The translations under genes were made by a program, and so were the position numbers. 64,000 nucleotides of DNA from Actinospica robiniae DSM 44927 (GTDB taxonomy: Bacteria > Actinomycetota > Actinomycetes > Streptomycetales > Catenulisporaceae): positions 8,166,154 to 8,230,153 of the forward strand of contig NZ_KI632511.1 of the NCBI RefSeq assembly GCF_000504285.1, read 5' to 3'. This document shows positions 1 to 64,000 of the stretch, in pieces; within the stretch, counting starts at the first letter, position 1, and the number at the start of each line of letters is the position of its first letter. The notes beneath the pieces were generated by a model that saw only the letters and a list, made by a program, of their open reading frames with translations, was not told the origin of the DNA and searched no databases.

Positions 1-58
1 GAACGGCCCCTGACCGCCGCGGGCCGAGCCCGCGCGAGCATCGAGAGAGGTGGGCAGG

Positions 59-1087
59 GTGGCCACGAAGCCGCGGCCGGCGCGCCGGCCCACCATCGCG
101 GACATCGCGGCGCGGGCCGGACTGACCAAGGCCGCTGTATCTTTCGCGCTCAACGGCCAGCCCGGCGTCTCGCCCGCCACCCGCGAGCGGGTGCGGGCCA
201 TCGCCCGGGAGATCGGCTGGCAGCCCAACACCGCGGCGCGCGCCCTGACCGACGGCCGGGCCGGGGCGTTCGGCCTGGTCATCGACCGTCCGGCGGGCTC
301 GCTCGGGGTCGAGCCGTTCTTCATGCAGCTCGTCGCCGGCATCCAGGGCGAGCTCGCCGAGGAGCGTTCCGCACTGCTGTTCACCGTGGCCGAGGACCAC
401 CGCGCCGAGAGCGAGCTGCACCGGGCCTGGTGGGCGCAGCGCCGGGTGGACGGCGTGCTGCTGGTGGACCTGCACGTGCACGACCCGCGGGTGGCGGTGC
501 TCGAGGAGCTGGGCCTGCCCGCGGTGGTGGTCGGCGCGCCGGAGGGTTCGGGCGGGCTGCCCGCGGTGTACACCGACGAGGCCGCGAACGCCCGCGTCAT
601 CATGCGCCACCTGGCCGAGCTCGGCCACACCCGGATCGGCCACGTCACCGGCATGTCAGACCTCTGGCACACGCGGCTGCGCACCGCGGCGCTGGCCCGC
701 GCGGCCGAAGAGCTGGGTCTGGAGACGACGGACGTGGCTGCGGACTACACCGCGGCTTCGGGCGCGCAGGCGACCGAGAAGCTGTTGCGGCGCAAGGACC
801 GCCCGACCGCAGTGGTCTACGACAATGATCTCATGGCCATATCAGGGCTCGGTGAAGCCCGGCGGATGGGGCTGGCCGTGCCGGAGCAGCTCGCCATAGC
901 CGCCTGGTACGACTCGGTCCTGTGCCACCTGGTCGACCCGCCGCTCACCGCGCTCGGCACGGACGTCGCCGCCTACGGCGCGCGGGCCGCCCGGGCGCTG
1001 ATCGAGCGTGCGGCAGGCGGCGATCCGGGACATCGGCGCGAGCCGTCGGCCACCCTCGCGGTGCGAGGTTCGACTGTGCCGCGCTGA
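59..1087 (+). CDS. LacI family transcriptional regulator
   Basis: DNA-binding repressor of the LacI/GalR family, about 342 residues, the usual family length. The N-terminal helix-turn-helix is clear (TIADIAARAGLTKAAVSFALNG), followed by the hinge (PNTAARAL) and a periplasmic-binding-protein-like sensor domain to the end, with the conserved C-terminal pattern around LGEARRMGLAVPEQLAIAAW. I chose the GTG at 59 because GAGAGG lies about 9 nt upstream; an in-frame GTG at 50 has no properly spaced Shine-Dalgarno. It is followed 19 nt later by a methyltransferase gene that may be co-transcribed. The target genes and effector cannot be read from the window. A sugar-utilisation locus is the family norm, but none is adjacent; the nearest LacI-type operators I see are at 10.5-10.8 kb. 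Confidence 0.9.
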   Translation: MATKPRPARRPTIADIAARAGLTKAAVSFALNGQPGVSPATRERVRAIAREIGWQPNTAARALTDGRAGAFGLVIDRPAGSLGVEPFFMQLVAGIQGELAEERSALLFTVAEDHRAESELHRAWWAQRRVDGVLLVDLHVHDPRVAVLEELGLPAVVVGAPEGSGGLPAVYTDEAANARVIMRHLAELGHTRIGHVTGMSDLWHTRLRTAALARAAEELGLETTDVAADYTAASGAQATEKLLRRKDRPTAVVYDNDLMAISGLGEARRMGLAVPEQLAIAAWYDSVLCHLVDPPLTALGTDVAAYGARAARALIERAAGGDPGHRREPSATLAVRGSTVPR

Positions 1088-1106
1088 GCCGAGGAGAGGA
1101 GTGACG

Positions 1107-1736
1107 GTGGAGGACTGGAACCACAACAGCGCCTACTTTCCGCTCGTACTGCGATCGACGCCGTCCGGCTGCCGCGACGTCCTGGACGTGGGGTGCGGCG
1201 ACGGGCGGCTGGCTCGGTCGCTGGCCGGGCCCGGCCGGCAGGTGCTCGGGCTCGACCCCTCCGCCGACATGATCGGGCTCGCCCGCGCGCGCGGCGCCGG
1301 CGTGCCGGGGCTGAAGTTCCGGCAAGGCGCCTTCCTGAGCCAGCCGTTCACGCCGGAGAGCTTCGATCTCGTCTCCTTCGTGGCGAGCCTGCATCACATG
1401 GACCAGCGGGCCGGGCTGCTGCGCGCGGCCGAGTTGCTGCGTCCCGGCGGGCGGCTGGTCGTGGTCGGGCTGGCCGCGACGCGCTCGCCGATGGAGTGGA
1501 TCGTCAGCGGGCTCTGCCTGCCCGTCGTCCGACTCAACAATCTGCGACCGAGCTACGCCATGGCCCCGGGGATGCCGGTCAAGTCGGCCGACCTGAGCTG
1601 GCGGGAGGTGCGCTCGCTGGCCCGCCGGGTGCTTCCGGGCGTGCGCTACCGGCACCGGCTCTACTACCGGTACTCGCTGGTGTGGACCAAGCCGGCCTCG
1701 GCGGATCGATCAGTGTCCTTCCGATCAGTGTCCTGA
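1107..1736 (+). CDS. class I SAM-dependent methyltransferase
   Basis: Small SAM-dependent methyltransferase of about 209 residues. Motif I is the segment VLDVGCGDGRLARSL, followed by the acidic motif VLGLDPSADM, the motif-II-like segment FDLVSFVASLHHM and LLRPGGRLVVVG, all in the order expected for a Rossmann-type Methyltransf_11/25 fold. The acceptor substrate is unknown. The start is taken at GTG 1107, which has GAGGAGAGGA ending 6 nt upstream; a second GTG at 1101 sits directly against that site. It directly follows the LacI gene and may share its transcript. Confidence 0.85.
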   Translation: MEDWNHNSAYFPLVLRSTPSGCRDVLDVGCGDGRLARSLAGPGRQVLGLDPSADMIGLARARGAGVPGLKFRQGAFLSQPFTPESFDLVSFVASLHHMDQRAGLLRAAELLRPGGRLVVVGLAATRSPMEWIVSGLCLPVVRLNNLRPSYAMAPGMPVKSADLSWREVRSLARRVLPGVRYRHRLYYRYSLVWTKPASADRSVSFRSVS

Positions 1737-1790
1737 TTGGTACATCAGAACTCTGGTGCACTCGGCCGCGAGGTGGTGGAATCGGGCACC

Positions 1791-2621
1791 GTGGATTCCA
1801 GCAGCCCGCTGCGGGCGGACGATCCGGGACTGGCCGACGCGGTCGCCCGCAACCTGGCCGAAGCCGTCGCCCATCTCAACCGGCACACGCCCGGAGCGGG
1901 CGCGCGGGTCGAGGCCGACCTGGTCTTCGCCGACAGCGGCGTGGCCGATCCGACCTTCAACGCCGTCGCGTACGTCCGGCTCGATCCGGGCACCGCGGGG
2001 GCGCGGATCGAGCAGGTGCTCGCCCGGATGGCGCAAACCGGCCGGCCGTTCGTCTGGTGGGTGGACCCGGGAACGACGCCCGCGGATCTCGGAGCGCGGC
2101 TGCTGGCGGCCGGGCTCGCGCAGGTCGATGCGATGCCGGTGATGGTGCTGCCGCTCGAGAAGGCGCCCGTCGCCTGGACCGCTGCGGATCACGCCGGCGC
2201 GGAGCCGGAGATCCGCGAGGTGCTGACGGCAACGCAGTGGGCTGACTTCTGTGAGGTCCTGCTCTCGTGCTGGGACGCCGGACGGTCGCCGATGCGCGAG
2301 TTCTTGGCGCGTGCACGGCTTTCCGCGCTCGCTCCGGACGGCCGCGGCCGCTTCCTCGTGGGCTACGTCGACTCCGTGCCGGTGTGCACCGCCGACGTTC
2401 TGCTGCACGCCGGCGTCGCAGGGATCTACAACGTCGTCACGCGGCCGGAACACCAACGGCGCGGCTACGGCACGGCGATCACGGTCGCGGCGCTCGAACT
2501 CGCCCGCGACGCCGGCTACCGTACCGCCTCGCTCCAGGCGTCCTCGCAGGGCCGACCGGTCTACCAGAGACTGGGTTTCGAGCAGGTCGGACAGTACGCC
2601 ATCTATCAGATCGGCGGCTGA
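1791..2621 (+). CDS. GNAT family N-acetyltransferase
   Basis: Predicted acetyl-CoA-dependent N-acetyltransferase. The C-terminal half carries the acetyl-CoA-binding motif A (VVTRPEHQRRGYGTAITVAA, with RRGYGTA contacting the pyrophosphate) and the closing VYQRLGFEQVG motif B segment. The N-terminal half is a poorly conserved extension resembling other two-lobed actinobacterial GNAT proteins. The reading frame is open back to a TTG at 1737, directly after the methyltransferase stop; GTG codons at 1773, 1776 and 1791 are also possible. I picked 1791 because it starts just before the conserved region, but the start is uncertain. The substrate is unknown. Confidence 0.8.
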   Translation: MDSSSPLRADDPGLADAVARNLAEAVAHLNRHTPGAGARVEADLVFADSGVADPTFNAVAYVRLDPGTAGARIEQVLARMAQTGRPFVWWVDPGTTPADLGARLLAAGLAQVDAMPVMVLPLEKAPVAWTAADHAGAEPEIREVLTATQWADFCEVLLSCWDAGRSPMREFLARARLSALAPDGRGRFLVGYVDSVPVCTADVLLHAGVAGIYNVVTRPEHQRRGYGTAITVAALELARDAGYRTASLQASSQGRPVYQRLGFEQVGQYAIYQIGG

Positions 2622-2676
2622 CGCCCGGGCGGACGGTTCGGCCGCGACCGAAGATTCCCGGGCTTACCGTGGAGTC

Positions 2677-3603
2677 ATGGCAGCCAAGGAGCACCGCTTC
2701 TCCCGGTACGCCGACGTCGTCGAGGCGCTGGCCGACCCCGTGCTCGTCCCGATCCCGCCGCGCGAGAGCGACGAGGCGCCCGAGATTCCCGCCCCCGGCA
2801 CCTCGGCCTGGCTGCGGGCCACCGTGGCCCGCTTCGCGGCGGGACCGACCCATCAGCGCCGCCGGACGACGGTCGAGGCCGATCTGCAGCGGCTCGACCC
2901 GGTCGCCCTGCGCCGCGCCGCCACCGGGGCCGCCGCGCGAGCGGCCCGCATCGGCGGTGCGCCGGCCGACGCGCGCTCACTCGCAGTACGCGTTCTGGCC
3001 GAGGCGTACGGACTGCCCGACCCGGACGCTGTCGCGGCCGACGTCCGCCTCGTCGCAGGGGTCTACTTCGGTGGGCACGACGAGGCCGCCGACGCCGCGG
3101 TCGCGCGGCTCATGGCCGTGCTGATCTCCGCCGACGAGCCGCTGCTGCCGAGCACGGAAGAGCACGAATCCGAAGCCCGGTTGGAGGCCGCGGCCAATCG
3201 GATCGGCATCCTCGTCCAGGCCTGCGATGCGACCGGCACGCTCGTCGACAACGCCTTGCGCGCGCTGGCCGAGGATGGCGGCGACCAGGAAGTCGACGAG
3301 ATCTTGGCCGAGACGCTGCGGTACGACCCGCCCGTGCGCACGATGCGGCGCATCGCCTTGCAGGCAGCCGCGATCGGCGGCGTCGAGGTCCGTGAAGGGG
3401 ACACCGTGACGCTCGACATCGCCGCCGCCAACCGTGAGCCGGAAGTCTGTCAGCAGCCCACCGGCTCGTTGACCTTCGGCGCGGACCCACGGCATTGTCC
3501 GGGCTGGCGGCACGCTTTCGCTCTCGCGGCCGGGATCCTCGACCTCAGCCGCGCACCGCAGATGACGCGCAACGGACCGACCGAACTGGATGAAGCCGCA
3601 TGA
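2677..3603 (+). CDS. short cytochrome P450-like protein
   Basis: Cytochrome P450-like haem protein of 308 residues, roughly 90-100 shorter than a normal bacterial P450. The haem-ligand loop FGADPRHCPGW with its cysteine is present near the C terminus. The K-helix ExxR appears as ETLRYDPPVR, and a weak I-helix-like stretch (ACDATGTLVDNAL) precedes it. The normal I-helix threonine region and much of the B-G helices look shortened or diverged, so redox activity is not assured. ATG 2677 is the only sensible start. The stop codon overlaps the ATG of the following PEP-mutase-like gene (ATGA), which implies translational coupling and a shared function. No ferredoxin or reductase gene is adjacent. 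Confidence 0.75.
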   Translation: MAAKEHRFSRYADVVEALADPVLVPIPPRESDEAPEIPAPGTSAWLRATVARFAAGPTHQRRRTTVEADLQRLDPVALRRAATGAAARAARIGGAPADARSLAVRVLAEAYGLPDPDAVAADVRLVAGVYFGGHDEAADAAVARLMAVLISADEPLLPSTEEHESEARLEAAANRIGILVQACDATGTLVDNALRALAEDGGDQEVDEILAETLRYDPPVRTMRRIALQAAAIGGVEVREGDTVTLDIAAANREPEVCQQPTGSLTFGADPRHCPGWRHAFALAAGILDLSRAPQMTRNGPTELDEAA

Positions 3604-4388
3604 ACCACGCCGCTACGTTCGCCGCGCTCCATTACCAGGCCACGCCGCTCCTGCTGCCCAACGCCTGGGACCACGCCTCGGCCGCCGCACTCGCGCAGGC
3701 CGGCTTCCCGGCCGTCGCCACGACCAGCATGGGTGTCGCGGCGTCCGCCGGATTCCGTGACAGCGCGGGCGATACCCGCGCAGCCACGCTCGCCGTCGCC
3801 CGAGCACTCGGCGGCGGCTCGTTCCTGCTCTCCATCGACGCCGAGGACGGCTACTCCGACGACCCCGAGCAGGTCGCCGCGTTCGCCCGCGAGCTCGCCG
3901 ACGCGGGCGCCATCGGAATGAACCTCGAGGACGGCCGCAGCGACGGCACGCTCACCGACCCGGAGCGGCACGCAGCCAAGATCGCAGCAGTGAAGGAAGC
4001 CGTACCAGAGTTCTTCGTCAATGCTCGTACAGATACCGTCTGGCTGGACCTGCGCACGGACGAGACCATCGCGAGGCTCACCCGCTACCGCGACGCCGGT
4101 GCTGACGGGGTATTCGTACCCGGACTCGCAGATGCGAGCCGAATCTCTGTGATCGTCGAGGCCGTGGACGCGCCGCTCAACCTGCTCTACTCGCCCGCCG
4201 GACCCGGCCTGGCCGAGCTCGCGGACCTCGGTGTGCGCCGGGTCAGCCTCGGCTCGCTGCTCTACCGCGTCGCACTCGGCGCCGCCCTCGACGCCGCGGA
4301 AGCGATCCGGCAGGGCCGGACGGTCGGTCAGGGCATGCCTTCCTACGCCGACGTGCAGGCACTCGCCGACGAAGGGCCGGCCTCGTAG
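3600..4388 (+). CDS. isocitrate lyase/PEP mutase family protein
   Basis: Member of the isocitrate lyase/phosphoenolpyruvate phosphonomutase superfamily (262 residues), Mg-dependent enzymes that make or break C-C or C-P bonds next to a carboxylate. Visible signatures are the N-terminal LPNAWDHASAAALAQAGFPAVATTS, the metal-binding DAEDGYSDDP and GMNLEDG. The KKCGH-type lyase loop of true isocitrate lyase is absent, so a carboxyphosphonoenolpyruvate-mutase- or oxaloacetase-like role is more likely. It starts at ATG 3600, overlapping the stop of the P450-like gene by four bases, and ends 11 nt before a convergent regulator gene. The exact substrate is unknown. Confidence 0.85.
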   Translation: MNHAATFAALHYQATPLLLPNAWDHASAAALAQAGFPAVATTSMGVAASAGFRDSAGDTRAATLAVARALGGGSFLLSIDAEDGYSDDPEQVAAFARELADAGAIGMNLEDGRSDGTLTDPERHAAKIAAVKEAVPEFFVNARTDTVWLDLRTDETIARLTRYRDAGADGVFVPGLADASRISVIVEAVDAPLNLLYSPAGPGLAELADLGVRRVSLGSLLYRVALGAALDAAEAIRQGRTVGQGMPSYADVQALADEGPAS

Positions 4389-4399
4389 CCGGATCCGGC

Positions 4400-6730
4400 T
4401 CAGCTCAGCGGCACGCCCGAGCTGACCCGTTCCAGCATCTGCCGCAGTGTGACGACCTTGGGGTGGTCCATCGCCTCGAAGATCTTCAGCGAGCTCGCCA
4501 GCATCTCGGCCGATTCCTCGCGCCGCCCCTGAGCGGCGAGGAAGCCGCCGAAGAACTGCCGGGCCTGGGCCTCGTTGCGCAGCTGGCCCACGCCGGCGCT
4601 GAGCTCCAGGGACTCGCGGAAGCCCGCCTCGGCCGCATCCGCGCAACCGCCGGTGCGCCACCGCGCCTCGGCCTCGATCAGCAGACCGTCCGCGATGATC
4701 AGGCCGTTGTTCTGCTCGCGGCCGAGCTCGACCGCCTCCGCGCCGGCTCTTCCGGCCTCCTCGGCGCGGTCGGCGAGCAGCAGGGCGTGGCCCAGGTTGT
4801 TGAGCGAGCGGGCCAGCGGCAGCCGATTGTCGGCGGCGCGATAACGCTCGACCGCCTGCGCGCCGTAGTCGATCGCCTCGTCGTAGCGGCCGGACTCCCA
4901 GTGCACGATGCACAGGTTGGTCAGGGTCGCCGCGATCATCGGCACGAGCCCGCCCTCGGTGGCTATCTCGAGCGCCACCCGGTAGTCGTACACTGCTTCC
5001 TCGAACCGCATGACCTCGGTCAGCGCCTGCGCGCGGCTGCTGCGCATGCGCCCCTCCACGACGCGGTCGCCGAGCGCGTGCGCGCACCGCAATCCCGTCT
5101 CCACGGCAGCGATCCAGTCCGCCCGGTTGCTGCGCATGAGGAAGAACGGCCACATCGCGTGCGGCAGCCGCCAGCCGAAGTCGTACAGGCCGTTCGCCTC
5201 CGCGAGTTCGCCCGCGGCCAGCAGGTTCGCCCGCTCGGCGTGGTACCAGGCGATCGCGCCCTCCGAGTCGGTCAGCGGCTCCGGCTGCGCGGCCGAGGGC
5301 GGCAGCTCCAGCCAGGGCCGGCCCGGATGCGCCAGATGCCCGGCGAGGTCCGCGCTCGCGGCGTACCACAGCAGCAGCCGCTCCAGCGCGTCCCGGCGCT
5401 CCTGCTCGGTCTCGGACTGCTCGGCCCGCTCGGCCGCGTAAAGCCTGATCAGGTCGTGGAAGCGGTAGCGCTCGACGGCCGGGGACTCCAGCAGGTGCGC
5501 GTCGACCAGGGATTCGAGCACGTATTCGGCCTGCTCCTCGTCCACGCCGAACAGGGCCGCCGCCGCGCGCAGGCCGATGTCCGGGGTGGCGACCAGGCCG
5601 AGTAGGCGGAACGCGCGGGCGGGGGAGATGCCCGAGCGCCGGTCGGCCGGCTCGCCCGAAGCGTCCTGCGCGAGCTGGGCGTAGCTCATGTCGAAGCTGG
5701 AACGGGTCGCGAGATCCCCGACCGCGAGCTCGTCGAGCCGGCGATGCTGGTCGGCCACCCGCTCGGCGAGGGTCTGCACGCTCCAGTCGGGCCGCGTCTC
5801 GAGCCGGGCCGCGCAGATCCGCAGCGCCAGCGGCAGGCCGGCACACGCGTCGAGCACCGCCGCGGCGGCCTTGGGCTCCCGGGCCACCCGCTGCGCCCCG
5901 GCGACGTTCTCCAGCAGGCTCAGCGCCTCCGGGTAGCTCATCGGCTCCAGCTGCACGTGCCGCGCCGCCGGCAGATGCGCGAGCTGGACTCGGCTGGTCA
6001 CCAGTACGCCGCAGAGTTCTGATGCAGGAAGCAGGGGTCTGATCTGTGCGGCGTCCCGGGCGTTGTCGAGCAACACCAGCAGCGCCCGATCGCGCACGAC
6101 GCTACGGAACCGGGCGGAGCGCGCCTCCAGCGAACCGGGCACGTGCTCGGCCGGCACGCCCAGGTCGGTGAGCCACTGCGCGAGCACGTCCGAGGGGTCC
6201 GTCGGGCTCTGGCTGACCCCGTCCAGGTTCGCGTACAGCGCGCCGTCCGGGTACTGCCGTTCCGCCAGCCGTGCCACGTGCACCGCCAGGCTGGTCTTGC
6301 CGATCCCGCCGCCCCCACAGACCACTGCGATGCACGGCCGGCCGAGCTGTCCGTCCGGCTGCGGCACCAGAGCCTGCAGCAGCGCGCCGATCTGGGCGGC
6401 GCGGCCGGTGAAGTCGTCGATGCCCGGAGGCAGCTGCGAGAGCCGGCAGGCGGCCCCGGCGGCCGTATCAGCCCCCTGCGCGGCGTCGGCCGAGCGCTCC
6501 GCCGCCGCCCGCGCCAGCAGCCGGGCCAGGCGCGCGCCGTCGGCGCCGGTGAGCTCGGCGAATCCGGCCAGCGCGTCCGCCGTGACCAGCCGCTTGCCGT
6601 TGAGCCAGCGCTCCCAGGAAGCGCGGCTGTAGTGGGTCCGCCGCCCGATCTGGCGCAGCGAGAGCCCGGCCGCCTCCTTGGCCGCGCGCAACTCCTCGGC
6701 CAGACGGCGGGCCGCTTCGTTCGCCGCCAT
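4400..6730 (-). CDS. XRE-HTH / NB-ARC / TPR STAND regulator
   Basis: 776-residue signal-transduction ATPase related to the C-terminal part of AfsR/SARP regulators. An XRE-type helix-turn-helix occupies residues ~8-60 (LSLRQIGRRTHYSRASWERWLNG). It is followed by an NB-ARC ATPase with Walker A GGGGIGKTS at ~139-147, a Walker B-like ALLVLLDNARD and a GLPLALR motif. The last ~350 residues are TPR-like helical repeats. The start ATG 6730 has GGGAGGTGA 6 nt upstream. Family members sense a ligand or partner through the TPRs and use ATP-driven oligomerisation to control transcription. It stands alone, convergent with the PEP-mutase-like gene and tandem with an aldehyde dehydrogenase; its target is unknown. 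Confidence 0.9.
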   Translation of the reverse strand: MAANEAARRLAEELRAAKEAAGLSLRQIGRRTHYSRASWERWLNGKRLVTADALAGFAELTGADGARLARLLARAAAERSADAAQGADTAAGAACRLSQLPPGIDDFTGRAAQIGALLQALVPQPDGQLGRPCIAVVCGGGGIGKTSLAVHVARLAERQYPDGALYANLDGVSQSPTDPSDVLAQWLTDLGVPAEHVPGSLEARSARFRSVVRDRALLVLLDNARDAAQIRPLLPASELCGVLVTSRVQLAHLPAARHVQLEPMSYPEALSLLENVAGAQRVAREPKAAAAVLDACAGLPLALRICAARLETRPDWSVQTLAERVADQHRRLDELAVGDLATRSSFDMSYAQLAQDASGEPADRRSGISPARAFRLLGLVATPDIGLRAAAALFGVDEEQAEYVLESLVDAHLLESPAVERYRFHDLIRLYAAERAEQSETEQERRDALERLLLWYAASADLAGHLAHPGRPWLELPPSAAQPEPLTDSEGAIAWYHAERANLLAAGELAEANGLYDFGWRLPHAMWPFFLMRSNRADWIAAVETGLRCAHALGDRVVEGRMRSSRAQALTEVMRFEEAVYDYRVALEIATEGGLVPMIAATLTNLCIVHWESGRYDEAIDYGAQAVERYRAADNRLPLARSLNNLGHALLLADRAEEAGRAGAEAVELGREQNNGLIIADGLLIEAEARWRTGGCADAAEAGFRESLELSAGVGQLRNEAQARQFFGGFLAAQGRREESAEMLASSLKIFEAMDHPKVVTLRQMLERVSSGVPLS

Positions 6731-6861
6731 CGCTTCACCTCCCTCGCACCGGCACCGTGACGTCCCCCATAGTACGGAGGATGACGGGCCGGTGACGAGA
6801 CGTCAGGAGGCCGCGCCGGCGCGGAATCGGACCGGGCTGCGCCTGGATCGGGGTGTGCCAT

Positions 6862-8340
6862 TCAGATCGGGTAGTGCGCGCGCCCGCTCACCTGTGCGGT
6901 CACCCAGCGGGTGTCGGTGAAGGCCTCGGCGCCCGCCTGACCGCCGAAGCGCCCGTAGCCGGAGTTCTTCACGCCGCCGAACGGAGCCTGCGGCTCGTCC
7001 GCGATGGACTGGTCGCCCACGTGCACGATCCCGGTGCGCAGCCGGGCCGCCACCTCCAGGCCGCGGGCCAGGTTCTCGGTGATGACGCCCGCGGTCAGCC
7101 CGTGCGCGGAGTCGTTGGCCAGCGCCACCGCCTCCTCGACGTCGTCGACCGGGTGGATCACCGTGGCCGGACCGAAGATCTCGTCGTAGTAGACGCGCAT
7201 CTGCTTGGTCACCCCGGCGAGCACGGTCGGACGGATCAGCGTGCCGGGAACCTCGATCTCGCCCGAGCCGACCACGAGTTCGGCGCCGTGCTCCACCGCG
7301 TCGCGTATCAGGGCCGATACACGCTGCGCCGCCGATTCGCTGATCACCGGCCCGATCACGGTCCCCGCGGCGGACGGATCGCCGACCGGCAGGTCGCGCA
7401 CCCGTGCCGCGAACCGCTCGGTGAAGGCGTCCGCGAGCGAGTGGTCCACGATCACCCGGTCCACGCACATGCAGATCTGCCCGGCGTTCATGTAGGAGCC
7501 GAAGACGGCCGCGTCCACGGCGTAGTCGACGTCAGCGTCGTCCAGCACGATCAGCGCGTTCTTGCCGCCGAGCTCGAGCACGGCCGGCTTCAGGTGCGTC
7601 GCCGCGAGCACGCCGATCCGCCGGCCCACCTCGGTCGAGCCGGTGAAGTTGACCATGCGCACGCGCTCGTCGCCGATCAGCGCCTCGACCACGGCCCCGG
7701 CGTCGGCGCGGTCGTTGGTCACGACGTTGAGCACGCCCGCCGGCAGGCCGGCCTCGTGCAGCACGTCGGAGATCAGCAGGCCGCACGCGATCGGCGCGTC
7801 CTCGCTGGGCTTGAGCACCACGGTGTTGCCCACGGCCAGCGGCATGGCCACGGCCCGCACGCCCAGGATGACCGGCGCGTTCCACGGCGAGATCGCCGCG
7901 ACCACGCCCTTGGGCACGCGCTGCTGGATGGAGAGCACACCCTCGGAGTTGGTGGCGAGCACCTGGCCCACCGGCTGCGAGGTGGCCGCCGCGGCCTCGC
8001 GCAGCATGTCCGCGGCGAGCATCACGTTGAACCCGGCCCACGGCGCGACTGCGCCGACCTCCTCGGCCATCAGCGCGATGACGTCCTTGGTCCGCTCGGC
8101 GAGCAGGTCCGCGGCCCGGTTCAGGATCGCCCGGCGCTCGGCCGGCCGGGTCGCCGCCCAGGCCGGGAAAGCCTCGGCCGCGGCGTCCACCGCCGCGCGG
8201 ACGTCCGCCGCGGTGCCGGCCGCGACCTCGGCGAAGACCGATCCGTCCCAGGGGTTGCGGTCCTCGGCGTGCCCGCCGGACTCGCTCGGGACCTCGCGGC
8301 CCGCGATCACTAGGCCTCTGCTGGTGGTGGTGCCGCCCAC
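6862..8340 (-). CDS. aldehyde dehydrogenase (benzaldehyde/vanillin-type)
   Basis: NAD(P)-dependent aldehyde dehydrogenase, about 492 residues. Seen in order are the PWNAP cofactor segment, KPSEDAP, FTGSTEVGR (Rossmann GxxxxG), the general-base motif ELGGKNALIVLDDAD, the catalytic cysteine in NAGQICMC, and the C-terminal EIFGP and FGGVKNSGYGRFGG. The overall pattern is closest to aromatic aldehyde (benzaldehyde/vanillin) and related dehydrogenases, but aliphatic substrates are possible. I chose GTG 8340 because ACGGAGG lies 6 nt upstream; GTG codons at 8346 and 8367 are in frame. It could feed aromatic acids to the pca pathway at 58-64 kb, which is inference only. Confidence 0.9.
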   Translation of the reverse strand: MGGTTTSRGLVIAGREVPSESGGHAEDRNPWDGSVFAEVAAGTAADVRAAVDAAAEAFPAWAATRPAERRAILNRAADLLAERTKDVIALMAEEVGAVAPWAGFNVMLAADMLREAAAATSQPVGQVLATNSEGVLSIQQRVPKGVVAAISPWNAPVILGVRAVAMPLAVGNTVVLKPSEDAPIACGLLISDVLHEAGLPAGVLNVVTNDRADAGAVVEALIGDERVRMVNFTGSTEVGRRIGVLAATHLKPAVLELGGKNALIVLDDADVDYAVDAAVFGSYMNAGQICMCVDRVIVDHSLADAFTERFAARVRDLPVGDPSAAGTVIGPVISESAAQRVSALIRDAVEHGAELVVGSGEIEVPGTLIRPTVLAGVTKQMRVYYDEIFGPATVIHPVDDVEEAVALANDSAHGLTAGVITENLARGLEVAARLRTGIVHVGDQSIADEPQAPFGGVKNSGYGRFGGQAGAEAFTDTRWVTAQVSGRAHYPI

Positions 8341-8405
8341 GGCCACCCTCCGTCGTCTCGTACCCACGCGTGCCGCGTCGCCAGGCGCTCTGCCTGTGGC
8401 CGGAA

Positions 8406-8434
8406 ACGCTAGGTCGGGGCCCGCGGCGCGTCAA
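8406..8434 (-). promoter_or_regulatory. candidate sigma-70-type promoter of the aldehyde dehydrogenase gene
   Basis: Reading on the minus strand, TTGACG (8434-8429) and TAGCGT (8411-8406) are separated by 17 nt and lie about 66 nt upstream of the aldehyde dehydrogenase GTG. This is a good match to an actinobacterial housekeeping promoter. It is judged by eye only. Confidence 0.45.
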
Positions 8435-8494
8435 TGGGTGCGGCGTTCGCTTGCTGAACTTTTATTCACCATACGCGATCCACTCCCGGGCGGC

Positions 8495-9172
8495 TCAGGC
8501 GCGGGCGACGGCCTCGCCGAGGGCCGACAGCAGCACCGACGACGGCACGCCTTGAACGCCCAGCGTCATGATCACGACGATCAGGTCGTCCTTGCGTACC
8601 GCCACGAGATCTCCGGAGAGCATGATGCCGTTCCCCATCGCAGTCAGCGTGAACGCGTGGGCGCGACTGCCGTAGGTCGGCAGTGTCAGGTTGGCCAGCT
8701 GATAGGCGACCGCCGTAGACGCGCTGGTGACCTTGAACGTCGGACACACGGACGCGAGGTTGCCGAGTCCGGACCACACCTGGGCGACCGGGGCCGCGTC
8801 GCCGCTCTGGATCATCTCTCCGAGTGTGGACGCAGTGGCCCGATCGGTGAACTCGGTGAAGGCTTCACGTGGCAGCGGGCGATCGCTCGAGTCCCCGATG
8901 CTCAGACTTCCGCATGCGGCGCTGTGTGCGGTGTTGCTCGACAGGGCGAGACTGGTCCAGCCCGCGGGCAGGTCGTGCGTGGTGAGCAGGTCCGCGGCGA
9001 GCGCCGGGTCCTGCGACGGCAGTGCCTCGGCGCCGGCCGCCGTCACGGCGACGCGCGCGGCGGCGGGCGTGGTGACCGGCGGCAGCGTCGCAGGGGGTTG
9101 AACGGCCCGGCTGCAGCCCGCCGACAGCAGCGCGGCGGCGACGCACGCCGTGATGAGTACCCTGCGGTTCAT
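8495..9172 (-). CDS. lipoprotein with PknH-like extracellular sensor domain
   Basis: Secreted lipoprotein of 225 residues. The N terminus has a lipoprotein signal peptide with lipobox LSAGC (acylated Cys20), then a Pro/Thr-rich tether to about residue 50. The mature domain (LTTHDLPAGWTSL..., cysteines in SAACGSL and ASVCPTF) resembles the extracellular PknH-like sensor fold found alone or on Ser/Thr kinases in actinobacteria. No kinase is linked. The gene sits between two unrelated minus-strand genes and appears monocistronic. Function is unknown; a cell-envelope role is inferred from the lipobox. Confidence 0.75.
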   Translation of the reverse strand: MNRRVLITACVAAALLSAGCSRAVQPPATLPPVTTPAAARVAVTAAGAEALPSQDPALAADLLTTHDLPAGWTSLALSSNTAHSAACGSLSIGDSSDRPLPREAFTEFTDRATASTLGEMIQSGDAAPVAQVWSGLGNLASVCPTFKVTSASTAVAYQLANLTLPTYGSRAHAFTLTAMGNGIMLSGDLVAVRKDDLIVVIMTLGVQGVPSSVLLSALGEAVARA

Positions 9173-9279
9173 CCCAAACCCCCACGGCGGCGGCCGCCGC
9201 CTTTGACGCCAGGTTAATAAGAGCCGTGCGATACTCGGCGTTGGCAGAGCATACGGGATGATCCGGCGGGGGAACGAAC

Positions 9280-9308
9280 AGCCCGGTCCGCGTGTCGCGG
9301 ACCGGGCT
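9280..9308 (-). terminator. strong hairpin terminator after the CBM2-metalloprotease gene
   Basis: Perfect 13-bp stem AGCCCGGTCCGCG / CGCGGACCGGGCT around a 3-nt loop, 26 nt beyond the stop of the minus-strand gene ending at 9334. There is no T-tract, as is usual in high-GC actinobacteria. It should isolate that gene from the lipoprotein gene downstream. Confidence 0.8.
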
Positions 9309-9333
9309 GAATCAGCGGGCTAATTCCGCTGTG

Positions 9334-10470
9334 TCAGGACAGGAAGCTCGCGTACGGGCCGGTCAGGATCCCGTTCTTCTGGGTCTGGTTGAAGTCGCAG
9401 TTCGGGTAGTCGTACAGCGACGCGGACATGCAGGTGCCGTCGGTGGAGCTGGCGTCCGGCAGCCCGAAGGCGTGGCCGAGCTCGTGCACCATGCCGCCGT
9501 ACCAGCGATCCATCGGGCCGTTGATGCCGGCCGCGCCGTCCGCGTCGTGCCCGCTCAGCAGCACCCAGCCGGGCGCGCCGCCGCCGCCGGACACGTTCAC
9601 CTCCTCGGCGCTGACCTCAGCGACGATCAGCCACCGGCTGTCCGGGTTGCCCAGGCCGAACCGCTGCTGCAACTCGGTCTGCATGTTGGTGACCACGCAC
9701 CAGTAGCGATCGGCCGCCGCTGTGGCGGTGCAGTTGTTGTTGATGTACCAACTCGTGTCGTGCAGCCCGTCGACGGTCTCCACGACCGGGTTGTTGAGGG
9801 TGAACGTCTTGCCCAGCTGCGCCTTGTAGAAGCGCTGCGCTTCCTGCATGACGCTGGCGATGCCGTTCGGGTAAGCCTGGTTGAAGGCCACGTCGGTCGG
9901 CTTGAGCCAGAAGACGCGGACCGTCTTCGACGGCGGCGGTCCCGAGGGCGTGGCCGTGGCGGACGCCGACGCGGAAGCCGACGCGGAAGCGGAAGCCGAC
10001 GGCGACGGCGACGCGGTGCGGGTGGGTGACGCGCTCGCGCTGGGCGAGGCGCTGACGCTGCCGGTGCAGGCCACGCCGTTGAGGGTGAACGAGGCGGGCG
10101 CCGGGTTCGCGCTGTTGTTCCACGTCCCGTTGAAGCCGAAGCTCGCGCTGCCGCCGGTGGAGATGGCGCCGTTGTACGCCGCGTTGGTCACGCTGACCTG
10201 CGCGCCGGACTGGGTGACCGAACCGCTCCACAGCTGCGTGATCGTCTGGCCGGCGGTGAACGCCCAGCTCAGCGTCCAGCTGCTGACCGGGCTGCCGAGG
10301 TTGGTGACGGCCACGCTCGCTCCGAATCCGCCCGGCCATTGGCTGGAGACGGTGTAGGCGACTTGGCAGCCGGCCGCGGCCTGGGCCGGGGCGGTGACGG
10401 CCGCGCCGGCGCCGATCACGGCGAGCGCGATAGCCCCGGCCGTCCACGACCGGTGCTGAAGGATCCTCAT
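9334..10470 (-). CDS. secreted CBM2 / metzincin-like metalloprotease
   Basis: Exported 378-residue protein. A Sec signal peptide ends near TAPAQAAA (~residue 32). Residues ~33-137 form a family 2 carbohydrate-binding module (CQVAYTVSSQWPGGFGASVAVTN... with the two bracketing cysteines and exposed Trp residues). A Ser/Ala/Pro linker follows (~138-180), then a catalytic domain with the zinc motif HELGHAFGLPD (329-339) and a Met-turn-like TCMSAS at ~346-351. The third ligand is therefore Asp, as in snapalysin-type metzincins. The family reading is a protease or glycan-bound peptidase anchored on cellulose or chitin. A LacI-type operator lies about 60 nt upstream of the start and a strong terminator follows the gene. 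Confidence 0.85.
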   Translation of the reverse strand: MRILQHRSWTAGAIALAVIGAGAAVTAPAQAAAGCQVAYTVSSQWPGGFGASVAVTNLGSPVSSWTLSWAFTAGQTITQLWSGSVTQSGAQVSVTNAAYNGAISTGGSASFGFNGTWNNSANPAPASFTLNGVACTGSVSASPSASASPTRTASPSPSASASASASASASATATPSGPPPSKTVRVFWLKPTDVAFNQAYPNGIASVMQEAQRFYKAQLGKTFTLNNPVVETVDGLHDTSWYINNNCTATAAADRYWCVVTNMQTELQQRFGLGNPDSRWLIVAEVSAEEVNVSGGGGAPGWVLLSGHDADGAAGINGPMDRWYGGMVHELGHAFGLPDASSTDGTCMSASLYDYPNCDFNQTQKNGILTGPYASFLS

Positions 10471-10532
10471 CGAAAACCTCCGTTGCGGGTTCCAGGAGAC
10501 GCCGGGTCGCAGATCACGCGCGGAAAAATCGT

Positions 10533-10546
10533 GTTAACGCTCACAT
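10533..10546 (-). promoter_or_regulatory. LacI-family operator upstream of the CBM2-metalloprotease
   Basis: GTTAACGCTCACAT; with the base before it this reads TGTTAACGCTCACA, a near-palindrome of the LacI/GalR type centred on a CG step. It is about 63 nt upstream of the ATG at 10470. The identical 14-mer recurs in inverted orientation at 10788-10801. Confidence 0.6.
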
Positions 10547-10787
10547 AGTTCGCTGTGGGTCAGCGTTGCGCGATCGGATGGCACCTCGCCACGCATGCGC
10601 GGGACGAGTCGGCGCTCCGGTGATGGCGACAGCAGTGTCCGGCCAGGGCCGCGCGTGGGCAAGAAGTTCCGGTACCGCGCGGTGATGCGGGAGCCGATGG
10701 CCTGCCCGGACCCGCTCAGGCCGCGCCGCGGAACGTATGAAACTTTCGACGTGTTCGCTTCATCAGTATTGATGAGGATAAAGGCCG

Positions 10788-10801
10788 ATGTGAGCGTTAA
10801 C
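10788..10801 (+). promoter_or_regulatory. second, inverted LacI-family operator
   Basis: ATGTGAGCGTTAAC is the exact reverse complement of the 14-mer at 10533-10546. It lies about 50 nt upstream of the small plus-strand gene starting at 10851. The two sites are 241 nt apart, bracketing the divergent intergenic region. That region holds no other gene I can support. Confidence 0.6.
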
Positions 10802-10850
10802 GCGATGAAGTGAGCTACGCGTCAGAACATGTGTTCGATAAAGTGTCGCG

Positions 10851-11195
10851 GTGACATCCCTCCGCTTCGGCCCGCACCCGCCTGACCTCGTGCTCGCCGA
10901 TCCCAGCGGACGGGAGTACCGGACCAGCCGGACCGAGGTCGACTTCCAGATCGTGCGGTTCCGACTGGCCGGCCGCTGGACGCTCGGGGTGCTGCGCGGC
11001 TGGCGCCGGTCGCGGGACGGCGTGATCGTGCGGATCGAGACCCTGGACCGGGCCTCCGCGGAACCGAAGGCGCTGTGGTACCGCTTCGCCCCGGACGCGA
11101 TCGACCCGGTCCAGATCGAGACCCGCACCGGAGAACTGCGACTGGTTCCGCCCTGGGAGCGCACCGGCGGAGACCGGCGCTCGCGCTCGGCCTAA
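10851..11195 (+). CDS. hypothetical protein, 114 residues
   Basis: Small protein with no family I recognise. It is rich in beta-prone, charged segments (VDFQIVRFRLAGRWTLGVLRGW, GVIVRIETLD, ALWYRFAPDAI) and has no signal peptide or membrane segment, so it is probably a compact cytoplasmic beta domain. GTG 10851 is the only start that retains the conserved-looking N terminus. A LacI-type operator lies 50 nt upstream. Its stop is followed within about 10 nt by the left copy of the long inverted repeat element. Confidence 0.55.
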   Translation: MTSLRFGPHPPDLVLADPSGREYRTSRTEVDFQIVRFRLAGRWTLGVLRGWRRSRDGVIVRIETLDRASAEPKALWYRFAPDAIDPVQIETRTGELRLVPPWERTGGDRRSRSA

Positions 11196-11202
11196 CGCGA
11201 CT

Positions 11203-11640
11203 TGATGATCGGCTGCGTGTTGGGGGAGTGGTTTGTCGGGTCGGGGCGGGCGCTTCGCTTCGCCCACGGTTTCGTTTGCCCACCCGCCCACCCGTTGCGT
11301 CGGCGGGGCGAGCCGGGGTTTCAAGATCTCGCCTCCGGCTGGGGCCCTTCCCTCGGAGAGGGTGCCGGGTTTGGGTGGGTGCTGTCGTTGGTGGGGCGGG
11401 TTGGGGTTCGGGGTGGTGGGGTTGCGGGGGCGTGCTCTCTCCTCGGCCGGTCCCCGGAGGCAATCAGGGACCTGCCGGGAGGTCAAGCGGCGGCGGCCCT
11501 CGTTGATGGTGGATCTCGCATCGCGCCGCTTGACCTCCCGGCAGAACCCTGATCGGGCTTCGCCTGCCCGACCGAGGAGAGAGCACACCCCCTGAGGCCC
11601 GGTGCGAGCTGCGCTCGGGCCGAGTCCCGGCCGTGGCCCG
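11203..11640 (+). repeat. long hairpin-rich repeat element, left copy
   Basis: About 430 nt that reappear, inverted and with a ~60-nt length difference, at 17622-17996. Shared landmarks are GATCGGCTG, TTTCAAGATCTCGCCTCCGG, CCTTCCCTCGGAGAG, GGGGCGGGTTGGGGTTCGGG, CTCTCTCCTCGG and CTTGACCTCCCGGCAG. The core (11432-11586) is a double palindrome: an outer 19-bp arm (11432-11450 with 11568-11586, one mismatch) and an inner perfect 20-bp arm (11472-11491 with 11525-11544). No protein-coding gene is supported here. Confidence 0.75.
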
Positions 11641-11817
11641 GTCGCGCATGATGTCGAATTCTGTATCGCCATGATTCGACCATCCCGATCCCCGACCCTC
11701 CCGCGGGCTAGCCGCGCTCGACGCGGGAGAATCCTGCATCGCCGTGATCCGAACATCTGATCCTCGATCCGTGCGAAGGCATCGGCGCCCGGGTCGCGCC
11801 TGATGTGAAGTCATGCA
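11641..11817 (+). repeat. degenerate ~80-nt tandem repeats, left part
   Basis: Two units beginning at about 11656 (GAATTCTGTATCGCC) and 11729 (GAATCCTGCATCGCC). The second continues through CGATCCGTGCGAAGG and GGTCGCGCCTGATGT. Matching units lie at 13433 and 13511, on the other side of the ISL3 insertion, so the array predates that insertion. No gene is seen here. Confidence 0.6.
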
Positions 11818-13350
11818 GGCTCATCGAGCTTGACCGTGCTTGAGGTGTAGGGCGTTCGGTGGCCCGTAGATCAGGGTCTTGCTGAAGTAGAGGCGCCCGT
11901 GGCGCTCTGTGATCATTCGAGTTGCTGAGACAAGAGTGATCGCGAGGGAGCCACGGGCTTGGTCAACGATACGACATTGCTGTTCGGACTCGACGGGGTG
12001 CAGGTCGTGCGCGTCATGCTCGATGACGACGAGAATCCGATACTGGCACTGGTGACCGCGTCTGAGCAGGCCAGATGCTGTCCCGGCTGCGGGATGCGTT
12101 CACAGCACGCGCATTCGTGGGTGCGCACCCGGCCACGGGATCTGCCGGTGGCAGGGCGCCGGACGGCGCTGACGTGGACCAAGCGGCGTTGGCGCTGCCG
12201 CAACGCCGCCTGTGAGCGGGCGACCTTCACCGAGTCGGTCCCGCAGATCCCGCCGCGTGCCCGGCTGACCGGTCGGCTTCGCGCCTCGATCGGAGCGGCG
12301 GTGGCCGACCGCGGGCGCACCGTGATCCAGGCCGCCCGCGACCACGAGGTGTCCTGGCCGATCGCGCAGACGGCGTTCGCCGCCCACACCCGCCTCGCGC
12401 TACCGGCCGAGACACCGCAGGTCGCACGCCTGGGCATCGACGAGATCCGGCGCGGCAAGGCGCGCTTCCGGCTCGTGCCCGGCGAAGGCGGCGACGAGAA
12501 GTGGGAGGTCGTGGCCGATAAATGGCACGTCGGGATGGTCGATCTCGGCGGCGGCGCCGGACTGCTCGGGCAGGTCGAGGGCCGCACCGCCGAGACGCTC
12601 TCGGCGTGGATCGAGGCGCAGAGCCCGCAATGGCGAGCCGGAGTCCAGGTCGTGGCGATCGACATGTGCACCGTGTTCAAGGCCGCGATCCGCACCAGCC
12701 TGCCGCACGCGGCGCTGGTGGTCGACCGCTTCCACGTCGCGCAACTGGCGAACACAGCGCTGACCGAGGTACGCCGCCGCGTCACCGTCCAGGCGCGCGG
12801 ACGCCGAGGACGCAAGGGCAACCGGGAGTGGGAGCTGAGAAACAGGCTCACCCGCGCCGGCACACGGATGCACGCGAAGCACCTGGACCCGATGATCGAC
12901 GACCTCCGGGCACTGCCCGCGAAGATCGGTATACCGATCCTCAAGGCATGGAACGTCAAGGAAGACCTGATGGACCTGCTCGCACTCCACGGCACACACC
13001 CGGACCGGGCACAGATCAGCGCTCTGCTGATCAGGTTCTACGAGAACGCCGCCGCCTGCGGCCTGCCGGAGATCACGCGGCTGGCCGGCACCGTCTCGAC
13101 CTGGTGGCCGCAGATCCTCGCCGCGATCACCACCGGCGTGACGAACGCGGGCTCCGAGGGCACCAACCGCGTGATCAAAACCGACGCCCGCACCGCCTAC
13201 GGCTACCGCAACCCCGCCAACCAGCGCCTACGCGCACGCGCCGCCACCACCCGCCGCGCCCGTGGACACCTCACCACCCACACCAGCGGACCCCACGCCC
13301 AACCCAGACGCCGCTCAAAAGCCTGACAGCACGGTCAAGCTCGATGAGCC
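11818..13350 (+). mobile_element. complete ISL3-family insertion sequence
   Basis: A 1533-bp element with perfect 23-bp terminal inverted repeats at 11818-11840 and 13328-13350 (outer bases GGCTCATCGAGC). It is flanked by an exact 8-bp duplication GTCATGCA (11810-11817 and 13351-13358), which is the ISL3 target-duplication length. It contains one intact transposase. Perfect ends and duplication suggest recent insertion. Confidence 0.95.
11959..13326 (+). CDS. ISL3 family transposase
   Basis: Full-length 455-residue transposase. The N-terminal zinc-binding domain (CCPGCGMRSQHAHSW then RWRCRNAACERATF) is followed by an HTH and a DDE catalytic core with the family blocks LGIDEI, VAIDMCTVFKAAI, VVDRFHV and GTNRVIKT. 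The start is the TTG at 11959 with GAGGGAG about 10 nt upstream. The stop is just inside the right inverted repeat. The frame is intact, so the enzyme is probably active. Confidence 0.93.
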   Translation: MVNDTTLLFGLDGVQVVRVMLDDDENPILALVTASEQARCCPGCGMRSQHAHSWVRTRPRDLPVAGRRTALTWTKRRWRCRNAACERATFTESVPQIPPRARLTGRLRASIGAAVADRGRTVIQAARDHEVSWPIAQTAFAAHTRLALPAETPQVARLGIDEIRRGKARFRLVPGEGGDEKWEVVADKWHVGMVDLGGGAGLLGQVEGRTAETLSAWIEAQSPQWRAGVQVVAIDMCTVFKAAIRTSLPHAALVVDRFHVAQLANTALTEVRRRVTVQARGRRGRKGNREWELRNRLTRAGTRMHAKHLDPMIDDLRALPAKIGIPILKAWNVKEDLMDLLALHGTHPDRAQISALLIRFYENAAACGLPEITRLAGTVSTWWPQILAAITTGVTNAGSEGTNRVIKTDARTAYGYRNPANQRLRARAATTRRARGHLTTHTSGPHAQPRRRSKA

Positions 13351-13589
13351 GTCATGCATCGTCCTGGTGGGATCCACTCCGATTACAGACCTCGCATAGG
13401 AATCCCGCGAGCCAGCCGCGCCAGATCCGGAAGAATTCCGCATCACCCTGTTCCGGCATCCCGATCCTCGATCCGTGCGAAGGGTCGGTGGTCTGGTCGC
13501 GCTTGATGTCGAAATTCTCCATCGCCCTGGTCCGATCCACCCACTGCTCATGCGATGCGCGGAATTGTGTGGCCCGATCGCGCTCCGAG
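13351..13589 (+). repeat. degenerate ~80-nt tandem repeats, right part
   Basis: Continuation of the array interrupted by the ISL3 element. Units start near 13433 (GAATTCCGCATCACC) and 13511 (GAAATTCTCCATCGCC), with a more diverged one at 13351. The 13433 unit shares CGATCCTCGATCCGTGCGAA and GGTCGCGC.TGATGT with the unit at 11729. It ends at the target duplication of the IS1182-family element. No gene is seen here. Confidence 0.55.
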
Positions 13590-15375
13590 GACTCTGCTGG
13601 CGAAGTCGTGGTCTGATTTTGTGGCAGGCTGGGTGGTCGTGTCGGCTGGGTGATTGAGGGGCTTGTGGTGTTTCGTCCTGTGCGGGCTGGTGGGGTTCCG
13701 GCGGCGACGGCCGCGTTGGCGTGGGCGGTGCATCCGAAGGGCACGGGCGAGATGCGGGTGCGTGATGCGCTCGGGCCGTTGTTCGCCGATGAGGATTTCG
13801 AGCACGAGCGGTTCGCCGGGATGTTTGCGGCGCTCGGCCGGCCCGCGCTTTCGCCGGGGTTGCTGGCGATGGTCACGGTGTTGCAGTTCCTGCACAACCT
13901 CTCGGACCGGGAGGCGGTGGTGGCGATGGCGGACCGGATCTCGTGGAAGTACGCGCTGGGCCTGGATGTGGCTGAGACCGGGTTCGACGCGTCGGTGCTG
14001 GCCGAGTTCCGGGCCCGGCTGGCCGAGCCGGGGCGCGCGGACGCGCTGCTCGATACCGTGCTGGACAAGCTCAAGGCGGCCGGGCTGGTGCGCGCGGGCG
14101 GGCGGGCGCGTACGGACTCGACGCATGTGCTCGCGGCGGTGCGCTCGCTGGGCCGGGTCGAGATGCTCGGCGAGAGTGTGCGTGCGGCGCTCGAGGAGAT
14201 CGCGCGGGTCGCTCCGGAGCGGGTCGTGCCGCTGCTGGCGCCGGGGTGGGAGGAGCGGTACGGGCGCAAGGTCGAGACCTCCCGGCTGATCGGGCGCGGG
14301 CGGGGCAAGGCCACGATGGAGGAGTTGGCCGGGCGGTTCGGCGCGGACGGCTCGCTGCTGCTCGAGACGCTTAAGGCGGACCCCACGGCCGGGTGGGTCC
14401 TTAGGCTGCCGCAGGTACGGCTGCTCGCCCAGGTCTGGGAGCAGCACTTCGAGCGGAGTGAGGGCGGCGGATGGGTGCTCAAAGCCGTCACCGACCTGCC
14501 GCCCGCGGCCGAGTTGCCGATCTCTCCGTACGACCCGGATGCCCGCTACGCGGTCAAACGCGCGAGCGGGTGGGAGGGAGGCAAGGTCCACCTGACCGAG
14601 TCCTGCGACGAGGATCTCCCGCACCTGGTCACGGATGTCGCCACGAGCGCGGCGACCGTGCAGGATTCCGCGCAGACAACTGATATCCAGGAACGGCTCC
14701 TGGCGCGCGGGCTGGGCCCGGGCGTGCATGTGATGGACGCCGGGTATCCCACCGCCGCGAACCTCATCGCCGCGGCCGGCCACGGCATCACCCTGATCGC
14801 GCCGGTCACCGTCTCGAGCGGGCGGGGCGCGAAGACCGGGACCTTCAGCCCGGGCGAGTTCGAGATCGACTGGGACACCGGGCGCGCCCGCTGCCCGGGC
14901 GAGAAGGTGAGCAACCCGATGCGCGGGCAGAAGAACGGGCTGGTCGCCTTCAGCTTCTCCCGCCGCGACTGCACACCCTGCCCGCTACGCACCGCCTGTC
15001 TGAGCGCGCCGGCCCCTCGGCCACGCGTGCTGGTCGTTCACCCCCGCGAGCCCTACGAGGCCCGCATGAACGCGATCCGCACCCAGCACACCCCAGAATG
15101 GCAGAAGGTTTATAACCAGCGCGCCGGTATCGAGGGCACCATCTCCCAGGCCGTACGCATCAGCGATCTACGCCACTCCCGCTACCGCGGGCTCCCCAAA
15201 AACCACCTCCAAAACGTCCTGACCGGCATCGCGATCAACATCAGACGCCTCGGCGCGCACTACGCGCCCACCCAGACCAAACCCCGCCGACCCACCCGTA
15301 TACAAGCCCTCTACGACACCCACCACATCGGCAAACCCGCCTAACCAAACCACCCCCGACTTCGCCAGCAGAGTC
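13590..15375 (+). mobile_element. complete IS1182-family insertion sequence
   Basis: About 1786 bp, bounded by 19-20-bp inverted repeats (left from 13590: GACTCTGCTGGCGAAGTCG; right at 15357-15375). It is flanked by a 7-bp direct repeat CTCCGAG (13583-13589 and 15376-15382). The exact edge is ambiguous by one or two bases because the duplication and the repeat end share bases. One intact transposase gene lies inside. Confidence 0.9.
13650..15344 (+). CDS. IS1182 family transposase
   Basis: Intact 564-residue DDE transposase. It has the N-terminal block LGPLFADEDFEHERFAGMF, the DUF772-like segment MVTVLQFLHNLSDREAV...ALG and RTDSTHVLAAVRSL. The catalytic region follows: VHLTESCDED, HVMDAGYPTAANL, then the cysteine-rich CTPCPLRTAC and the YNQRAGIEGTISQAVR glutamate block. 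The start GTG is at 13650; an in-frame GTG shortly after is also possible. No frameshift or stop was seen. Confidence 0.93.
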   Translation: MIEGLVVFRPVRAGGVPAATAALAWAVHPKGTGEMRVRDALGPLFADEDFEHERFAGMFAALGRPALSPGLLAMVTVLQFLHNLSDREAVVAMADRISWKYALGLDVAETGFDASVLAEFRARLAEPGRADALLDTVLDKLKAAGLVRAGGRARTDSTHVLAAVRSLGRVEMLGESVRAALEEIARVAPERVVPLLAPGWEERYGRKVETSRLIGRGRGKATMEELAGRFGADGSLLLETLKADPTAGWVLRLPQVRLLAQVWEQHFERSEGGGWVLKAVTDLPPAAELPISPYDPDARYAVKRASGWEGGKVHLTESCDEDLPHLVTDVATSAATVQDSAQTTDIQERLLARGLGPGVHVMDAGYPTAANLIAAAGHGITLIAPVTVSSGRGAKTGTFSPGEFEIDWDTGRARCPGEKVSNPMRGQKNGLVAFSFSRRDCTPCPLRTACLSAPAPRPRVLVVHPREPYEARMNAIRTQHTPEWQKVYNQRAGIEGTISQAVRISDLRHSRYRGLPKNHLQNVLTGIAINIRRLGAHYAPTQTKPRRPTRIQALYDTHHIGKPA

Positions 15376-15490
15376 CTCCGAGGGGAATTCCTACGCCGTT
15401 TTCGGCCACGCCCCTGACGCCAGCTGGCCAGCCACTCCGTCCATCACCCCTCGCGTCACAAGTCCCGATTCCCCGTACGCCTCTATGCTA

Positions 15491-16717
15491 GTGCCGTATC
15501 AGGCTACATTCACCCGGTCGAGCTTGTTCGACCGGGTGGCTTGGCGTTCGGGCCCTGATCCGTGAGACTGGGTCGGTGGCCGAGCGTGTCAGAGTGCGTG
15601 AGATTGACGATGACGAGGGAAAACGCCTGGTGCGGATCGTGCGCCGGGGCACCGGGTCGGTGGTGACCTGGCGGCGGGCGCAGATGGTTCTGCTCTCAGC
15701 GCAGAACATGGACGTCGCCGGCATCGCGCGGGTCGCGTTCACCAGCGAGGACCACGTACGGGATGTGATCCACAACTTCAACGCGGACGGGTTCGACTCC
15801 CTCTACCCGCGCTACCGCGGCGGTCACCCGCCGAAGTTCACCCTCCCGCAGCGCCGGGAGATCAAGAAGATTGCCAAGACCAAGCCGGCCGAGCACGGCC
15901 TGCCCTTCTCGACCTGGAGCCTGTCCAAACTGGCGGACTTCCTGGTCGCCGAGGGGGTGGTCGACGACATCAGCCACGAGGGCCTGCGCATCCTGCTCCG
16001 CGAGGAAGGCGTCACCTTTCAACGCCTGAAGACGTGGAAGGGCTCGACCGACCCGGAGTTCAAGCAGAAGAAAGCCCGGATCGAGCGACTGTACGCGATC
16101 GCCGACGGCGAGGCCGAGCCGCGTGACGGCGAGCCCGAGATCGTGATCTGCATCGACGAGTTCGGGCCGCTCAATCTGCAACCGCGCCCGGGCCGAGCAT
16201 GGGCTGCGATCAGCGGAAACGCGAAGGAACCTGGACGCGAGCCCCGCCCGCGCCTGCGCGCGACCTACCACCGCACCGGCGGCGTGCGCCACCTGTTCGC
16301 CGCCTACGACCTCGGCCGCGACCGGCTCTACGGGCACGTACGGCCGAGAAAGACCCGCACCCGATTCCTCGAGTTCTGCCGGTACATACGCAGCCTCTAC
16401 CCGCGCGAAATGCGCATGGCGATCATCGTGGACAACTTCTCCCCGCACCTGAGCACCCGGCGTGACCAGAAAGTCGGGACATGGGCGAAGGCGAACAACG
16501 TCGAGCTCGCCTACACCCCGACCAACAGCTCCTGGCTCAACCGGATCGAAGCCCAGTTCACAGCCCTGCGCTACTTCGCTCTCGACGGCACCGACCACCA
16601 CACCCACCAGGAACAGGGCAGCATGATCCGCCGCTACATCGCCTGGCGGAACCGCAACGCCGATAACCGCGAACTACGCCGCATCGTCAACCGGGCGAAC
16701 GTAGCCTGATACGGCAC
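15491..16717 (+). mobile_element. complete IS630-family insertion sequence
   Basis: About 1227 bp with inverted ends (left GTGCCGTATCAGGCTAC from 15491; right its reverse complement ending at 16717). It is flanked by TA on both sides (15489-15490 and 16718-16719), the obligatory IS630 target. The stop codon of the transposase lies inside the right inverted repeat. Confidence 0.92.
15576..16709 (+). CDS. IS630 family transposase
   Basis: Complete 377-residue transposase in a single frame. An N-terminal HTH region (MDVAGIARVAFTSEDHVRDVIHNFN) precedes a winged helix (WSLSKLADFLV), then the DDE domain with VICIDEFGPL, IIVDNFSPH and TPTNSSWLNRIEAQF as the three acidic blocks. GTG 15576 is the likely start. 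Many IS630 relatives need a frameshift; this copy does not. Confidence 0.93.
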   Translation: MAERVRVREIDDDEGKRLVRIVRRGTGSVVTWRRAQMVLLSAQNMDVAGIARVAFTSEDHVRDVIHNFNADGFDSLYPRYRGGHPPKFTLPQRREIKKIAKTKPAEHGLPFSTWSLSKLADFLVAEGVVDDISHEGLRILLREEGVTFQRLKTWKGSTDPEFKQKKARIERLYAIADGEAEPRDGEPEIVICIDEFGPLNLQPRPGRAWAAISGNAKEPGREPRPRLRATYHRTGGVRHLFAAYDLGRDRLYGHVRPRKTRTRFLEFCRYIRSLYPREMRMAIIVDNFSPHLSTRRDQKVGTWAKANNVELAYTPTNSSWLNRIEAQFTALRYFALDGTDHHTHQEQGSMIRRYIAWRNRNADNRELRRIVNRANVA

Positions 16718-16719
16718 TA

Positions 16720-17018
16720 GACGCCACTACCGACAAAAACCTCGTATCTCATCCTGCGCCGTATCAGCGAAAGTAGTGGAGAATCTTGGGCATTCGGGCA
16801 TGTTCCCCGGCGTTGAAGGAGTAGAAAGATAGAGCGGCCTAGACATCTCATGTCGCAGCTGCGTCATGGACCTTCAAGGCATGTCCGTTGGAGCGGGCAA
16901 CGTCCCGCTGCTGGAGTTGGGCTGCGTCGTGTGTGCGCCCAGCCAGGGCGCGAGGGGAGTGGGTCGGGCCGGCTGAAATTAGACGGCGCGGGCGACTTGA
17001 GGCTGTCAGGATGTGAGC
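16720..17018. other. non-coding gap inside the IS island
   Basis: About 300 nt of lower GC than its neighbours, containing a stretch (CCGTATCAG near 16772) that resembles the IS630 end. No credible start, codon bias or family similarity supports a gene here. The AGGA before the ATG at 17019 is the only functional-looking site. Confidence 0.4.
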
Positions 17019-17483
17019 ATGGCGGATTCCACTTCCCTCCCCGTACGCCACCGTGATCCTGGACTGCGGCTGATCGGTTATGCGGAGCGGGTGCTGGTGC
17101 GCTGTCCAGCCTGCGGCCAGCGCGCGCTATCGACGCGTCACCGTGATGGCTATCGATACGCGGACCCGGCGAGGCTCACGTGTGCCCGTTGCGGGTACGC
17201 GCGGGAGACCCGGAAGCTGGCGCACGTGTACGGGGTTCCACTCGATCCGTTCTTCAAGCAGCCGCTGTGGCTGCAGACCGCGTGCTGCGGGCACACGCTG
17301 TGGGCGTTGAACGTCGAGCACCTCGACGCGCTCGAGGGCTACGTCAGTGCTCAACTGCGCGAGAAGCGCCTTGATCTCGCATACACGATGCTCGACGTGC
17401 TGCCGGGGTGGATGAAGGCGGCTAAGCACCGCGACGAGGTGCTGCGCGCCGTATCCCGTCTGCGTCAGTCCCTAGAGACCTAA
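17019..17483 (+). CDS. zinc-ribbon (TFIIB-like) hypothetical protein
   Basis: 154-residue protein with two CxxC pairs, CPACG and CARCG about 35 residues apart, forming a zinc ribbon. A third cysteine cluster, TACCGHTLWALNVEHL, and an amphipathic C-terminal helix (VLRAVSRLRQSLE) follow. Similar small proteins occur widely in actinobacteria without known function. ATG 17019 has AGGA 10 nt upstream; a GTG lies 6 nt earlier in frame. It is the only non-transposase gene inside the repeat-bounded island. Confidence 0.65.
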   Translation: MADSTSLPVRHRDPGLRLIGYAERVLVRCPACGQRALSTRHRDGYRYADPARLTCARCGYARETRKLAHVYGVPLDPFFKQPLWLQTACCGHTLWALNVEHLDALEGYVSAQLREKRLDLAYTMLDVLPGWMKAAKHRDEVLRAVSRLRQSLET

Positions 17484-17621
17484 CTGCCAGGCCGCACCTC
17501 GCATCCCGCAACGGCCGTAGGCCTCCACCCTGTTGCCGGGTGAGCCGCTGCACCGAGGCGTTCGGACTCACCGACGAGCTATGAGAACGGTGATGCAGGA
17601 TTCTTCCGGATCGAGCGCGGC

Positions 17622-17996
17622 CGGGCACGGGCGGGTCTCGGCCCGAGTGCAGCTCGCACCGGACCTCAGGGGGTGGGTTCTCTCCTCGGTCGGGCAGGCG
17701 AAGCCCGATCAGGGTTCTGCCGGGAGGTCAAGCGGCGCCCTGCAAAATCGACCATCAGCGCGGGCCACCGCCACTTGACCTCCCGGCAGGTTCCTGATTG
17801 CCTCTGGTGGCCGGCCGAGGAGAGAGTACGCCCCCGGCACCCGACCACCCCGAACCCCAACCCGCCCCGCCAACGCCAGCGACCACGCAGCCCCGGCACT
17901 CTCCGAGGGAAGGCCCACCGCCGGAGGCGAGATCTTGAAACCGCAGGCCGCCGACCCGACAGGCCACTATGCCCACGAGCACTCAGCCGATCACCG
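17622..17996 (-). repeat. long hairpin-rich repeat element, right (inverted) copy
   Basis: Inverted relative of the element at 11203-11640. It keeps both nested dyads: CTCTCTCCTCGGTCGGGC (17679 on) pairs with GGCCGGCCGAGGAGAGAG, and CTGCCGGGAGGTCAAG pairs with CTTGACCTCCCGGCAG. It lacks about 60 nt present in the left copy. Just outside it, at 17583-17621, a reversed copy of the ~80-nt repeat is visible (GGTGATGCAGGATTC). It ends about 50 nt before the acetyltransferase start. Confidence 0.75.
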
Positions 17997-18049
17997 ATCG
18001 CAGAGAAAACGAGTGGCGCAGCGGCGGCCGTCGGTGCTGGGGTGGGTCC

Positions 18050-19111
18050 ATGCGAATCAGAACGCTCAGCCCGGCCGAGAACCCGGCGGAGCTCGACGCG
18101 CTCCTGCCCGCCTTCCGCGCCGCGAGCGTCGAGGCGATGCCCGGCTTTCCGGCACCTGGAGCGGCCAGGCTGCTGATGTGGGCGACGCCCGGTTACCACC
18201 AGCGCACCACGGTGTTCGGAGCCTTCGCCGACGAGGGCGACGAGGGCGACGCGGGTGACGAGTCCGGCGGGGGCGGCGCGGTGGCGCTGGGCTTCGGGAT
18301 CCAGGACGTCGAGACGAGTAAGAACCGTGATCTCGCGTCGACGCAGCTGTGGGTTCCGGGTGCGGCTCGCGGCGAGGGCGTCCACGCCGCGCTCTTCGAG
18401 GAGGCCGTCAGAGTCGCGGCGAACGCAGGCCGCCAGCGCCTCGCCATGGCTTTCTCCGAGATCGAGGCCGCCGCCGTGGTCTCCGACGAGTTCGTCGAGG
18501 GGCATGGCGGAAAGCTCACGGACTGCGCGATCCGCTCCGCGCTCGATTTGCGCGCGGTCGATCGGGCGCTTTTGGAGCAGTGGGCCGCGCCGTCGCTGAA
18601 GAACAGCTCGTACACCTTCGTCACCTGGGATCAGTGCCCGGAGGAGTACGCCCAATCCTTCTGCGCCGCGCTCGATGCCATGGCGGATCAGCCGATGGGG
18701 GAGTTCGATTACGACTTCGGCACGGTCGAAGTCGAGCGGCTGCGGTTCGTGGAGGCGCGCGGCGTGCGGTTCGGCGTGCGTCGGTACAACGTGGCGGCCT
18801 TGGATCCTCGCGGCGAGATCGCCGGCTTCACCTCGATGATCGCGTATCCGGATGAGCCCGAGACGATCGAGATCGCCAACACCGGGGTCACTCGGCAGCA
18901 TCGCGGCCACGGCCTCGGGCTGCGCCTGAAGGCAGCCGCGCACCTCTGGGTGCTGCGGTCGCAGCCCGACGCGCGGTGGATCTGCACCTTCAACAACGAC
19001 GCGAACAAGTGGATGCTCGACGTCAACCGGGCGCTGGGCTACCAGGCCGCCGAGCGGTGGCCGGGCTATGAGTTCCCGGTCCCGGTCCCGGGCGCAAGGG
19101 CCCTGACGTAA
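18050..19111 (+). CDS. two-domain GNAT acetyltransferase
   Basis: About 353 residues with two GNAT folds in tandem. The C-terminal one is clear (TIEIANTGVTRQHRGHGLGLRLKAAAHLW, with QHRGHGLG as acetyl-CoA motif A, then TFNNDANKWMLDVNRALGYQ). The N-terminal one is weaker (TQLWVPGAARGEGVHAALFEEAVR). This layout matches mycothiol-synthase-like or streptomycete two-lobed GNATs, usually only the C-terminal lobe being active. The start ATG 18050 is chosen because the upstream frame runs into the repeat element. The substrate is unknown. Confidence 0.8.
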   Translation: MRIRTLSPAENPAELDALLPAFRAASVEAMPGFPAPGAARLLMWATPGYHQRTTVFGAFADEGDEGDAGDESGGGGAVALGFGIQDVETSKNRDLASTQLWVPGAARGEGVHAALFEEAVRVAANAGRQRLAMAFSEIEAAAVVSDEFVEGHGGKLTDCAIRSALDLRAVDRALLEQWAAPSLKNSSYTFVTWDQCPEEYAQSFCAALDAMADQPMGEFDYDFGTVEVERLRFVEARGVRFGVRRYNVAALDPRGEIAGFTSMIAYPDEPETIEIANTGVTRQHRGHGLGLRLKAAAHLWVLRSQPDARWICTFNNDANKWMLDVNRALGYQAAERWPGYEFPVPVPGARALT

Positions 19112-19118
19112 CTACCGG

Positions 19119-20405
19119 TCACTCGGCGGGATGGCCGCGGCCGTCCGCAGCGTGCGCGTGGCGGGACCGGCTCAGCGCCGCCATGCCGACGGTCGCGATG
19201 GCCGCGTAGAGCGCCGAAGCCAGGAAGACGTGCGGTAGGCCGAGCGTGGCCACGCCGAGGCTGCCGGTGGCGCCGCCGAAGGCGTTGGCGATGGCGGTCG
19301 AGGTGATGTAGACCGCTGACGCGGTCGCTACGGCTTCGGGCAGGAGCCGCTGCGCCACGATGATGCCGAGGGCGGCGAACACGCCCCACACCCCGCCCAT
19401 CAGGATCTGGCCGGCGAACATGCCGACGGTGTCGCCGGTCAGGGCGAAGCAGAGGTTCGCGCCGACGGTGAGGGCCGCTCCCAGCGTCATCAGGCGCAGC
19501 ATGCCGATGCGGCGGGCGACGATCACCGCTATCGGCATCAGGATCAGCTCGATCAGGGGCTGAATGCCGATCACGGCGCCGCCGACCTCGGTCGGCACGT
19601 GAAGCTGATCGCGCATGTAGATCGGCAGGTAGCCGAACTTGATCGGCTCGCCGGCGTAGACGAGCAGGAACAGACCGGTGAAGGCGAACAGCGGCAGCAT
19701 CCGGCGCATCCCCGGACGTCGCGAGACTTCCGGCTCGCCATGCGCGTGTTCTGATTCACGAACCGCGGCGACGGCGGCTGCGCCCAGCGCGCCGGAGCGG
19801 GTGAAGCCCAGGGGGAGCATCTGCGCGAGGGTGAGCAGGCCCGCGGCCACCAGCAGCGCGCGCGGTCCGGCGGCGGCGGCCAGCAGCGAGCCGAGCACCG
19901 GGCCGATGATCCATCCGGCCGTCAGCGCCATCCGTACTGTGGAGACGACGCCGTCGGCGGCTGCGCTGTCGGAGCCGCGCAAGTCGTCGTGCACGGCCGC
20001 GAACAGCTGCGAGCCGGCGGCGAGCGAGAACGCCAGCATCAGGGCATTGATCGCGAACGGCATCCAGGCCCGATCGGCCGCCGCCATCGCGATCCAGCCG
20101 AGGAAGCCCGCCACGGTACACAGCCGGAAGAGCCCGAGCCGGTTGCCGGAGCGGTCCGAACGGGCCCCGACCAGGTAGCCGGCCAGCGGCGCGGTGAGAT
20201 TCGTGAGGTAGTACAGCCCGGCCGTGGTCAGCGACACGTGCAGGTCGTCGACCAGGAACAGGGTGATCTGCGGCGCCACCGCAGAGCCGCCGAGCCCGGA
20301 TAGGAAGAGCGACAGCGTCGCGCCGCGATACAGCGGCGAGTCCCAGACCGTGCGCAGCACCGAAGGCGCCGGGGTGAAATCGTCGGCGACGAGAGTGGAT
20401 GACAC
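19119..20405 (-). CDS. MFS sugar efflux (SET-type) transporter
   Basis: 428-residue inner-membrane transporter with 12 predicted hydrophobic spans and the MFS loop 2-3 motif GYLVGARSDRSGNRLG. The start (YRGATLSLFLSGLGGSAVAPQITLFLVDDL) and the GEPIKFGYLPIYM segment match sugar efflux transporters of the SetA/B group. It probably exports sugars or related small molecules by proton antiport. Its stop is only 7 nt from that of the convergent acetyltransferase. A perfect TGTAC-N4-GTACA dyad lies 22 nt upstream of the start. Confidence 0.85.
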   Translation of the reverse strand: MSSTLVADDFTPAPSVLRTVWDSPLYRGATLSLFLSGLGGSAVAPQITLFLVDDLHVSLTTAGLYYLTNLTAPLAGYLVGARSDRSGNRLGLFRLCTVAGFLGWIAMAAADRAWMPFAINALMLAFSLAAGSQLFAAVHDDLRGSDSAAADGVVSTVRMALTAGWIIGPVLGSLLAAAAGPRALLVAAGLLTLAQMLPLGFTRSGALGAAAVAAVRESEHAHGEPEVSRRPGMRRMLPLFAFTGLFLLVYAGEPIKFGYLPIYMRDQLHVPTEVGGAVIGIQPLIELILMPIAVIVARRIGMLRLMTLGAALTVGANLCFALTGDTVGMFAGQILMGGVWGVFAALGIIVAQRLLPEAVATASAVYITSTAIANAFGGATGSLGVATLGLPHVFLASALYAAIATVGMAALSRSRHAHAADGRGHPAE

Positions 20406-20426
20406 GGCTGTTCCCCCCGAGCATCA

Positions 20427-20440
20427 TGTACGCCAGTACA
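20427..20440 (-). promoter_or_regulatory. candidate operator of the efflux transporter
   Basis: Inverted repeat TGTAC-GCCA-GTACA, centred about 28 nt upstream of the transporter ATG, positioned to act as a repressor site. No dedicated regulator gene is adjacent. Confidence 0.4.
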
Positions 20441-20501
20441 CGCAGGTGTGTTCACTGACGATGGTAGAGCTCTCATACTCGGGTCGGGAAGGGGTCTCCG
20501 G

Positions 20502-20528
20502 CTCAGCCGGTTCAGCCGGTTCAGCCGG
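20502..20528. repeat. three 9-bp tandem repeats at a stop codon
   Basis: CTCAGCCGG, TTCAGCCGG, TTCAGCCGG in tandem. The last copy contains the TGA stop (minus strand) of the secreted protein gene. Probably slippage-prone, with no evident role. Confidence 0.5.
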
Positions 20529-21330
20529 TGAAGACCTCGGAGGCCGGCGGCGGCGTCACCGTGACGGGCTTGTTCCAGACGAAGTCCGCCGCGCCGGTCT
20601 CGACCCCGCTCGTGGTCAGCTTCTCCAAGTACGCCGGGCCACTGGCGGCGAAGTACGCCGTGGTTCCCATGGCTGCGTTCTTATACACGGCCATGGTCTG
20701 CCCGTTCACCGAGGCCGTACCGGCGGCGGTCAGGTTGTCGAGCTGGATGCCGGAGCTCGAGGTCGGGCTGGCCATGGGCGTGCCCGAGCCGGACGCCGGC
20801 GTCGACGGCGTCGCGGTCGCGCCGCCGCCCGCGAGCATGGAGGTGAAGGCGTTGTAGTCGGTCAGGTCGCCGAAGCTGCTCGCCAGCGTCTTGCCGGCGG
20901 TGGTCTGCGAGGAGACCCACTTGTTCTGCACCATCTTGATGACGTCGGGCGTGAGCGAGGGATCGACCGCCGCGTCCTGCTTGAGGAAGCTCGGCGTGAG
21001 CTGGACGTAGGTGATCCCGTCGACCTTCTTGACCGGCAGGACCGCCCCGTTCTGGATGACCTCGCCCTGCGCCTGGCCGTTCTTGTTCAGGTTCACGTCC
21101 AGGCTGTAGGTCTGGCCGGTCTGCTTGAACGCGCCCTTGACGTGCACGGCGGTGCCCTTGGCCACCGCAGCCTTGAACGCCGACTGCATCTGGGCGCCGC
21201 TGAGCCCGGCATTCGGGGCCGCGCCACCCGGGGCGGAGGGCGACGCGTGGTGGCTCGAGCCCGCGGCGTTGCCCGCGGAGACCGCCAGGGCGAGCGTCGT
21301 GGCGGTGATCAGGGACGTCGTGCGGGACAT
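20521..21330 (-). CDS. secreted LprG/LppX-like protein
   Basis: 269-residue exported protein. A signal peptide (SLITATTLALAVSAGNAAG) has no lipobox cysteine, unlike the mycobacterial lipoproteins it resembles. The mature part starts with a low-complexity Ser/His/Pro stretch, then an LppX/LprAFG-type half-barrel (AVHVKGAFKQTGQTYSLDVNL, GEVIQNGAVLPVKKVDGITYVQLTPSFL). A Thr/Pro/Ser linker near residue 175 precedes the last strands. The family carries lipids or glycolipids across the envelope; whether this one does is inference. I chose ATG 21330 because the signal peptide begins there. The open frame continues far upstream but is not coding. Confidence 0.75.
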   Translation of the reverse strand: MSRTTSLITATTLALAVSAGNAAGSSHHASPSAPGGAAPNAGLSGAQMQSAFKAAVAKGTAVHVKGAFKQTGQTYSLDVNLNKNGQAQGEVIQNGAVLPVKKVDGITYVQLTPSFLKQDAAVDPSLTPDVIKMVQNKWVSSQTTAGKTLASSFGDLTDYNAFTSMLAGGGATATPSTPASGSGTPMASPTSSSGIQLDNLTAAGTASVNGQTMAVYKNAAMGTTAYFAASGPAYLEKLTTSGVETGAADFVWNKPVTVTPPPASEVFTG

Positions 21331-21591
21331 CGGTCTCTCGCTTTCGTCTCGAGGCTGCGGCCGCGCCCGGCGCGTGCTGCGCGCGCTCGGCGGCGTCTCG
21401 AACCTAACCGCGCGGCGCGCCGGGCCGCCCCCGCCGCTGCGCCGTCTGGTCGAGGGCCCGTAGGACGAGTGCTCCGGACGGGTTCTGTCACCCGCTGACC
21501 GCCGTTCAGGTGAGCGGACGGCGGGCGCGCAGCGTCCAGAATGTCCGCAAGCAGCCCAGATCATCCGTACCTTCAGGAGAGAGGCCCGACC

Positions 21592-22026
21592 ATGCCGATG
21601 ATCGACGTCTACGCGGCCGAGGGCACGTTCCCGCGTCCCCGGGAGCTCGCCCGGGCCATGGCCACCCGGCTGATGGCGATCGAGCAGCTCCCGGACATCC
21701 CGCTGTTCCGCCACAACACCGCCGCGTTCGTCCACCACCTGCCCGCCGACTGCCTGTCGAACGTGAGCGGGAGCAACGCCTACGTGCGGGTCCAGGTGCT
21801 CACCAACCAGGGCGCGCTGGACCGCGACAAACAACTCGCCGTGGTGCGGCAGCTGACCGAGCTGGTCGCCGAGGCCGCCGGGGACCCGTCCCTCACCGAG
21901 CGCACCTGGGTGCTGCTGACCGAGGCCGCGGACGGCGGCTGGGGGCTGGCCGGGCACGCGCACACCAACGTCGAGCTCGTCTCCGCCGCGCGCTCCCAAC
22001 TCGCCCGGATCGCCGGGAAGGGGTGA
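21592..22026 (+). CDS. tautomerase family protein
   Basis: 144-residue protein of the 4-oxalocrotonate tautomerase/MIF superfamily. Pro2 (after removal of Met, from MPMIDVY) is the usual catalytic base. The two beta-alpha-beta halves are visible (YVRVQVLTNQGALDRDKQLAVVRQLTELV and RTWVLLTEAADGGWGLAG). It is the larger double-length form. ATG 21592 has GGAGAGAGG upstream. No aromatic meta-cleavage genes are adjacent, so the natural substrate is open. Confidence 0.8.
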   Translation: MPMIDVYAAEGTFPRPRELARAMATRLMAIEQLPDIPLFRHNTAAFVHHLPADCLSNVSGSNAYVRVQVLTNQGALDRDKQLAVVRQLTELVAEAAGDPSLTERTWVLLTEAADGGWGLAGHAHTNVELVSAARSQLARIAGKG

Positions 22027-22168
22027 GGCGGAGCCGCGGAAGCCGCCGTGCCCGTTCCCGGCCTCCGGCGCCGGGTATACCCGCCGTGTGCCCGATCCGT
22101 TGCCGTGCCGGGGAATCCGGGCACCGCGGAGCGCCCGCGCCTTCCCGCCGAACTCTCCGGAGGCTCCC

Positions 22169-23179
22169 GTGCCCGTCCTCGACTGGCAGCCCGACATCCT
22201 CGACGGCTACCGGCAGCACGTGTTCGAACTCGGCCCGGACCCGGACGGCGAGGGGAACGCGGCCGCGGTGCTGGTCCGCCGCGAGCCGCGGGACGGCGAG
22301 TCGCCCACCGGAGTGGTGCTCTACGTGCACGGCTTCGCCGACTATTTCTTCCAGACGGAGCTGGCGGACTTCTTCGCCGCGCGCGGTCTCGCCTTCTACG
22401 CGCTCGATCTGCGGAAGTCCGGCCGGGCCCGGAGATCCGGCCAGACCGCGCACTACATCTCCGACTTCATCCTCTACGACCAAGAACTCGAACTCGCGCT
22501 CGGGGCGGTCGTCGAGGAACATCCCGGCAAGCCGGTCGTGCTGCTCGCCCACTCCACCGGCGGCCTGATCGTCCCACTGTGGCTGGAACGGCTCCGAGCG
22601 AGCCAGGGATCTGTCAGGCCGATCACAGGGCTCATACTCAACAGTCCGTGGTTCGACCTGCAGGGCTCGTCCGCCCGCCGCACGGCGTTGACCCAGGCGT
22701 TGCGGCTGTTGGCCAAGGCGAGCCCGCTCAGAGAGATCAAAGTGCCGGTGAGCCACTACGGCGCCAGCCTGCACACCAGCGGCACCGGCGAGTGGGAGTT
22801 CGAGCTCGACCTCAAGCCGCTGGCCGGATTCCCGGTCACCGTCGGCTGGATGAACGCCGTCCGCCGCGCGCACGCGGCCCTGCACCGCGGCTGCGAACTC
22901 GGCGTGCCCTCCCTCATCCTGCGCTCCCATCGCACGCACTACGCGAACCGTTACTCGGAGCTGAGCGATCGGGCGGACCTCGTCCTCGACGTCGCGCAGA
23001 TCGCCCGCTGGGCCGGCTGCCTGGGCGGCGAGACCACGATCACGCCGATCGCCGACGCCCGCCATGACGTCTTCCTCTCCCTGCCCGACGTGCGCGCCCG
23101 CGCCTACGACGTGGTCGACGACTGGCTCGCGCGCCATCCCGCGGCCACCGGCGCGCCGTCGGACGCCGTCGGGCTCTGA
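22169..23179 (+). CDS. alpha/beta hydrolase (monoacylglycerol-lipase-like)
   Basis: 336-residue serine hydrolase of the Hydrolase_4/lysophospholipase type. It has the oxyanion region LYVHGFADYFF, the nucleophile elbow LLAHSTGG and the catalytic histidine in ADARHDVFLS near the C terminus. There is no signal peptide. GTG 22169 is preferred because CCGGAGG lies 6 nt upstream; the open frame extends further 5' without a ribosome-binding site. Its natural ester is unknown. Confidence 0.85.
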   Translation: MPVLDWQPDILDGYRQHVFELGPDPDGEGNAAAVLVRREPRDGESPTGVVLYVHGFADYFFQTELADFFAARGLAFYALDLRKSGRARRSGQTAHYISDFILYDQELELALGAVVEEHPGKPVVLLAHSTGGLIVPLWLERLRASQGSVRPITGLILNSPWFDLQGSSARRTALTQALRLLAKASPLREIKVPVSHYGASLHTSGTGEWEFELDLKPLAGFPVTVGWMNAVRRAHAALHRGCELGVPSLILRSHRTHYANRYSELSDRADLVLDVAQIARWAGCLGGETTITPIADARHDVFLSLPDVRARAYDVVDDWLARHPAATGAPSDAVGL

Positions 23180-23229
23180 GTCTGAGACGCGAGAGCACCG
23201 CTGATGCCGCTGTTCGAGGGACGAGGCGC

Positions 23230-23478
23230 ATGAACCGGGTGGGACCGGGGAACCCGCACTTGGTGACCTCTCAGATCAACGCCGAATCCGGGCCGCCGGA
23301 AACAGACGCGGCCCCGGACGCGGCGACCGATGCCTGGGACCGGCTCGCCGCGCTGGCCTTCGACCAGACCACCGCGCACGTCGGATGCTCCGCGCAGACC
23401 GACGAGTGCACCTGCCGGGCCGAGCACCACGCGGCGCACGAGCTGGAACCGGACGTCCCCGATCCGTCAGAACGCTGA
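23230..23478 (+). CDS. small Cys/His-containing hypothetical protein
   Basis: 82-residue acidic protein with no recognised family. Three cysteines and two histidines cluster in the segment VGCSAQTDECTCRAEHHAAHEL, suggesting metal binding. ATG 23230 has GAGG 7 nt upstream, and the frame has good GC3 bias. It lies between two hydrolase genes, 50 nt after one and 104 nt before the next. Confidence 0.5.
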   Translation: MNRVGPGNPHLVTSQINAESGPPETDAAPDAATDAWDRLAALAFDQTTAHVGCSAQTDECTCRAEHHAAHELEPDVPDPSER

Positions 23479-23582
23479 GCTCCGCCCGCCGGGGATTGCC
23501 CCGTCCGCCCGCCGGGCATGGGATCACCGGAGGGTCCGGGGCTCGACGCTGGTCCTTCGCTCGAACTCGGGAGGCTGCGGCC

Positions 23583-24494
23583 ATGGCAGCGGAAAGGTTC
23601 GCCCGCCACGGGACGGTGCGCCTCGCCTTCGAAGTCTTCGGACCGCCGGGCGGGCGGCCGTTGCTGCTCGTGCAAGGGCTCGACTCGCCGATGCAGTGGT
23701 GGCCGGACGGCTTCTGCGCCGCCCTGGCCGCGCGCGGTTTCGCGGTGGCCCGCTACGACTGCCGCGACTGCGGGCGCAGCAGCCGGGCCCGGCCCTCGGC
23801 CCGCCCGGGCGTCCCTCCCTACACGGCCATGGACATGATCGACGACGCGGCCGCCGTGCTCGACGCGCTCGGCTGGGGCGCGGCGCACGTGGTCGGCATG
23901 TCGCTCGGCGCGAGCGTGGCCATCGGGCTCGCGCTGCGCCGCCCGGAGCGGGTGCGCACGATCGTCTCGCTCGCCGGGCTGCCGTTCGGCTTCCACGCCC
24001 GGGACGCGCTGCCGCACCTCGATCTGCTCGGCGTTGCCCGGCTCGCCCGGCTGAGCACCCGTCAGGCGGCCGACTACGAGCAGGACATCCGGGTCCAAGC
24101 GCAGATGGCGCGGATGCTCGCGGCCCGCTCCCAGCCCTTCGACGAGGACTGGGCCCGGCGCACCGCCGAGCGGGTGCGCGCGGCGGCGCCGGGGGATCCG
24201 GCCACGGCGCGCCGGCAGCTCGCGGCGATGCGCGCCGACGACGGGCTGCTGCGCCACCCGGAGACCGTCTCCGTGCCGCTGCTCGCCCTGCACGGCGCCG
24301 AGGATCCGCTGATCCGGCCGCAGTCCGCCCGCGTACTGGCCCGCTCGGTGCCGCAGGGGCGCGCGGTGGTGCTGGAGGGCGTGGGACACGAGGTGCCCGG
24401 TCGGGCCTGGGCGTCGATCACGGAGGAGATCGAGAGAAACGCGGGGCGTAACCTAGCGGGCCGTCACTCGTTGTGCGGTACATGGAAACCGTAG
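23583..24494 (+). CDS. alpha/beta fold hydrolase
   Basis: 303-residue hydrolase. VQGLDSPMQWW forms the oxyanion region, GMSLGAS the nucleophile elbow, HGAEDPLI carries the acid, and the histidine is in EGVGHEVPGRAW. The closest pattern is the non-haem haloperoxidase/esterase group often found in streptomycetes. ATG 23583 has GGAGG 8 nt upstream. The tail overlaps the start region of the next small gene. The substrate is unknown. Confidence 0.85.
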   Translation: MAAERFARHGTVRLAFEVFGPPGGRPLLLVQGLDSPMQWWPDGFCAALAARGFAVARYDCRDCGRSSRARPSARPGVPPYTAMDMIDDAAAVLDALGWGAAHVVGMSLGASVAIGLALRRPERVRTIVSLAGLPFGFHARDALPHLDLLGVARLARLSTRQAADYEQDIRVQAQMARMLAARSQPFDEDWARRTAERVRAAAPGDPATARRQLAAMRADDGLLRHPETVSVPLLALHGAEDPLIRPQSARVLARSVPQGRAVVLEGVGHEVPGRAWASITEEIERNAGRNLAGRHSLCGTWKP

Positions 24495-24784
24495 GAATAT
24501 CGGACATCGGACGGATGAACGAATCCGAGCTCGAGGAGCTGCTCCAGCGCGCCATCGACCCGTATGTCCCGGTGGAACTCTTCTACGCGGTGCTCGACCG
24601 GATCGGGCAGCCGCCCGCGGCCGCGCCCGGACCGGCCGGCCTCGAACCATCGCTCCACCCGGCGCCCCTGCCCTATCCGGAACCAGGGTACGGCGCGGAC
24701 GAGCTCGACGTAGTGCCGTTGCCGGACGCCACCATGCTGATGGAACAGGTCGAGCAGCTCGAAGCCGCGATGGCGGGCGACTAG
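24473..24784 (+). CDS. hypothetical protein, about 100 residues
   Basis: Small acidic protein overlapping the 3' end of the hydrolase gene in another frame. It starts at GTG 24473 or, nine bases on, ATG 24482. The N-terminal half has helix-forming segments (MNESELEELLQRAIDPYVPVELFYAVLDRIG), then a Pro-rich middle and a C-terminal helix (MLMEQVEQLEAAM). No family is recognised. The overlap suggests translational coupling with the hydrolase. Confidence 0.5.
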   Translation: MRYMETVGISDIGRMNESELEELLQRAIDPYVPVELFYAVLDRIGQPPAAAPGPAGLEPSLHPAPLPYPEPGYGADELDVVPLPDATMLMEQVEQLEAAMAGD

Positions 24785-24860
24785 CCGTACTGCCCCGAGG
24801 ACGTTGTCGACGGTGACGCGGCTGGTCGCAGGCCATCCCGGCGCGCGTGACGGTGGGACA

Positions 24861-24919
24861 CGAAGACCTCCGTGTGTGGTGTGGAGCCTAGACTCCTCCA
24901 CCACACACGGAGGTCTTCG
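24861..24919. terminator. long perfect hairpin between convergent genes
   Basis: A 21-bp perfect stem (24861-24881 with 24899-24919; arm starts CGAAGACCTCCGTGTG) topped by a further GGAG/CTCC pairing. It lies in the gap between the small plus-strand gene and the end of the GH30 gene. It is symmetrical enough to terminate both directions. It is longer than a normal terminator, so it may be a remnant or a structured RNA. Confidence 0.6.
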
Positions 24920-24966
24920 CCATCAGACGACCCACCTACCGTCAGCTGCGTCCACGGGCACTACAC

Positions 24967-26922
24967 CTAGCTGGTGTAGGCGCGGACGTCCGCCACACTC
25001 CACCAGTCGTTCGCGTCGGTGGCGGTGAGCGTGATCCTCACGTACCGCACCGGCGCGCCGCTCAGGTTCGCCGTGGCGAACTGGCCGGTGCCGACACCGT
25101 CGGCGACGGCAGTGCTCCAGTGCGTGCCGTCGGTGCTGGTCTGCACCTCGTAGCTGCGCGGATAGTCGCCGGTGGAGCCGCCGGTGTCGAAAACGACCTG
25201 GCGCGCATGCACGCGCTGGCCGAAGTCGACCTGCAGGTACTGGCCGGGCGCCTGGCCCTCGCCGGTCGAGAACCGCGTGCTCGCGTCGGCGTCGACGGCG
25301 TTGGCCGCCACGTCGCCGGTGCAGCAGCTGTTCGTCGGGCCCGACGGGTCGGCCGTCGCGGTCCAGCCGGACGGGTCGACCTGACGCAGCGGGTGCGGGC
25401 CGGCGAGGTCCGCGTTCCAGACGAAGGTCGCCACGGAGTCTCCCGGCAGCGTGTAGGTGAAGCGCCAGGCGCCTTCCTGCACCGCCACCGCCTGCGGGTT
25501 GTCGTTCTCATTGTGCGCGACGAGCACGGTCTGGCCGTCGGGGTTGCGGAAGGCGACGTCCTCGACCTCGCCGTTCCAGCCCGTCGTGCCGAACGATGTG
25601 CTGCCGATGCGGACCGCGCCCGGCTGGACGAAGCGCGAGAGCTGGCCGAGAGCGTAGTACTCCGCGTTCTCGGTCACCGTCCCGTCGGCGTCGACGGTCA
25701 CGATGCCGGTGCAGGTGCCGCATCCGCCGACGTGCGGGCCGTTGTCCGCGTTCAGCGCCAGGTCCCAGTTGACCACGGTGCTCGACCAGTTGCGGGTCGA
25801 GCCGATCTCCAGGTTCCGGGCATGCCATTTGAGCGTGTCGGAGAACGTGTTCGCAGGGTCCGAAGACTCACTGCCGGAGCACTCGGTCTCCTCGATCTTG
25901 AGATTCGGGTACTGCGCGTGGAAGGCCGTCATCGCACTCGGATCGCCGGAGTAGCAATGGAAGGCGACGCCGGAGATCCACTTGGCGGCCGGGGTGGCGA
26001 GCACCTGCTGCGGATAGTCGTCGATGTCCGCGGTCTCGTCCGCGGGCGTGCTGCTGACGTCTCCGGAGGCCTCGGACCAGTTGTGGTCGTAGGCGAAGAT
26101 CTCCGTGTGCAGGTGCGCGGCCTTGAGCATCGGACCGAGGTCCTCGATCACGGCCGCCTCCTGCCAGGAGGGCATGTCGGTGCCGGGGTAGGTGTCGGTG
26201 TGCCGGTCCTGCGGTTCGTTCTGCATGGTGATGGCGTCGACGTCGACGCCCTGGGCCCGGTAGGCCTCGATGAACTTCAGCAGGTAGAGCGCGTAGGCGT
26301 GGTAGATCTGCGGACTGGCGATCAGCCGGCCGCTCAGCAGCGAGCCGCTGTCCTTCATCCACGCCGGCGGGCTCCACGGCGAGGCCATGATCTGCAGGTG
26401 CGGGTTGAGGCGCTCGGCCTCGCGCAGCAGCGGCAGGATCTGCGTCTCGTCGTGGGCGACAGAGAACTGCGACATCGAGTAGTCGGTCTGCCCGGCCGCC
26501 ACGTCGTCGTACGTGTACGGGCCGGTCGCGACCATGTCGGTGCCGCCGATCGGCTGGCGCAGGTAGTCCAGGCCGTCCCCGCCGTGCGGCGAGAAGAGCG
26601 CGGCCATGGTCTGCGCCCGCTGAGCCGCGGGCAGGGTGTAGAGCACTGATGCCGAGGCGTCGGTGATGGATCCGCCGAAGCCGGTCATCGTCTGGAAGGT
26701 CTGGGTCGGGTCCACCACGACGGTCTGCACGTCCGTCGACGCGGTGGAGAAGGGCACCGTGCCGAGGTCGGCGAGCTTGTCGGTGCCGTCGGCGGTGGTG
26801 ATCCACACGTGCGCGCTCGGCGCGGGTGCGACCGCGCTGGCCACGGTCCCGGTGGCGGCGGAAGCGGCCGCCACCAGGAAGCCGACGCCGAGGCGCACGG
26901 AGCGGTGTCGCGATATTCGCAT
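24967..26922 (-). CDS. secreted GH30 glycosidase with F5/8-type C-terminal module
   Basis: 651-residue exported enzyme. The signal peptide (to about residue 32) is followed by a GH30 (beta/alpha)8 barrel with its beta-sandwich, and a discoidin/CBM32-like module over the last ~130 residues (AANAVDADASTRFSTGEGQ...YEVQTSTDGTHWS). The acid/base is E236 in TMQNEPQ and the nucleophile E347 in EETECSGS. The family hydrolyses beta-1,6-glucan, glucosylceramide or beta-1,6-galactan. ATG 26922 begins the signal peptide; the longer open frame upstream is only a shifted reading of the neighbouring ricin modules. It lies 20 nt after the next GH30 gene and should be in one transcript with it. Confidence 0.9.
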   Translation of the reverse strand: MRISRHRSVRLGVGFLVAAASAATGTVASAVAPAPSAHVWITTADGTDKLADLGTVPFSTASTDVQTVVVDPTQTFQTMTGFGGSITDASASVLYTLPAAQRAQTMAALFSPHGGDGLDYLRQPIGGTDMVATGPYTYDDVAAGQTDYSMSQFSVAHDETQILPLLREAERLNPHLQIMASPWSPPAWMKDSGSLLSGRLIASPQIYHAYALYLLKFIEAYRAQGVDVDAITMQNEPQDRHTDTYPGTDMPSWQEAAVIEDLGPMLKAAHLHTEIFAYDHNWSEASGDVSSTPADETADIDDYPQQVLATPAAKWISGVAFHCYSGDPSAMTAFHAQYPNLKIEETECSGSESSDPANTFSDTLKWHARNLEIGSTRNWSSTVVNWDLALNADNGPHVGGCGTCTGIVTVDADGTVTENAEYYALGQLSRFVQPGAVRIGSTSFGTTGWNGEVEDVAFRNPDGQTVLVAHNENDNPQAVAVQEGAWRFTYTLPGDSVATFVWNADLAGPHPLRQVDPSGWTATADPSGPTNSCCTGDVAANAVDADASTRFSTGEGQAPGQYLQVDFGQRVHARQVVFDTGGSTGDYPRSYEVQTSTDGTHWSTAVADGVGTGQFATANLSGAPVRYVRITLTATDANDWWSVADVRAYTS

Positions 26923-26942
26923 GCTGTGATGTTCTTCCCGTA

Positions 26943-29366
26943 TCAGCTCTGGACGAGCGCGAAGGTCTGGGCGGAGTCGGTGGACGAGCACGCCCACTGC
27001 TGCATCTGCGCGCCCGCCGTGGTCGAGGTGTTGGTCACGTCGAGGCATTCGGATCCGCTGTTCTGCGCAGCGAATTCGTAGTCGCCTCCTGAGACGGCCT
27101 GAGCCGCCCAGGTCTGGTTGGACGAGCCGGTCGAGCTCCAGATCTGGATCACCGTGCCGTTCGCCGTCGCGCCCGTGCCGCCGGTCACGTCCCACACCTC
27201 GGTGGACGAGGCCTGATTCGCCACGTGGTAGGCGCCGCTGCCGTTCGAGACGAACTGCCACAGCTGTGACGCAGCACCCGTACACGGCTCCTGCACCAGC
27301 ACGGTGCCGTTCGCCGTTCCGCTGCCGGAGGGCTGGACGCACATGCCGCTGTGGGCGTTCTTCACCTCGTACCAGGCCGAGGTGCTGATCCCGCCGCCGG
27401 TCGTGCCGGAAGACTGCACGAGCGCGAAGGACTGCGCCGCGTCTGCGGACGAGCACGCCCACTGCTGCATCTGCGCGCCGGCCGCGGTCGAGGTACCCGT
27501 CACGTCGAGGCATTCGGATCCGCTGTTCTGCGCGGCGAACTCGTAGTTGCCATTGGAAAGCTGATTCGCTGCCCAGGTCTGGTTGGACGAGCCGCCGTTG
27601 CTCCAGATCTGGATCGCCGTGCCGTTCGCCGTCGCGCCGGTTCCGCCGGTCACGTCCCATACCTCACTGGTAGCAGCCTGATTCGCTACGTGGTAGGCGC
27701 CGCTGCCGTTCGACTGGAACTGCCAGAGCTGCGCCGCGGATCCGGTGCACGGCTCCTGCACCAGCACGGTGCCGTTCGCGGTGCCGCCGCCCGACGGCTG
27801 CACGCACAGTCCGCTGTCGGCGTTCTTCACCTCGTACCAGGCCGAGGTGTTGATCGAGGAGCCGCCGCCGGTGGACGTCCCGGTCGGAGCGGTGGGCCAG
27901 GTGAAGGTGGCTACCGCGCCGGCCGGCAGCGTGTAGCTGAAGGACTGGCCGTTCTCCGAGACGCCGAAGGTGTGCGAGTTCGAGGTGTCGGAGTTGAGCA
28001 CGACCATGGCGGTGGAACCGTCGGGGTTCTGGAACGCCACGTCCTGCACACCGCCCGAGCCGAAGCTGTTCGAGCCGATCCGCACCGCGCCCGGCTTCAC
28101 GAACTTGCTGACCTGGCCGAGTGCGTAGTACTCCGCGTTGTACGACGCGCTGCCGGACGAGTTGTTCACCGTCACCAGCGCGGTGCACGTGGTGCAGTTC
28201 ATGCTCGGGCCGCCGCTCGGGTCCAGCGCCATGTTCCAGGTCACCACCGACTTCGCGTAGTTGCGGATACCGCTGATGACGAGGTTGGCCACCTCCCAGT
28301 CCAGCGTGTCGGAGAAGGTGTTCGCAGTGTTCGAGGACTGGCTGCCGGAGCACTCGGTCTCGTAGACGCCGTACGACGGGTAGAGCGCCTCGACCGTGGA
28401 CTGCGCGCTCGGGTCGCCGGAGTAGCAGTGCCAGGCGACGCCGCTGACGTACTGGGCCGAGGACGAGTTGCCGAGGATGGTCTCCGGGAAGCTCGGGTCG
28501 TTCCAGTTGTGGTCGTAGGCCAGGATCCCGGTGCTAAGCCCGGCCGACTTGATCGCCGGTCCGAGGTTGTCGGCGATGAAGCTCTGCTCCTGGGCAGCGG
28601 TGAAGGTCGAGCCAGGGTAGTTCGAGGGCGAATATTCGGGCTCGTTCTGCGCTGTGACGTAGGAGATCGGCACGCCCGCGGCCTTGTACGCCTGCAGGAA
28701 CTTGACCATGTAGTTGGCGAAGTACTGGTAGTCGGCGGAGTTGAGGCTGCCGCCGATCATCGAGCCGCTGCTCTTCATCCAGCCCGGCGGACTCCACGGT
28801 GTGGCCATGATCGTGGTCTGCGGGTCGAGCTGCAGGGCCTGCTGCAGGATCGGGATGATGTAGGAGTCGTCGTGCGAGATCGAGAAGCCGGTGAGGTTCG
28901 GATCGGTCTGCCCGGACGCGACGTCGTCGTAGCTGTAGAGCGACCGGGCGAAGTCCGAGGCGCCGATCGGCTGGCGCAGGAAGTCGAGGCCGATGCCCGA
29001 GTTCGGGTCGAACAGCTTGCTCATGATCGTGTTGCGCTGCGGCGAGTTGTACACCAGCCAGGCGGACGAGTCGGTGAACGAGGCGCCGAACCCGGTCATG
29101 GTCTGGTAGGTGCTGCTCGGGCTGACCGTGATGACCTGGCTCTGCGAGCTCGCGCCGGGGCTGAAGCTGGTGCCGCCCTGCTGCGCGAGCAGCTGGCTCT
29201 GGTTCGTCGTGGTCTCCCACACCGAGACCGCGGGCGAGGCGGCCTGCGCGGGGGCCGCGGACAGCGCGACGCCGAAGCAGCCGGCGAGGCCGAGCGCGGC
29301 GGCCGTCACCGTCGCCCCGAACCTCCGCCGGGGACGGTCTTCGGGGCCTGGTACCGATCTACGCAT
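26943..29366 (-). CDS. secreted GH30 glycosidase with two ricin-B modules
   Basis: 807-residue exported enzyme. The signal peptide ends near AAPAQAA (residue ~43). The GH30 domain runs to about 510, with the acid/base in AQNEPEY (E242) and the nucleophile in YETECSGS (E338). Two ricin B-type (CBM13-like) trefoils follow, separated by a TGGG linker. They are nearly identical and repeat with a 465-nt (155-codon) period, so they arose by recent internal duplication. It is the first gene of a two-gene transcript and diverges from the ROK regulator. It is inferred to attack extracellular beta-glucan, with the ricin modules binding terminal sugars. Confidence 0.92.
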   Translation of the reverse strand: MRRSVPGPEDRPRRRFGATVTAAALGLAGCFGVALSAAPAQAASPAVSVWETTTNQSQLLAQQGGTSFSPGASSQSQVITVSPSSTYQTMTGFGASFTDSSAWLVYNSPQRNTIMSKLFDPNSGIGLDFLRQPIGASDFARSLYSYDDVASGQTDPNLTGFSISHDDSYIIPILQQALQLDPQTTIMATPWSPPGWMKSSGSMIGGSLNSADYQYFANYMVKFLQAYKAAGVPISYVTAQNEPEYSPSNYPGSTFTAAQEQSFIADNLGPAIKSAGLSTGILAYDHNWNDPSFPETILGNSSSAQYVSGVAWHCYSGDPSAQSTVEALYPSYGVYETECSGSQSSNTANTFSDTLDWEVANLVISGIRNYAKSVVTWNMALDPSGGPSMNCTTCTALVTVNNSSGSASYNAEYYALGQVSKFVKPGAVRIGSNSFGSGGVQDVAFQNPDGSTAMVVLNSDTSNSHTFGVSENGQSFSYTLPAGAVATFTWPTAPTGTSTGGGSSINTSAWYEVKNADSGLCVQPSGGGTANGTVLVQEPCTGSAAQLWQFQSNGSGAYHVANQAATSEVWDVTGGTGATANGTAIQIWSNGGSSNQTWAANQLSNGNYEFAAQNSGSECLDVTGTSTAAGAQMQQWACSSADAAQSFALVQSSGTTGGGISTSAWYEVKNAHSGMCVQPSGSGTANGTVLVQEPCTGAASQLWQFVSNGSGAYHVANQASSTEVWDVTGGTGATANGTVIQIWSSTGSSNQTWAAQAVSGGDYEFAAQNSGSECLDVTNTSTTAGAQMQQWACSSTDSAQTFALVQS

Positions 29367-29424
29367 CGTGACTCCCTTGTCGAGGCGCGGGCGGCCGGCG
29401 GGTACGGCCGCGTCCGGCAGGGAA

Positions 29425-29485
29425 CTTATTGCGTGCTCTTATTGCCGTCAAGAGTTCAAATCCGTTGTGTATTAAGCCTTTGAAC
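29425..29485. promoter_or_regulatory. candidate ROK-regulator operator region
   Basis: In the GH30/ROK divergent gap, CTTATTGC occurs twice 13 nt apart (29425-29432 and 29438-29445). GTTCAAA (29454-29460) faces TTTGAAC (29479-29485) across an 18-nt spacer. The AT-rich block stands out in this GC-rich sequence and lies 60-120 nt from each gene start. The assignment to the ROK protein is inferred from position. Confidence 0.45.
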
Positions 29486-29545
29486 GGCAGAATGGGGCCC
29501 GGCCGCCCATCGCCCTCCCACCCTGCCGAGGGGTACCTTCTGACC

Positions 29546-30730
29546 ATGACCGCAGCAGTTCCGGAACCCGCGGCGCTCTCGGCGCGGCGCCGCCGCACCC
29601 GCGAGCAGCTGCTCGCCGTGCTGGCCGGGCACGACGCGCTCAGCCGGGCCGAGCTGGCGCAGCTGACCGGGCTCTCCCGCAGCGCGGTCGGCGCCTGCGT
29701 GGCCGACCTGGTGGAGCAGGGCCTGGTCGGCGAGGGTCCGGCGGAAGACCGGCCGGCCGCGGGACCGGGCCGCCCGGCCTCCGTGGTGCGGCTGCGCCGC
29801 GGGGCCGGGATCGTGCTCGGACTGGACTTCGGCCACACCCACGTGACCGCCGCCGTCGCCGACACCGAAGGCCGGATTCTGGCCGAACGCGGCGAAATCC
29901 TGGACGTGGACGGCAAGCCCCAGGACGCCATGGACTCCGGCGCCCGGCTGGCCCTCGAAGCGCTCGCCCAAGCCGGCTACGCGATGCACGAGGTCGTCGG
30001 CGCGGCGGCCGGCATACCCGGCCCCATCGACGTACGCACCAGCGTCGTGCGCGAGCCGACCATCCTCGCGTCGTGGATCGGCCTCGATCCCGAAGCCGAG
30101 CTGGGCGCGCGCCTGCAGCGCGAGGTGGCGGTGGCCAACGACGCGGACATGGGCGCGTGGGCCGAGCGGATGTACGGCGCCGGCCGCGGCATCGACGACC
30201 TCGTCTACGTCAAGGCCTCACACGGCATAGGCGCCGGCCTCATCCTCGGCGGCCGCCCGTACCGCGGCGCGACCGGGATCGCCGGGGAGATCGGCCACAC
30301 GCAGCTGCCCGGCGCGATCAACTGGTGCCGCTGCGGCAACCAGGGCTGCCTGGAGACGGTGGTCTCGGTCGGCGCGGTGCGGCGGCGCCTCGAGCACGTG
30401 CTCGGCGGCGCGGCCGAGCACCTGCCGCCGATGGCCGAGCTCGCCGCGTCCCCCGCCGCGGCCCGGGTCCTGACCGACGCCGGACGCACGATCGGCCGCG
30501 TGCTGGCCGACCTCATCAATTGCCTGAATCCGGCCGCGGTCGTGCTCGGCGGCGAACTCGGCGAAGCTGGCGACCCGCTGGTGGCCGGCGTGCGCGAGTC
30601 GATCGACCGCCACGCCGGTCAGGCCGGCGCCGGCGCGGTCGACGTGCTCGCCGGCCGGCTCGGCACCCGCGCCGAGTTGCTCGGCGCCGTCGCCACCGCC
30701 ATCCGGCTGCGCAACGATGCGCATATATAG
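29546..30730 (+). CDS. ROK family transcriptional regulator
   Basis: 394-residue NagC/XylR-type repressor. The N-terminal winged helix (LSRAELAQLTGLSRSAVGACVADLVEQGLV) precedes a ROK sugar-kinase-like domain with LGLDFGHTHV, AGIPGPID, the GEIGHTQL signature and the zinc motif CRCGNQGCLE. It lacks an obviously complete kinase site, as expected for a regulator. It is transcribed away from the two GH30 genes and probably represses them until a glucan-derived sugar binds. ATG 29546 is 180 nt from the divergent GH30 start. Confidence 0.9.
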   Translation: MTAAVPEPAALSARRRRTREQLLAVLAGHDALSRAELAQLTGLSRSAVGACVADLVEQGLVGEGPAEDRPAAGPGRPASVVRLRRGAGIVLGLDFGHTHVTAAVADTEGRILAERGEILDVDGKPQDAMDSGARLALEALAQAGYAMHEVVGAAAGIPGPIDVRTSVVREPTILASWIGLDPEAELGARLQREVAVANDADMGAWAERMYGAGRGIDDLVYVKASHGIGAGLILGGRPYRGATGIAGEIGHTQLPGAINWCRCGNQGCLETVVSVGAVRRRLEHVLGGAAEHLPPMAELAASPAAARVLTDAGRTIGRVLADLINCLNPAAVVLGGELGEAGDPLVAGVRESIDRHAGQAGAGAVDVLAGRLGTRAELLGAVATAIRLRNDAHI

Positions 30731-30756
30731 AGGCGCGCTCTGCGACGATCGACGAC

Positions 30757-31332
30757 GTGACGCGACCACCGGCACTGATCATCGTGAGCGGCCCGCCCGG
30801 CGCGGGCAAGACGACGCTGGCCCACGCCCTGGCCGACGCACTCGGCTGGCCGGCGCTATGCCGTGACGAGATCAAAGAGCGCATGGTGGCGACGGCGTCA
30901 GCTCCGGCCGATGAGTTGAACCTCAAGACGCTCGAGGTCTTCTTCCGACGCATGGGAGAACTCGTCCACGCGGGAACGGATCTCGTGGCGGAGGCGGCAT
31001 TTCAGGACCGGCTCTGGCGCCCGAACCTCGGACCGTTCACCGGCCGCGCCGACCTCCGCGTCATCCGCTGCGTCGTCGATCCCGTAGTCGCGCGGCTGCG
31101 CATCACCCGCAGGGCCGCGCGAGAACCCGCGCGCGCCGCTCACGCGGACGAAGAACTCTTACAGCGCATCGAACGCGGCGAACGGCCGATCGATTCCTGG
31201 GTCCCGATCGCGCTCGACCTTCCCTGCTTGCACGTGGACACCACCGCGGACTGGCGACCGCCGCTGAGCCGGATCATCGACTTCGTGCGCGCGGATCGGC
31301 CCGTCACCCCGCCGCCGGAAGCTCAAGCGTGA
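30757..31332 (+). CDS. AAA-type P-loop kinase-like protein
   Basis: 191-residue P-loop NTPase with Walker A GPPGAGKTT at the N terminus, the shikimate/gluconate-kinase-like stretch WPALCRDEIKERM, and a lid-type arginine-rich segment (RLRITRRAAREPARAAHADEELLQRIERGE). Small-molecule kinases and zeta-toxin-like proteins share this pattern; no partner antitoxin is seen. GTG 30757 is the start. Its 3' end overlaps the 3' end of the convergent GH30 gene by 29 nt. It follows the ROK gene by only 26 nt and may be co-transcribed. Confidence 0.75.
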   Translation: MTRPPALIIVSGPPGAGKTTLAHALADALGWPALCRDEIKERMVATASAPADELNLKTLEVFFRRMGELVHAGTDLVAEAAFQDRLWRPNLGPFTGRADLRVIRCVVDPVVARLRITRRAAREPARAAHADEELLQRIERGERPIDSWVPIALDLPCLHVDTTADWRPPLSRIIDFVRADRPVTPPPEAQA

Positions 31333-32749
31333 CAAGCGAACCGGCCGGCAGTGTGACGACGACCGAGCCCGCACCCGTCGCCGCCACCTCGACGTCCCGC
31401 TCCCGCTCGCCTTGGTTGTGCACAAGCACGACCAAGCACCCGCCGGGGCCCGGGTTGCGGAACGCGACCGAGAGCACGTCCTCGCTCCCGTCCTCAGCGG
31501 ACTCCACTGTCTCGGCGGTCTCGACCGTCTCGCTGGAAACGCACAGCGCGCCCGGGCGCACGAAGCGGGACAGGTGCGCCAGCGCGTAGTACTCGGCGTT
31601 GGGCGTGATCCGGCCATCGTCCTCGACCGTCACCAGGCCGGAGAAGTCGGTGTAGCCGTTGGCGTGTGGGCCTCCGCTGGGGTCTAGGGCGAGGTTCCAG
31701 GTCACCACGGTGCGCGCCCAGTTGCGGGTGGCACCGATGACGACGTTGCGGGCGTGCCAGCGCAGGGTGTCGGAGAATGCCTTGGCGTCCGAGTCCGCGG
31801 AGCCGCGGGAGCCGGAGCACTCGGTGAAGTAGACGTCCTTGAACGGGAAACGGTTCTTCAGCGCGCTCTGTGCCTCCGCGCCGCCGAAATAGCAGTGGAA
31901 CGCCGTGCCCGCGATCCATTGCGCCGTCTCCGGATCGGCCAGCAGCGCCTCGGGGTAGTCCCGCTCCGTCGGCTCCCCGGAGGGCACCGCGGCGAGGTCG
32001 TCCGGGTGCATCGCCCAGTTGTGGTCGTAGCCGATGACTCGGACGTGGCCCCTCCCTGCGCTCCGCAGCCGCCGGCCGAGCGCCTGAATCAGCTTCCTAG
32101 CCTGCTCGACGCCGAGGTGCATGCCGGGCACGTCCGGATTCCGGTTCTGCGGCTCGTTCTGCGGCGTGAGCGCGTAGATCGGCACGCCGGCGTCGCCGTA
32201 CGCCTCCACGAAGGCGGTCAGATAGCGGGCGTACGCCTCGTAATAGCGGGGCGCGTCGATGAGTTCGCCGCCGACGAGCGACCCGCTGGTCTTCATCCAG
32301 GCCGGCGCGCTCCACGGCGTGCCGATCACCCGCAGGTCGCCGTTGATCGCGCGGGCACGGCGCAGCAGCGGCAGGATCTCGGCCTCGTCGTGCTGGATGC
32401 TGAAGTGCGCCAGTTCGAAGTCGGTCTGGCCGGAGGGCATGTCGTCGTAGGTGTAGTACCGGGTTCCGGCGACGAACGCGGACGAGCCGATCGGCTGGCG
32501 CAGTACGCTCAGGCCGATTCCGGTGCGGGGTGAGAACAACTGCTCCAGCGCCGCCTCGCGCTCCTCCTGCGGCAGCCGGGCCAGGAGCGAGGCGGAGGAC
32601 TCGGTCAGCGACGCGCCGCAGCCCAGGAACGTCTGGCGGGCCCGTGATTCGTCCACCACGACCCGCAGGTCGGCGCGGCCGGACCCGGTCTCCCAAGGCG
32701 CCAGCAACGCCGATGCGTCCGGCGTCGTGATCCATGCGGCGCGCTCCAT
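31304..32749 (-). CDS. cytoplasmic GH30 glycosidase
   Basis: 481-residue GH30 enzyme without a signal peptide or accessory module, so it is probably intracellular. The acid/base is E199 in TPQNEPQ and the nucleophile E310 in YFTECSGS. The GH30 signatures GCGASLTESSAS, VLRQPIGSS and YDHNW are all present, with the beta-sandwich at the C terminus. It diverges from the LacI gene across a ~570-nt regulatory gap. The inferred role is cleavage of oligosaccharides brought in by the adjacent ABC importer. The start ATG 32749 has the purine-rich GGAGG about 10 nt upstream. Confidence 0.9.
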   Translation of the reverse strand: MERAAWITTPDASALLAPWETGSGRADLRVVVDESRARQTFLGCGASLTESSASLLARLPQEEREAALEQLFSPRTGIGLSVLRQPIGSSAFVAGTRYYTYDDMPSGQTDFELAHFSIQHDEAEILPLLRRARAINGDLRVIGTPWSAPAWMKTSGSLVGGELIDAPRYYEAYARYLTAFVEAYGDAGVPIYALTPQNEPQNRNPDVPGMHLGVEQARKLIQALGRRLRSAGRGHVRVIGYDHNWAMHPDDLAAVPSGEPTERDYPEALLADPETAQWIAGTAFHCYFGGAEAQSALKNRFPFKDVYFTECSGSRGSADSDAKAFSDTLRWHARNVVIGATRNWARTVVTWNLALDPSGGPHANGYTDFSGLVTVEDDGRITPNAEYYALAHLSRFVRPGALCVSSETVETAETVESAEDGSEDVLSVAFRNPGPGGCLVVLVHNQGERERDVEVAATGAGSVVVTLPAGSLVTLELPAAG

Positions 32750-33104
32750 GTCCGCCTGCCTCCTTCAGGTGGAGGGCTGTAGTCTTTCGGGCCCGGCCGG
32801 GGCGTGTAAAGAGGCCGGGCGCCGAGCGGCGGCGGGCCCGGGACGAGGGAGAAGTCCGATTCGCCGTGAACGCCCCGGTTTTCGGACTTTCACGCGAGGA
32901 TGCTGGCTGAAACGACGGCGTACGGCGACGCGCGAAGCTCACGTAACGATGCGAAAACCTCGGCCGGGCCCCGGGATCGGACCCATCGGGCCAGCTGAGC
33001 GCGTGTTCTGATCCGTAATCAGTGCCCAGATCCGAGGCCTCCGGAACCGGTACCGGCATCACAGCGAGGTAACATTCGCTCGGCCCCCGTCCATCCGGTC
33101 TTGC
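32750..33104. other. divergent regulatory gap between GH30 and LacI genes
   Basis: Non-coding. The visible structure is an inverted pair AAGTCCGA (32852-32859) and TCGGACTT (32882-32889) around a 22-nt loop. It could be an operator or a leader hairpin for the GH30 gene. No open frame here has convincing codon bias. Confidence 0.45.
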
Positions 33105-33169
33105 GTAAGCGTTTACCCGGCGATACGGTTCAGCACGCCGCACAGGGAAGCGCTTACGGAAACGCTTCC
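33105..33169 (+). promoter_or_regulatory. three LacI-family operator boxes
   Basis: Three 12-mers of the same near-palindromic type: GTAAGCGTTTAC (33105-33116), GGAAGCGCTTAC (33146-33157) and, directly abutting it, GGAAACGCTTCC (33158-33169). All centre on CG, as LacI/GalR operators do. They lie 150-220 nt upstream of the regulator and ABC operon and ~360-420 nt from the GH30 gene. Autoregulation and control of the transporter are inferred. Confidence 0.7.
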
Positions 33170-33321
33170 TCGCTCAGGTTCCGATCATTAAGATCCATTT
33201 GTTCCGACGTTGACGCCGGTCCGCCGGCACCGACGATGTCTGCGAGATCGTGGAAACATTCAGAACTTGCCACTCCGCCCCGGAGAAGGCAGCCGAGCAG
33301 GGGACGGGAGGTGCTAGGGCA

Positions 33322-34449
33322 GTGACCGCGGACGAGTCCCACCCGTCGCACGGGCGCAAGCCCACACCCTCGTTGACCATCTACGACGTCGCGCGCACGG
33401 CCGGAGTCTCGATCGCCTCCGTCTCCCGCGTGCTCAACGGGCACTCCACCCCGAGGCCGGAGACCAGGGACCGGGTGCTGCGCGCCGTGCAGGAGCTCGG
33501 CTTCGTCCCGGACGGCGCCGCGCGCGCCCTCTCCAGCCGGCTCAAGGAGGTCGTCTCGGTGGTCTTCCGCCGTCCGCGCGCCGAACCGGCCGCCGACGCG
33601 GAGTTCGACGACGAGGCCGACAGCCTCGTCTTCATGGACGTGCTCAACCGCGGTATCGAGGTCGCCGCCCAGCTCGAGGGCTTCGATCTGCTGCTCAGCT
33701 CGGTCGACGTGCACGAGCACAGCCCCGGCGGCAAGGTCGCCAAGCTGGCCGGCAAGAGCGACGGGATCATCCTGCACGACCGTGTGCTCAACCCCAACGG
33801 CGTGATCCGGCTGGCCGACCGCATCCCGGTCGTCACGCTGGCTGGCTCGCCCACCCGGGCCAGCGTCAACATCGGCGGCGACAACCCCGCCGGCATGCGC
33901 GATCTGGCCCGGCACGTCCTCGGGGACCACGGCTACGACTCCATCGCCTACCTCTCCGGCCACGCCGACAGCCCCGACAACCTCGCCCGCGGCAAAGCGG
34001 TGCGCGAGGTGGCCGAGGAGTTCGGCGTCCCGTTCGAGGACGGACCCAACTGGTACGGCGAGTACTCGGCAGCCGGCGGCGCGCGGGTCGTGCGCAGGCT
34101 GATCGAGGAGGGCGGACGCATCCCCCGGGTGATCTGCTGCGCCAACGACCAGTCCGCCCTCGGCGTCATCAACGAGCTGCGACGGCGCGGTCTGAAGGTT
34201 CCGGACGACGTCGCCGTCACCGGCTTCGACGACATCGCTGTGGCCCGCCACGTGAGCCCCTCCCTGACCACGGTGCGCCAGCCGATCGAACGGCTCGGCG
34301 CGCTCGCGTTCGAAACCCTGTACACCATGATCAGCGGGGAGCGGCCGGCGGAACGCCAGATCGTCCTGCCGGTCCAGGTCGTGCTCCGGTCCAGCTGCGG
34401 CTGCCGGCCCGAATCCGCGCCCGCCGTCGGCGCCCATTCCGTGAGGTGA
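33322..34449 (+). CDS. LacI family regulator of the glycan/ABC locus
   Basis: About 375 residues. The HTH is LTIYDVARTAGVSIASVSRVLNG, the hinge PDGAARALSS, and a sugar-sensing domain with FDDIAVARHVSPSLTTVRQP closes the protein. An insertion of acidic residues near residue 95 (EPAADAEFDDEADS) is unusual. GTG 33322 has GGGAGG 11 nt upstream; a GTG at 33250 is in frame but lacks a site. The first ABC permease starts 7 nt after its stop, so regulator and importer share a transcript. Its operators are probably the boxes at 33105-33169. Confidence 0.88.
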   Translation: MTADESHPSHGRKPTPSLTIYDVARTAGVSIASVSRVLNGHSTPRPETRDRVLRAVQELGFVPDGAARALSSRLKEVVSVVFRRPRAEPAADAEFDDEADSLVFMDVLNRGIEVAAQLEGFDLLLSSVDVHEHSPGGKVAKLAGKSDGIILHDRVLNPNGVIRLADRIPVVTLAGSPTRASVNIGGDNPAGMRDLARHVLGDHGYDSIAYLSGHADSPDNLARGKAVREVAEEFGVPFEDGPNWYGEYSAAGGARVVRRLIEEGGRIPRVICCANDQSALGVINELRRRGLKVPDDVAVTGFDDIAVARHVSPSLTTVRQPIERLGALAFETLYTMISGERPAERQIVLPVQVVLRSSCGCRPESAPAVGAHSVR

Positions 34450-34456
34450 CACCAGG

Positions 34457-35446
34457 ATGCCCCTGCTGATACGAAGGATCGGCTTCTATCTGATCGCCGC
34501 GTACGTGGCGATCACGCTGGACTTCTTCATACCCCGGATGCTGCCGGGTGATGCGCTCGACGCGATCATCGCGCAGATGCGCACGAATGTGACGCCGCAA
34601 CAGCTGGCCGCGATGGCCTCGCAGTACGGCGTCGACAGCAAGGAGAGCCTGCTCTCGCAGTACTTCACCTACATCGGCCACACGGTCTCCGGCAACCTCG
34701 GCTTCTCGGTCTCGAAGCAGGTCCCGGTCTCCACGGTGCTCGGCGGCGACCTGCCCTGGACCATCGGCCTGATCGGGTCGGCCACCGTGGTGGCCTTCGT
34801 CCTCGGCACCCTGATCGGCGTGATGGCCGGCTGGCGGCGCGGCGGACTGCTGGACGCGATCGTCCCGGTCTCCACGTTCTTCCAGGCCATCCCGTACTTC
34901 GTGCTCGGCCTGCTGCTGCTGATCGTGTTCGCCTCCGACCTGCACTGGTTCCCGATCGGCGGCGGGTACGACACCACCAGCCGGTACGTCACCTATGTGC
35001 AGGGCTGGAACTGGCCGTACATGTCCAGCGTGCTCCAGCACCTGGTGCTGCCCGGGGTGACGGTGGTGCTCGCCTCGATCGCGGGCTGGATCGTGGGCAT
35101 GCGCAACATGATGATCACCACCATGGACGAGGACTACGTCCTGGTCGCCGCGGCCAAGGGGCTGCGCAAGGCCAAGGTGATCAGCATCGCGGCGCGCAAC
35201 GCCATCCTGCCGACGATCTCCAACTTCACGCTCTCCATCAGCCTCGTGGTCACCGGCGCGATCCTGGTCGAAGTGGTCTTCGACTACCCCGGCGTCGGCT
35301 ACGAGATGTTCAACGCGGTCACCGGCGCCGACTACCCGCTGATCCAGGGAATCCTGATCATCGTCACGTTCGCGGTGCTGGCCGCGAACTTCCTGGCCGA
35401 CCTGGCCTACGTCGCCCTCGACCCCCGCTCGCGCAGAGAGGCCTGA
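34457..35446 (+). CDS. ABC importer permease, DppB/OppB type
   Basis: 329-residue integral membrane protein of the peptide/nickel ABC permease family. It has a hydrophobic N-terminal span (FYLIAAYVAITLDFFIPRMLPGD), an EAA-like loop near the C-terminal third (AAAKGLRKAKVISIAARNAILP) and about six spans. It forms the heterodimeric channel with the next gene product. The location behind a LacI gene and between glycosidases suggests oligosaccharide uptake, as known for Opp-type systems in thermophiles and actinobacteria. The ATG is 7 nt after the regulator's stop. Confidence 0.92.
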   Translation: MPLLIRRIGFYLIAAYVAITLDFFIPRMLPGDALDAIIAQMRTNVTPQQLAAMASQYGVDSKESLLSQYFTYIGHTVSGNLGFSVSKQVPVSTVLGGDLPWTIGLIGSATVVAFVLGTLIGVMAGWRRGGLLDAIVPVSTFFQAIPYFVLGLLLLIVFASDLHWFPIGGGYDTTSRYVTYVQGWNWPYMSSVLQHLVLPGVTVVLASIAGWIVGMRNMMITTMDEDYVLVAAAKGLRKAKVISIAARNAILPTISNFTLSISLVVTGAILVEVVFDYPGVGYEMFNAVTGADYPLIQGILIIVTFAVLAANFLADLAYVALDPRSRREA

Positions 35447-35450
35447 TCCG

Positions 35451-36455
35451 ATGACCTCGACTCTTCCGACCGAGGCCGTGACGGGCGGTGGCTCGGCCAC
35501 GCCCGCCGCACCGGCCCGCCGCAAGCGCCGCCGCTTCCCGATCAAGGTCCAGGTCGGCGCGTTCATCACGCTCTTCTTCATCGTCCTGGCGCTGTTCGGC
35601 CCCGAGCTCGCGCCGCACACCGCGGCCTGGGTGAACAACTCCACCAACGGCGTGCCGCAGGCCCCGAGCGGCAAGCTCTGGCTCGGCACGGACAACACGC
35701 AGCACGACCTGTACTCGCAGCTGCTGATCGGCTCCCGCTCCACCCTGCTGATCTCGTTCCTGGCCGGCATCTTCGCCACCGTGCTCTCGGTCGCGGTCGG
35801 CGTCACCTCCGGCTACCTGGGCGGAGTGACCGACGAGGTCCTCTCGATCATCACCAACATCTTCCTGGCCCTGCCGGGCCTGCTGATCCTGATGGTGATC
35901 ATCAGCCCCCTGCCGGCCGGGGACAAGAGCAACTCGATGGTGATCGGCATCGTGGTCGCGATCAGCTCCTGGGCCTACGGCGCCCGGGCGCTGCGGGCGC
36001 AGACGCTGTCGCTGCGGGACCAGGACTACGTGGTCTCGGCCCGGGTGATCGGCGAGCGCAGGCCGCGCATCGTCATCTTCGAGATCCTGCCGAACCTGCT
36101 GCCGATCGTGGCCGCGTCCTTCATCTTCACCGTGATCTACGGCATGGGCGTGTACGTCGCGCTGTGCTACCTCGGTGTGGTCAGCCCGGCCTCCGGCTCC
36201 TGGGGCACCATGCTCGAGACCGCCCAGGCCAACGGCGCGATCGAGGCTAACCAGTGGTGGTGGTACCTGCCGCCGGCCCTGTGCGTGGCGCTGGTCGGCA
36301 TCGGCCTGGCCCTGCTCAACTTCGGCATCGACGAGATCATCAACCCGCGTATCCGCTCGAGCCGGTCCAAGCGCCGGGACGTGAAGTTCCAGCTCGGCCT
36401 GACGCCGGTCGTGCGCGCCCAGACGACGCCCGTGGTGGAAGGGGAGCAGCTGTGA
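35451..36455 (+). CDS. ABC importer permease, DppC/OppC type
   Basis: 334-residue second permease, with the typical cytoplasmic N-terminal extension before the first span (KRRRFPIKVQVGAFITLFFIVLALFGPELAP) and the LGTDNTQHDLYSQLLIGSRSTL block that marks DppC. The EAA loop is at VVSARVIGERRPRIVIFEILPN. It starts 4 nt after dppB-like stops, and its own stop overlaps the next gene's GTG, so the four genes are tightly coupled. Confidence 0.92.
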   Translation: MTSTLPTEAVTGGGSATPAAPARRKRRRFPIKVQVGAFITLFFIVLALFGPELAPHTAAWVNNSTNGVPQAPSGKLWLGTDNTQHDLYSQLLIGSRSTLLISFLAGIFATVLSVAVGVTSGYLGGVTDEVLSIITNIFLALPGLLILMVIISPLPAGDKSNSMVIGIVVAISSWAYGARALRAQTLSLRDQDYVVSARVIGERRPRIVIFEILPNLLPIVAASFIFTVIYGMGVYVALCYLGVVSPASGSWGTMLETAQANGAIEANQWWWYLPPALCVALVGIGLALLNFGIDEIINPRIRSSRSKRRDVKFQLGLTPVVRAQTTPVVEGEQL

Positions 36456-37624
36456 CCACCGCTTCGACCTCCCGGGCCGGCGGCTACGCCGGTCCCACGC
36501 TCGGCGAGCCCGTGCTCGAGGTGCGCAACCTGTGCATCGACTACGGCATGCCCGAGGACGGCGGCGTGCGCGCCGTCACCGATGTCAGCTTCACCCTGCG
36601 GCGCGGCGAGGTGCTCGGCCTGGCCGGCGAGTCCGGCTCGGGCAAGTCCACGCTGGCCTACGCGATCCCCCGGCTGCTGCGCGCACCGGGCGTGATCACC
36701 GGCGGCGAGGTGCTCTTCCACCAGCGTCCGGCCGGCGGCGGCGAGCCGCAGACCGTGGACATGCTGGCGGCGGACGCCGGGATCCTGTCCGGGATCCGCT
36801 GGGTGGACCTGTCCATGGTGTTCCAGAGCGCGATGCACGCGCTCAACCCGGTGGCCCGGATCGACAGCCAGCTGACCGACGTGGTGCGCCGGCACCGTCC
36901 GGACTGGACCGCGGCGCAGCGCAAGGACCGCGCGGTCGAGCTGCTGCACATGGTCGGCATCAGCGAGGACCGACTGCGTTCCTACCCGCACGAGCTGTCC
37001 GGCGGCATGCGCCAGCGTGTGATGATCGCGATGGCCCTCGCGCTCGAGCCGAGCCTGGTCATCATGGACGAGCCGACCACCGCGCTGGACGTGGTGACCC
37101 AGCGGGAGATCCTCGAGGAGCTCATGGGGCTGCGCGAGCGGCTGGGCTTCGCGGTCATCTTCATCACCCACGACCTCTCGCTGCTGCTCGAACTGGCCGA
37201 CACCATCGCGATCATGTACGCGGGCCGGCTGGTGGAGATGGCCTCGGCCGCCGAGCTGGTGCGCTCCCCGCGCCACCCGTACAGCCACGGCCTGCTCAAC
37301 TCCTTCCCGGCGCTGCACGGCGAGAAGGTGCGGATGGTCGGCATCCCGGGCTCCCCGCCGTCGCTGCGGGCGATGCCCTCGGGCTGCAAGTTCCACCTGC
37401 GCTGCCCGCACGTGGCCGAGGCCTGCAAGACGGCCGAGCCGCGGCTGGCCCACCCGATCGGCTCGCGCAGCGACCGCACCGTCGCCTGCACCCTGCAGGA
37501 CGGCACCCGCACTCCCCCGGCCGCGCTCGCCCTGCCCGACCCGGACGCGACCCCCGCCCGGCACGCGGCGGTCATCCCCGCGGCAGACCCCCGCACGAAC
37601 CTCACCGTGGGAGACCTCTCATGA
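36452..37624 (+). CDS. ABC importer ATPase, DppD/OppD type
   Basis: 390-residue ATPase with Walker [10 protein letters not shown], signature LSGGMRQR, Walker [13 protein letters not shown] and the switch histidine in FITHDLSL. The C-terminal oligopeptide-transporter extension [14 protein letters not shown] probably binds an iron-sulfur cluster or stabilises the dimer. GTG 36452 overlaps the preceding stop (GTGA). It powers uptake together with the following ATPase. Confidence 0.93.
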
Positions 37625-38658
37625 ACGACGCCACGACGCCCGCGGTGGTGCACGGACCCAAGCGCCCGGGCACCGCGGCCCTCGAGGCCCGCGGGGTCAC
37701 CAAGCACTTCCCGGTGGGACGCGGCCGGGTGGTGCACGCGGTCGAGGAGATCTCGATCGCGCTGCCCGAGGCCACCGTCACCGCCGTGGTGGGCGAGTCC
37801 GGCTCCGGCAAGTCGACCCTGGCCCGCCTGCTCACCGGCCTGATCAAGCCGACCTCGGGCACGCTGCTGCTGGACGGCAAGCCGGTGGGCACCAGCGCCC
37901 GGGCGCTGCGCGCGTACACCAGCGACGTGCACCTGGTGCTGCAGGACCCGTTCTCCTCGCTCAACTCGGCGCACCGGATCGGCTACCACATCGAGCGTCC
38001 GCTCAAGCTGCACACCAAGCTGCGCGGCGCCGAGCTCGAGGCGAAGGTGGTGGAGCTGCTCGATCGGGTCTCGCTCAGCCCCGGCGCCGAGTTCGCGGCG
38101 AAGTACCCGCACGAGCTCTCCGGCGGACAGCGCCAGCGCGTCGCCATCGCCCGCGGCCTGGCCGTGCGCCCCCGGGTGCTGCTGGCCGACGAGCCGGTGT
38201 CCATGCTCGACGTCTCCATCCGGCTCGGCGTGCTCAACCTGTTCGACGAGCTGCGCGAGAACGAGCGGCTGGCGATCCTGTACGTCACCCACGACATCGC
38301 CTCGGCCCGCTACCTGGCCGACACCATCGTGGTCATGTACGCGGGCCAGGTGGTCGAGTCCGGCCCGGCCGAGCAGATCACCGACGACCCGCAGCACCCT
38401 TACACCCAGCTGCTGCTGAGCGCGGCGCCCGACCCGGGCCGCGAGCAGGTGCCGGAGCTGCGCGGCCGCGGCGCCCCGCCGAGCCTGGTCAACCCGCCCA
38501 GCGGCTGCCGGTTCCACCCGCGCTGCCCGTTCGCGATGGCGGTGTGCAAGGAGCAGACCCCGCCGCCGCTGCCGGTCGGCAACGACCAGGTCGCCGCGTG
38601 CTGGCTGCACAGCCCGGAGCACCGGGCCGAGGCGGCCGAGGCCACCGCGCGGGTCTGA
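37621..38658 (+). CDS. ABC importer ATPase, DppF/OppF type
   Basis: 345-residue second ATPase: Walker [11 protein letters not shown]-loop VLQDPFSSLN, signature LSGGQRQR, Walker B VLLADEPVSMLD, then the C-terminal CRFHPRCPFAMAVC motif. ATG 37621 overlaps the previous stop (ATGA). It is the last gene of the regulator-transporter operon. The binding protein is encoded about 400 nt further on, behind its own structured leader. Confidence 0.93.
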   Translation: MNDATTPAVVHGPKRPGTAALEARGVTKHFPVGRGRVVHAVEEISIALPEATVTAVVGESGSGKSTLARLLTGLIKPTSGTLLLDGKPVGTSARALRAYTSDVHLVLQDPFSSLNSAHRIGYHIERPLKLHTKLRGAELEAKVVELLDRVSLSPGAEFAAKYPHELSGGQRQRVAIARGLAVRPRVLLADEPVSMLDVSIRLGVLNLFDELRENERLAILYVTHDIASARYLADTIVVMYAGQVVESGPAEQITDDPQHPYTQLLLSAAPDPGREQVPELRGRGAPPSLVNPPSGCRFHPRCPFAMAVCKEQTPPPLPVGNDQVAACWLHSPEHRAEAAEATARV

Positions 38659-38695
38659 GACCGAAGAGATCTCGCATCACGGAACGAGCGCACCG

Positions 38696-38760
38696 CCGCA
38701 CGACGCTTCGAGTACCAAGGCATCACCGCACCACCGCACGACGCTTCGAGTACCAAGGCA
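38696..38760 (+). repeat. 27-nt direct repeat pair, 38-nt period
   Basis: An identical 27-nt block (CCGCACGACGCTTCGAGT, then ACCAAGGCA) occurs at 38696-38722 and 38734-38760, followed by a decayed partial copy (CACCACCGCACC). It sits just after the ABC operon stop. The unit is not a palindrome. Confidence 0.75.
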
Positions 38761-38858
38761 CCACCGCACCACCACCGAGAACTTTCGATTCGACGAGGGA
38801 GAGCGGCGTGAAAGCCCTTTCTGTACGTCCAGGAACGCCGGGGTCCAAGCGGCCCGGC

Positions 38859-38891
38859 GTCGTCCGCCCCCCGCCTCGGGGGGCGGACGAC
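38859..38891 (+). terminator. strong hairpin between importer operon and binding-protein gene
   Basis: Perfect 14-bp stem GTCGTCCGCCCCCC / GGGGGGCGGACGAC with a 5-nt loop, about 200 nt after the ABC ATPase stop and 165 nt before the binding-protein start. It could end the operon transcript, or shield the 3' end or leader so that the binding protein is made in excess. Confidence 0.7.
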
Positions 38892-39055
38892 CGGCCGCGG
38901 AGCGGGAGAGACTCCCGCCTTCGGCCGCGCACCGACCACGGAGCGGGCCGATGGCAGTCGAAACCGCCCCGCACAACTCCATACAGCACACCTATAGCAG
39001 TGGTTGCTCAGGACTGGCCGGCATCGGAGCCGGTCGGATATAGGGAGCGTACATA

Positions 39056-40789
39056 ATGACACGCAGGACAACCACCACGGGGATCACGCTCGCTGCGGCG
39101 GCGTGCCTCGCCTTGGCGGCTTGCTCTTCGAGCGGCAGTCCCACTGGGGGCGGCAGCAGCAGCAAGGGTGGCGGCAGCAACGCGAACACCGCCCTCATCA
39201 TCGAGGACGCGACCGCCTCGACCGCCTACACGAACAACTTCAACCCGTTCGACGCCGGCGACTTCGTGCTCAGTGAGAACACCGTCTCGTTCATGTACGA
39301 GCCGCTCATGATGATCAACACGCTGAAGTCGACCCAGCCGCCGATTCCGTGGCTGGCCCAGAAGTTCGACTGGACCAACAACGGCAGGACGCTGACCATC
39401 TCGCTGAACCCGAACGCGAAGTGGTCCGACGGCTCGGCCCTGACCTCGGCGGACGTGGCCTTCACCTACCAGATGGTGACGACCGCGAAGAACTCCGCGA
39501 TGAACCTGCAGGGCATCCCGGCGGCGGCCTCGATCACCGAGCCGAGCGCGACTCAGGTCGTGATCAACTACGCGACCTCCGAGTCGGCGAACTACGTCGC
39601 GATCGCCGACCAGGTGATCGTGCAGAAGGCGCAGTGGTCCGCGATCTCCAACCCGGCGAAGTACGTGCTGCCGGGCGCCCAGGCCGTGGGCTCCGGCCCG
39701 TACGAGCTGGACACCTTCAGCGGCCAGGACGTCAAGTACAAGGCCAACCCGAGCTACTGGCAGGGTGCGCCGAAGGTCAAGGAACTGTCGATCCCGCTGT
39801 ACACCAGCAACGACGCCGCTTCCCTGGCCCTGTCCGCCGGCAACATCGACCTCGCCGGCAACGACATCAACAACGTGCTGAGCACGTTCGTGAACAAGGA
39901 CCCGGCGCACAACCACCTCTACCAGTCGGCGGCCCCGTACTTCCCGGCCTCCAACACGGTGAGCCTCCTGCTCAACACCCAGTCGAAGACGGAGCCGGCT
40001 CTGGGCGACGTCAACGTCCGCAAGGCGCTCAGCGCCGCGCTGGACCGGCAGTCCATGGCCACGCAGTGTGAGACCAACTACGAGCTGCCGGCGACCTCGT
40101 CCGGCGGTCTGACCCTGCCGATCGACCAGGCGGCCGAGAACCCGGCCACCACCGCTGACATCAAGTCCGGCCCGGACTCGGCGACCGTCACCTCCGACAT
40201 GCAGGCGGCGGGCTACACCCTGACCAACGGCAAGTGGATGAAGGCCGGCAAGGGGATCACCTTCTCGATCATCGACCCGAACACCTTCAGCGACTACTGG
40301 TGCGACGCCCAGGCCATGGCGACCGGTCTGACCAAGGCCGGCTTCAACGTGACCGCCTCCGGCAACTACACGTACGACACCTGGACCCAGGCGATCACCA
40401 CCGGTAACTTCACCGCGGCCCTGCACTGGGGCCAGGGTTCGACCCCGTTCCAGCGTGACCAGTTCATCCTGGACTACACCCAGTCGGCGCCGGAAGGCTC
40501 CGCGGCGGCCGGCGACTACGACCGCTACACCAGCGCCGACGCGACCAAGGCCGTCAAGGACTACGAGTCGGCCACGAGCGCCCAGGACCAGCAGGCCGCT
40601 CTGAACGAGATGCAGTCGGTGTTCTCGAAGGACATGCCCGCCATCCCGGTGCTCTACGGGGCCGCGTGGTACGAGTACAACGACTCGCACTTCACCGGCT
40701 GGCCCACTTCGGCGAACCCGTACATCAACCCGTCGCCGCAGTACCAGGCCTACGAGTACCTCGTGTGGAACCTCACCCCGGTCTCGTAA
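39056..40789 (+). CDS. extracellular solute-binding lipoprotein, family 5
   Basis: 577-residue substrate-binding protein of the peptide/oligosaccharide (SBP_bac_5) family. Lipobox LAAC places the lipid-modified cysteine at residue 23, followed by a Gly/Ser tether. Domain landmarks are FVLSENTVSFMYEPLM, ISLNPNAKWSDGSALTSADVAFTYQ, VNVRKALSAALDRQSMA and the C-terminal MPAIPVLYGAAWYEY. It delivers ligand to the upstream ABC importer. Between LacI, GH30 and GH3 genes the ligand is more likely a glycan than a peptide. A terminator follows the gene. Confidence 0.93.
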   Translation: MTRRTTTTGITLAAAACLALAACSSSGSPTGGGSSSKGGGSNANTALIIEDATASTAYTNNFNPFDAGDFVLSENTVSFMYEPLMMINTLKSTQPPIPWLAQKFDWTNNGRTLTISLNPNAKWSDGSALTSADVAFTYQMVTTAKNSAMNLQGIPAAASITEPSATQVVINYATSESANYVAIADQVIVQKAQWSAISNPAKYVLPGAQAVGSGPYELDTFSGQDVKYKANPSYWQGAPKVKELSIPLYTSNDAASLALSAGNIDLAGNDINNVLSTFVNKDPAHNHLYQSAAPYFPASNTVSLLLNTQSKTEPALGDVNVRKALSAALDRQSMATQCETNYELPATSSGGLTLPIDQAAENPATTADIKSGPDSATVTSDMQAAGYTLTNGKWMKAGKGITFSIIDPNTFSDYWCDAQAMATGLTKAGFNVTASGNYTYDTWTQAITTGNFTAALHWGQGSTPFQRDQFILDYTQSAPEGSAAAGDYDRYTSADATKAVKDYESATSAQDQQAALNEMQSVFSKDMPAIPVLYGAAWYEYNDSHFTGWPTSANPYINPSPQYQAYEYLVWNLTPVS

Positions 40790-40806
40790 TCGCTTAACCG
40801 AGTCCG

Positions 40807-40845
40807 CCCCGGATCCGCGCAGCCGCACTCTGCGCGGACCCGGGG
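40807..40845 (+). terminator. hairpin terminator after the binding-protein gene
   Basis: Stem CCCCGGATCCGCGCAG / CTGCGCGGACCCGGGG (16 bp, one mismatch) with a 7-nt loop, followed by CTCCTCTTGCC. It begins 18 nt after the stop and precedes the GH3 gene by 42 nt, so GH3 expression would rely on read-through or a promoter in that short gap. Confidence 0.75.
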
Positions 40846-40887
40846 CTCCTCTTGCCATCCGCAAGCCCTCAGGAGCAAGGAGGCCCG

Positions 40888-43506
40888 GTGGAGCACGGGC
40901 AGATTGATCAGAAAGCAACGGCCGTGCCGCGCGCCGAGCAGCGTTCCGCCTCGCCGCACGAACTCGAGTCCGCGGTGGCCGCACTGACCCTGGAACAGAA
41001 GATCGCGCTGCTGACCGGCGTGGACAACTTCACCATGCCGGGCGAGCCGGAGATCGGGCTGCGCGGCCTGGTGTTCTCCGACGGCCCGGCCGGCGTGCGC
41101 GGTCCGGTGCTCGACCCGGCCGACCGTTCCTCCAGCCTGCCCGCCCCGATCGCGCTGGCCGCGCTGTGGGACCCGGAGCTGGTCGAGCGGGTCGGCGCGG
41201 AGCTGGGCGCCGAGTCCAAGGCCAAGGGTGTGGACGCGCTGCTGGCGCCGACGCTGAACCTGGCTCGCAGCCCCTACGGCGGCCGCGGGTTCGAGTCGTA
41301 CGGCGAGGACCCGGTGCTGGCCGCGTCGACCGGCGCCGCGTTCGTGCGCGGCGTGCAGTCGGCCGGGGTCGCCATGGTGGCCAAGCACTACGTCGGCAAC
41401 GACGCAGAGGTCGACCGCTGGACGGTCGACGTCCGGATCGACGAGGCGACGCTGCGCGAGGTCTACCTCGTCCCGTTCGAAGCCGCCGTCACGGAGGGCG
41501 ACTGCGCGGCCGTGATGGCCGGGTACAACCTCGTCAACGGCACCACCATGACCGAGCACGGGCACCTGCTCGTGGACGTGCTCAAGCGGGAGTGGGGATT
41601 CACCGGCGCGGTGGTCTCCGACTGGTTCGCGGCGCGGTCCACCGAGGCCACCGCCAAGGCCGGCCTCGACGTCTGCATGCCCGGGCCGGACGGCCCGTGG
41701 GGCGCGGCGCTGGTGCAGGCGGTCGAGCGCGGGGAGGTGACCGAGCAGGAGATCGACGACAAGGTGCTGCGCCTGCTGCGGGTCGCCGTGCTCACCGGCG
41801 CCTTCCGCGGCCCGGAGCCCTCGCCCAAGCCGGGTCCGCACGCCAGCCGCGCGGTCCTGCGCAAGGCCGCGGCCAGCGCGTTCACGCTGCTGCGCAACAT
41901 CGGTCCGCTGCTGCCGCTGGGCAGCCCGGGCGGGCGCGGCGCGCTCTCCGGCCCGGGCGCGCGTCCGGGCTCGATCGCGCTGATCGGTCCGAACGTCGCC
42001 GAGCCGCAGTTCCAGGGCCGGGGCAGCGCGGAGATCGGCATGGCCGCGGGCGTCACGCCGGCCGAGGGGCTGCGCGCGGCGCTCAGCGCGGCGATGGCCT
42101 CGGGCCGCGGTCCGAGCGAGGACGCCTCGCCGGCCTCGCTGCTGCGGATCGCGCAGGGCTGCCGCACCTGGACCTCGACGCCGCTGCCGGCCCCGGCCAC
42201 GCTGCGCGAGCCGGAGACCGGCGAGCCCGGCACCCGGCTGGAGGTCTACACCGCCGACGGCGAGCTGCGCTACACCGGCGTGCGCCCGACCAGCGAGGTG
42301 ACCTGGTGGGATCCCGATCCCCTGGTGACCGGCCCGGGCATCGGCCGGATCGTGCTGCGCTCGACCTACACCGCGTCCGGCTCCGGCCGTTACCGAGTGG
42401 CGATCGGCGGCATCGGCGAACTCGAACTCGAAGTCAAGGCATGCGGCGCGACCAGCATGGACAGCGGGGAAGCGTTTACTCTGAGCGGTGACGCTCCGCA
42501 TCCGACGGACACGATGGTCTCGCATGCGGGCCCGTTCGAGTTCGGACGCGAGGTCGAGCTGACGGACGGTGAGATCCTCGAGTTCACCGCCGTCTGCGTG
42601 CCGACCGGCTATCAGCACGAGCTGGTCCGGTTCAAGGTCGGCATCGCGCCGGTCGAGACGGACGAGGTGCTGCTCGCCGAGGCGGTCGCGGCCGCCCGGG
42701 AGAGCGAGGTGGCCGTGGTCGTGGTCGGTTCGACCGGCACGACCGAGTCCGAGGGCTACGACCGCACCACGCTCGCGCTGCCGGGCCGTCAGGACGAGCT
42801 GATCGCGGCGGTCGCCGCGGCCAACCCGCGCACGGTCGTGGTGGTCAACAGCGGTATGCCGGTGCTGATGCCCTGGGCCGACCAGGTCGGCGCGATCATC
42901 CAGGCCTGGCTGCCCGGCCAGGAGTTCGGCCACGCGCTCGCCGACGTGCTGTGGGGCGAGCGGGAGCCGGGCGGACGGCTGCCGGTGACGATGCCGCGCA
43001 CGGAGGCCGACCTGCCGGTCGGCAAGCTCGTGCCGGTGGACGGGGCGCTGGTCTATGACGAGGGCCTGCTGGTCGGGTACCGCGGCTACGACAAGGCCTC
43101 GATCGAGCCCCGGTTCCCGTTCGGGCACGGGCTCGGCTACACCGACTGGTCCTACGAGCGGATCGAGGTCCCGCTCGGCCAGACCCGGGCCGGCGCCGAC
43201 GTGGAGATCACCGTCGCGGTGACCAACATCGGCCGTCGCGCCGGATCCCTGGTGGTCCAGGCGTATCTGTCCGGACCGGCCGGCGACGGCGAGCCCGGGC
43301 GTCCGATCCGGGTTCTGGCCGGGTTCAGCCGCGCCCACGCGGGCCCCGGCGAGACCGAGACCGTGCGGATCCACATGCCCAGCCGAGCCTTCGCGCGCTG
43401 GGACGAGACCGCGGGCGGCTGGGTCCACCCGCGCGGCAGCTACCGGATCGAGGTCGGTTCCTCGTCCCGGGATCTGCGGCTGCGCTCTGACATAGAGATC
43501 GGCTGA
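40888..43506 (+). CDS. GH3 beta-glucosidase with PA14-type insertion
   Basis: 872-residue family 3 glycoside hydrolase without a signal peptide. The N-terminal barrel carries KHYVGND (~166-172) and the nucleophile D245 in VVSDWFA. The second domain is interrupted by a PA14-like beta insert (~400-560, with LEVYTADGELRYTGVRPTSEVTWWDPDP). The GH3 C domain (VVVNSGMPVLMPW, PRFPFGHGLGYT) and a fibronectin-like end follow. It is inferred to act in the cytoplasm on imported gluco-oligosaccharides. GTG 40888 has AAGGAGG 7 nt upstream. Confidence 0.93.
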   Translation: MEHGQIDQKATAVPRAEQRSASPHELESAVAALTLEQKIALLTGVDNFTMPGEPEIGLRGLVFSDGPAGVRGPVLDPADRSSSLPAPIALAALWDPELVERVGAELGAESKAKGVDALLAPTLNLARSPYGGRGFESYGEDPVLAASTGAAFVRGVQSAGVAMVAKHYVGNDAEVDRWTVDVRIDEATLREVYLVPFEAAVTEGDCAAVMAGYNLVNGTTMTEHGHLLVDVLKREWGFTGAVVSDWFAARSTEATAKAGLDVCMPGPDGPWGAALVQAVERGEVTEQEIDDKVLRLLRVAVLTGAFRGPEPSPKPGPHASRAVLRKAAASAFTLLRNIGPLLPLGSPGGRGALSGPGARPGSIALIGPNVAEPQFQGRGSAEIGMAAGVTPAEGLRAALSAAMASGRGPSEDASPASLLRIAQGCRTWTSTPLPAPATLREPETGEPGTRLEVYTADGELRYTGVRPTSEVTWWDPDPLVTGPGIGRIVLRSTYTASGSGRYRVAIGGIGELELEVKACGATSMDSGEAFTLSGDAPHPTDTMVSHAGPFEFGREVELTDGEILEFTAVCVPTGYQHELVRFKVGIAPVETDEVLLAEAVAAARESEVAVVVVGSTGTTESEGYDRTTLALPGRQDELIAAVAAANPRTVVVVNSGMPVLMPWADQVGAIIQAWLPGQEFGHALADVLWGEREPGGRLPVTMPRTEADLPVGKLVPVDGALVYDEGLLVGYRGYDKASIEPRFPFGHGLGYTDWSYERIEVPLGQTRAGADVEITVAVTNIGRRAGSLVVQAYLSGPAGDGEPGRPIRVLAGFSRAHAGPGETETVRIHMPSRAFARWDETAGGWVHPRGSYRIEVGSSSRDLRLRSDIEIG

Positions 43507-43538
43507 GCGGGGAAACACAAGCGGCACCCACGCTCCGG

Positions 43539-43576
43539 GGCCCGGACACACCGCGTACGGCGGGGTGGTCCGGGCC
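43539..43576. terminator. bidirectional terminator between GH3 and APH-like genes
   Basis: Perfect 9-bp stem GGCCCGGAC / GTCCGGGCC enclosing a GC-rich 20-nt loop, located between the two convergent stops. Confidence 0.6.
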
Positions 43577-43624
43577 TTGGCGCGTCGTGGGCGCATCGTG
43601 GGGCGTCTGCGCGTCCCGGCCGGA

Positions 43625-44449
43625 TCAGGCGGCCGTCAGTGCGGCCTCGACGGCTGATCCGTTGCGCTCCAGCCAGGCTTCGCGCCGGGTGATGACGTCG
43701 CCGACGCCCTCGTCCCACATCCGCCGCCAGCCGCCGCCTTCGACCTCGGCGTGATGCTTCATCAGGTGCCAGGAACGGCGGGTCCGCATGAAGGCAACCT
43801 CCACCAGCCGCAGCCGGTCCGCCTCCGACATGCCGTACGCGTCGGCCAGGATGCGGCAGCGGCGCGGTGCGTCCAGGCCGCGCAGGCCGGGGTCGAGGTC
43901 GCCCGGGTCGTTCAGCGGCGCCCACCACAGCATCGCGTTGTAGAGCTCGTCGACGCGCGCGCCCGGACGGGCGAGGTCGAAGTCGATCAGCGCGTGAGCG
44001 GTGCCGTCGCGGAAGATGAGGTTCTCCGGCGTGATATCGAGGTGCGCGATGACCTCCTCGGGCAGTTCCGGCGCCGGCGGCAGGCCCTCCGGGTGGAGCG
44101 GCGGCACGAAGGCTGCCTCGGCGGGCGCGACGAACCCGACGGTGGCGTCGTCGTAGCGACGCAGCAGCCTGCCGATGGAGGCGAGCCTGTCCTCGTCGCC
44201 GATCCAGGCCGGGTGCGGCCGTCCGGCCAGCTCGCCCTCGATGAACGTCAGCACCTCGCGTCCGGCCGCGTCGACGCCGAGGTAACGCGGCGCACCGTCG
44301 AATCCGACCGCCTCGAGGTGCTGGAGCAGGGCATGCACGAACGCGGCGTTGCGCTTCACGGGCCTGCGCACGGTGTCGCCCACGCGCACGATGCCCTCGG
44401 TGACGTCGCCGCCGAACAGCGGGATCTCAGGCTCCGATGAATCGATCAT
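43625..44449 (-). CDS. aminoglycoside phosphotransferase (APH)-family protein
   Basis: 274-residue kinase-fold protein. The Brenner motif HLDITPENLIF supplies the catalytic aspartate and the Mg-binding IDFD follows, as in APH/choline-kinase-like enzymes. The nucleotide-loop lysine region is VRRPVKRNAAFVHALLQHLE. Such stand-alone actinobacterial proteins phosphorylate varied small molecules; antibiotic resistance cannot be inferred. It diverges from a hydrolase gene with a 38-nt gap. Confidence 0.82.
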   Translation of the reverse strand: MIDSSEPEIPLFGGDVTEGIVRVGDTVRRPVKRNAAFVHALLQHLEAVGFDGAPRYLGVDAAGREVLTFIEGELAGRPHPAWIGDEDRLASIGRLLRRYDDATVGFVAPAEAAFVPPLHPEGLPPAPELPEEVIAHLDITPENLIFRDGTAHALIDFDLARPGARVDELYNAMLWWAPLNDPGDLDPGLRGLDAPRRCRILADAYGMSEADRLRLVEVAFMRTRRSWHLMKHHAEVEGGGWRRMWDEGVGDVITRREAWLERNGSAVEAALTAA

Positions 44450-44487
44450 TCAGTCACCGTAGCTCAGTGTTCGGTTAAAGTACGGGT

Positions 44488-45219
44488 GTGACGTTCGAGG
44501 CCGTGGACCGGGTGGTCCGCATCGGCGGATCGACCCTGCTGCACTACCGGGAGACCGGCCCGGCCTCGGGGCTGCCCGTGGTGGCGCTGCACGGGCATCC
44601 GGGCTCCGCCGAGACGTGGGACGCGGTGGCGGCAGGCGTCTGCGACGCGGGCGACTACCGCTTCATCGCGGTGACGCAGCGCGGCTACGGACGCAGCAGC
44701 CGGGGCGGGCCGTACGCGCTGGACGAGTTCGCCGCGGACGTCCTCGGCTTCGTCGCCGCCCTCGATCCGGGCCGGTTCGTGCTGCTCGGACACAGCATGG
44801 GGGGAACGGTCGCGTCGCTGGCCGCGGCACAGGCGCCGACCGGCCTGCTCGGCCTCGTCCTGGAGGACGCCGTGCCTCCACGCGAGGGCGTTCATCTGCC
44901 CAAGCCCGTGCGTCCCGCGCATCCCGAATCGCTGCCTTACGACTGGCAGTTGGTGCCAGAGATCTTCGCGCAGCTCGAAGCGCCGGATCCGGCCTGGTGG
45001 GCGTCGCTGGCGAGGATCTCCGTGCCGGCGCTGGTGATCGCGGGGGGCTCGACCAGCCACGTGCCGCAAGACACGTTGGCCGACGCCGCGGCGCTGATCC
45101 CGCAGGCTCGGCTGGTGACGTTCGAGGGCGTCGGCCACTCCATCCACCGCGACGCGCCCGCACGCTTCCGCGACGAGCTGACCGGATTCCTCCAGGCCGT
45201 CACAGGGCCGGCCGCCTGA
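44488..45219 (+). CDS. alpha/beta fold hydrolase
   Basis: 243-residue cytoplasmic hydrolase. HGHPGSAETW is the oxyanion region, LGHSMGGTVA the nucleophile elbow, and EGVGHSIHRDAP holds the histidine. GTG 44488 starts the frame, shortly after the divergent APH gene. Followed 33 nt later by another hydrolase, with which it may be co-transcribed. The substrate is not predictable. Confidence 0.85.
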   Translation: MTFEAVDRVVRIGGSTLLHYRETGPASGLPVVALHGHPGSAETWDAVAAGVCDAGDYRFIAVTQRGYGRSSRGGPYALDEFAADVLGFVAALDPGRFVLLGHSMGGTVASLAAAQAPTGLLGLVLEDAVPPREGVHLPKPVRPAHPESLPYDWQLVPEIFAQLEAPDPAWWASLARISVPALVIAGGSTSHVPQDTLADAAALIPQARLVTFEGVGHSIHRDAPARFRDELTGFLQAVTGPAA

Positions 45220-45252
45220 TCCTCCCGCAGACGGTACCCCTACGATGCGAGC

Positions 45253-46233
45253 ATGCCGGGGTTTCGCAGCAGCCTGGTGCGTCTTCTGCGCCAATGGGTC
45301 GTCGCCGTCACCGTGATGGTGGCCGGCTTCACCGCCTTCAGCTTCGTCTACAACCTGACGACGGAGGGCGCCGTGGCGCCGCCGTCGGGTCTGACCTACG
45401 TGCCCACGGGTGATATCGACACGCGTTACCGCGAATGGGGGACGTCCGGCTCGCCGGTGCTGCTGCTGCACGGCTTCGTCGAGTCGGCGGACAGCTGGCA
45501 GACGACGGCCGTGCTGCTCGCCCGGGACCACCGCGTCTACGCGATCGACCTCGACGGTTTCGGATACTCCTCGCGGGTCGCGCCGTACTCGACCGCGCAC
45601 TTGACGACGCAGGTGATGGACTTCATCGCGGCCATGCACCTCGTGCGGCCGGTGCTGGTGGGGCACTCGAGCGGCGCGGCGGTCGCGGCGGCGGTAGCCC
45701 TGGCGGAGCCGGGGAACGTGGGCGGGGTGATGTTCCTGGACGGCGACGGTTTGCCGCTGTCCGGGACCGCGGACGGCGGGCGGGACTCGGCCGGGTTCGG
45801 CTTCGGCATCCCGCAGCCGTATCGCACGACCCTGCTCCGGCTGGTGCTGCGCTCGGACGACATGATCCGCCTCATCTACACCGAGACCTGCGGCACGCGC
45901 TGCCCGGTGCTGGACGAGGCCGGCATCGACCAGTGGCGCCGCCCGTTCCAGGTGGCCGGGGCCGAGCCGGCCGCCTTCGACGTGCTCAACGCGGGCATCC
46001 CGTCGCTGCCGGTGGCGAGCCTCGAGCGGCTGGCCGCCCTGCCCTTCCCCAAAGCGGTGGTCTACGGCGCCGACGACCCGGAGTACGCGCCGGGCTCGGC
46101 CGCGCAGACGGCCGCGCGGATCGGCGCCCCCGCGCCGACGCTCATTCCGAACGCCCGCCACCTGACCATGATCAGCGACCCGGCCGTGGTCGCGGCGTCT
46201 GTCGAGCGGCTGGCGGCCTCGGCGACAGGCTAA
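45253..46233 (+). CDS. membrane-anchored alpha/beta hydrolase
   Basis: 326-residue hydrolase with one N-terminal transmembrane segment (WVVAVTVMVAGFTAFSFVYNLT, ~residues 14-36), so the catalytic domain is probably outside the membrane. Motifs are LLHGFVESADSW, GHSSGAAVAAAVA (nucleophile) and the histidine in NARHLTMISD. The stop codon lies inside a 19-nt palindrome that may regulate the next gene. Confidence 0.83.
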   Translation: MPGFRSSLVRLLRQWVVAVTVMVAGFTAFSFVYNLTTEGAVAPPSGLTYVPTGDIDTRYREWGTSGSPVLLLHGFVESADSWQTTAVLLARDHRVYAIDLDGFGYSSRVAPYSTAHLTTQVMDFIAAMHLVRPVLVGHSSGAAVAAAVALAEPGNVGGVMFLDGDGLPLSGTADGGRDSAGFGFGIPQPYRTTLLRLVLRSDDMIRLIYTETCGTRCPVLDEAGIDQWRRPFQVAGAEPAAFDVLNAGIPSLPVASLERLAALPFPKAVVYGADDPEYAPGSAAQTAARIGAPAPTLIPNARHLTMISDPAVVAASVERLAASATG

Positions 46234-46247
46234 CGACTGTCGTTAGC
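46229..46247 (+). promoter_or_regulatory. 19-nt palindromic operator
   Basis: GCTAACGAC-T-GTCGTTAGC, a perfect 9+1+9 dyad. The one-base centre makes it a protein-binding site rather than a terminator. It is TetR-like in size and lies 48 nt upstream of the siderophore-interacting protein ATG. It does not match the actinobacterial IdeR/DmdR iron box. Confidence 0.6.
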
Positions 46248-46294
46248 ACTACGAAGATATACCTCGGACATACCCGTCGGCTATGATCGCGGGC

Positions 46295-47173
46295 ATGACT
46301 ACCCAGGAATCCCCCACTCCCGCCGGACGAGGCGGCCGCGAACGGGGCGGACCGGCCCACCGGGGCGAAGTGCTGCGGGTCGAGCAGCTCACCCCGCACC
46401 TGGTGCGCGTCGTCCTCGGCGGCGACGGGCTCGCCGGATTCGCCACCCGCGGGCAGACCGACCACTACGTCAAGCTGCTCTTCCCGGCGCCCGGCGTCAC
46501 CTACCCGGAGCCGTTCGACGTGCGCCGGATCCGCGAGGAGGTGCCGCGCGAGCAGTGGCCGTCCACGCGCACCTACACCGTGCGCAGCTGGGACGAACAG
46601 ACCCGCGAACTCGCGCTCGACTTCGTGGTGCACGGCGACGAGGGCATCGCCGGCCCGTGGGCCGTGCACGCGCGGCCCGGCGACGTGCTGCACTTCTCCG
46701 GCCCCGGCGGCGGCTACGCGCCCGACCCCGAGGCCCCCTGGCACCTGCTGGCCGGCGACGAGACCGCCCTGCCCGCCATCGCCGCGGCGCTCGAAGCGCT
46801 GCCGGCCGAGGCCCGGGGGCATGCCTTCGTCGAGGTCGTCGACGCCGCCGAGGAGCTCAAGCTCGCCGCGCCCGACGGGGTGCACGTCACCTGGCTGCAC
46901 CGCGGCGACGGCGTCGTCGGCGGCAAGCTGGTCGAGGCCGTGTCCACCCTGGACTTCCCCGAGGGCGTGCCGCAGGTGTTCGTGCACGGCGAAGCCGGCT
47001 TCGTCAAGGAGCTGCGAGCGCTGCTGCGGGTCGAGCGCGGCTTCCCGCGCGAGTCGCTGTCCATCTCCGGGTACTGGCGCCTCGGCCACGACGAGGACGG
47101 CTGGCAGACCTCGAAGCGCGAGTGGAACGCCCAGGTCGAGCGCGAGCAGGAGCCTGTGGGCGAGCAAAGCTAG
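46295..47173 (+). CDS. siderophore-interacting protein (ferric reductase)
   Basis: 292-residue flavoprotein of the ViuB/FhuF-like SIP family. The FAD-binding beta-barrel carries TRTYTVRSWDEQTRELALDFVVHGDEGIAGPWA, which includes the RxYTxR motif. The NAD-binding half follows with HLLAGDETALPAIAAALE and ends WRLGHDEDGW. It would reduce ferric siderophores in the cytoplasm to release iron. ATG 46295 follows a palindrome. No siderophore transporter is adjacent. Confidence 0.9.
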   Translation: MTTQESPTPAGRGGRERGGPAHRGEVLRVEQLTPHLVRVVLGGDGLAGFATRGQTDHYVKLLFPAPGVTYPEPFDVRRIREEVPREQWPSTRTYTVRSWDEQTRELALDFVVHGDEGIAGPWAVHARPGDVLHFSGPGGGYAPDPEAPWHLLAGDETALPAIAAALEALPAEARGHAFVEVVDAAEELKLAAPDGVHVTWLHRGDGVVGGKLVEAVSTLDFPEGVPQVFVHGEAGFVKELRALLRVERGFPRESLSISGYWRLGHDEDGWQTSKREWNAQVEREQEPVGEQS

Positions 47174-47211
47174 CGCGCCGTTCCGCCGCTCGGAGGCCGC
47201 AGCCCGTTACG

Positions 47212-48513
47212 ATGCCGGGGGCGGTCGGCCGCCGCCCCGGAGCAGGACGGGGTCGTGAAGTGGATGCTCCGCCGGGCGTCGGAGAGCTCGACGCGGACGA
47301 GCCGGACGCCGACGAGCTGCGCGCCGCGATGACCACGTGGCTGCGCGAGCAGGGCTCGATCCGCAGTGCGAGCGTGGCGGCGGCGTTCCGGTACACGCCG
47401 CGGCACCTCTTCCTCCCGGGTGTCGGGCTGTATCAGGCCTATGCGGACTCGGTGGTGCCCACCAAGTACGACGCGCAGGGCCAGTCCATCTCGGCCGCGT
47501 CGCAGCCCACGATCGTCGCTTTGATGCTGGAGCAGCTCGACGTGCGGCGCGGCCAGAGCGTGCTCGAGATCGGCGCGGGCACCGGGTACAACGCGGCGCT
47601 GCTCGGGCGCCTGGTCGGGCGGCCCGGCAAGGTGGTCACCATGGACGTGGACCGGGACCTGGTGGAGGCGGCGGCCGCGCACCTGCTCGCGGCCGAGGCG
47701 TCCAACGTCGAGGTCGTGCTCGGCGACGGCGCGCTCGGCCTCCCCTCCCACGCGCCGTACGACCGGATCACGGTGACCGTCGGCGCGGGCGACGTCCCGC
47801 CCGGCTGGGTCGAACAGCTCGCCCCGGGCGGACGGCTGGTGGTGCCGCTGCGCCTGCGCGGCGACGTCACCTTCTCGCTCGCCCTCGACCTCGCCCCGGA
47901 CGGACGGCTGTACTCGTCCTCGACCGAGGCGTGCACCTTCATGCCGTTGCGCGGCATCGCGGACGACGCCGGCCACGTGGTGGACCTGACCTTGGACAGC
48001 TCGGTCAGCGTGCACCTGCACCACGAGCACGAAGGCGAGCACGAATCGGATCCGGAGGCGCTGGGCCACGCCTTGGACCAGCCGGCGGGAGAGATCTCCA
48101 CCGGCGTCCTGCTCGACTACGGCGACTCCTTCTCGCCGCTCGACCTCTACCTCACCTGCGCGCTGCCCGGCGGCCTGTGCAAGCTGACCACGTCTCCCGG
48201 CGCCGAGGCGGGGCTGTTCGGCGGCGGCATGGCCGCGGTGACCGGACGCTCGATCGCCTGCCTGACGGTGTTTCCGGGCTCCGGCGCGGAGGCGGGGCGA
48301 GCCGAGAACGGCTGGGAGGTGGGCGTGGCCGGGTTCGGGCCGGAGGGCACCAAGCTCACCGAGACCGTCGCCGCGGCCATCCAGGACTGGGACCGCGAGG
48401 TGCGCGGCGCCGCGCCCCGCTTCGTACTGGCGCAGGGCGACGCGCGCAGCGGTCTGAGCGGACGGTTCGTGATCGACAAGCGGTTCAACCGGATCGCGGT
48501 GGACTGGGGCTGA
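47212..48513 (+). CDS. PCMT-like methyltransferase of the FxLD-system type
   Basis: About 433 residues (417 if GTG 47260 is used). The first half resembles protein-L-isoaspartate O-methyltransferase: RYTPRHLFLPG, the SAM motif VLEIGAGTGYNAALLGRL, YDRITVTVGAGDVPPGWVEQLAPGGRLVVPLR. The ~200-residue C-terminal half, after MPLRG, is the extension seen in methyltransferases called FxLD-system proteins next to lantipeptide genes. I see no FxLD-type precursor or lanthipeptide synthetase nearby. The start is uncertain: neither candidate has an ideally spaced ribosome-binding site. Confidence 0.8.
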   Translation: MPGAVGRRPGAGRGREVDAPPGVGELDADEPDADELRAAMTTWLREQGSIRSASVAAAFRYTPRHLFLPGVGLYQAYADSVVPTKYDAQGQSISAASQPTIVALMLEQLDVRRGQSVLEIGAGTGYNAALLGRLVGRPGKVVTMDVDRDLVEAAAAHLLAAEASNVEVVLGDGALGLPSHAPYDRITVTVGAGDVPPGWVEQLAPGGRLVVPLRLRGDVTFSLALDLAPDGRLYSSSTEACTFMPLRGIADDAGHVVDLTLDSSVSVHLHHEHEGEHESDPEALGHALDQPAGEISTGVLLDYGDSFSPLDLYLTCALPGGLCKLTTSPGAEAGLFGGGMAAVTGRSIACLTVFPGSGAEAGRAENGWEVGVAGFGPEGTKLTETVAAAIQDWDREVRGAAPRFVLAQGDARSGLSGRFVIDKRFNRIAVDWG

Positions 48514-48528
48514 GGCTTCCCAGTCCAC
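48499..48528. terminator. terminator hairpin overlapping the methyltransferase stop
   Basis: GTGGACTGGG (48499-48508) pairs with CCCAGTCCAC (48519-48528). The TGA stop lies in the loop. A direct repeat CAGTCCACGGAT (48521 and 48540) continues into the convergent MFS gene's last codons. Confidence 0.55.
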
Positions 48529-48538
48529 GGATACCGTC

Positions 48539-49858
48539 TCAGTCCACGGATTCGATCTTCCGCACGAACACCGTCCCGGCGACCGTGACGACGGCCACCA
48601 GCAGGTAGAGCGCCGAGTAGCCGCCGAGGTAGGTGACCACCGGCGCGGCGATCGCCGGGCCGAGCACCTGCGGGGCGGAGTTGGCGATGTTGATGATGCC
48701 GAGGTCCTTGGCCCGGTCCTGCTCGGCCGGCAGCACCTGGGTGATCAGCGCCTGGTCGACCGAGAGGTAGACGCCGTTGCCCAGGCCCAGGATCGCGGCC
48801 GCGACGAGCACGCCGGTCCAGGTGGGCCAGGCGGCCAGCAGCAGCGCGGCGACGGCCATGACGTAGCCGGCCACGACGACCGAGGGCTTGCGCTTGCCCG
48901 ACCGGTCCGAGATCGCGCCGCCGATGACGACGGTGGCCAGCGTGGTGACGGTGTAGAGGACGATGACGATCAGCAGTCCGTCGGACGCGGTCTGACCGGG
49001 GAACCGGTTCTGGTACTGGACTTTGTCGCGCAGGAAGTAGAGCAGGTAGAGCGTGGCGAGGGCGTTGCCGAGTTGGACCAGGAAGCGGGTGCCCCAGGCC
49101 CAGGCGAAGTCCGGGTGCCGGCGCGGGCTGATCCGGAAGGCGCGCAACAGGGCCCTGAAATCGAAGGCGGGCCGCTCCGCGGCCGGCTGCGGCGGGTCCG
49201 GGGAACGCAGCACGATCGGCAGAGCACACAGCACGACCAGGATCCCGAGCGTCGTGTAGCCGCTCACCCGCCCGGTCACCACGACGGAGACGAGCACGAC
49301 GGCGACGACCACGCCGAGGGACTGGGTCAGCCCGACCCAGCCGGAGACGACGCCGCGCTGGCGCACCGGCACCCGGTCCGGCACCAGTGCACTGATTCCC
49401 GCTTGCAGGGCATTGAGGCCGGCCTGCGCGACGCACCACAGCAGCGTCACGCCGAGGATGCCGTGCTGCCCGGAGAGCCCGGCCAGCCCGAGGCAGCCGA
49501 GCAGCGCGCCGCCGAGGATCCAGGGGCGGCGCCGGCCGAACCGGGAGCCGGTGGCGTCGGACAGGGCTCCGGCGACCGGCCCCGCCACCAGCGCGACCAG
49601 GGCGCCGAAGCCGGTGACGACGCCGAGCATGGCGGACTTGTCGTGCGGGGCGATGTCCTGGACCTGGTCCGGCAGCAGCACCTGCAGCGGCCCGAAGTAG
49701 CCGAGCCACAGGCCCAGGTTGGCCAGGGCGAGCGCGGTGGTCCAGCCGCGGCCGACGGCGCGGCCTTCGGCGGTCTCCGGCCGCCCGGCGGCGGGTATCG
49801 CGGCGGCGGGGTCGCCGTCGGCCGCGTCGCCGCCGAGGCGGCCGGAGACCGCGCTCAT
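48539..49858 (-). CDS. MFS transporter (glycoside/pentoside-type)
   Basis: 439-residue major facilitator with about 12 spans and the loop motif GALSDATGSRFGRRRPWI, typical of the GPH/sugar-cation or MFS_1 group, and a second GGAISDRSGKRKP between spans 8 and 9. ATG 49858 shares one base with the GH1 stop (TGATG), so the two are translationally coupled. It may import the GH1 substrate or export its product. It is the last gene in a four-gene minus-strand run. Confidence 0.87.
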   Translation of the reverse strand: MSAVSGRLGGDAADGDPAAAIPAAGRPETAEGRAVGRGWTTALALANLGLWLGYFGPLQVLLPDQVQDIAPHDKSAMLGVVTGFGALVALVAGPVAGALSDATGSRFGRRRPWILGGALLGCLGLAGLSGQHGILGVTLLWCVAQAGLNALQAGISALVPDRVPVRQRGVVSGWVGLTQSLGVVVAVVLVSVVVTGRVSGYTTLGILVVLCALPIVLRSPDPPQPAAERPAFDFRALLRAFRISPRRHPDFAWAWGTRFLVQLGNALATLYLLYFLRDKVQYQNRFPGQTASDGLLIVIVLYTVTTLATVVIGGAISDRSGKRKPSVVVAGYVMAVAALLLAAWPTWTGVLVAAAILGLGNGVYLSVDQALITQVLPAEQDRAKDLGIINIANSAPQVLGPAIAAPVVTYLGGYSALYLLVAVVTVAGTVFVRKIESVD

Positions 49859-51252
49859 CAGCCGGCTGAGCCGGAGCGCTGGTCCTGGATCAGCGCGCGC
49901 AGCCAGTGGTAGGAGTCCTTGGGCGTGCGCGCGAAGGTGTCGAAGTCGACCCGGACGATGCCGAAGCGCTGCTCGAAGCCCTGGTCCCACTCGAAGTTGT
50001 CCAGCAGCGTCCAGACCACGTAGCCGAGCACGTCCACGCCGGCCTCGATCGCTTCGTGCAGGGCCCTGATGTGGCCGTCGAGGAACTCGATCCGGCCCTC
50101 GTCGTGCACGACGCCGTCCTGGTCCGGCTCGTCCAGGGTGGAGCAGCCGTTCTCGGTGATCAGGACCGGCGGCAGCGCGGCTCCGTAGCGCTGCTTGAGG
50201 GTGACCAGGATCTCGGTCAGCCCCTCGGGCACGATCGGCCAGCCGAACGCGGTCACCGGCGCGCCCTCGACCCCGCGCAGCTCGAACGGCAGGCCGAGGG
50301 AGAGCGGGGAGGTGGAGGCGGCCAGCGGGTCGAGCCCGGCGGCGGTGGTCGGGTTGTAGTAGTTGACCCCGAGCACGTCCGGACGCCCGGACGAGATGAT
50401 CTTCAGATCGCCTTCGTGCACGTACTCCGGGGCGTCCTCGAACCCGAAGACGGACAGGTCGGCGTACTCGCCGAGCAGCAGCGGGTCGGTCAGCACCCGG
50501 TTGTGCAGCGTGTCGTAGGCGTGCGCGGCGGCGATGTCGGCCGGGGCCGAGCTCGCGGCGCGCACCGGGGTGTAGTTGTGGGCGAGGCCCACCTTCAGTC
50601 CCCGGGCGCGCAGCTCGGCGGCGGCCAGGCCGTGCGCGAGCAGCTGGTGGTGGGCGCCGGGCAGCGCCTCGAAGCCGAGGGTGCGGCCGGGCGCGTGGGT
50701 GCCGAGCGCGTAGCCGAGGGCAAGGTGGATGAACGGCTCGTTGAGCGTGTGCACGGTCTCGACCCGGCCGGCGAAGAACTCGGCCATGAGCGCGGCGTAC
50801 TCGGCGAAGCGGTACGCGGTCTCCCGGTTGAGCCAGCCGCCCTGGTCCTCGAGCGCCTGCGGCAGGTCCCAGTGGTAGAGCGTCGGCACGGCGGTGATCC
50901 CGCGGCTGCTCAGGGCCTCGAGCAGGCGGTCGTAGTAGTCCAGGCCCGCCTCGAGCGCGGGGCCGGTGCCCTCGGGCTGGATCCGGGGCCAGGCCACCGA
51001 GAACCGGTAGAGGTCCGCGCCGAGCTCGGCGGCGAGCTCCGCGTCCTCGGCGTAGCGGTGGTAGCTGTCGCAGGCCTCGTCACCGGTGCTCGCGTCCGCG
51101 ATGGTGCCCGGGGTGTGGGCGAAGCGGTCCCAGACCGACTCGCCGCGTCCGCCCTCGTGCACGCCTCCTTCGACCTGGTAGCAGGAGGTGCCGGCGCCCC
51201 AGAGGAATCCTTCCGGGAAGCGCGGCAGCGGGCGGGCGGGGGTGTGCGTCAT
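49858..51252 (-). CDS. GH1 beta-glucosidase
   Basis: 464-residue family 1 glycosidase. The N-terminal signature is FLWGAGTSCYQVEGG, the acid/base E172 lies in HTLNEPF, and the nucleophile E367 in LITENGC. The aglycone-site block FEWDQGFEQRFGIVRVD precedes the end. There is no signal peptide, so it is cytoplasmic and hydrolyses beta-glucosides or related disaccharides. It starts 30 nt after the HpnB-like gene and is coupled to the MFS gene. Confidence 0.94.
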   Translation of the reverse strand: MTHTPARPLPRFPEGFLWGAGTSCYQVEGGVHEGGRGESVWDRFAHTPGTIADASTGDEACDSYHRYAEDAELAAELGADLYRFSVAWPRIQPEGTGPALEAGLDYYDRLLEALSSRGITAVPTLYHWDLPQALEDQGGWLNRETAYRFAEYAALMAEFFAGRVETVHTLNEPFIHLALGYALGTHAPGRTLGFEALPGAHHQLLAHGLAAAELRARGLKVGLAHNYTPVRAASSAPADIAAAHAYDTLHNRVLTDPLLLGEYADLSVFGFEDAPEYVHEGDLKIISSGRPDVLGVNYYNPTTAAGLDPLAASTSPLSLGLPFELRGVEGAPVTAFGWPIVPEGLTEILVTLKQRYGAALPPVLITENGCSTLDEPDQDGVVHDEGRIEFLDGHIRALHEAIEAGVDVLGYVVWTLLDNFEWDQGFEQRFGIVRVDFDTFARTPKDSYHWLRALIQDQRSGSAG

Positions 51253-51282
51253 CGGATCGGGCTCCGTTTCTTGAATCTGTGT

Positions 51283-52497
51283 TCATGTTAGGGCGCGGGG
51301 GCTGGCCTCACCAGAGTCGGCGGTGCGCCCTTTCCAGGCGCCGCCCCGGCCGCGGCGGTGCCGGCGGGCCGAGTCCACGGTCATCGCGCCGTACAGGGCC
51401 ATCACGGTGGGCAGCAGGAGGGCGCGCCAGGCGGCGAGGCGGTAGAGCCGGAGGACCGGCAGATAGCTGAGGGTCAGCAGCGCCCAGGCGAGAAGCGCGG
51501 GCACGGCCGCGGTCCAGGCGCCGGCGGCCGCGCCCGCCACGCCGACCAACGGCGGCACCCCGTAGGTCAGGGCGAGGCCGAGGACGGTACCGGCCAGAAG
51601 CCAGGGGTTGCACCGCAGTTGGGTGTAGGCGCTGCGCGCGATCATATCCCAGAGGTCTGCCATGCGCGGGTAAGGACGCAGGCTGCGCACGCTCCGGGTG
51701 ACGCCGAGCCAGGTGCGGCCGCCTGTAACTTTCAGCAGCCGGCCGAGGGCGACGTCGTCGATCCGGGCGGAGGCGATCGGGGCCAGCCCGCCCGCCTGCT
51801 CCAGCCGCGATCGGCGCACCAGCATGCACCCGCCGGCCGCGCCCGCGGTGCGGCTGCGGGCGCTGCGGATCCAGGCGGGCGGATAGAGCTGGAAGAAGCT
51901 GTAGACGAAGGCCGGGACGATGTGGCGTTCCGCGGCCGACTTGGTGCTCAGCCGGGCCATCAGCGAGACGAGGTCCCAGCCGCCGGCCCGGGCGTGGGCG
52001 ACGAGGCGGCGCACGCTGTCCGGCGGATGGCCGATGTCGGCGTCGGTGAAGAGCACGTACTCGCTCGGGCCGCAGGCGCGCAGCGCGCGGTCCATCGCCG
52101 CGACCTTCCCGGCCCAGCCCGGCGGCGGGCCGTCCCCGCGCAGCACCTCGAGGGTGATCCGCTCCGCGCCCTCGGCCAGCCGGCGGGCCAGCTCGCCGGT
52201 CCCGTCCGAGCTCGCGTCGTCCACCAGGACGATCTCGAGCCGGCCCGGATAGTCCTGGGCCAGCAGCGTCGGAAGCGTCTCCGGCAGGATCTCCGCCTCG
52301 TCCCGGGCCGGCACGACCACGACGACGGCGGGCCACTCCTCGTCGGCGCCGGGCGTCGGCGCGGACGAAACCGGCACCGGTGGAAGGCTGATGTCCATCC
52401 GCCAGAACCCGCCTCGGAACGCCACCAGGCTGACCCAGATGGCGAGCGAGATCCAGGCCGGCACCGCGAGTACGTCGAAGACTGTGGTCACAGGCAT
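51283..52497 (-). CDS. HpnB-like family 2 glycosyltransferase
   Basis: 404-residue membrane-associated GT2. An N-terminal span precedes the GT-A domain with VVVPARDEAEILPETLPTLL, the DDASSDGT motif and the metal-binding LFTDADIGHPPDSV. The acceptor region ASARIDDVALGRLLK and three or four C-terminal spans follow. This matches hopene-associated glycosyltransferase HpnB. No hopanoid biosynthesis gene (shc or other hpn) is in the window, so the acceptor lipid is inferred. It follows the CoA transferase by 22 nt. Confidence 0.85.
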   Translation of the reverse strand: MPVTTVFDVLAVPAWISLAIWVSLVAFRGGFWRMDISLPPVPVSSAPTPGADEEWPAVVVVVPARDEAEILPETLPTLLAQDYPGRLEIVLVDDASSDGTGELARRLAEGAERITLEVLRGDGPPPGWAGKVAAMDRALRACGPSEYVLFTDADIGHPPDSVRRLVAHARAGGWDLVSLMARLSTKSAAERHIVPAFVYSFFQLYPPAWIRSARSRTAGAAGGCMLVRRSRLEQAGGLAPIASARIDDVALGRLLKVTGGRTWLGVTRSVRSLRPYPRMADLWDMIARSAYTQLRCNPWLLAGTVLGLALTYGVPPLVGVAGAAAGAWTAAVPALLAWALLTLSYLPVLRLYRLAAWRALLLPTVMALYGAMTVDSARRHRRGRGGAWKGRTADSGEASPRALT

Positions 52498-52519
52498 CAG
52501 CCTGCCATGGCTCGTACGC

Positions 52520-53695
52520 CTACTCGGTGCCGTGCGACTGCGCCGTTCGGGCGTAGTGCGCGAGCAGTCGCCGGATCTCCGCGCCGTCCTCGTCGAGCCG
52601 AGGTGGTGCGGAGCGGTAGGTTGCCGGCGTCTCGCTGAACGCGATCGGGTGCGCGACCTGGCGCAGCGGACCGTCCCGGCGCGGGTCTTCGACCTCTGCC
52701 ACCGCGCCGAGCCCGAGCCGCTCGGCGAGCGCGAAGGCCTCGGCGAGGTCGTTGATCGGTCCGCAGGGGACGGCGGCCGCGCTCAGCGCCGTGAACCAGG
52801 CGTCGGCGTCGCGGGCGGAGAGCAGCCGGTTGAGTTCGGCCGCGAGCTCGTCCCGGTGCGCGACCCGCTCGCGGTTGCCGCCGAAGCGCGGATCGGCGGC
52901 CAGTTCCGCCGCGCCGAGGGCCGCGCACAGCCGCTCGAACTGCCGGTCGTTCCCGGCGGCGATGACGATCGGCCGATCGGCCGCCTGGTAGACCTCGTAC
53001 GGCGCGATGCTCGGGTGCGCGTTGCCGAGCGCGCGCGGCACTACGCCGGCGGCGAGGTAGCCGGACGAGTGGTTGGAGAGCCCTGACAGCAGGGACGTCA
53101 GCAGCGAGACCTCGACCCGCTGTCCCGGACCGCCCTGCTCGCGGTGCCGCAGCGCGGCCATGATGCCGAACGCCGCGTGCAGGCCGGTGACGACGTCGAC
53201 GAGCGCGACGCCGACCTTCGTCCCACTCCCGCCGGTCTCGCCGGTGACGCTCATCAGACCACCGACGGCCTGCACGATCAGGTCGTAGCCGGGCAGGCCG
53301 GCGCCCTCGTCCGCGCCGAAGCCGGTGATCGAGCAGTAGACGACGCCCGGATTCAGCTCCCTGACCTGCTCGTAGCCGAGCCCGTGGCGGTCCATGGTGC
53401 CGGGCAGGAAGTTCTCCACCACCACGTCCGCGCGCCGCACCAGCTCCCGCGCCAGAGCCGCGTCCTCGGCGGTGGTGAAGTCGAGCGCGACGGACTGCTT
53501 GTTGCGGTTGACGCCGAGGAAGTAGGTGGCGGTGGAGTCGGCGAAGGGCGGCCCCCAGGCGCGGGTGTCGTCACCGATCCCCGGCCGCTCCACCTTGACC
53601 ACCTGCGCGCCGAGGTCGGCGAGCAGCATGGTGGCGTACGGCCCGGCCAGGACCCGGCTGAAGTCGGCGATCAGCACACCGTCGAGCGGTTTCAT
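52520..53695 (-). CDS. class III CoA transferase (CaiB/BaiF)
   Basis: 391-residue CoA transferase. The N-terminal block KPLDGVLIADFSRVLAGPYATMLLADLGAQVVKVE is diagnostic, and its aspartate-containing YCSITGFGADEGAGLPGYDLIVQAVGGLMSVTG supplies the catalytic region. The family moves CoA between carboxylic acids in the cytosol. The acid is unknown. It appears to be the first gene of the run CoA transferase, HpnB-like, GH1, MFS, a combination with no obvious single pathway. Confidence 0.9.
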   Translation of the reverse strand: MKPLDGVLIADFSRVLAGPYATMLLADLGAQVVKVERPGIGDDTRAWGPPFADSTATYFLGVNRNKQSVALDFTTAEDAALARELVRRADVVVENFLPGTMDRHGLGYEQVRELNPGVVYCSITGFGADEGAGLPGYDLIVQAVGGLMSVTGETGGSGTKVGVALVDVVTGLHAAFGIMAALRHREQGGPGQRVEVSLLTSLLSGLSNHSSGYLAAGVVPRALGNAHPSIAPYEVYQAADRPIVIAAGNDRQFERLCAALGAAELAADPRFGGNRERVAHRDELAAELNRLLSARDADAWFTALSAAAVPCGPINDLAEAFALAERLGLGAVAEVEDPRRDGPLRQVAHPIAFSETPATYRSAPPRLDEDGAEIRRLLAHYARTAQSHGTE

Positions 53696-53772
53696 GGTCG
53701 GGCCATGCTACCCGGGTGCCGTACGTCTGCGAAGGTGACGAGGGTGCCGAGAGTGTCTCCGGTGTCTCCGGA

Positions 53773-54339
53773 TCAGCCCTGCGGGCGCAGGCCGTCGAAC
53801 AGGACACTGAGATAGGCGTGGGTGAGCTCGGCGGAGAGCGGCCCGCTGCGGGCGATGGCGAAGGCGGTCTCGCCGATGAGCTGCATGACGGCGTCCCCGT
53901 CGAGATCGGTGCGGATCTCGCCGTCGCGGCGGGCGCCTTCGATCATGCCGTGGGTGGCGGCGACGAGTTCGGCGCGCAGGGCGGTGGTCGCGGGCTGGTT
54001 CAGCTCGCCGAGGTGGTCGCCGATGGGGTGGTAGGACGCCTGGAACGCCATCAGCTCGCCGAGGAACGCGCGCAGCGCGGCGTACGGGGTGGTCGCGGCG
54101 AGCAGGTCGCGGGCTCGGCTGACGACCGGTTCGAGCAGGCGGGAGACGGCGGCGTCGACGAGGGCGTCCTTGCCGCCGAAGGCGCGCACGACGGTGCCGG
54201 CGCCCACGCCCGCCTTCTTGGCGACGGCGTCGACGGTGAGCGGCGCGCCGGGGGTCGCCAGCAAGGACACCGCCGCGTCCAGGACGAGGGCGCGGTTGCG
54301 CACGGCGTCGGCACGGGCGCCGGCTGCGGGCGTTGACAA
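53773..54339 (-). CDS. TetR family repressor
   Basis: About 188 residues. The HTH region is LTVDAVAKKAGVGAGTVVRAFGGKDALVDA, followed by an all-helical ligand domain. I chose TTG 54339 because GGAAGGAG lies 8 nt upstream. An ATG at 54378 would put the start inside an operator. It diverges from a FAD monooxygenase gene, and two TGGAA-N6-TTCCA operators lie between them, so it probably represses that gene and itself. Confidence 0.85.
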   Translation of the reverse strand: MSTPAAGARADAVRNRALVLDAAVSLLATPGAPLTVDAVAKKAGVGAGTVVRAFGGKDALVDAAVSRLLEPVVSRARDLLAATTPYAALRAFLGELMAFQASYHPIGDHLGELNQPATTALRAELVAATHGMIEGARRDGEIRTDLDGDAVMQLIGETAFAIARSGPLSAELTHAYLSVLFDGLRPQG

Positions 54340-54382
54340 ATGGAACGCTCCTTCCAGATAATCAAATGGAACCTTCATTCCA
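54333..54382 (+). promoter_or_regulatory. promoter with two TetR operators
   Basis: TTGACA (54333-54338) and GATAAT (54357-54362) are 18 nt apart and point at the monooxygenase gene. TGGAACGCTCCTTCCA (54341-54356) fills the spacer, and TGGAACCTTCATTCCA (54367-54382) lies just downstream, 26 nt on. Repression by blocking RNA polymerase follows from the geometry. Confidence 0.75.
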
Positions 54383-54408
54383 GTTGATTCTAGCGCGAGG
54401 AGCCCTCC

Positions 54409-55584
54409 ATGACCGCCCCGCCCCGGATCCTCATCTCCGGCGCGAGCATCGCCGGCCTGACCCTGGCGCACTGGCTCGCCCGCCACGGACTCCAGCCCCT
54501 CGTCGTCGAACGCGCCACGGCCCCGCGAGTCGGCGGCAACGGCGTGGACCTGCGCGGTCATGCCCGGGAGGTGGCGCAGCGGATGGGCATCTGGGCCCAG
54601 GTGTCCGCGCAGGCGGCGGACGTGCGCAGCGTCAAATTCGTCGACGCCGCCGACCGCGCCGTAGCCCGCCTGCGCATCCACGATCCCGGCGCGATCGAAG
54701 TCATGCGCGGGGATCTGGTGGCGCTGCTACGTGAGAAGACCGACGTCGAGATCCTCCACGGCGACAGCATCCGGGAGTTGGAGCAGGACGAGGCGGGCGT
54801 GGACGTGAGCTTCGAGAACGCCGCGCCCCGCCGCTTCGATCTGGTCGTGGGAGCCGACGGCATGCACTCGCGGGTCCGGCGTCTGGCCTTCGGGCCGGAG
54901 TCCGAGTTCATCCGGCATAAGGACCATTACTTCGCTTTCGCCGACGCCGACGCGGCCCTCGGTGAGGACCGCTGCGTCACCATGTTCAACATGCCCAGCC
55001 GGATGGCCGGCATCTACCGTTCGGGAAACCACGCCCAGGCCAAGACGTACTTCGCCTTCCGGTCGCCGCCGCTGGACTACGACCGTCGGGACGTGCCCGC
55101 GCACAAGCGGCTGGTGCGCGAAGCCTTCGGACCGCAGCCGCCCTGGCATATCAGCCGTCTGCTGGACGGCGCGCTGGCCGACCCGGAGTTCTACTTCGAC
55201 GCCGCGGCGCAGGTGCACATGACGTCCTGGTCGAAGGGCCGCGTCGTCCTGGTCGGCGATGCCGCGTGGTGCGTGTCTCCGGCCGCCGGCGCGGGCGCGG
55301 AACTGGCGATGGTCGGCGCCTACCGCCTCGCCGGAGAGCTGGCCCAGGCCGAAGGCCGGCACGAGCGGGCCTTCGCCGGGTACGAATCCGCGCACCGGCC
55401 GCTCGTCAAGGCCCGGCGGCAGATCGGGCCCAACCTGCGGCTCATGGTCCCGCGCACCCGGGCCGGCCAGAGCGCCCGCAACACGCTGAGCCGACTTCGT
55501 ATCCTGACACTCGCGGAGGCCGCCGGACGGCGCATGACCCCCGCCGGCGCCGACCCGCTGCCGGTGTACGGAGGCGCGGTCTGA
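54409..55584 (+). CDS. FAD-dependent monooxygenase
   Basis: 391-residue class A flavin hydroxylase-like enzyme. The dinucleotide motif ILISGASIAGLTLAHWLARHG, the DG motif VVGADGMHSRVRRL and the second FAD motif VVLVGDAAWCVSPAAGAGAELAMVGAYRLAGEL are all in place. Related proteins degrade or modify aromatic polyketides and tetracyclines; the substrate here is unknown. ATG 54409 has GAGGAG 8 nt upstream. It is under a TetR-controlled promoter. Confidence 0.9.
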   Translation: MTAPPRILISGASIAGLTLAHWLARHGLQPLVVERATAPRVGGNGVDLRGHAREVAQRMGIWAQVSAQAADVRSVKFVDAADRAVARLRIHDPGAIEVMRGDLVALLREKTDVEILHGDSIRELEQDEAGVDVSFENAAPRRFDLVVGADGMHSRVRRLAFGPESEFIRHKDHYFAFADADAALGEDRCVTMFNMPSRMAGIYRSGNHAQAKTYFAFRSPPLDYDRRDVPAHKRLVREAFGPQPPWHISRLLDGALADPEFYFDAAAQVHMTSWSKGRVVLVGDAAWCVSPAAGAGAELAMVGAYRLAGELAQAEGRHERAFAGYESAHRPLVKARRQIGPNLRLMVPRTRAGQSARNTLSRLRILTLAEAAGRRMTPAGADPLPVYGGAV

Positions 55585-55633
55585 CGAAAAACCCACGTGC
55601 TCGTGCGCAGCGGGCCCGCCTAGAATCCGCCGC

Positions 55634-56392
55634 ATGGATCTGCGCATCGTGACCACTGCCGAGCGGCCCGACCTGAAATCCTCGTTCGCGAATGCGGAGA
55701 CCACTGATCCGTGGCCCGCGTTCATGAACGAGGACCCGATATCCCTGCTGTATTACAGCGACAACCGGGTGGCGAACCCGGAGTTCGGCCTGATCGCCTA
55801 CGACGCCGCGGACCCGGACCAGGCCATCGCCCGCGCGTACTGCGTGCCCTTCGCCTGGGACGGCGATCCGGCGCTCGGCGACCTGCCGATCGACGGGTGG
55901 GACGGGGTGATCTGGCGCGGGGCGCGCGACCGGCAGGTGGGTAAGAAGCCGAACATGGTCTCGGCGCTGGAGATCACGATTCCCAAGAACCTGCAGGGCA
56001 CCGGACTGTCCGCGAAGCTGCTGGCGGCGATGCGGGACAACGTCGCGCGGCTCGGGTTCGAGCATCTCATCGCCCCGGTGCGGCCGAACCGCAAGCACCT
56101 GGTCCCGGACCTTCCCATCGACGAGTACGCGGCGCTGGTCCGCGACGACGGACTGCCGCAGGACCCGTGGCTGCGCGTCCACGTCCGCGCCGGCGGCAGA
56201 ATCGTCGGCGTCTGCAAGCGCGCGATGGTCATCCCCGGCACCCTGGCCGAGTGGCGCACCTGGACCGGCCTGCCGTTCGACCAGTCCGGGCCGGTCGTCG
56301 TGCCGGAGGCGCTCGTGCCGGTCCAGTGCAGCGTCGAGCACGACTATGCGGTCTACATCGAGCCGGCAGTGTGGGTGCACCACAAGATCTGA
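55634..56392 (+). CDS. GNAT-like N-acetyltransferase
   Basis: 252-residue protein. A weak acetyl-CoA-binding segment is visible (SALEITIPKNLQGTGLSAKLLAAMRDNVARLGFEHLIAPVRPNRK), with the QGTGLS turn in the place of the usual QxxGxG/A. Actinobacterial homologues are annotated only as GNAT or hypothetical. It has no signal peptide. It lies 49 nt after the monooxygenase gene and may be its transcript partner. The convergent IclR gene begins 24 nt after its stop. Confidence 0.65.
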   Translation: MDLRIVTTAERPDLKSSFANAETTDPWPAFMNEDPISLLYYSDNRVANPEFGLIAYDAADPDQAIARAYCVPFAWDGDPALGDLPIDGWDGVIWRGARDRQVGKKPNMVSALEITIPKNLQGTGLSAKLLAAMRDNVARLGFEHLIAPVRPNRKHLVPDLPIDEYAALVRDDGLPQDPWLRVHVRAGGRIVGVCKRAMVIPGTLAEWRTWTGLPFDQSGPVVVPEALVPVQCSVEHDYAVYIEPAVWVHHKI

Positions 56393-56416
56393 GCCGGCTC
56401 TCGCCGAGGACGGGCC

Positions 56417-58180
56417 TCAGCCGGACACCAGCTCCAGGTCCGCGCTGATCCTGGCCGCGGCCGCGCGGAGCACGGGCAGGACGTCGGCGCGGGCTTCGTC
56501 GGCGCTGGTGCGGGCGGCGTGGAGGGAGACGTTGACCGCCGCCACGGCGCGGCCGGCCGGGTCGCGCACGGGGACGGCGATGGAACGCAGGCCTTCTTCG
56601 AGCTCTTGGTCCACCAGCGCGCACCCCTCGTCGGCGACGGCCGCGAGCATGCGGGCGAGCGCGGCCGGATCGGTGACGGTGTGGCTCGTCAGGGCTTTGA
56701 GTTCGGCCCGAGCCAGTCGCCGGGACCGCTCCGGCTCGGGCAGGTCGGCCAGCAGCACGCGGCCCATCGAGGTCGCGTAGGCGGGGAAGCGGGTGCCGAT
56801 CATGATGTCCACGCTCATGATCCGCCCCGCCGCGGCTCGGGCGACGTAGCGGATGTCATCGCCGTCGAGCACGGCCATCGAGGCCGACTCGTGCACGGCC
56901 GCGACGACTTCGGCCAGGTGCGGCTGCGCGAGTTCGCCGAGCGAGAGCTGGGAGAGCCGGGGGTATCCGAGTTCGAGGATGCGCGGCAGAACCCTGAAAC
57001 GATTGCCGTCCGTGGTGACGTAGCCCTGGCGGGCCGAGGTGAGCAGGGCGCGGCGGGCGGTGGCCCGGGGCAGGCCGGTCGAGGCGGCGGCCTCGGACAG
57101 CGTCATCCCGGCCGGGCCGCCCGCGCCCAACGCCGACAGCACACTGATTCCGCGGGCCAGCGACTGGAGATAGCCGGGGCCGTGCTGCTCCTTCGCGGCG
57201 GCGGTCGGATCGATCGGTTCCGCTGGGGCGTCGACGACGGCGGCGTCGACGGCGTTGGCAGCATCGGCAACGTCGACGGCAGCCGCGTCAGCGGGCACGC
57301 CGTGCTCGGCCAGCGTCCGGGTCATCCGAGCGGCGCAGTCCAGCATGTCCGGCAGCACCGACTCGGCCAGCGACGCCACCGTCTGCCGGCTGGTGTGGCT
57401 GACCACGCTCAGCGCGCACACCAGCGCGCCCGCGGGGTCGCGGACCGGGACCGCGAGGGCGATCAGGCCCTGCTCGATCAGCTGGTCGTCGGCGACCCAG
57501 CCGTCCCGCCGCGCCCGCTCGACCCGCTCGCGGAACTCGCCCTCCACCGCGTCGATCGCAGCCACCGCGCCGATCGCGGCCGGCTCGGCGGCCCGGCCGG
57601 GGCGGGGCAGCGCCGGGAACCCGTCGCCGGCCGGATCCGCGGCCAGCCGGGCGTGCCAGGCCTCGAAGTCGGCCGCGGTCCAGTCGCGGGCGAACAGCGC
57701 GCCGGGGGCGCAGCGCTCGGCCGGCAGGGCGTCGCCGACCCGGAACGAGATCGACAGGGCCCTGCGACGCTTGACCTGGACGATGAAGCGCGCCGCGTCC
57801 CGGTCGGGCACGGCGAGGGAGACGGACTCGTCGAGGCGGGCCGCGAGCTCGCGCGCGAGCGGGCCGAGGGCCTCGGGCAGGCCGCTGCCGCGCAGATAAG
57901 CGTTGCCCAGCCGGGCGGCCGGGGGAGCGAGCACCAGGTCGCGGCCGTCGCCCTCGGCGCGCAGGCAGTCGAGCTCGAGGAGGGTGGCGGCCACCCGGTC
58001 CACGGTCGAGCGGGCCAGCCCGGTGGCCCGGGTCAGCTCGCTGGCGCGCAGCCGCCCGCCGGGCGCGTCGGCCAGGACGCGCAGCACTGCGAAGCCGCGT
58101 TCGAGCGGCCCCACGCTCTCGTCGGGGTGCGGCAGCGGCGCTTCGGCCGGCTCCGGGCCGCGCGCTGTCGTCTCCGTCAC
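56417..58180 (-). CDS. pcaR: tandem (double) IclR-family regulator of the pca genes
   Basis: About 587 residues made of two complete IclR proteins fused head to tail. Module 1 (~15-290) has the winged helix LRASELTRATGLARSTVDRVAATLL and an IclR ligand domain ending VCALSVVSHTSRQTV. After an Ala/Asp/Val-rich linker (~295-330), module 2 repeats the pattern (MTLSEAAASTGLPRATARRALL ... ALVDQELEEGLRSIAVPVRDPAG, the IclR signature). It diverges from pcaI, so control of the pca operon is inferred, probably by protocatechuate or 3-oxoadipate. The start GTG 58180 is judged from GGAAAGG 6 nt upstream; an earlier start at 58213 is open. Confidence 0.82.
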   Translation of the reverse strand: MTETTARGPEPAEAPLPHPDESVGPLERGFAVLRVLADAPGGRLRASELTRATGLARSTVDRVAATLLELDCLRAEGDGRDLVLAPPAARLGNAYLRGSGLPEALGPLARELAARLDESVSLAVPDRDAARFIVQVKRRRALSISFRVGDALPAERCAPGALFARDWTAADFEAWHARLAADPAGDGFPALPRPGRAAEPAAIGAVAAIDAVEGEFRERVERARRDGWVADDQLIEQGLIALAVPVRDPAGALVCALSVVSHTSRQTVASLAESVLPDMLDCAARMTRTLAEHGVPADAAAVDVADAANAVDAAVVDAPAEPIDPTAAAKEQHGPGYLQSLARGISVLSALGAGGPAGMTLSEAAASTGLPRATARRALLTSARQGYVTTDGNRFRVLPRILELGYPRLSQLSLGELAQPHLAEVVAAVHESASMAVLDGDDIRYVARAAAGRIMSVDIMIGTRFPAYATSMGRVLLADLPEPERSRRLARAELKALTSHTVTDPAALARMLAAVADEGCALVDQELEEGLRSIAVPVRDPAGRAVAAVNVSLHAARTSADEARADVLPVLRAAAARISADLELVSG

Positions 58181-58252
58181 ACCCACCCTTTCCACTCCTG
58201 ACCTCTCTCGCACTCTAACCGCCCGGGCCCGCGGATTCGCCGCAGCGCGGCG

Positions 58253-58320
58253 TTGACAAGCGCGGGCGCGCGAAGCAGACTCGGCCCACAGAGTAGTGAA
58301 TTTTAGTTCATCAGACGAAC
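58253..58320 (+). promoter_or_regulatory. pca promoter and candidate IclR operator
   Basis: TTGACA (58253-58258) and CAGACT (58276-58281) with 17-nt spacing point at pcaI. Downstream, TGAATTTTAGTTCA (58297-58310) overlaps GTTC-N7-GAAC (58306-58320), inverted repeats of the size IclR dimers bind. The AT-rich block ends 12 nt before the pcaI start. Confidence 0.5.
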
Positions 58321-58332
58321 GGGCTCACGAAC

Positions 58333-59112
58333 ATGGACAAGACGGTGGCCACCGCGGCCGAGGCCGTGGCCGGCATCGGGGACGGCTCCTCGCTCGCGGT
58401 CGGCGGCTTCGGGCTCAGCGGGGTGCCGAACGTGCTGATCGCCGCGCTCTACGAGCAGGGCGCGCGCGAGCTCAGCGTGGTCTCCAACAACTGCGGGGTG
58501 GACGGCGGCGGCCTCGGCATCCTGCTCGCGGCCGGCCGGATCACCCGGGTCACCGGCAGCTACGTGGGCGAGAACAAGGAGTTCGCCCGCCGCTACCTGT
58601 CCGGCGAGCTCGAACTCGAGCTGACCCCGCAGGGCACGCTGGCCGAGCGGCTAAGGGCCGGCGGCGCCGGCATCCCGGCCTTCTTTACCCCGGCCGGCGT
58701 GGGCACCCAGGTGGCCGAGGGCGGACTGCCCTGGCGCTACGCGCCCGACGGCACGGTCGCCGTGGCCTCCCCGGCCAAGGAGGTGCGCGAGTTCGACGGC
58801 GTGGAGTACGTGCTCGAACGCGGCATCCGCACCGACTACGCGCTGGTGCGCGCCTGGAAGGGCGACCGGCACGGCAACCTCGTCTTCCGCCGCGCCTCGC
58901 GCAACTTCAACCCGCTGGCCGCGATGGCCGGGCGGACGACCATCGCAGAGGTCGAGCATCTAGTCGAGCCGGGCGAGCTCGAGCCGGACTCCGTGCACCT
59001 GCCCGGCGTGTTCGTCCGGCGGGTGCTGCCGCTGAGCCCGGAGCAGGCCGCCGACAAGGGAATCGAGAAGCGCACGGTGAGCGTGCGCGAGGCCGGAGAG
59101 GCAGCCCTCTGA
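58333..59112 (+). CDS. pcaI: 3-oxoadipate CoA-transferase subunit A
   Basis: 259-residue alpha subunit of succinyl-CoA:3-oxoadipate CoA transferase. The CoA-binding block [38 protein letters not shown] and the [15 protein letters not shown] segment are characteristic. With PcaJ it activates 3-oxoadipate with CoA from succinyl-CoA. First gene of the pca operon, divergent from the IclR gene. Its stop overlaps the pcaJ start by one base (TGATG). Confidence 0.93.
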
Positions 59113-59744
59113 TGTCCTGGACCCGCGAGCAGATGGCCGCGCGTGCGGCCGCCGAGCTGACCGACGGTTCTTATGTCAACCTCGGTATCGGTCTGCCGAC
59201 CCTGATTCCCAACCAGCTGCCGCCGGACGTGGACCTGGTGCTGCAGTCCGAGAACGGCATCCTCGGCGTCGGGCCGTACCCGTACCCGGAGGAGCTCGAC
59301 CCGGACCTGATCAACGCCGGCAAGGAGACGGTCACGGTCCGCCCGGGCGCGGCCTTCTTCGACTCCTCGCTCTCCTTCGGCATGATCCGCGGCGGCCACG
59401 TGGACGCCGCCGTGCTCGGCGCCATGCAGGTCTCGGCCCGCGGCGACCTGGCCAACTGGGCCGTGCCGGGCAAGATGATCAAGGGCATGGGCGGCGCGAT
59501 GGACCTGGTCCACGGCGCCCGCCGGGTGATCGTGCTGATGGAGCACCGGGCCAAGGACGGCGGCTCCAAGATCGTGCCGGAGTGCACCCTGCCGCTGACC
59601 GGGCGCCGCTGCGTGCACCGGATCATCACCGACCTCGGCGTGCTCGACGTCACCGCGGACGGGCTGCGCCTGGTCGAGACCGCGCCCGGGGTCAGCCCGG
59701 CCGAGCTGCGCGCGGCCACGGCCGCGCCGATTCTGGATGTGTGA
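59112..59744 (+). CDS. pcaJ: 3-oxoadipate CoA-transferase subunit B
   Basis: 210-residue beta subunit. The catalytic glutamate lies in [14 protein letters not shown], and the family signatures [16 protein letters not shown] and [22 protein letters not shown] are present. It works only as a complex with PcaI. It is followed 8 nt later by pcaH. In many streptomycete clusters pcaF lies at this point; here it is missing. Confidence 0.93.
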
Positions 59745-59752
59745 GGCAGACG

Positions 59753-60493
59753 ATGACGTCTCAGCAGGAGATCGACGAGCAGATCGCCGCGTACGCCGAC
59801 GTGCGGCGGCCCGGCGGCCATCCCGCCCGCGACTACCCGCCCTACCGCAGCAGCGGGCTGCGCCACCCGCGCCAGCGGCTGATCGTGGTCGAGGACCCGG
59901 AGGCGGTGGAGCTGCACACGCCCGTGTTCGGCAACGGCGACGTCACCGCGCTCGACGCGGACCTGACCCGCCGGCACAGCGGGGAGCCGCTGGGCGAGCG
60001 GATCACCGTCACCGGCCGGGTCACCGACCGGGCCGGGCGGCCGGTGCGCAACCAGCTGGTGGAGATCTGGCAGGCCAACGCGGCCGGCCGGTACGTGCAC
60101 CGGCAGGAGCAGCACCCCGCGCCGCTCGACCCCAACTTCACCGGGGCCGGGCGGGCGCTGACCGACGCGGACGGGAACTACCGCTTCACCACGATCAAGC
60201 CCGGGCCGTACCCGTGGGGCAACCACGTCAACGCCTGGCGTCCGGCGCACATCCACTTCTCGGTCTTCGGCACCGCGTTCACCCAGCGGCTCGTGACCCA
60301 GATGTACTTCCCGGGCGACCCGCTGTTCGGGTACGACCCGATCTTCCAGTCCGTCACCGACCCGGCCGCGCAGCAGCGGCTGATCGCGGTGTACGACCAC
60401 GGCCTGTCCGTGCCGGACTTCTCCCTCGGCTTCCGCTTCGACCTCGTGCTCGACGGCCCGAGCGCCACCTACTTCGAGGAGGACCACCAGTGA
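59753..60493 (+). CDS. pcaH: protocatechuate 3,4-dioxygenase beta subunit
   Basis: 246-residue iron(III) intradiol dioxygenase subunit that opens protocatechuate to 3-carboxy-cis,cis-muconate. The four iron ligands are visible: Tyr114 (AAGRYVHR), Tyr153 (GPYPWGNHVNAWRP), His166 and His168 (PAHIHFS). The N-terminal PcaH segment (YRSSGLRHPRQRLIVV) is present. The stop TGA overlaps a GTG that begins the first of three 77-nt mini-ORF repeats leading to pcaG. Confidence 0.95.
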   Translation: MTSQQEIDEQIAAYADVRRPGGHPARDYPPYRSSGLRHPRQRLIVVEDPEAVELHTPVFGNGDVTALDADLTRRHSGEPLGERITVTGRVTDRAGRPVRNQLVEIWQANAAGRYVHRQEQHPAPLDPNFTGAGRALTDADGNYRFTTIKPGPYPWGNHVNAWRPAHIHFSVFGTAFTQRLVTQMYFPGDPLFGYDPIFQSVTDPAAQQRLIAVYDHGLSVPDFSLGFRFDLVLDGPSATYFEEDHQ

Positions 60494-60721
60494 GCGAGCT
60501 TGCGAGCGACCCGATAAGCACAGTGCGCACGCGAGTGGGCCTAGCGAGCGCCAGCGAGGTGGCCTCATGAGCGAGCTTGCGAGCGAACCGATAAGCACAG
60601 TGCGCACGCGAGTGGGCCTAGCGAGCGCCAGCGAGGTGGCCTCATGAGCGAGCTTGCGAGCGAACCGATAAGCACAGTGCGCACGCGAGTGGGCCTAGCG
60701 AGCGCCAGCGAGGTGGCCTCA
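60490..60721 (+). repeat. three 77-nt repeats encoding a chain of overlapping mini-ORFs
   Basis: Units at 60491-60567, 60568-60644 and 60645-60721, identical except for one base early in the first. Each contains GCGAGGTGG 6-7 nt before an ATG, and each start opens a 26-codon frame (peptide begins MSELASEPIS and ends VGLASASEVAS). The frames run 60490-60570, 60567-60647 and 60644-60724. Each stop overlaps the next start as GTGA or ATGA; the last overlaps the pcaG ATG. Codons rare for this GC-rich genome (CTT, ATA, ACA, CTA) are used. The first 11 bases of the unit match the start of pcaG. Confidence 0.9.
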
Positions 60722-61290
60722 TGAGCGAGCTGCTCGAACCGACTCCCTCGCAGACGGTCGGCCCCTTCTTCGGCTACGGCCTGCCGTTCCCGGGCGGCGG
60801 CGACGTGGCCCCGGCCGGCCACCCGGACGCGATCACCGTGCACGGCTTCGTCCACGACGGCGAGGGCCTGGCGATCCCGGACGCCGTTATGGACTTCTGG
60901 CAGGCCGCGCCCGACGGCTCGCGCACCGGATCGCCTGGCTCGCTGCGGGTGGACACGTCCGACGGGCGCCTGCTCGGCCGGGACGGGGTGCGCTTCACCG
61001 GGTTCGGCCGGGTCGGCACCGACGGCGACGGGCACTGGGCGCTGCGCACCTTCGCGCCCGCGCCGGACGCTCCGTACATCGGGGTGTGCGTGTTCGCGCG
61101 CGGCCTGCTGCACCACCTGTTCACCCGGATCTACTTCCCGGGCGCGGCTGATGACGCCCTGCTGGCCGGGCTGAGTCCGGAGCGCCGGGCCACGCTCATG
61201 GCGCGGCCGGAGTCCGACCGCGTCTTCCGCTTCGACGTGCGGCTGCAGGGCGACGAAGCCCAAGAGACGGTGTTCCTTGACTTCGTCTGA
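60721..61290 (+). CDS. pcaG: protocatechuate 3,4-dioxygenase alpha subunit
   Basis: 189-residue alpha subunit, structurally like PcaH but without the iron ligands. Landmarks are TPSQTVGPFFGYGLPFPGG, VMDFWQAAPDGS, FTGFGRVGTDGDGHW and FTRIYFPG. It pairs with PcaH. ATG 60721 is the end of the mini-ORF chain and uses the ribosome-binding site carried by the last repeat. Its 3' end overlaps pcaB by 14 nt. Confidence 0.94.
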   Translation: MSELLEPTPSQTVGPFFGYGLPFPGGGDVAPAGHPDAITVHGFVHDGEGLAIPDAVMDFWQAAPDGSRTGSPGSLRVDTSDGRLLGRDGVRFTGFGRVGTDGDGHWALRTFAPAPDAPYIGVCVFARGLLHHLFTRIYFPGAADDALLAGLSPERRATLMARPESDRVFRFDVRLQGDEAQETVFLDFV

Positions 61291-62660
61291 GCGCGGCGCG
61301 TCCGATCTCGACCTCGGCCTGCTCTCCCCGGGACGTCCGGGCGGGCGGGTCGAGGCCGAGACCGGCGACGGCGCTTTTCTCCAGGCCCTGCTCGACGCCG
61401 AGGCCGCGCTCACGCGCGCGCAGGCGCGGCTGGGCTTGGCGCCTGAGGCTGCGGCCGTGGCGGTCACCGCCGCCGCGCGCCTCGGGAACTTCGATTCCCG
61501 CGCGATCGCGCTCGCCGGGAGCGCCGGCGGCAACCCGGTCATCCCACTGGTCGGCGAGCTGCGCTGGGCAGTCGGCAGCGAGTACGCCGGATCCGTGCAC
61601 CACGGCGCGACCAGCCAGGACATCATGGACACGGCGACGATGCTGGTGGCCAGCCGGGTCAGGTCCCTGATTTTGGCGGAGCTCGAGCGTATCGCCGGCG
61701 CGCTCGGCACGCTGGCCGCCGCGCATCGGGCCACGCCCATGGCCGGGCGCACACTGACGCAACACGCGGTGCCCACGACTTTCGGGCTCAAGGCTGCCGG
61801 CTGGCGCGCCCTCGCACTGGACGCACACGATCGTCTCAGTGGCCTGAGTCTGCCCGCGCAGCTCGGCGGTGCGGCCGGGACCCTGGCCGCGTTCACGACT
61901 ACGGCACAGAGCACTGACGCTGTATTCGAGCTCGTCGAAGGCTACGCCGAAGAGAACGGTTTGGACACGCCGACGTTGCCGTGGCACGTGCTGCGCACTC
62001 CGATCGCCGAACTCGGGGGCGCCTTGGCGCTGGCGGCCGGAGCGCTCGGGAAGTTCGCGGCGGATGTCCTCGTGCTGAGCCGGACCGAAATCGCCGAGGT
62101 GCGCCAGACGGACGGCGCGGGCGGCTCTTCGGCCATGCCGCACAAGGCGAATCCGGTCGATGCTGCCTTGATCGCGGCCGTGGCGCGGCAGGTGCCCGCG
62201 CTCGCCGGCGTGTTGTACGGCTCGATGGTCGCCGAAGACGAACGCCCGGCCGGCGCGTGGCACGCGGAATGGCTGCCGTTGCGCGAGGCGTTGCGGCTCG
62301 TCGGCACTGCGGCCTCGCTGGCCGCCCACCTGGCTGAGACGCTCGAACCCAGGCCGGAGCGCATGGCGGAGAACCTGGAGGCGACCCGGGGCCTGATCGT
62401 CTCGGAACGGCTGGTCGGCGTGTTCGACCGGGCCACGCTCACCGAGGCCGCGCGAGCCGCCGGCGAACGGGAGATCCCGCTCGCCCAGGCGCTCGGCGAG
62501 CGCCCGGAGATCAGGAGCCTGATCGAGGCGGGCTCGCTCTCCGCCGAGCGGCTCGACGAACTGACCGACCCGGCCGGGTATCGCGGCGTGGCCGCCGAGC
62601 TCACCGATCGCGCCCTGGCCCGTACCCCGGTCCGACCGGTTGTGAGGAGAGGCGAAAACG

Positions 62661-62668
<8 letters not shown>
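61277..62668 (+). CDS. pcaB: 3-carboxy-cis,cis-muconate cycloisomerase
   Basis: 463-residue fumarase/aspartase-superfamily enzyme forming 4-carboxymuconolactone. The superfamily signature GGSSAMPHKANPVDA is complete, along with the catalytic HHGATSQDIMDTA and GRTLTQHAVPTTFG. The start is a TTG at 61277 inside the end of pcaG. The end overlaps the pcaL start by 8 nt. Confidence 0.93.

Positions 62669-64000
<1,332 letters not shown>

Follow-up and report, generated by a model that had tools for sequence, protein, structure and literature searches.

Extensins are rich in arabinosylated hydroxyproline and are hard to digest. Among the described enzymes that act on them, HypBA2 (GH121), which is grouped with HypBA1 and HypAA (Bifidobacterium longum, Xanthomonas), is reported to free arabinobiose from Ara3-Hyp of extensin-type glycoproteins (PMC7263609; PMC6085000). 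Beside xehypAA, the available part of the latter paper mentions only a prolyl-oligopeptidase pseudogene (PMC6085000). For the protein part, the functional precedent is Svx of Pectobacterium, a secreted metallopeptidase reported to cut extensin and to recognise arabinan chains (PMC13164431). Glycan-dependent cleavage is represented by two mucin-directed enzymes, OgpA, the O-glycopeptidase of Akkermansia muciniphila (PDB 6z2d/6z2o/6z2q), and Amuc_1438, a Tn-antigen O-glycopeptidase (PDB 8dek/8df2). In the crystal structure of OgpA, W199 is positioned around the substrate's GalNAc and Gal (PMC7518263), and Amuc_1438 is described as having a putative carbohydrate-binding module and a PF12044 match that spans about 30 residues around the motif (PMC9513282). 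At the level of regulation, AraQ, a LacI-family arabinose regulator of Actinobacteria including bifidobacteria, is reported to control araBDA and sugar transport (PMC5928203). The box CGAAACTTTCG has been tied to Streptomyces xylan metabolism and is bound by BxlR (PMC4743123), and CsnR binds the related box AGGAAANTTTCCT (PMC6097792).

The gene described here lies in the window, i.e., the whole analyzed stretch of 64 kb, and encodes a protein that combines a CBM2 with a metzincin-type domain. We regard it as moderately probable that it is a secreted zinc protease of an L-arabinose/plant-wall regulon, which sits with its CBM2 on cellulose and cuts arabinosylated hydroxyproline-rich wall glycoproteins, plausibly in a glycan-dependent manner; the identity of the substrate and the dependence on a glycan are what we infer. 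Compared by description, it resembles Svx as a secreted bacterial metallopeptidase, with extensin as the reported substrate of Svx and the proposed one here. Svx differs in that it belongs to the gluzincins, has an acyltransferase-like domain and comes from a plant pathogen, and the available part of the Svx paper mentions no link to an arabinose regulon (PMC13164431). Three points go beyond the preliminary description of the locus: the L-arabinose regulon, the resemblance of the active site to O-glycopeptidases, and the link between the relatives and enzymes for Hyp-linked arabinan.

Protein layout and carbohydrate-binding module

The preliminary description had recognized a CBM2, a Ser/Ala linker and an HELGHAFGLPD protease at 9334-10470. 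The coordinates are right, and the domains were confirmed with PF00553 and by alignment; the strand, which had not been given, is the minus strand. The features are as follows:

9334..10470, minus strand: protease gene, complete, secreted CBM2-metzincin of 378 amino acids (open reading frame and translation, ATG at 10470)
10375..10470, minus strand: Sec-type signal peptide, residues 1-32, cleavage near AQA|AAGC (translation, judged by eye)
10066..10368, minus strand: CBM2, residues 35-135, with the aromatics W45, W81 and Y99 (PF00553; alignment with Cellulomonas CBM2a)
9937..10059, minus strand: Ser/Ala/Pro/Thr linker, residues 138-178 (residue composition)
9337..9936, minus strand: metzincin-type catalytic domain, residues 179-378, nearest to OgpA/Amuc_1438 (profile search and fold comparisons)
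9502..9504, minus strand: Trp323, opposite the glycan-pocket Trp199 of OgpA (ungapped WYGGM-HELGH alignment; role of Trp199 as reported in PMC7518263)
9454..9486, minus strand: zinc motif HELGHAFGLPD, H329-D339 (translation and alignment)
9427..9429, minus strand: Met348, candidate for the Met-turn (invariant in 17 of 17 sequences)

A GGAGG ribosome-binding site is present 5' of the ATG at 10477-10481. The genome from which the window derives (G000, hereafter the own genome) is a single contig of 9.92 Mb. A genome search found the catalytic domain once, and the CBM2-bearing N-terminal half matched 52 further places. The binding module is thus widespread in the own genome, and it is the protease that is the unusual part of the fusion. 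Among open-licence papers, judged by title and the start of the abstract, none was recognized that describes this protease. A viral origin was rejected (nine viral-contig stretches matched a pattern, none was confirmed), as was a plasmid origin (eight plasmid records matched, and the best place in each was CBM2 only).

PF00553 covers residues 35-135 over all model positions (1-101 of 101) with an E-value of 9.4e-31 and 106.6 bits, compared to a gathering threshold of 24. W17, W54 and W72, which we take to be the cellulose-binding aromatics of Cellulomonas CBM2a, align with W45, W81 and Y99 of the window protein, i.e., with two Trp and one Tyr. Across 11 CBM2-bearing sequences the first two positions are always Trp, and the third is Trp in nine and Tyr in two. 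The preliminary description had held that a module lacking its binding tryptophans on modelling would speak against its proposal; by sequence alignment, without modelling, W45 and W81 are kept and a Tyr takes the third place. Binding of the module to cellulose is accordingly a prediction from its residues. The linker contains 16 Ser, 12 Ala, 6 Pro and 4 Thr in 41 residues.

The anchor is interchangeable. Among 17 sequences (the window protein and its relatives), 11 have a CBM2 and six a RICIN-like module, the latter being assigned by similarity to RICIN-bearing neighbour proteins; in the Streptomyces proteases this module shares 55-59% identity with the RICIN part of the GH43 enzyme in genome G014. 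Three Streptomyces genomes (G783, G771, G1004) have protease copies without room for a binding module. A carbohydrate-binding part is thus kept across relatives but swapped between CBM2 and RICIN-like, and we count this in favor of the reading preferred above; the three copies that have no module speak against it.

The catalytic domain

A catalytic profile was built from the 17 sequences, i.e., from the window protein and 16 relatives that are 66-84% identical to it. H329, E330, H333, G336, D339 and M348 are invariant in all of them, and the metzincin signature HExxHxxGxx(H/D) with a downstream Met is present (H329-D339, M348). A motif of this H329/H333/D339 type is predicted to bind zinc. No peptidase model of Pfam or NCBIfam reaches its cut-off on the catalytic domain of the window protein. 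Peptidase M6 (immune inhibitor A) was rejected (TIGR03296, the best-scoring NCBIfam peptidase model, 30.1 versus 110.8 bits; PF05547, 13.5 versus 22 bits, and 15.7 with the domain alone). The same holds for the reprolysin-like M12, M66 and M54 models of Pfam, which gave 16.2 versus 22.4, 15.3 versus 27, 13.7 versus 20.6 and 11.4 versus 24.4 bits with the window protein, and slightly higher scores, still under gathering, with the catalytic domain alone. PF12044 makes weak contact with 17 of 17 members.

When the profile was compared with solved structures, OgpA was the best match (E 1.6e-4), but only about 40 residues around the motif were aligned; MMP16 (E 0.017) ranked above Amuc_1438 (E 0.21). 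Within the aligned part, K198-W199-YGGMAHELGH of OgpA corresponds without gaps to R322-W323-YGGMVHELGH of the window protein, and W323 is invariant in all 17 sequences. The glycan pocket of OgpA consists of Y116, F166, W199 and Y236. W199 is matched by W323, and no counterpart could be assigned to Y116 and F166. Y236 follows the Met-turn residue Met231 at a distance of five residues, as the invariant Y353 follows Met348; this pairing is made by spacing only and differs from the HMMER alignment.

OgpA thus has the WYGGMxHELGH helix, the Trp and a Met after the zinc motif in common with the protease. It differs in its third zinc ligand, a His, in the distance from this ligand to the Met (16 residues, compared to 9 in the protease), and in its mucin context, whereas the protease has a CBM2/RICIN architecture and an actinomycete and plant context. 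Amuc_1438 differs in having a Tyr instead of the Trp, a His as third zinc ligand, and a mucin substrate. At the third ligand position all 17 sequences have an Asp (Asp339) in place of the third His of the OgpA/Amuc_1438 type; the protease may work as an O-glycopeptidase of this type, yet it is not assigned as a member.

Two AlphaFold models, made from four sequences, are of low confidence (pLDDT 57 and 59, pTM 0.60 and 0.61), and metzincins rank top with both. OgpA occupied the first three rows of a Foldseek search, the best with an E-value of 0.043 and thus not significant, with nothing at E <= 0.001 for this low-confidence model. In the two VIA comparisons, which likewise used models of pLDDT below 60, the top five and top six rows were Amuc_1438/OgpA, with Z values of 6.7 and 6.6 (next family 5.6) and of 8.1 and 7.8 (next family 7.1), respectively; Z near 8 may mean merely a common arrangement, and fold comparisons were used as support only. 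Amuc_1438 took the first row in both runs (Z 6.7 over 158 and Z 8.1 over 156 residues), and OgpA took rows 2-4 and 2-5. Because the domain resembles OgpA/Amuc_1438, including the glycan-packing aromatic on the active-site helix, it probably recognizes a glycosylated residue beside the cut.

Operators and the probable L-arabinose regulon

The promoter of the protease gene contains three elements:

10532..10545, minus strand: LacI-type arabinose operator TGTGAGCGTTAACA, 61 bp before the start codon (genome pattern search)
10739..10747: palindrome GAAACTTTC, similar to the xylan-control box CGAAACTTTCG of Streptomyces (pattern search)
10789..10802, plus strand: second operator copy TGTGAGCGTTAACG, one mismatch, 257 bp further upstream (window pattern search)

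A search of the window with up to two mismatches gave three rows, two of which represent one place on both strands; shuffled windows gave a mean of 0.30, and 1 of 100 reached three. In the 9.9 Mb of the own genome, the pattern TGTKAGCGYTAACA has 15 sites, compared to none with the control. The 14 sites outside the protease promoter belong to 13 promoters:

1147164, 1265041, 1830044, 1837110, 1922926/1922943, 2865309, 9326040 and 9772155: GH54 alpha-L-arabinofuranosidases; at 1265041 a GH10 gene lies on the other side
1842422: GH62-CBM2, with an adjoining divergent LacI gene
386630: PF07944 enzyme of the beta-L-arabinofuranosidase type
9853838: ribulokinase, beside L-arabinose isomerase
535595: GDSL esterase-CBM2
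1849214: alpha-galactosidase

Several of these sites lie inside called frames because gene calling used the earliest possible start codon; at 386630 and 9853838, which were inspected, a later start codon fits. Eleven of the 13 promoters front arabinose-directed genes (eight GH54, the GH62, the PF07944 enzyme and the ribulokinase), and the remaining two front the esterase and the alpha-galactosidase. Among solved structures the PF07944 enzyme matches 5opj best, an entry listed under differing names; the next catalytic matches are the beta-L-arabinofuranosidases 8k7y/8k7x. GH54 enzymes (PF09206) have 20 matches in the own genome, seemingly many, eight of them behind the operator. Judged by the genes behind its other copies, the operator of the protease is probably part of an L-arabinose regulon. 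A LacI-type operator and sugar control of the protease had been suggested before; the operator is real, and it can now be assigned to an L-arabinose regulon, with a LacI-type protein as the predicted repressor and arabinose as the predicted inducer. A 114-aa frame at 10851-11195 (plus strand), without a Pfam match up to E 1, starts 48 bases past the second operator copy and may be a divergent member of the regulon or no gene.

The same pattern recurs upstream of some relatives. A wider version, TGTKARCGYTMACA, was searched up to 350 bp upstream of 17 proteases including that of the window. It is perfect in four (window, G331, G528, G511) and present with up to two mismatches in six (adding G513 and G477), compared to 0.5% of 3400 mononucleotide-shuffled stretches; the other 11 promoters have no operator within two mismatches. 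A set of 14 stretches of relatives (11 Streptomyces, three of the G331 family) has none within one mismatch. These absences count against the preferred reading. A random-stretch control (6000 stretches of 350 bp from the fetched loci) gave 4.8% perfect sites and 7.0% with up to two mismatches, but is inflated because most of these loci were chosen for their operators, and the shuffles and genome-wide counts were used instead. Operator sites were found in seven of eight genomes, among the matches listed (none in G500; controls 0). All 17 G511 sites, in 14 regions, and six of the seven G528 sites were covered region by region. In G511, eight of 13 non-protease regions are of the arabinose type. 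Their operators precede araB (ribulokinase) and a LacI gene (55% identity with the one that accompanies GH62 in the own genome), a sugar-binding protein gene that adjoins araA/araD (L-arabinose isomerase, ribulose-phosphate epimerase), two GH54 genes, three PF07944 genes and, at a distance of 441 bp, one GH62 gene. In the remaining five regions the operator precedes GH10, GH43-CBM4_9, GH95, a GDSL esterase-RICIN and a RICIN protein without assignment. The set looks like an arabinose regulon plus some wider hemicellulose genes, and by its gene content it recalls AraQ, with LacI-family control of ara genes and sugar transport.

The second promoter element, searched as GAAANTTTC, has a single match in the 64 kb of the window (10739-10747), compared to an expectation of 0.03 and to presence in 3 of 100 shuffles. 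It lies 99-100 bases from the operator before the protease in G511, G528 and G331. It also precedes the protease of G012, where the operator is absent, and is present in the gap between the protease and GH121 genes of G477. In total, 24 matches were found in 593,498 bases of partly overlapping loci that had been picked for operators or relatives. Palindromes of this type were also seen about 100-285 bases from many arabinose operators in the own genome, G511, G528 and G331. The spacing to the operator hints at a two-input hemicellulose promoter, and since a xylan-type box and an arabinose operator are combined, the protease may answer to both controls.

These regulatory data bear on the main rival explanation, a general secreted protease of an arabinoxylan/hemicellulose regulon that would digest any wall-embedded protein, independent of glycans, for nitrogen and for access to polysaccharides. 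In the own genome the operator neighbours are mostly arabinoxylan-type enzymes, the G511 operator also precedes GH10, GH43 and GH95 genes, and the xylan-type box GAAACTTTC is part of the promoter. The GH54, GH62 and GH10 neighbours would indicate arabinoxylan equally with a glycoprotein, which counts against an extensin substrate. We nevertheless consider a glycan-independent protease unlikely, in view of the O-glycopeptidase-like active-site helix with its invariant Trp and of the gene linkage described below.

The regulon also bears on the kind of wall. The preliminary description had proposed peptide-glycan material of plant or fungal walls as the target. The plant part is favored by the arabinose regulon and by the GH121 and GH43 genes of the relatives; the fungal or chitinous part is dropped, as no chitin enzyme was found among the proximal genes run for the 13 other operator promoters of the own genome.

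Linkage of the relatives to GH43 and GH121

The first kin search detected relatives of the protease in 3 of 59 other genomes. Relatives are also present in 10 of the 297 genomes searched from the G331 family and in 14 of the 392 from the genus to which G014 belongs (one partial, one broken). Further relatives are present in Dactylosporangium siamense, Actinoplanes palleronii and an Actinomycetales MAG. Weak matches in G152 (E 6.7e-4) and G231 (E 3.6e-4) were not counted.

In six Streptomyces genomes (G014, G021, G773, G881, G891, G1003) the gene order is GH121, GH43 and protease, the latter 4 bases after GH43. The best solved match of the GH43 of G014 is the alpha-L-arabinofuranosidase 3akf, and its GH121 matches the beta-L-arabinobiosidase HypBA2 (PDB 6m5a, E 2e-181; NCBIfam HypBA2, E 3.8e-247, below cut-off). 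Five of the six clusters have a LacI gene next to them, and several have a gene for a solute-binding protein. GH121, GH43 and a sugar-binding transporter protein, as in the HypBA1/HypBA2/HypAA system, recur in these clusters, which differ from that system by the addition of the metzincin protease. In G477 GH121 lies next to the protease in divergent orientation, without GH43. In both G513 and G528 a perfect operator is followed by a GH43-GH121 pair, and in G331 the operator overlaps the 5' end of the GH121 frame, which encodes the signal peptide. Two operator-like sites lie within this part (L177:2945-2988), where TTA codons are used, a rarity in genomes of this kind.

In a comparison of 80 genomes, GH121 was seen in 21 of the 25 that have the protease and in 4 of the 55 that lack it (Fisher p 1.2e-11, which overstates independence because the genomes are related). 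By group, the values for positive versus negative genomes are 12/13 versus 1/24 in Streptomyces, 9/10 versus 3/19 in the G331 family, and 0/2 versus 0/12 in the family of the window. The negative genomes (12, 24 and 19 of the window family, Streptomyces and the G331 family, respectively) were taken in listed order and not randomly. G1022 (partial match, 8% contaminated) was excluded from the positives and the broken copy of G769 was included, while D. siamense, A. palleronii and the Actinomycetales MAG stand outside the count. The single GH121-positive, protease-negative Streptomyces genome, G671, is 79% complete. The own genome has no GH121 match at E <= 1e-20 and has the PF07944 enzyme under the operator instead; G012, G500 and G769 are also protease-positive without GH121.

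As relatives adjoin enzymes that strip arabinose from wall glycoproteins, the protease probably acts on those proteins. The tight clustering with GH43 and GH121 in Streptomyces and the co-occurrence of 21/25 versus 4/55 argue against the general protease, for which the lack of GH121 in the own genome speaks. Because of this lack, an extensin substrate is deduced for the window protein from its relatives, together with the PF07944 enzyme under the same operator. Arabinogalactan proteins, which bear arabinose within hydroxyproline-linked glycans, would be the chief candidates if the target were an arabinose-bearing glycoprotein other than extensin, and the alpha-galactosidase and the GH54 enzymes of the regulon would suit them. 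This seems improbable, as HypBA2 of GH121 is reported to act on Ara3-Hyp of the extensin type (PMC7263609; PMC6085000). Still more remote, to the point of being very improbable, is a processing protease that trims the linkers of the host's own cellulose-bound, CBM-bearing glycoside hydrolases. The co-regulated enzymes do have the same CBM2 and a similar linker, and the match of some own-genome glycoside hydrolase genes extends into the linker, but the Streptomyces copy is part of a substrate-specific cluster and the domain is rare (14/392 genomes).

For the preferred reading, a wall protease directed at arabinosylated glycoproteins, the following sequence of events can be proposed. A LacI-type arabinose repressor would leave the operator in the presence of plant arabinan, arabinoxylan or arabinosylated glycoprotein, and the protease gene would then be expressed together with the arabinofuranosidases. 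The CBM2 would anchor the enzyme to cellulose, the metzincin domain would cleave extensin-like arabinosylated hydroxyproline-rich glycoproteins of the wall, and alpha- and beta-L-arabinofuranosidases would remove the sugars. If this is true, an arabinose-controlled, GH43/GH121-clustered protease would give a protein-cutting step to the degradation of Hyp-linked arabinan. A bolder proposal, which we make tentatively and hold to be less than even in likelihood, is an actinomycete family of metzincin O-glycopeptidases that require a plant O-glycan (arabinosylated Hyp or the alpha-galactosyl-Ser of extensin), are anchored by CBM2 or RICIN and induced by L-arabinose, and form the plant-wall counterpart of gut mucinases. 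Already under the preferred reading, O-glycopeptidase-like metzincins would seem not to be limited to animal mucus, and the enzyme might be a tool for mapping plant O-glycoproteins.

Some further observations concern single loci. In G769 (L142, 6569-7147 and beyond) the protease is represented by two partial adjoining matches and GH121 is absent; both may have decayed together. Three consecutive transposase genes (ISL3, DUF772/DDE_Tnp_1_6 and DDE_3) occupy 11959-16709 of the window, past the protease promoter, and no link to the protease is made. In G331 the protease is followed by a CBM2 protein of 469 aa (L058:9973-11382, minus strand) that has no second Pfam domain at E 1e-4, and in the Actinomycetales MAG a DUF6055-CBM2 protein is encoded directly upstream of the protease (L015:52-2313, plus strand).
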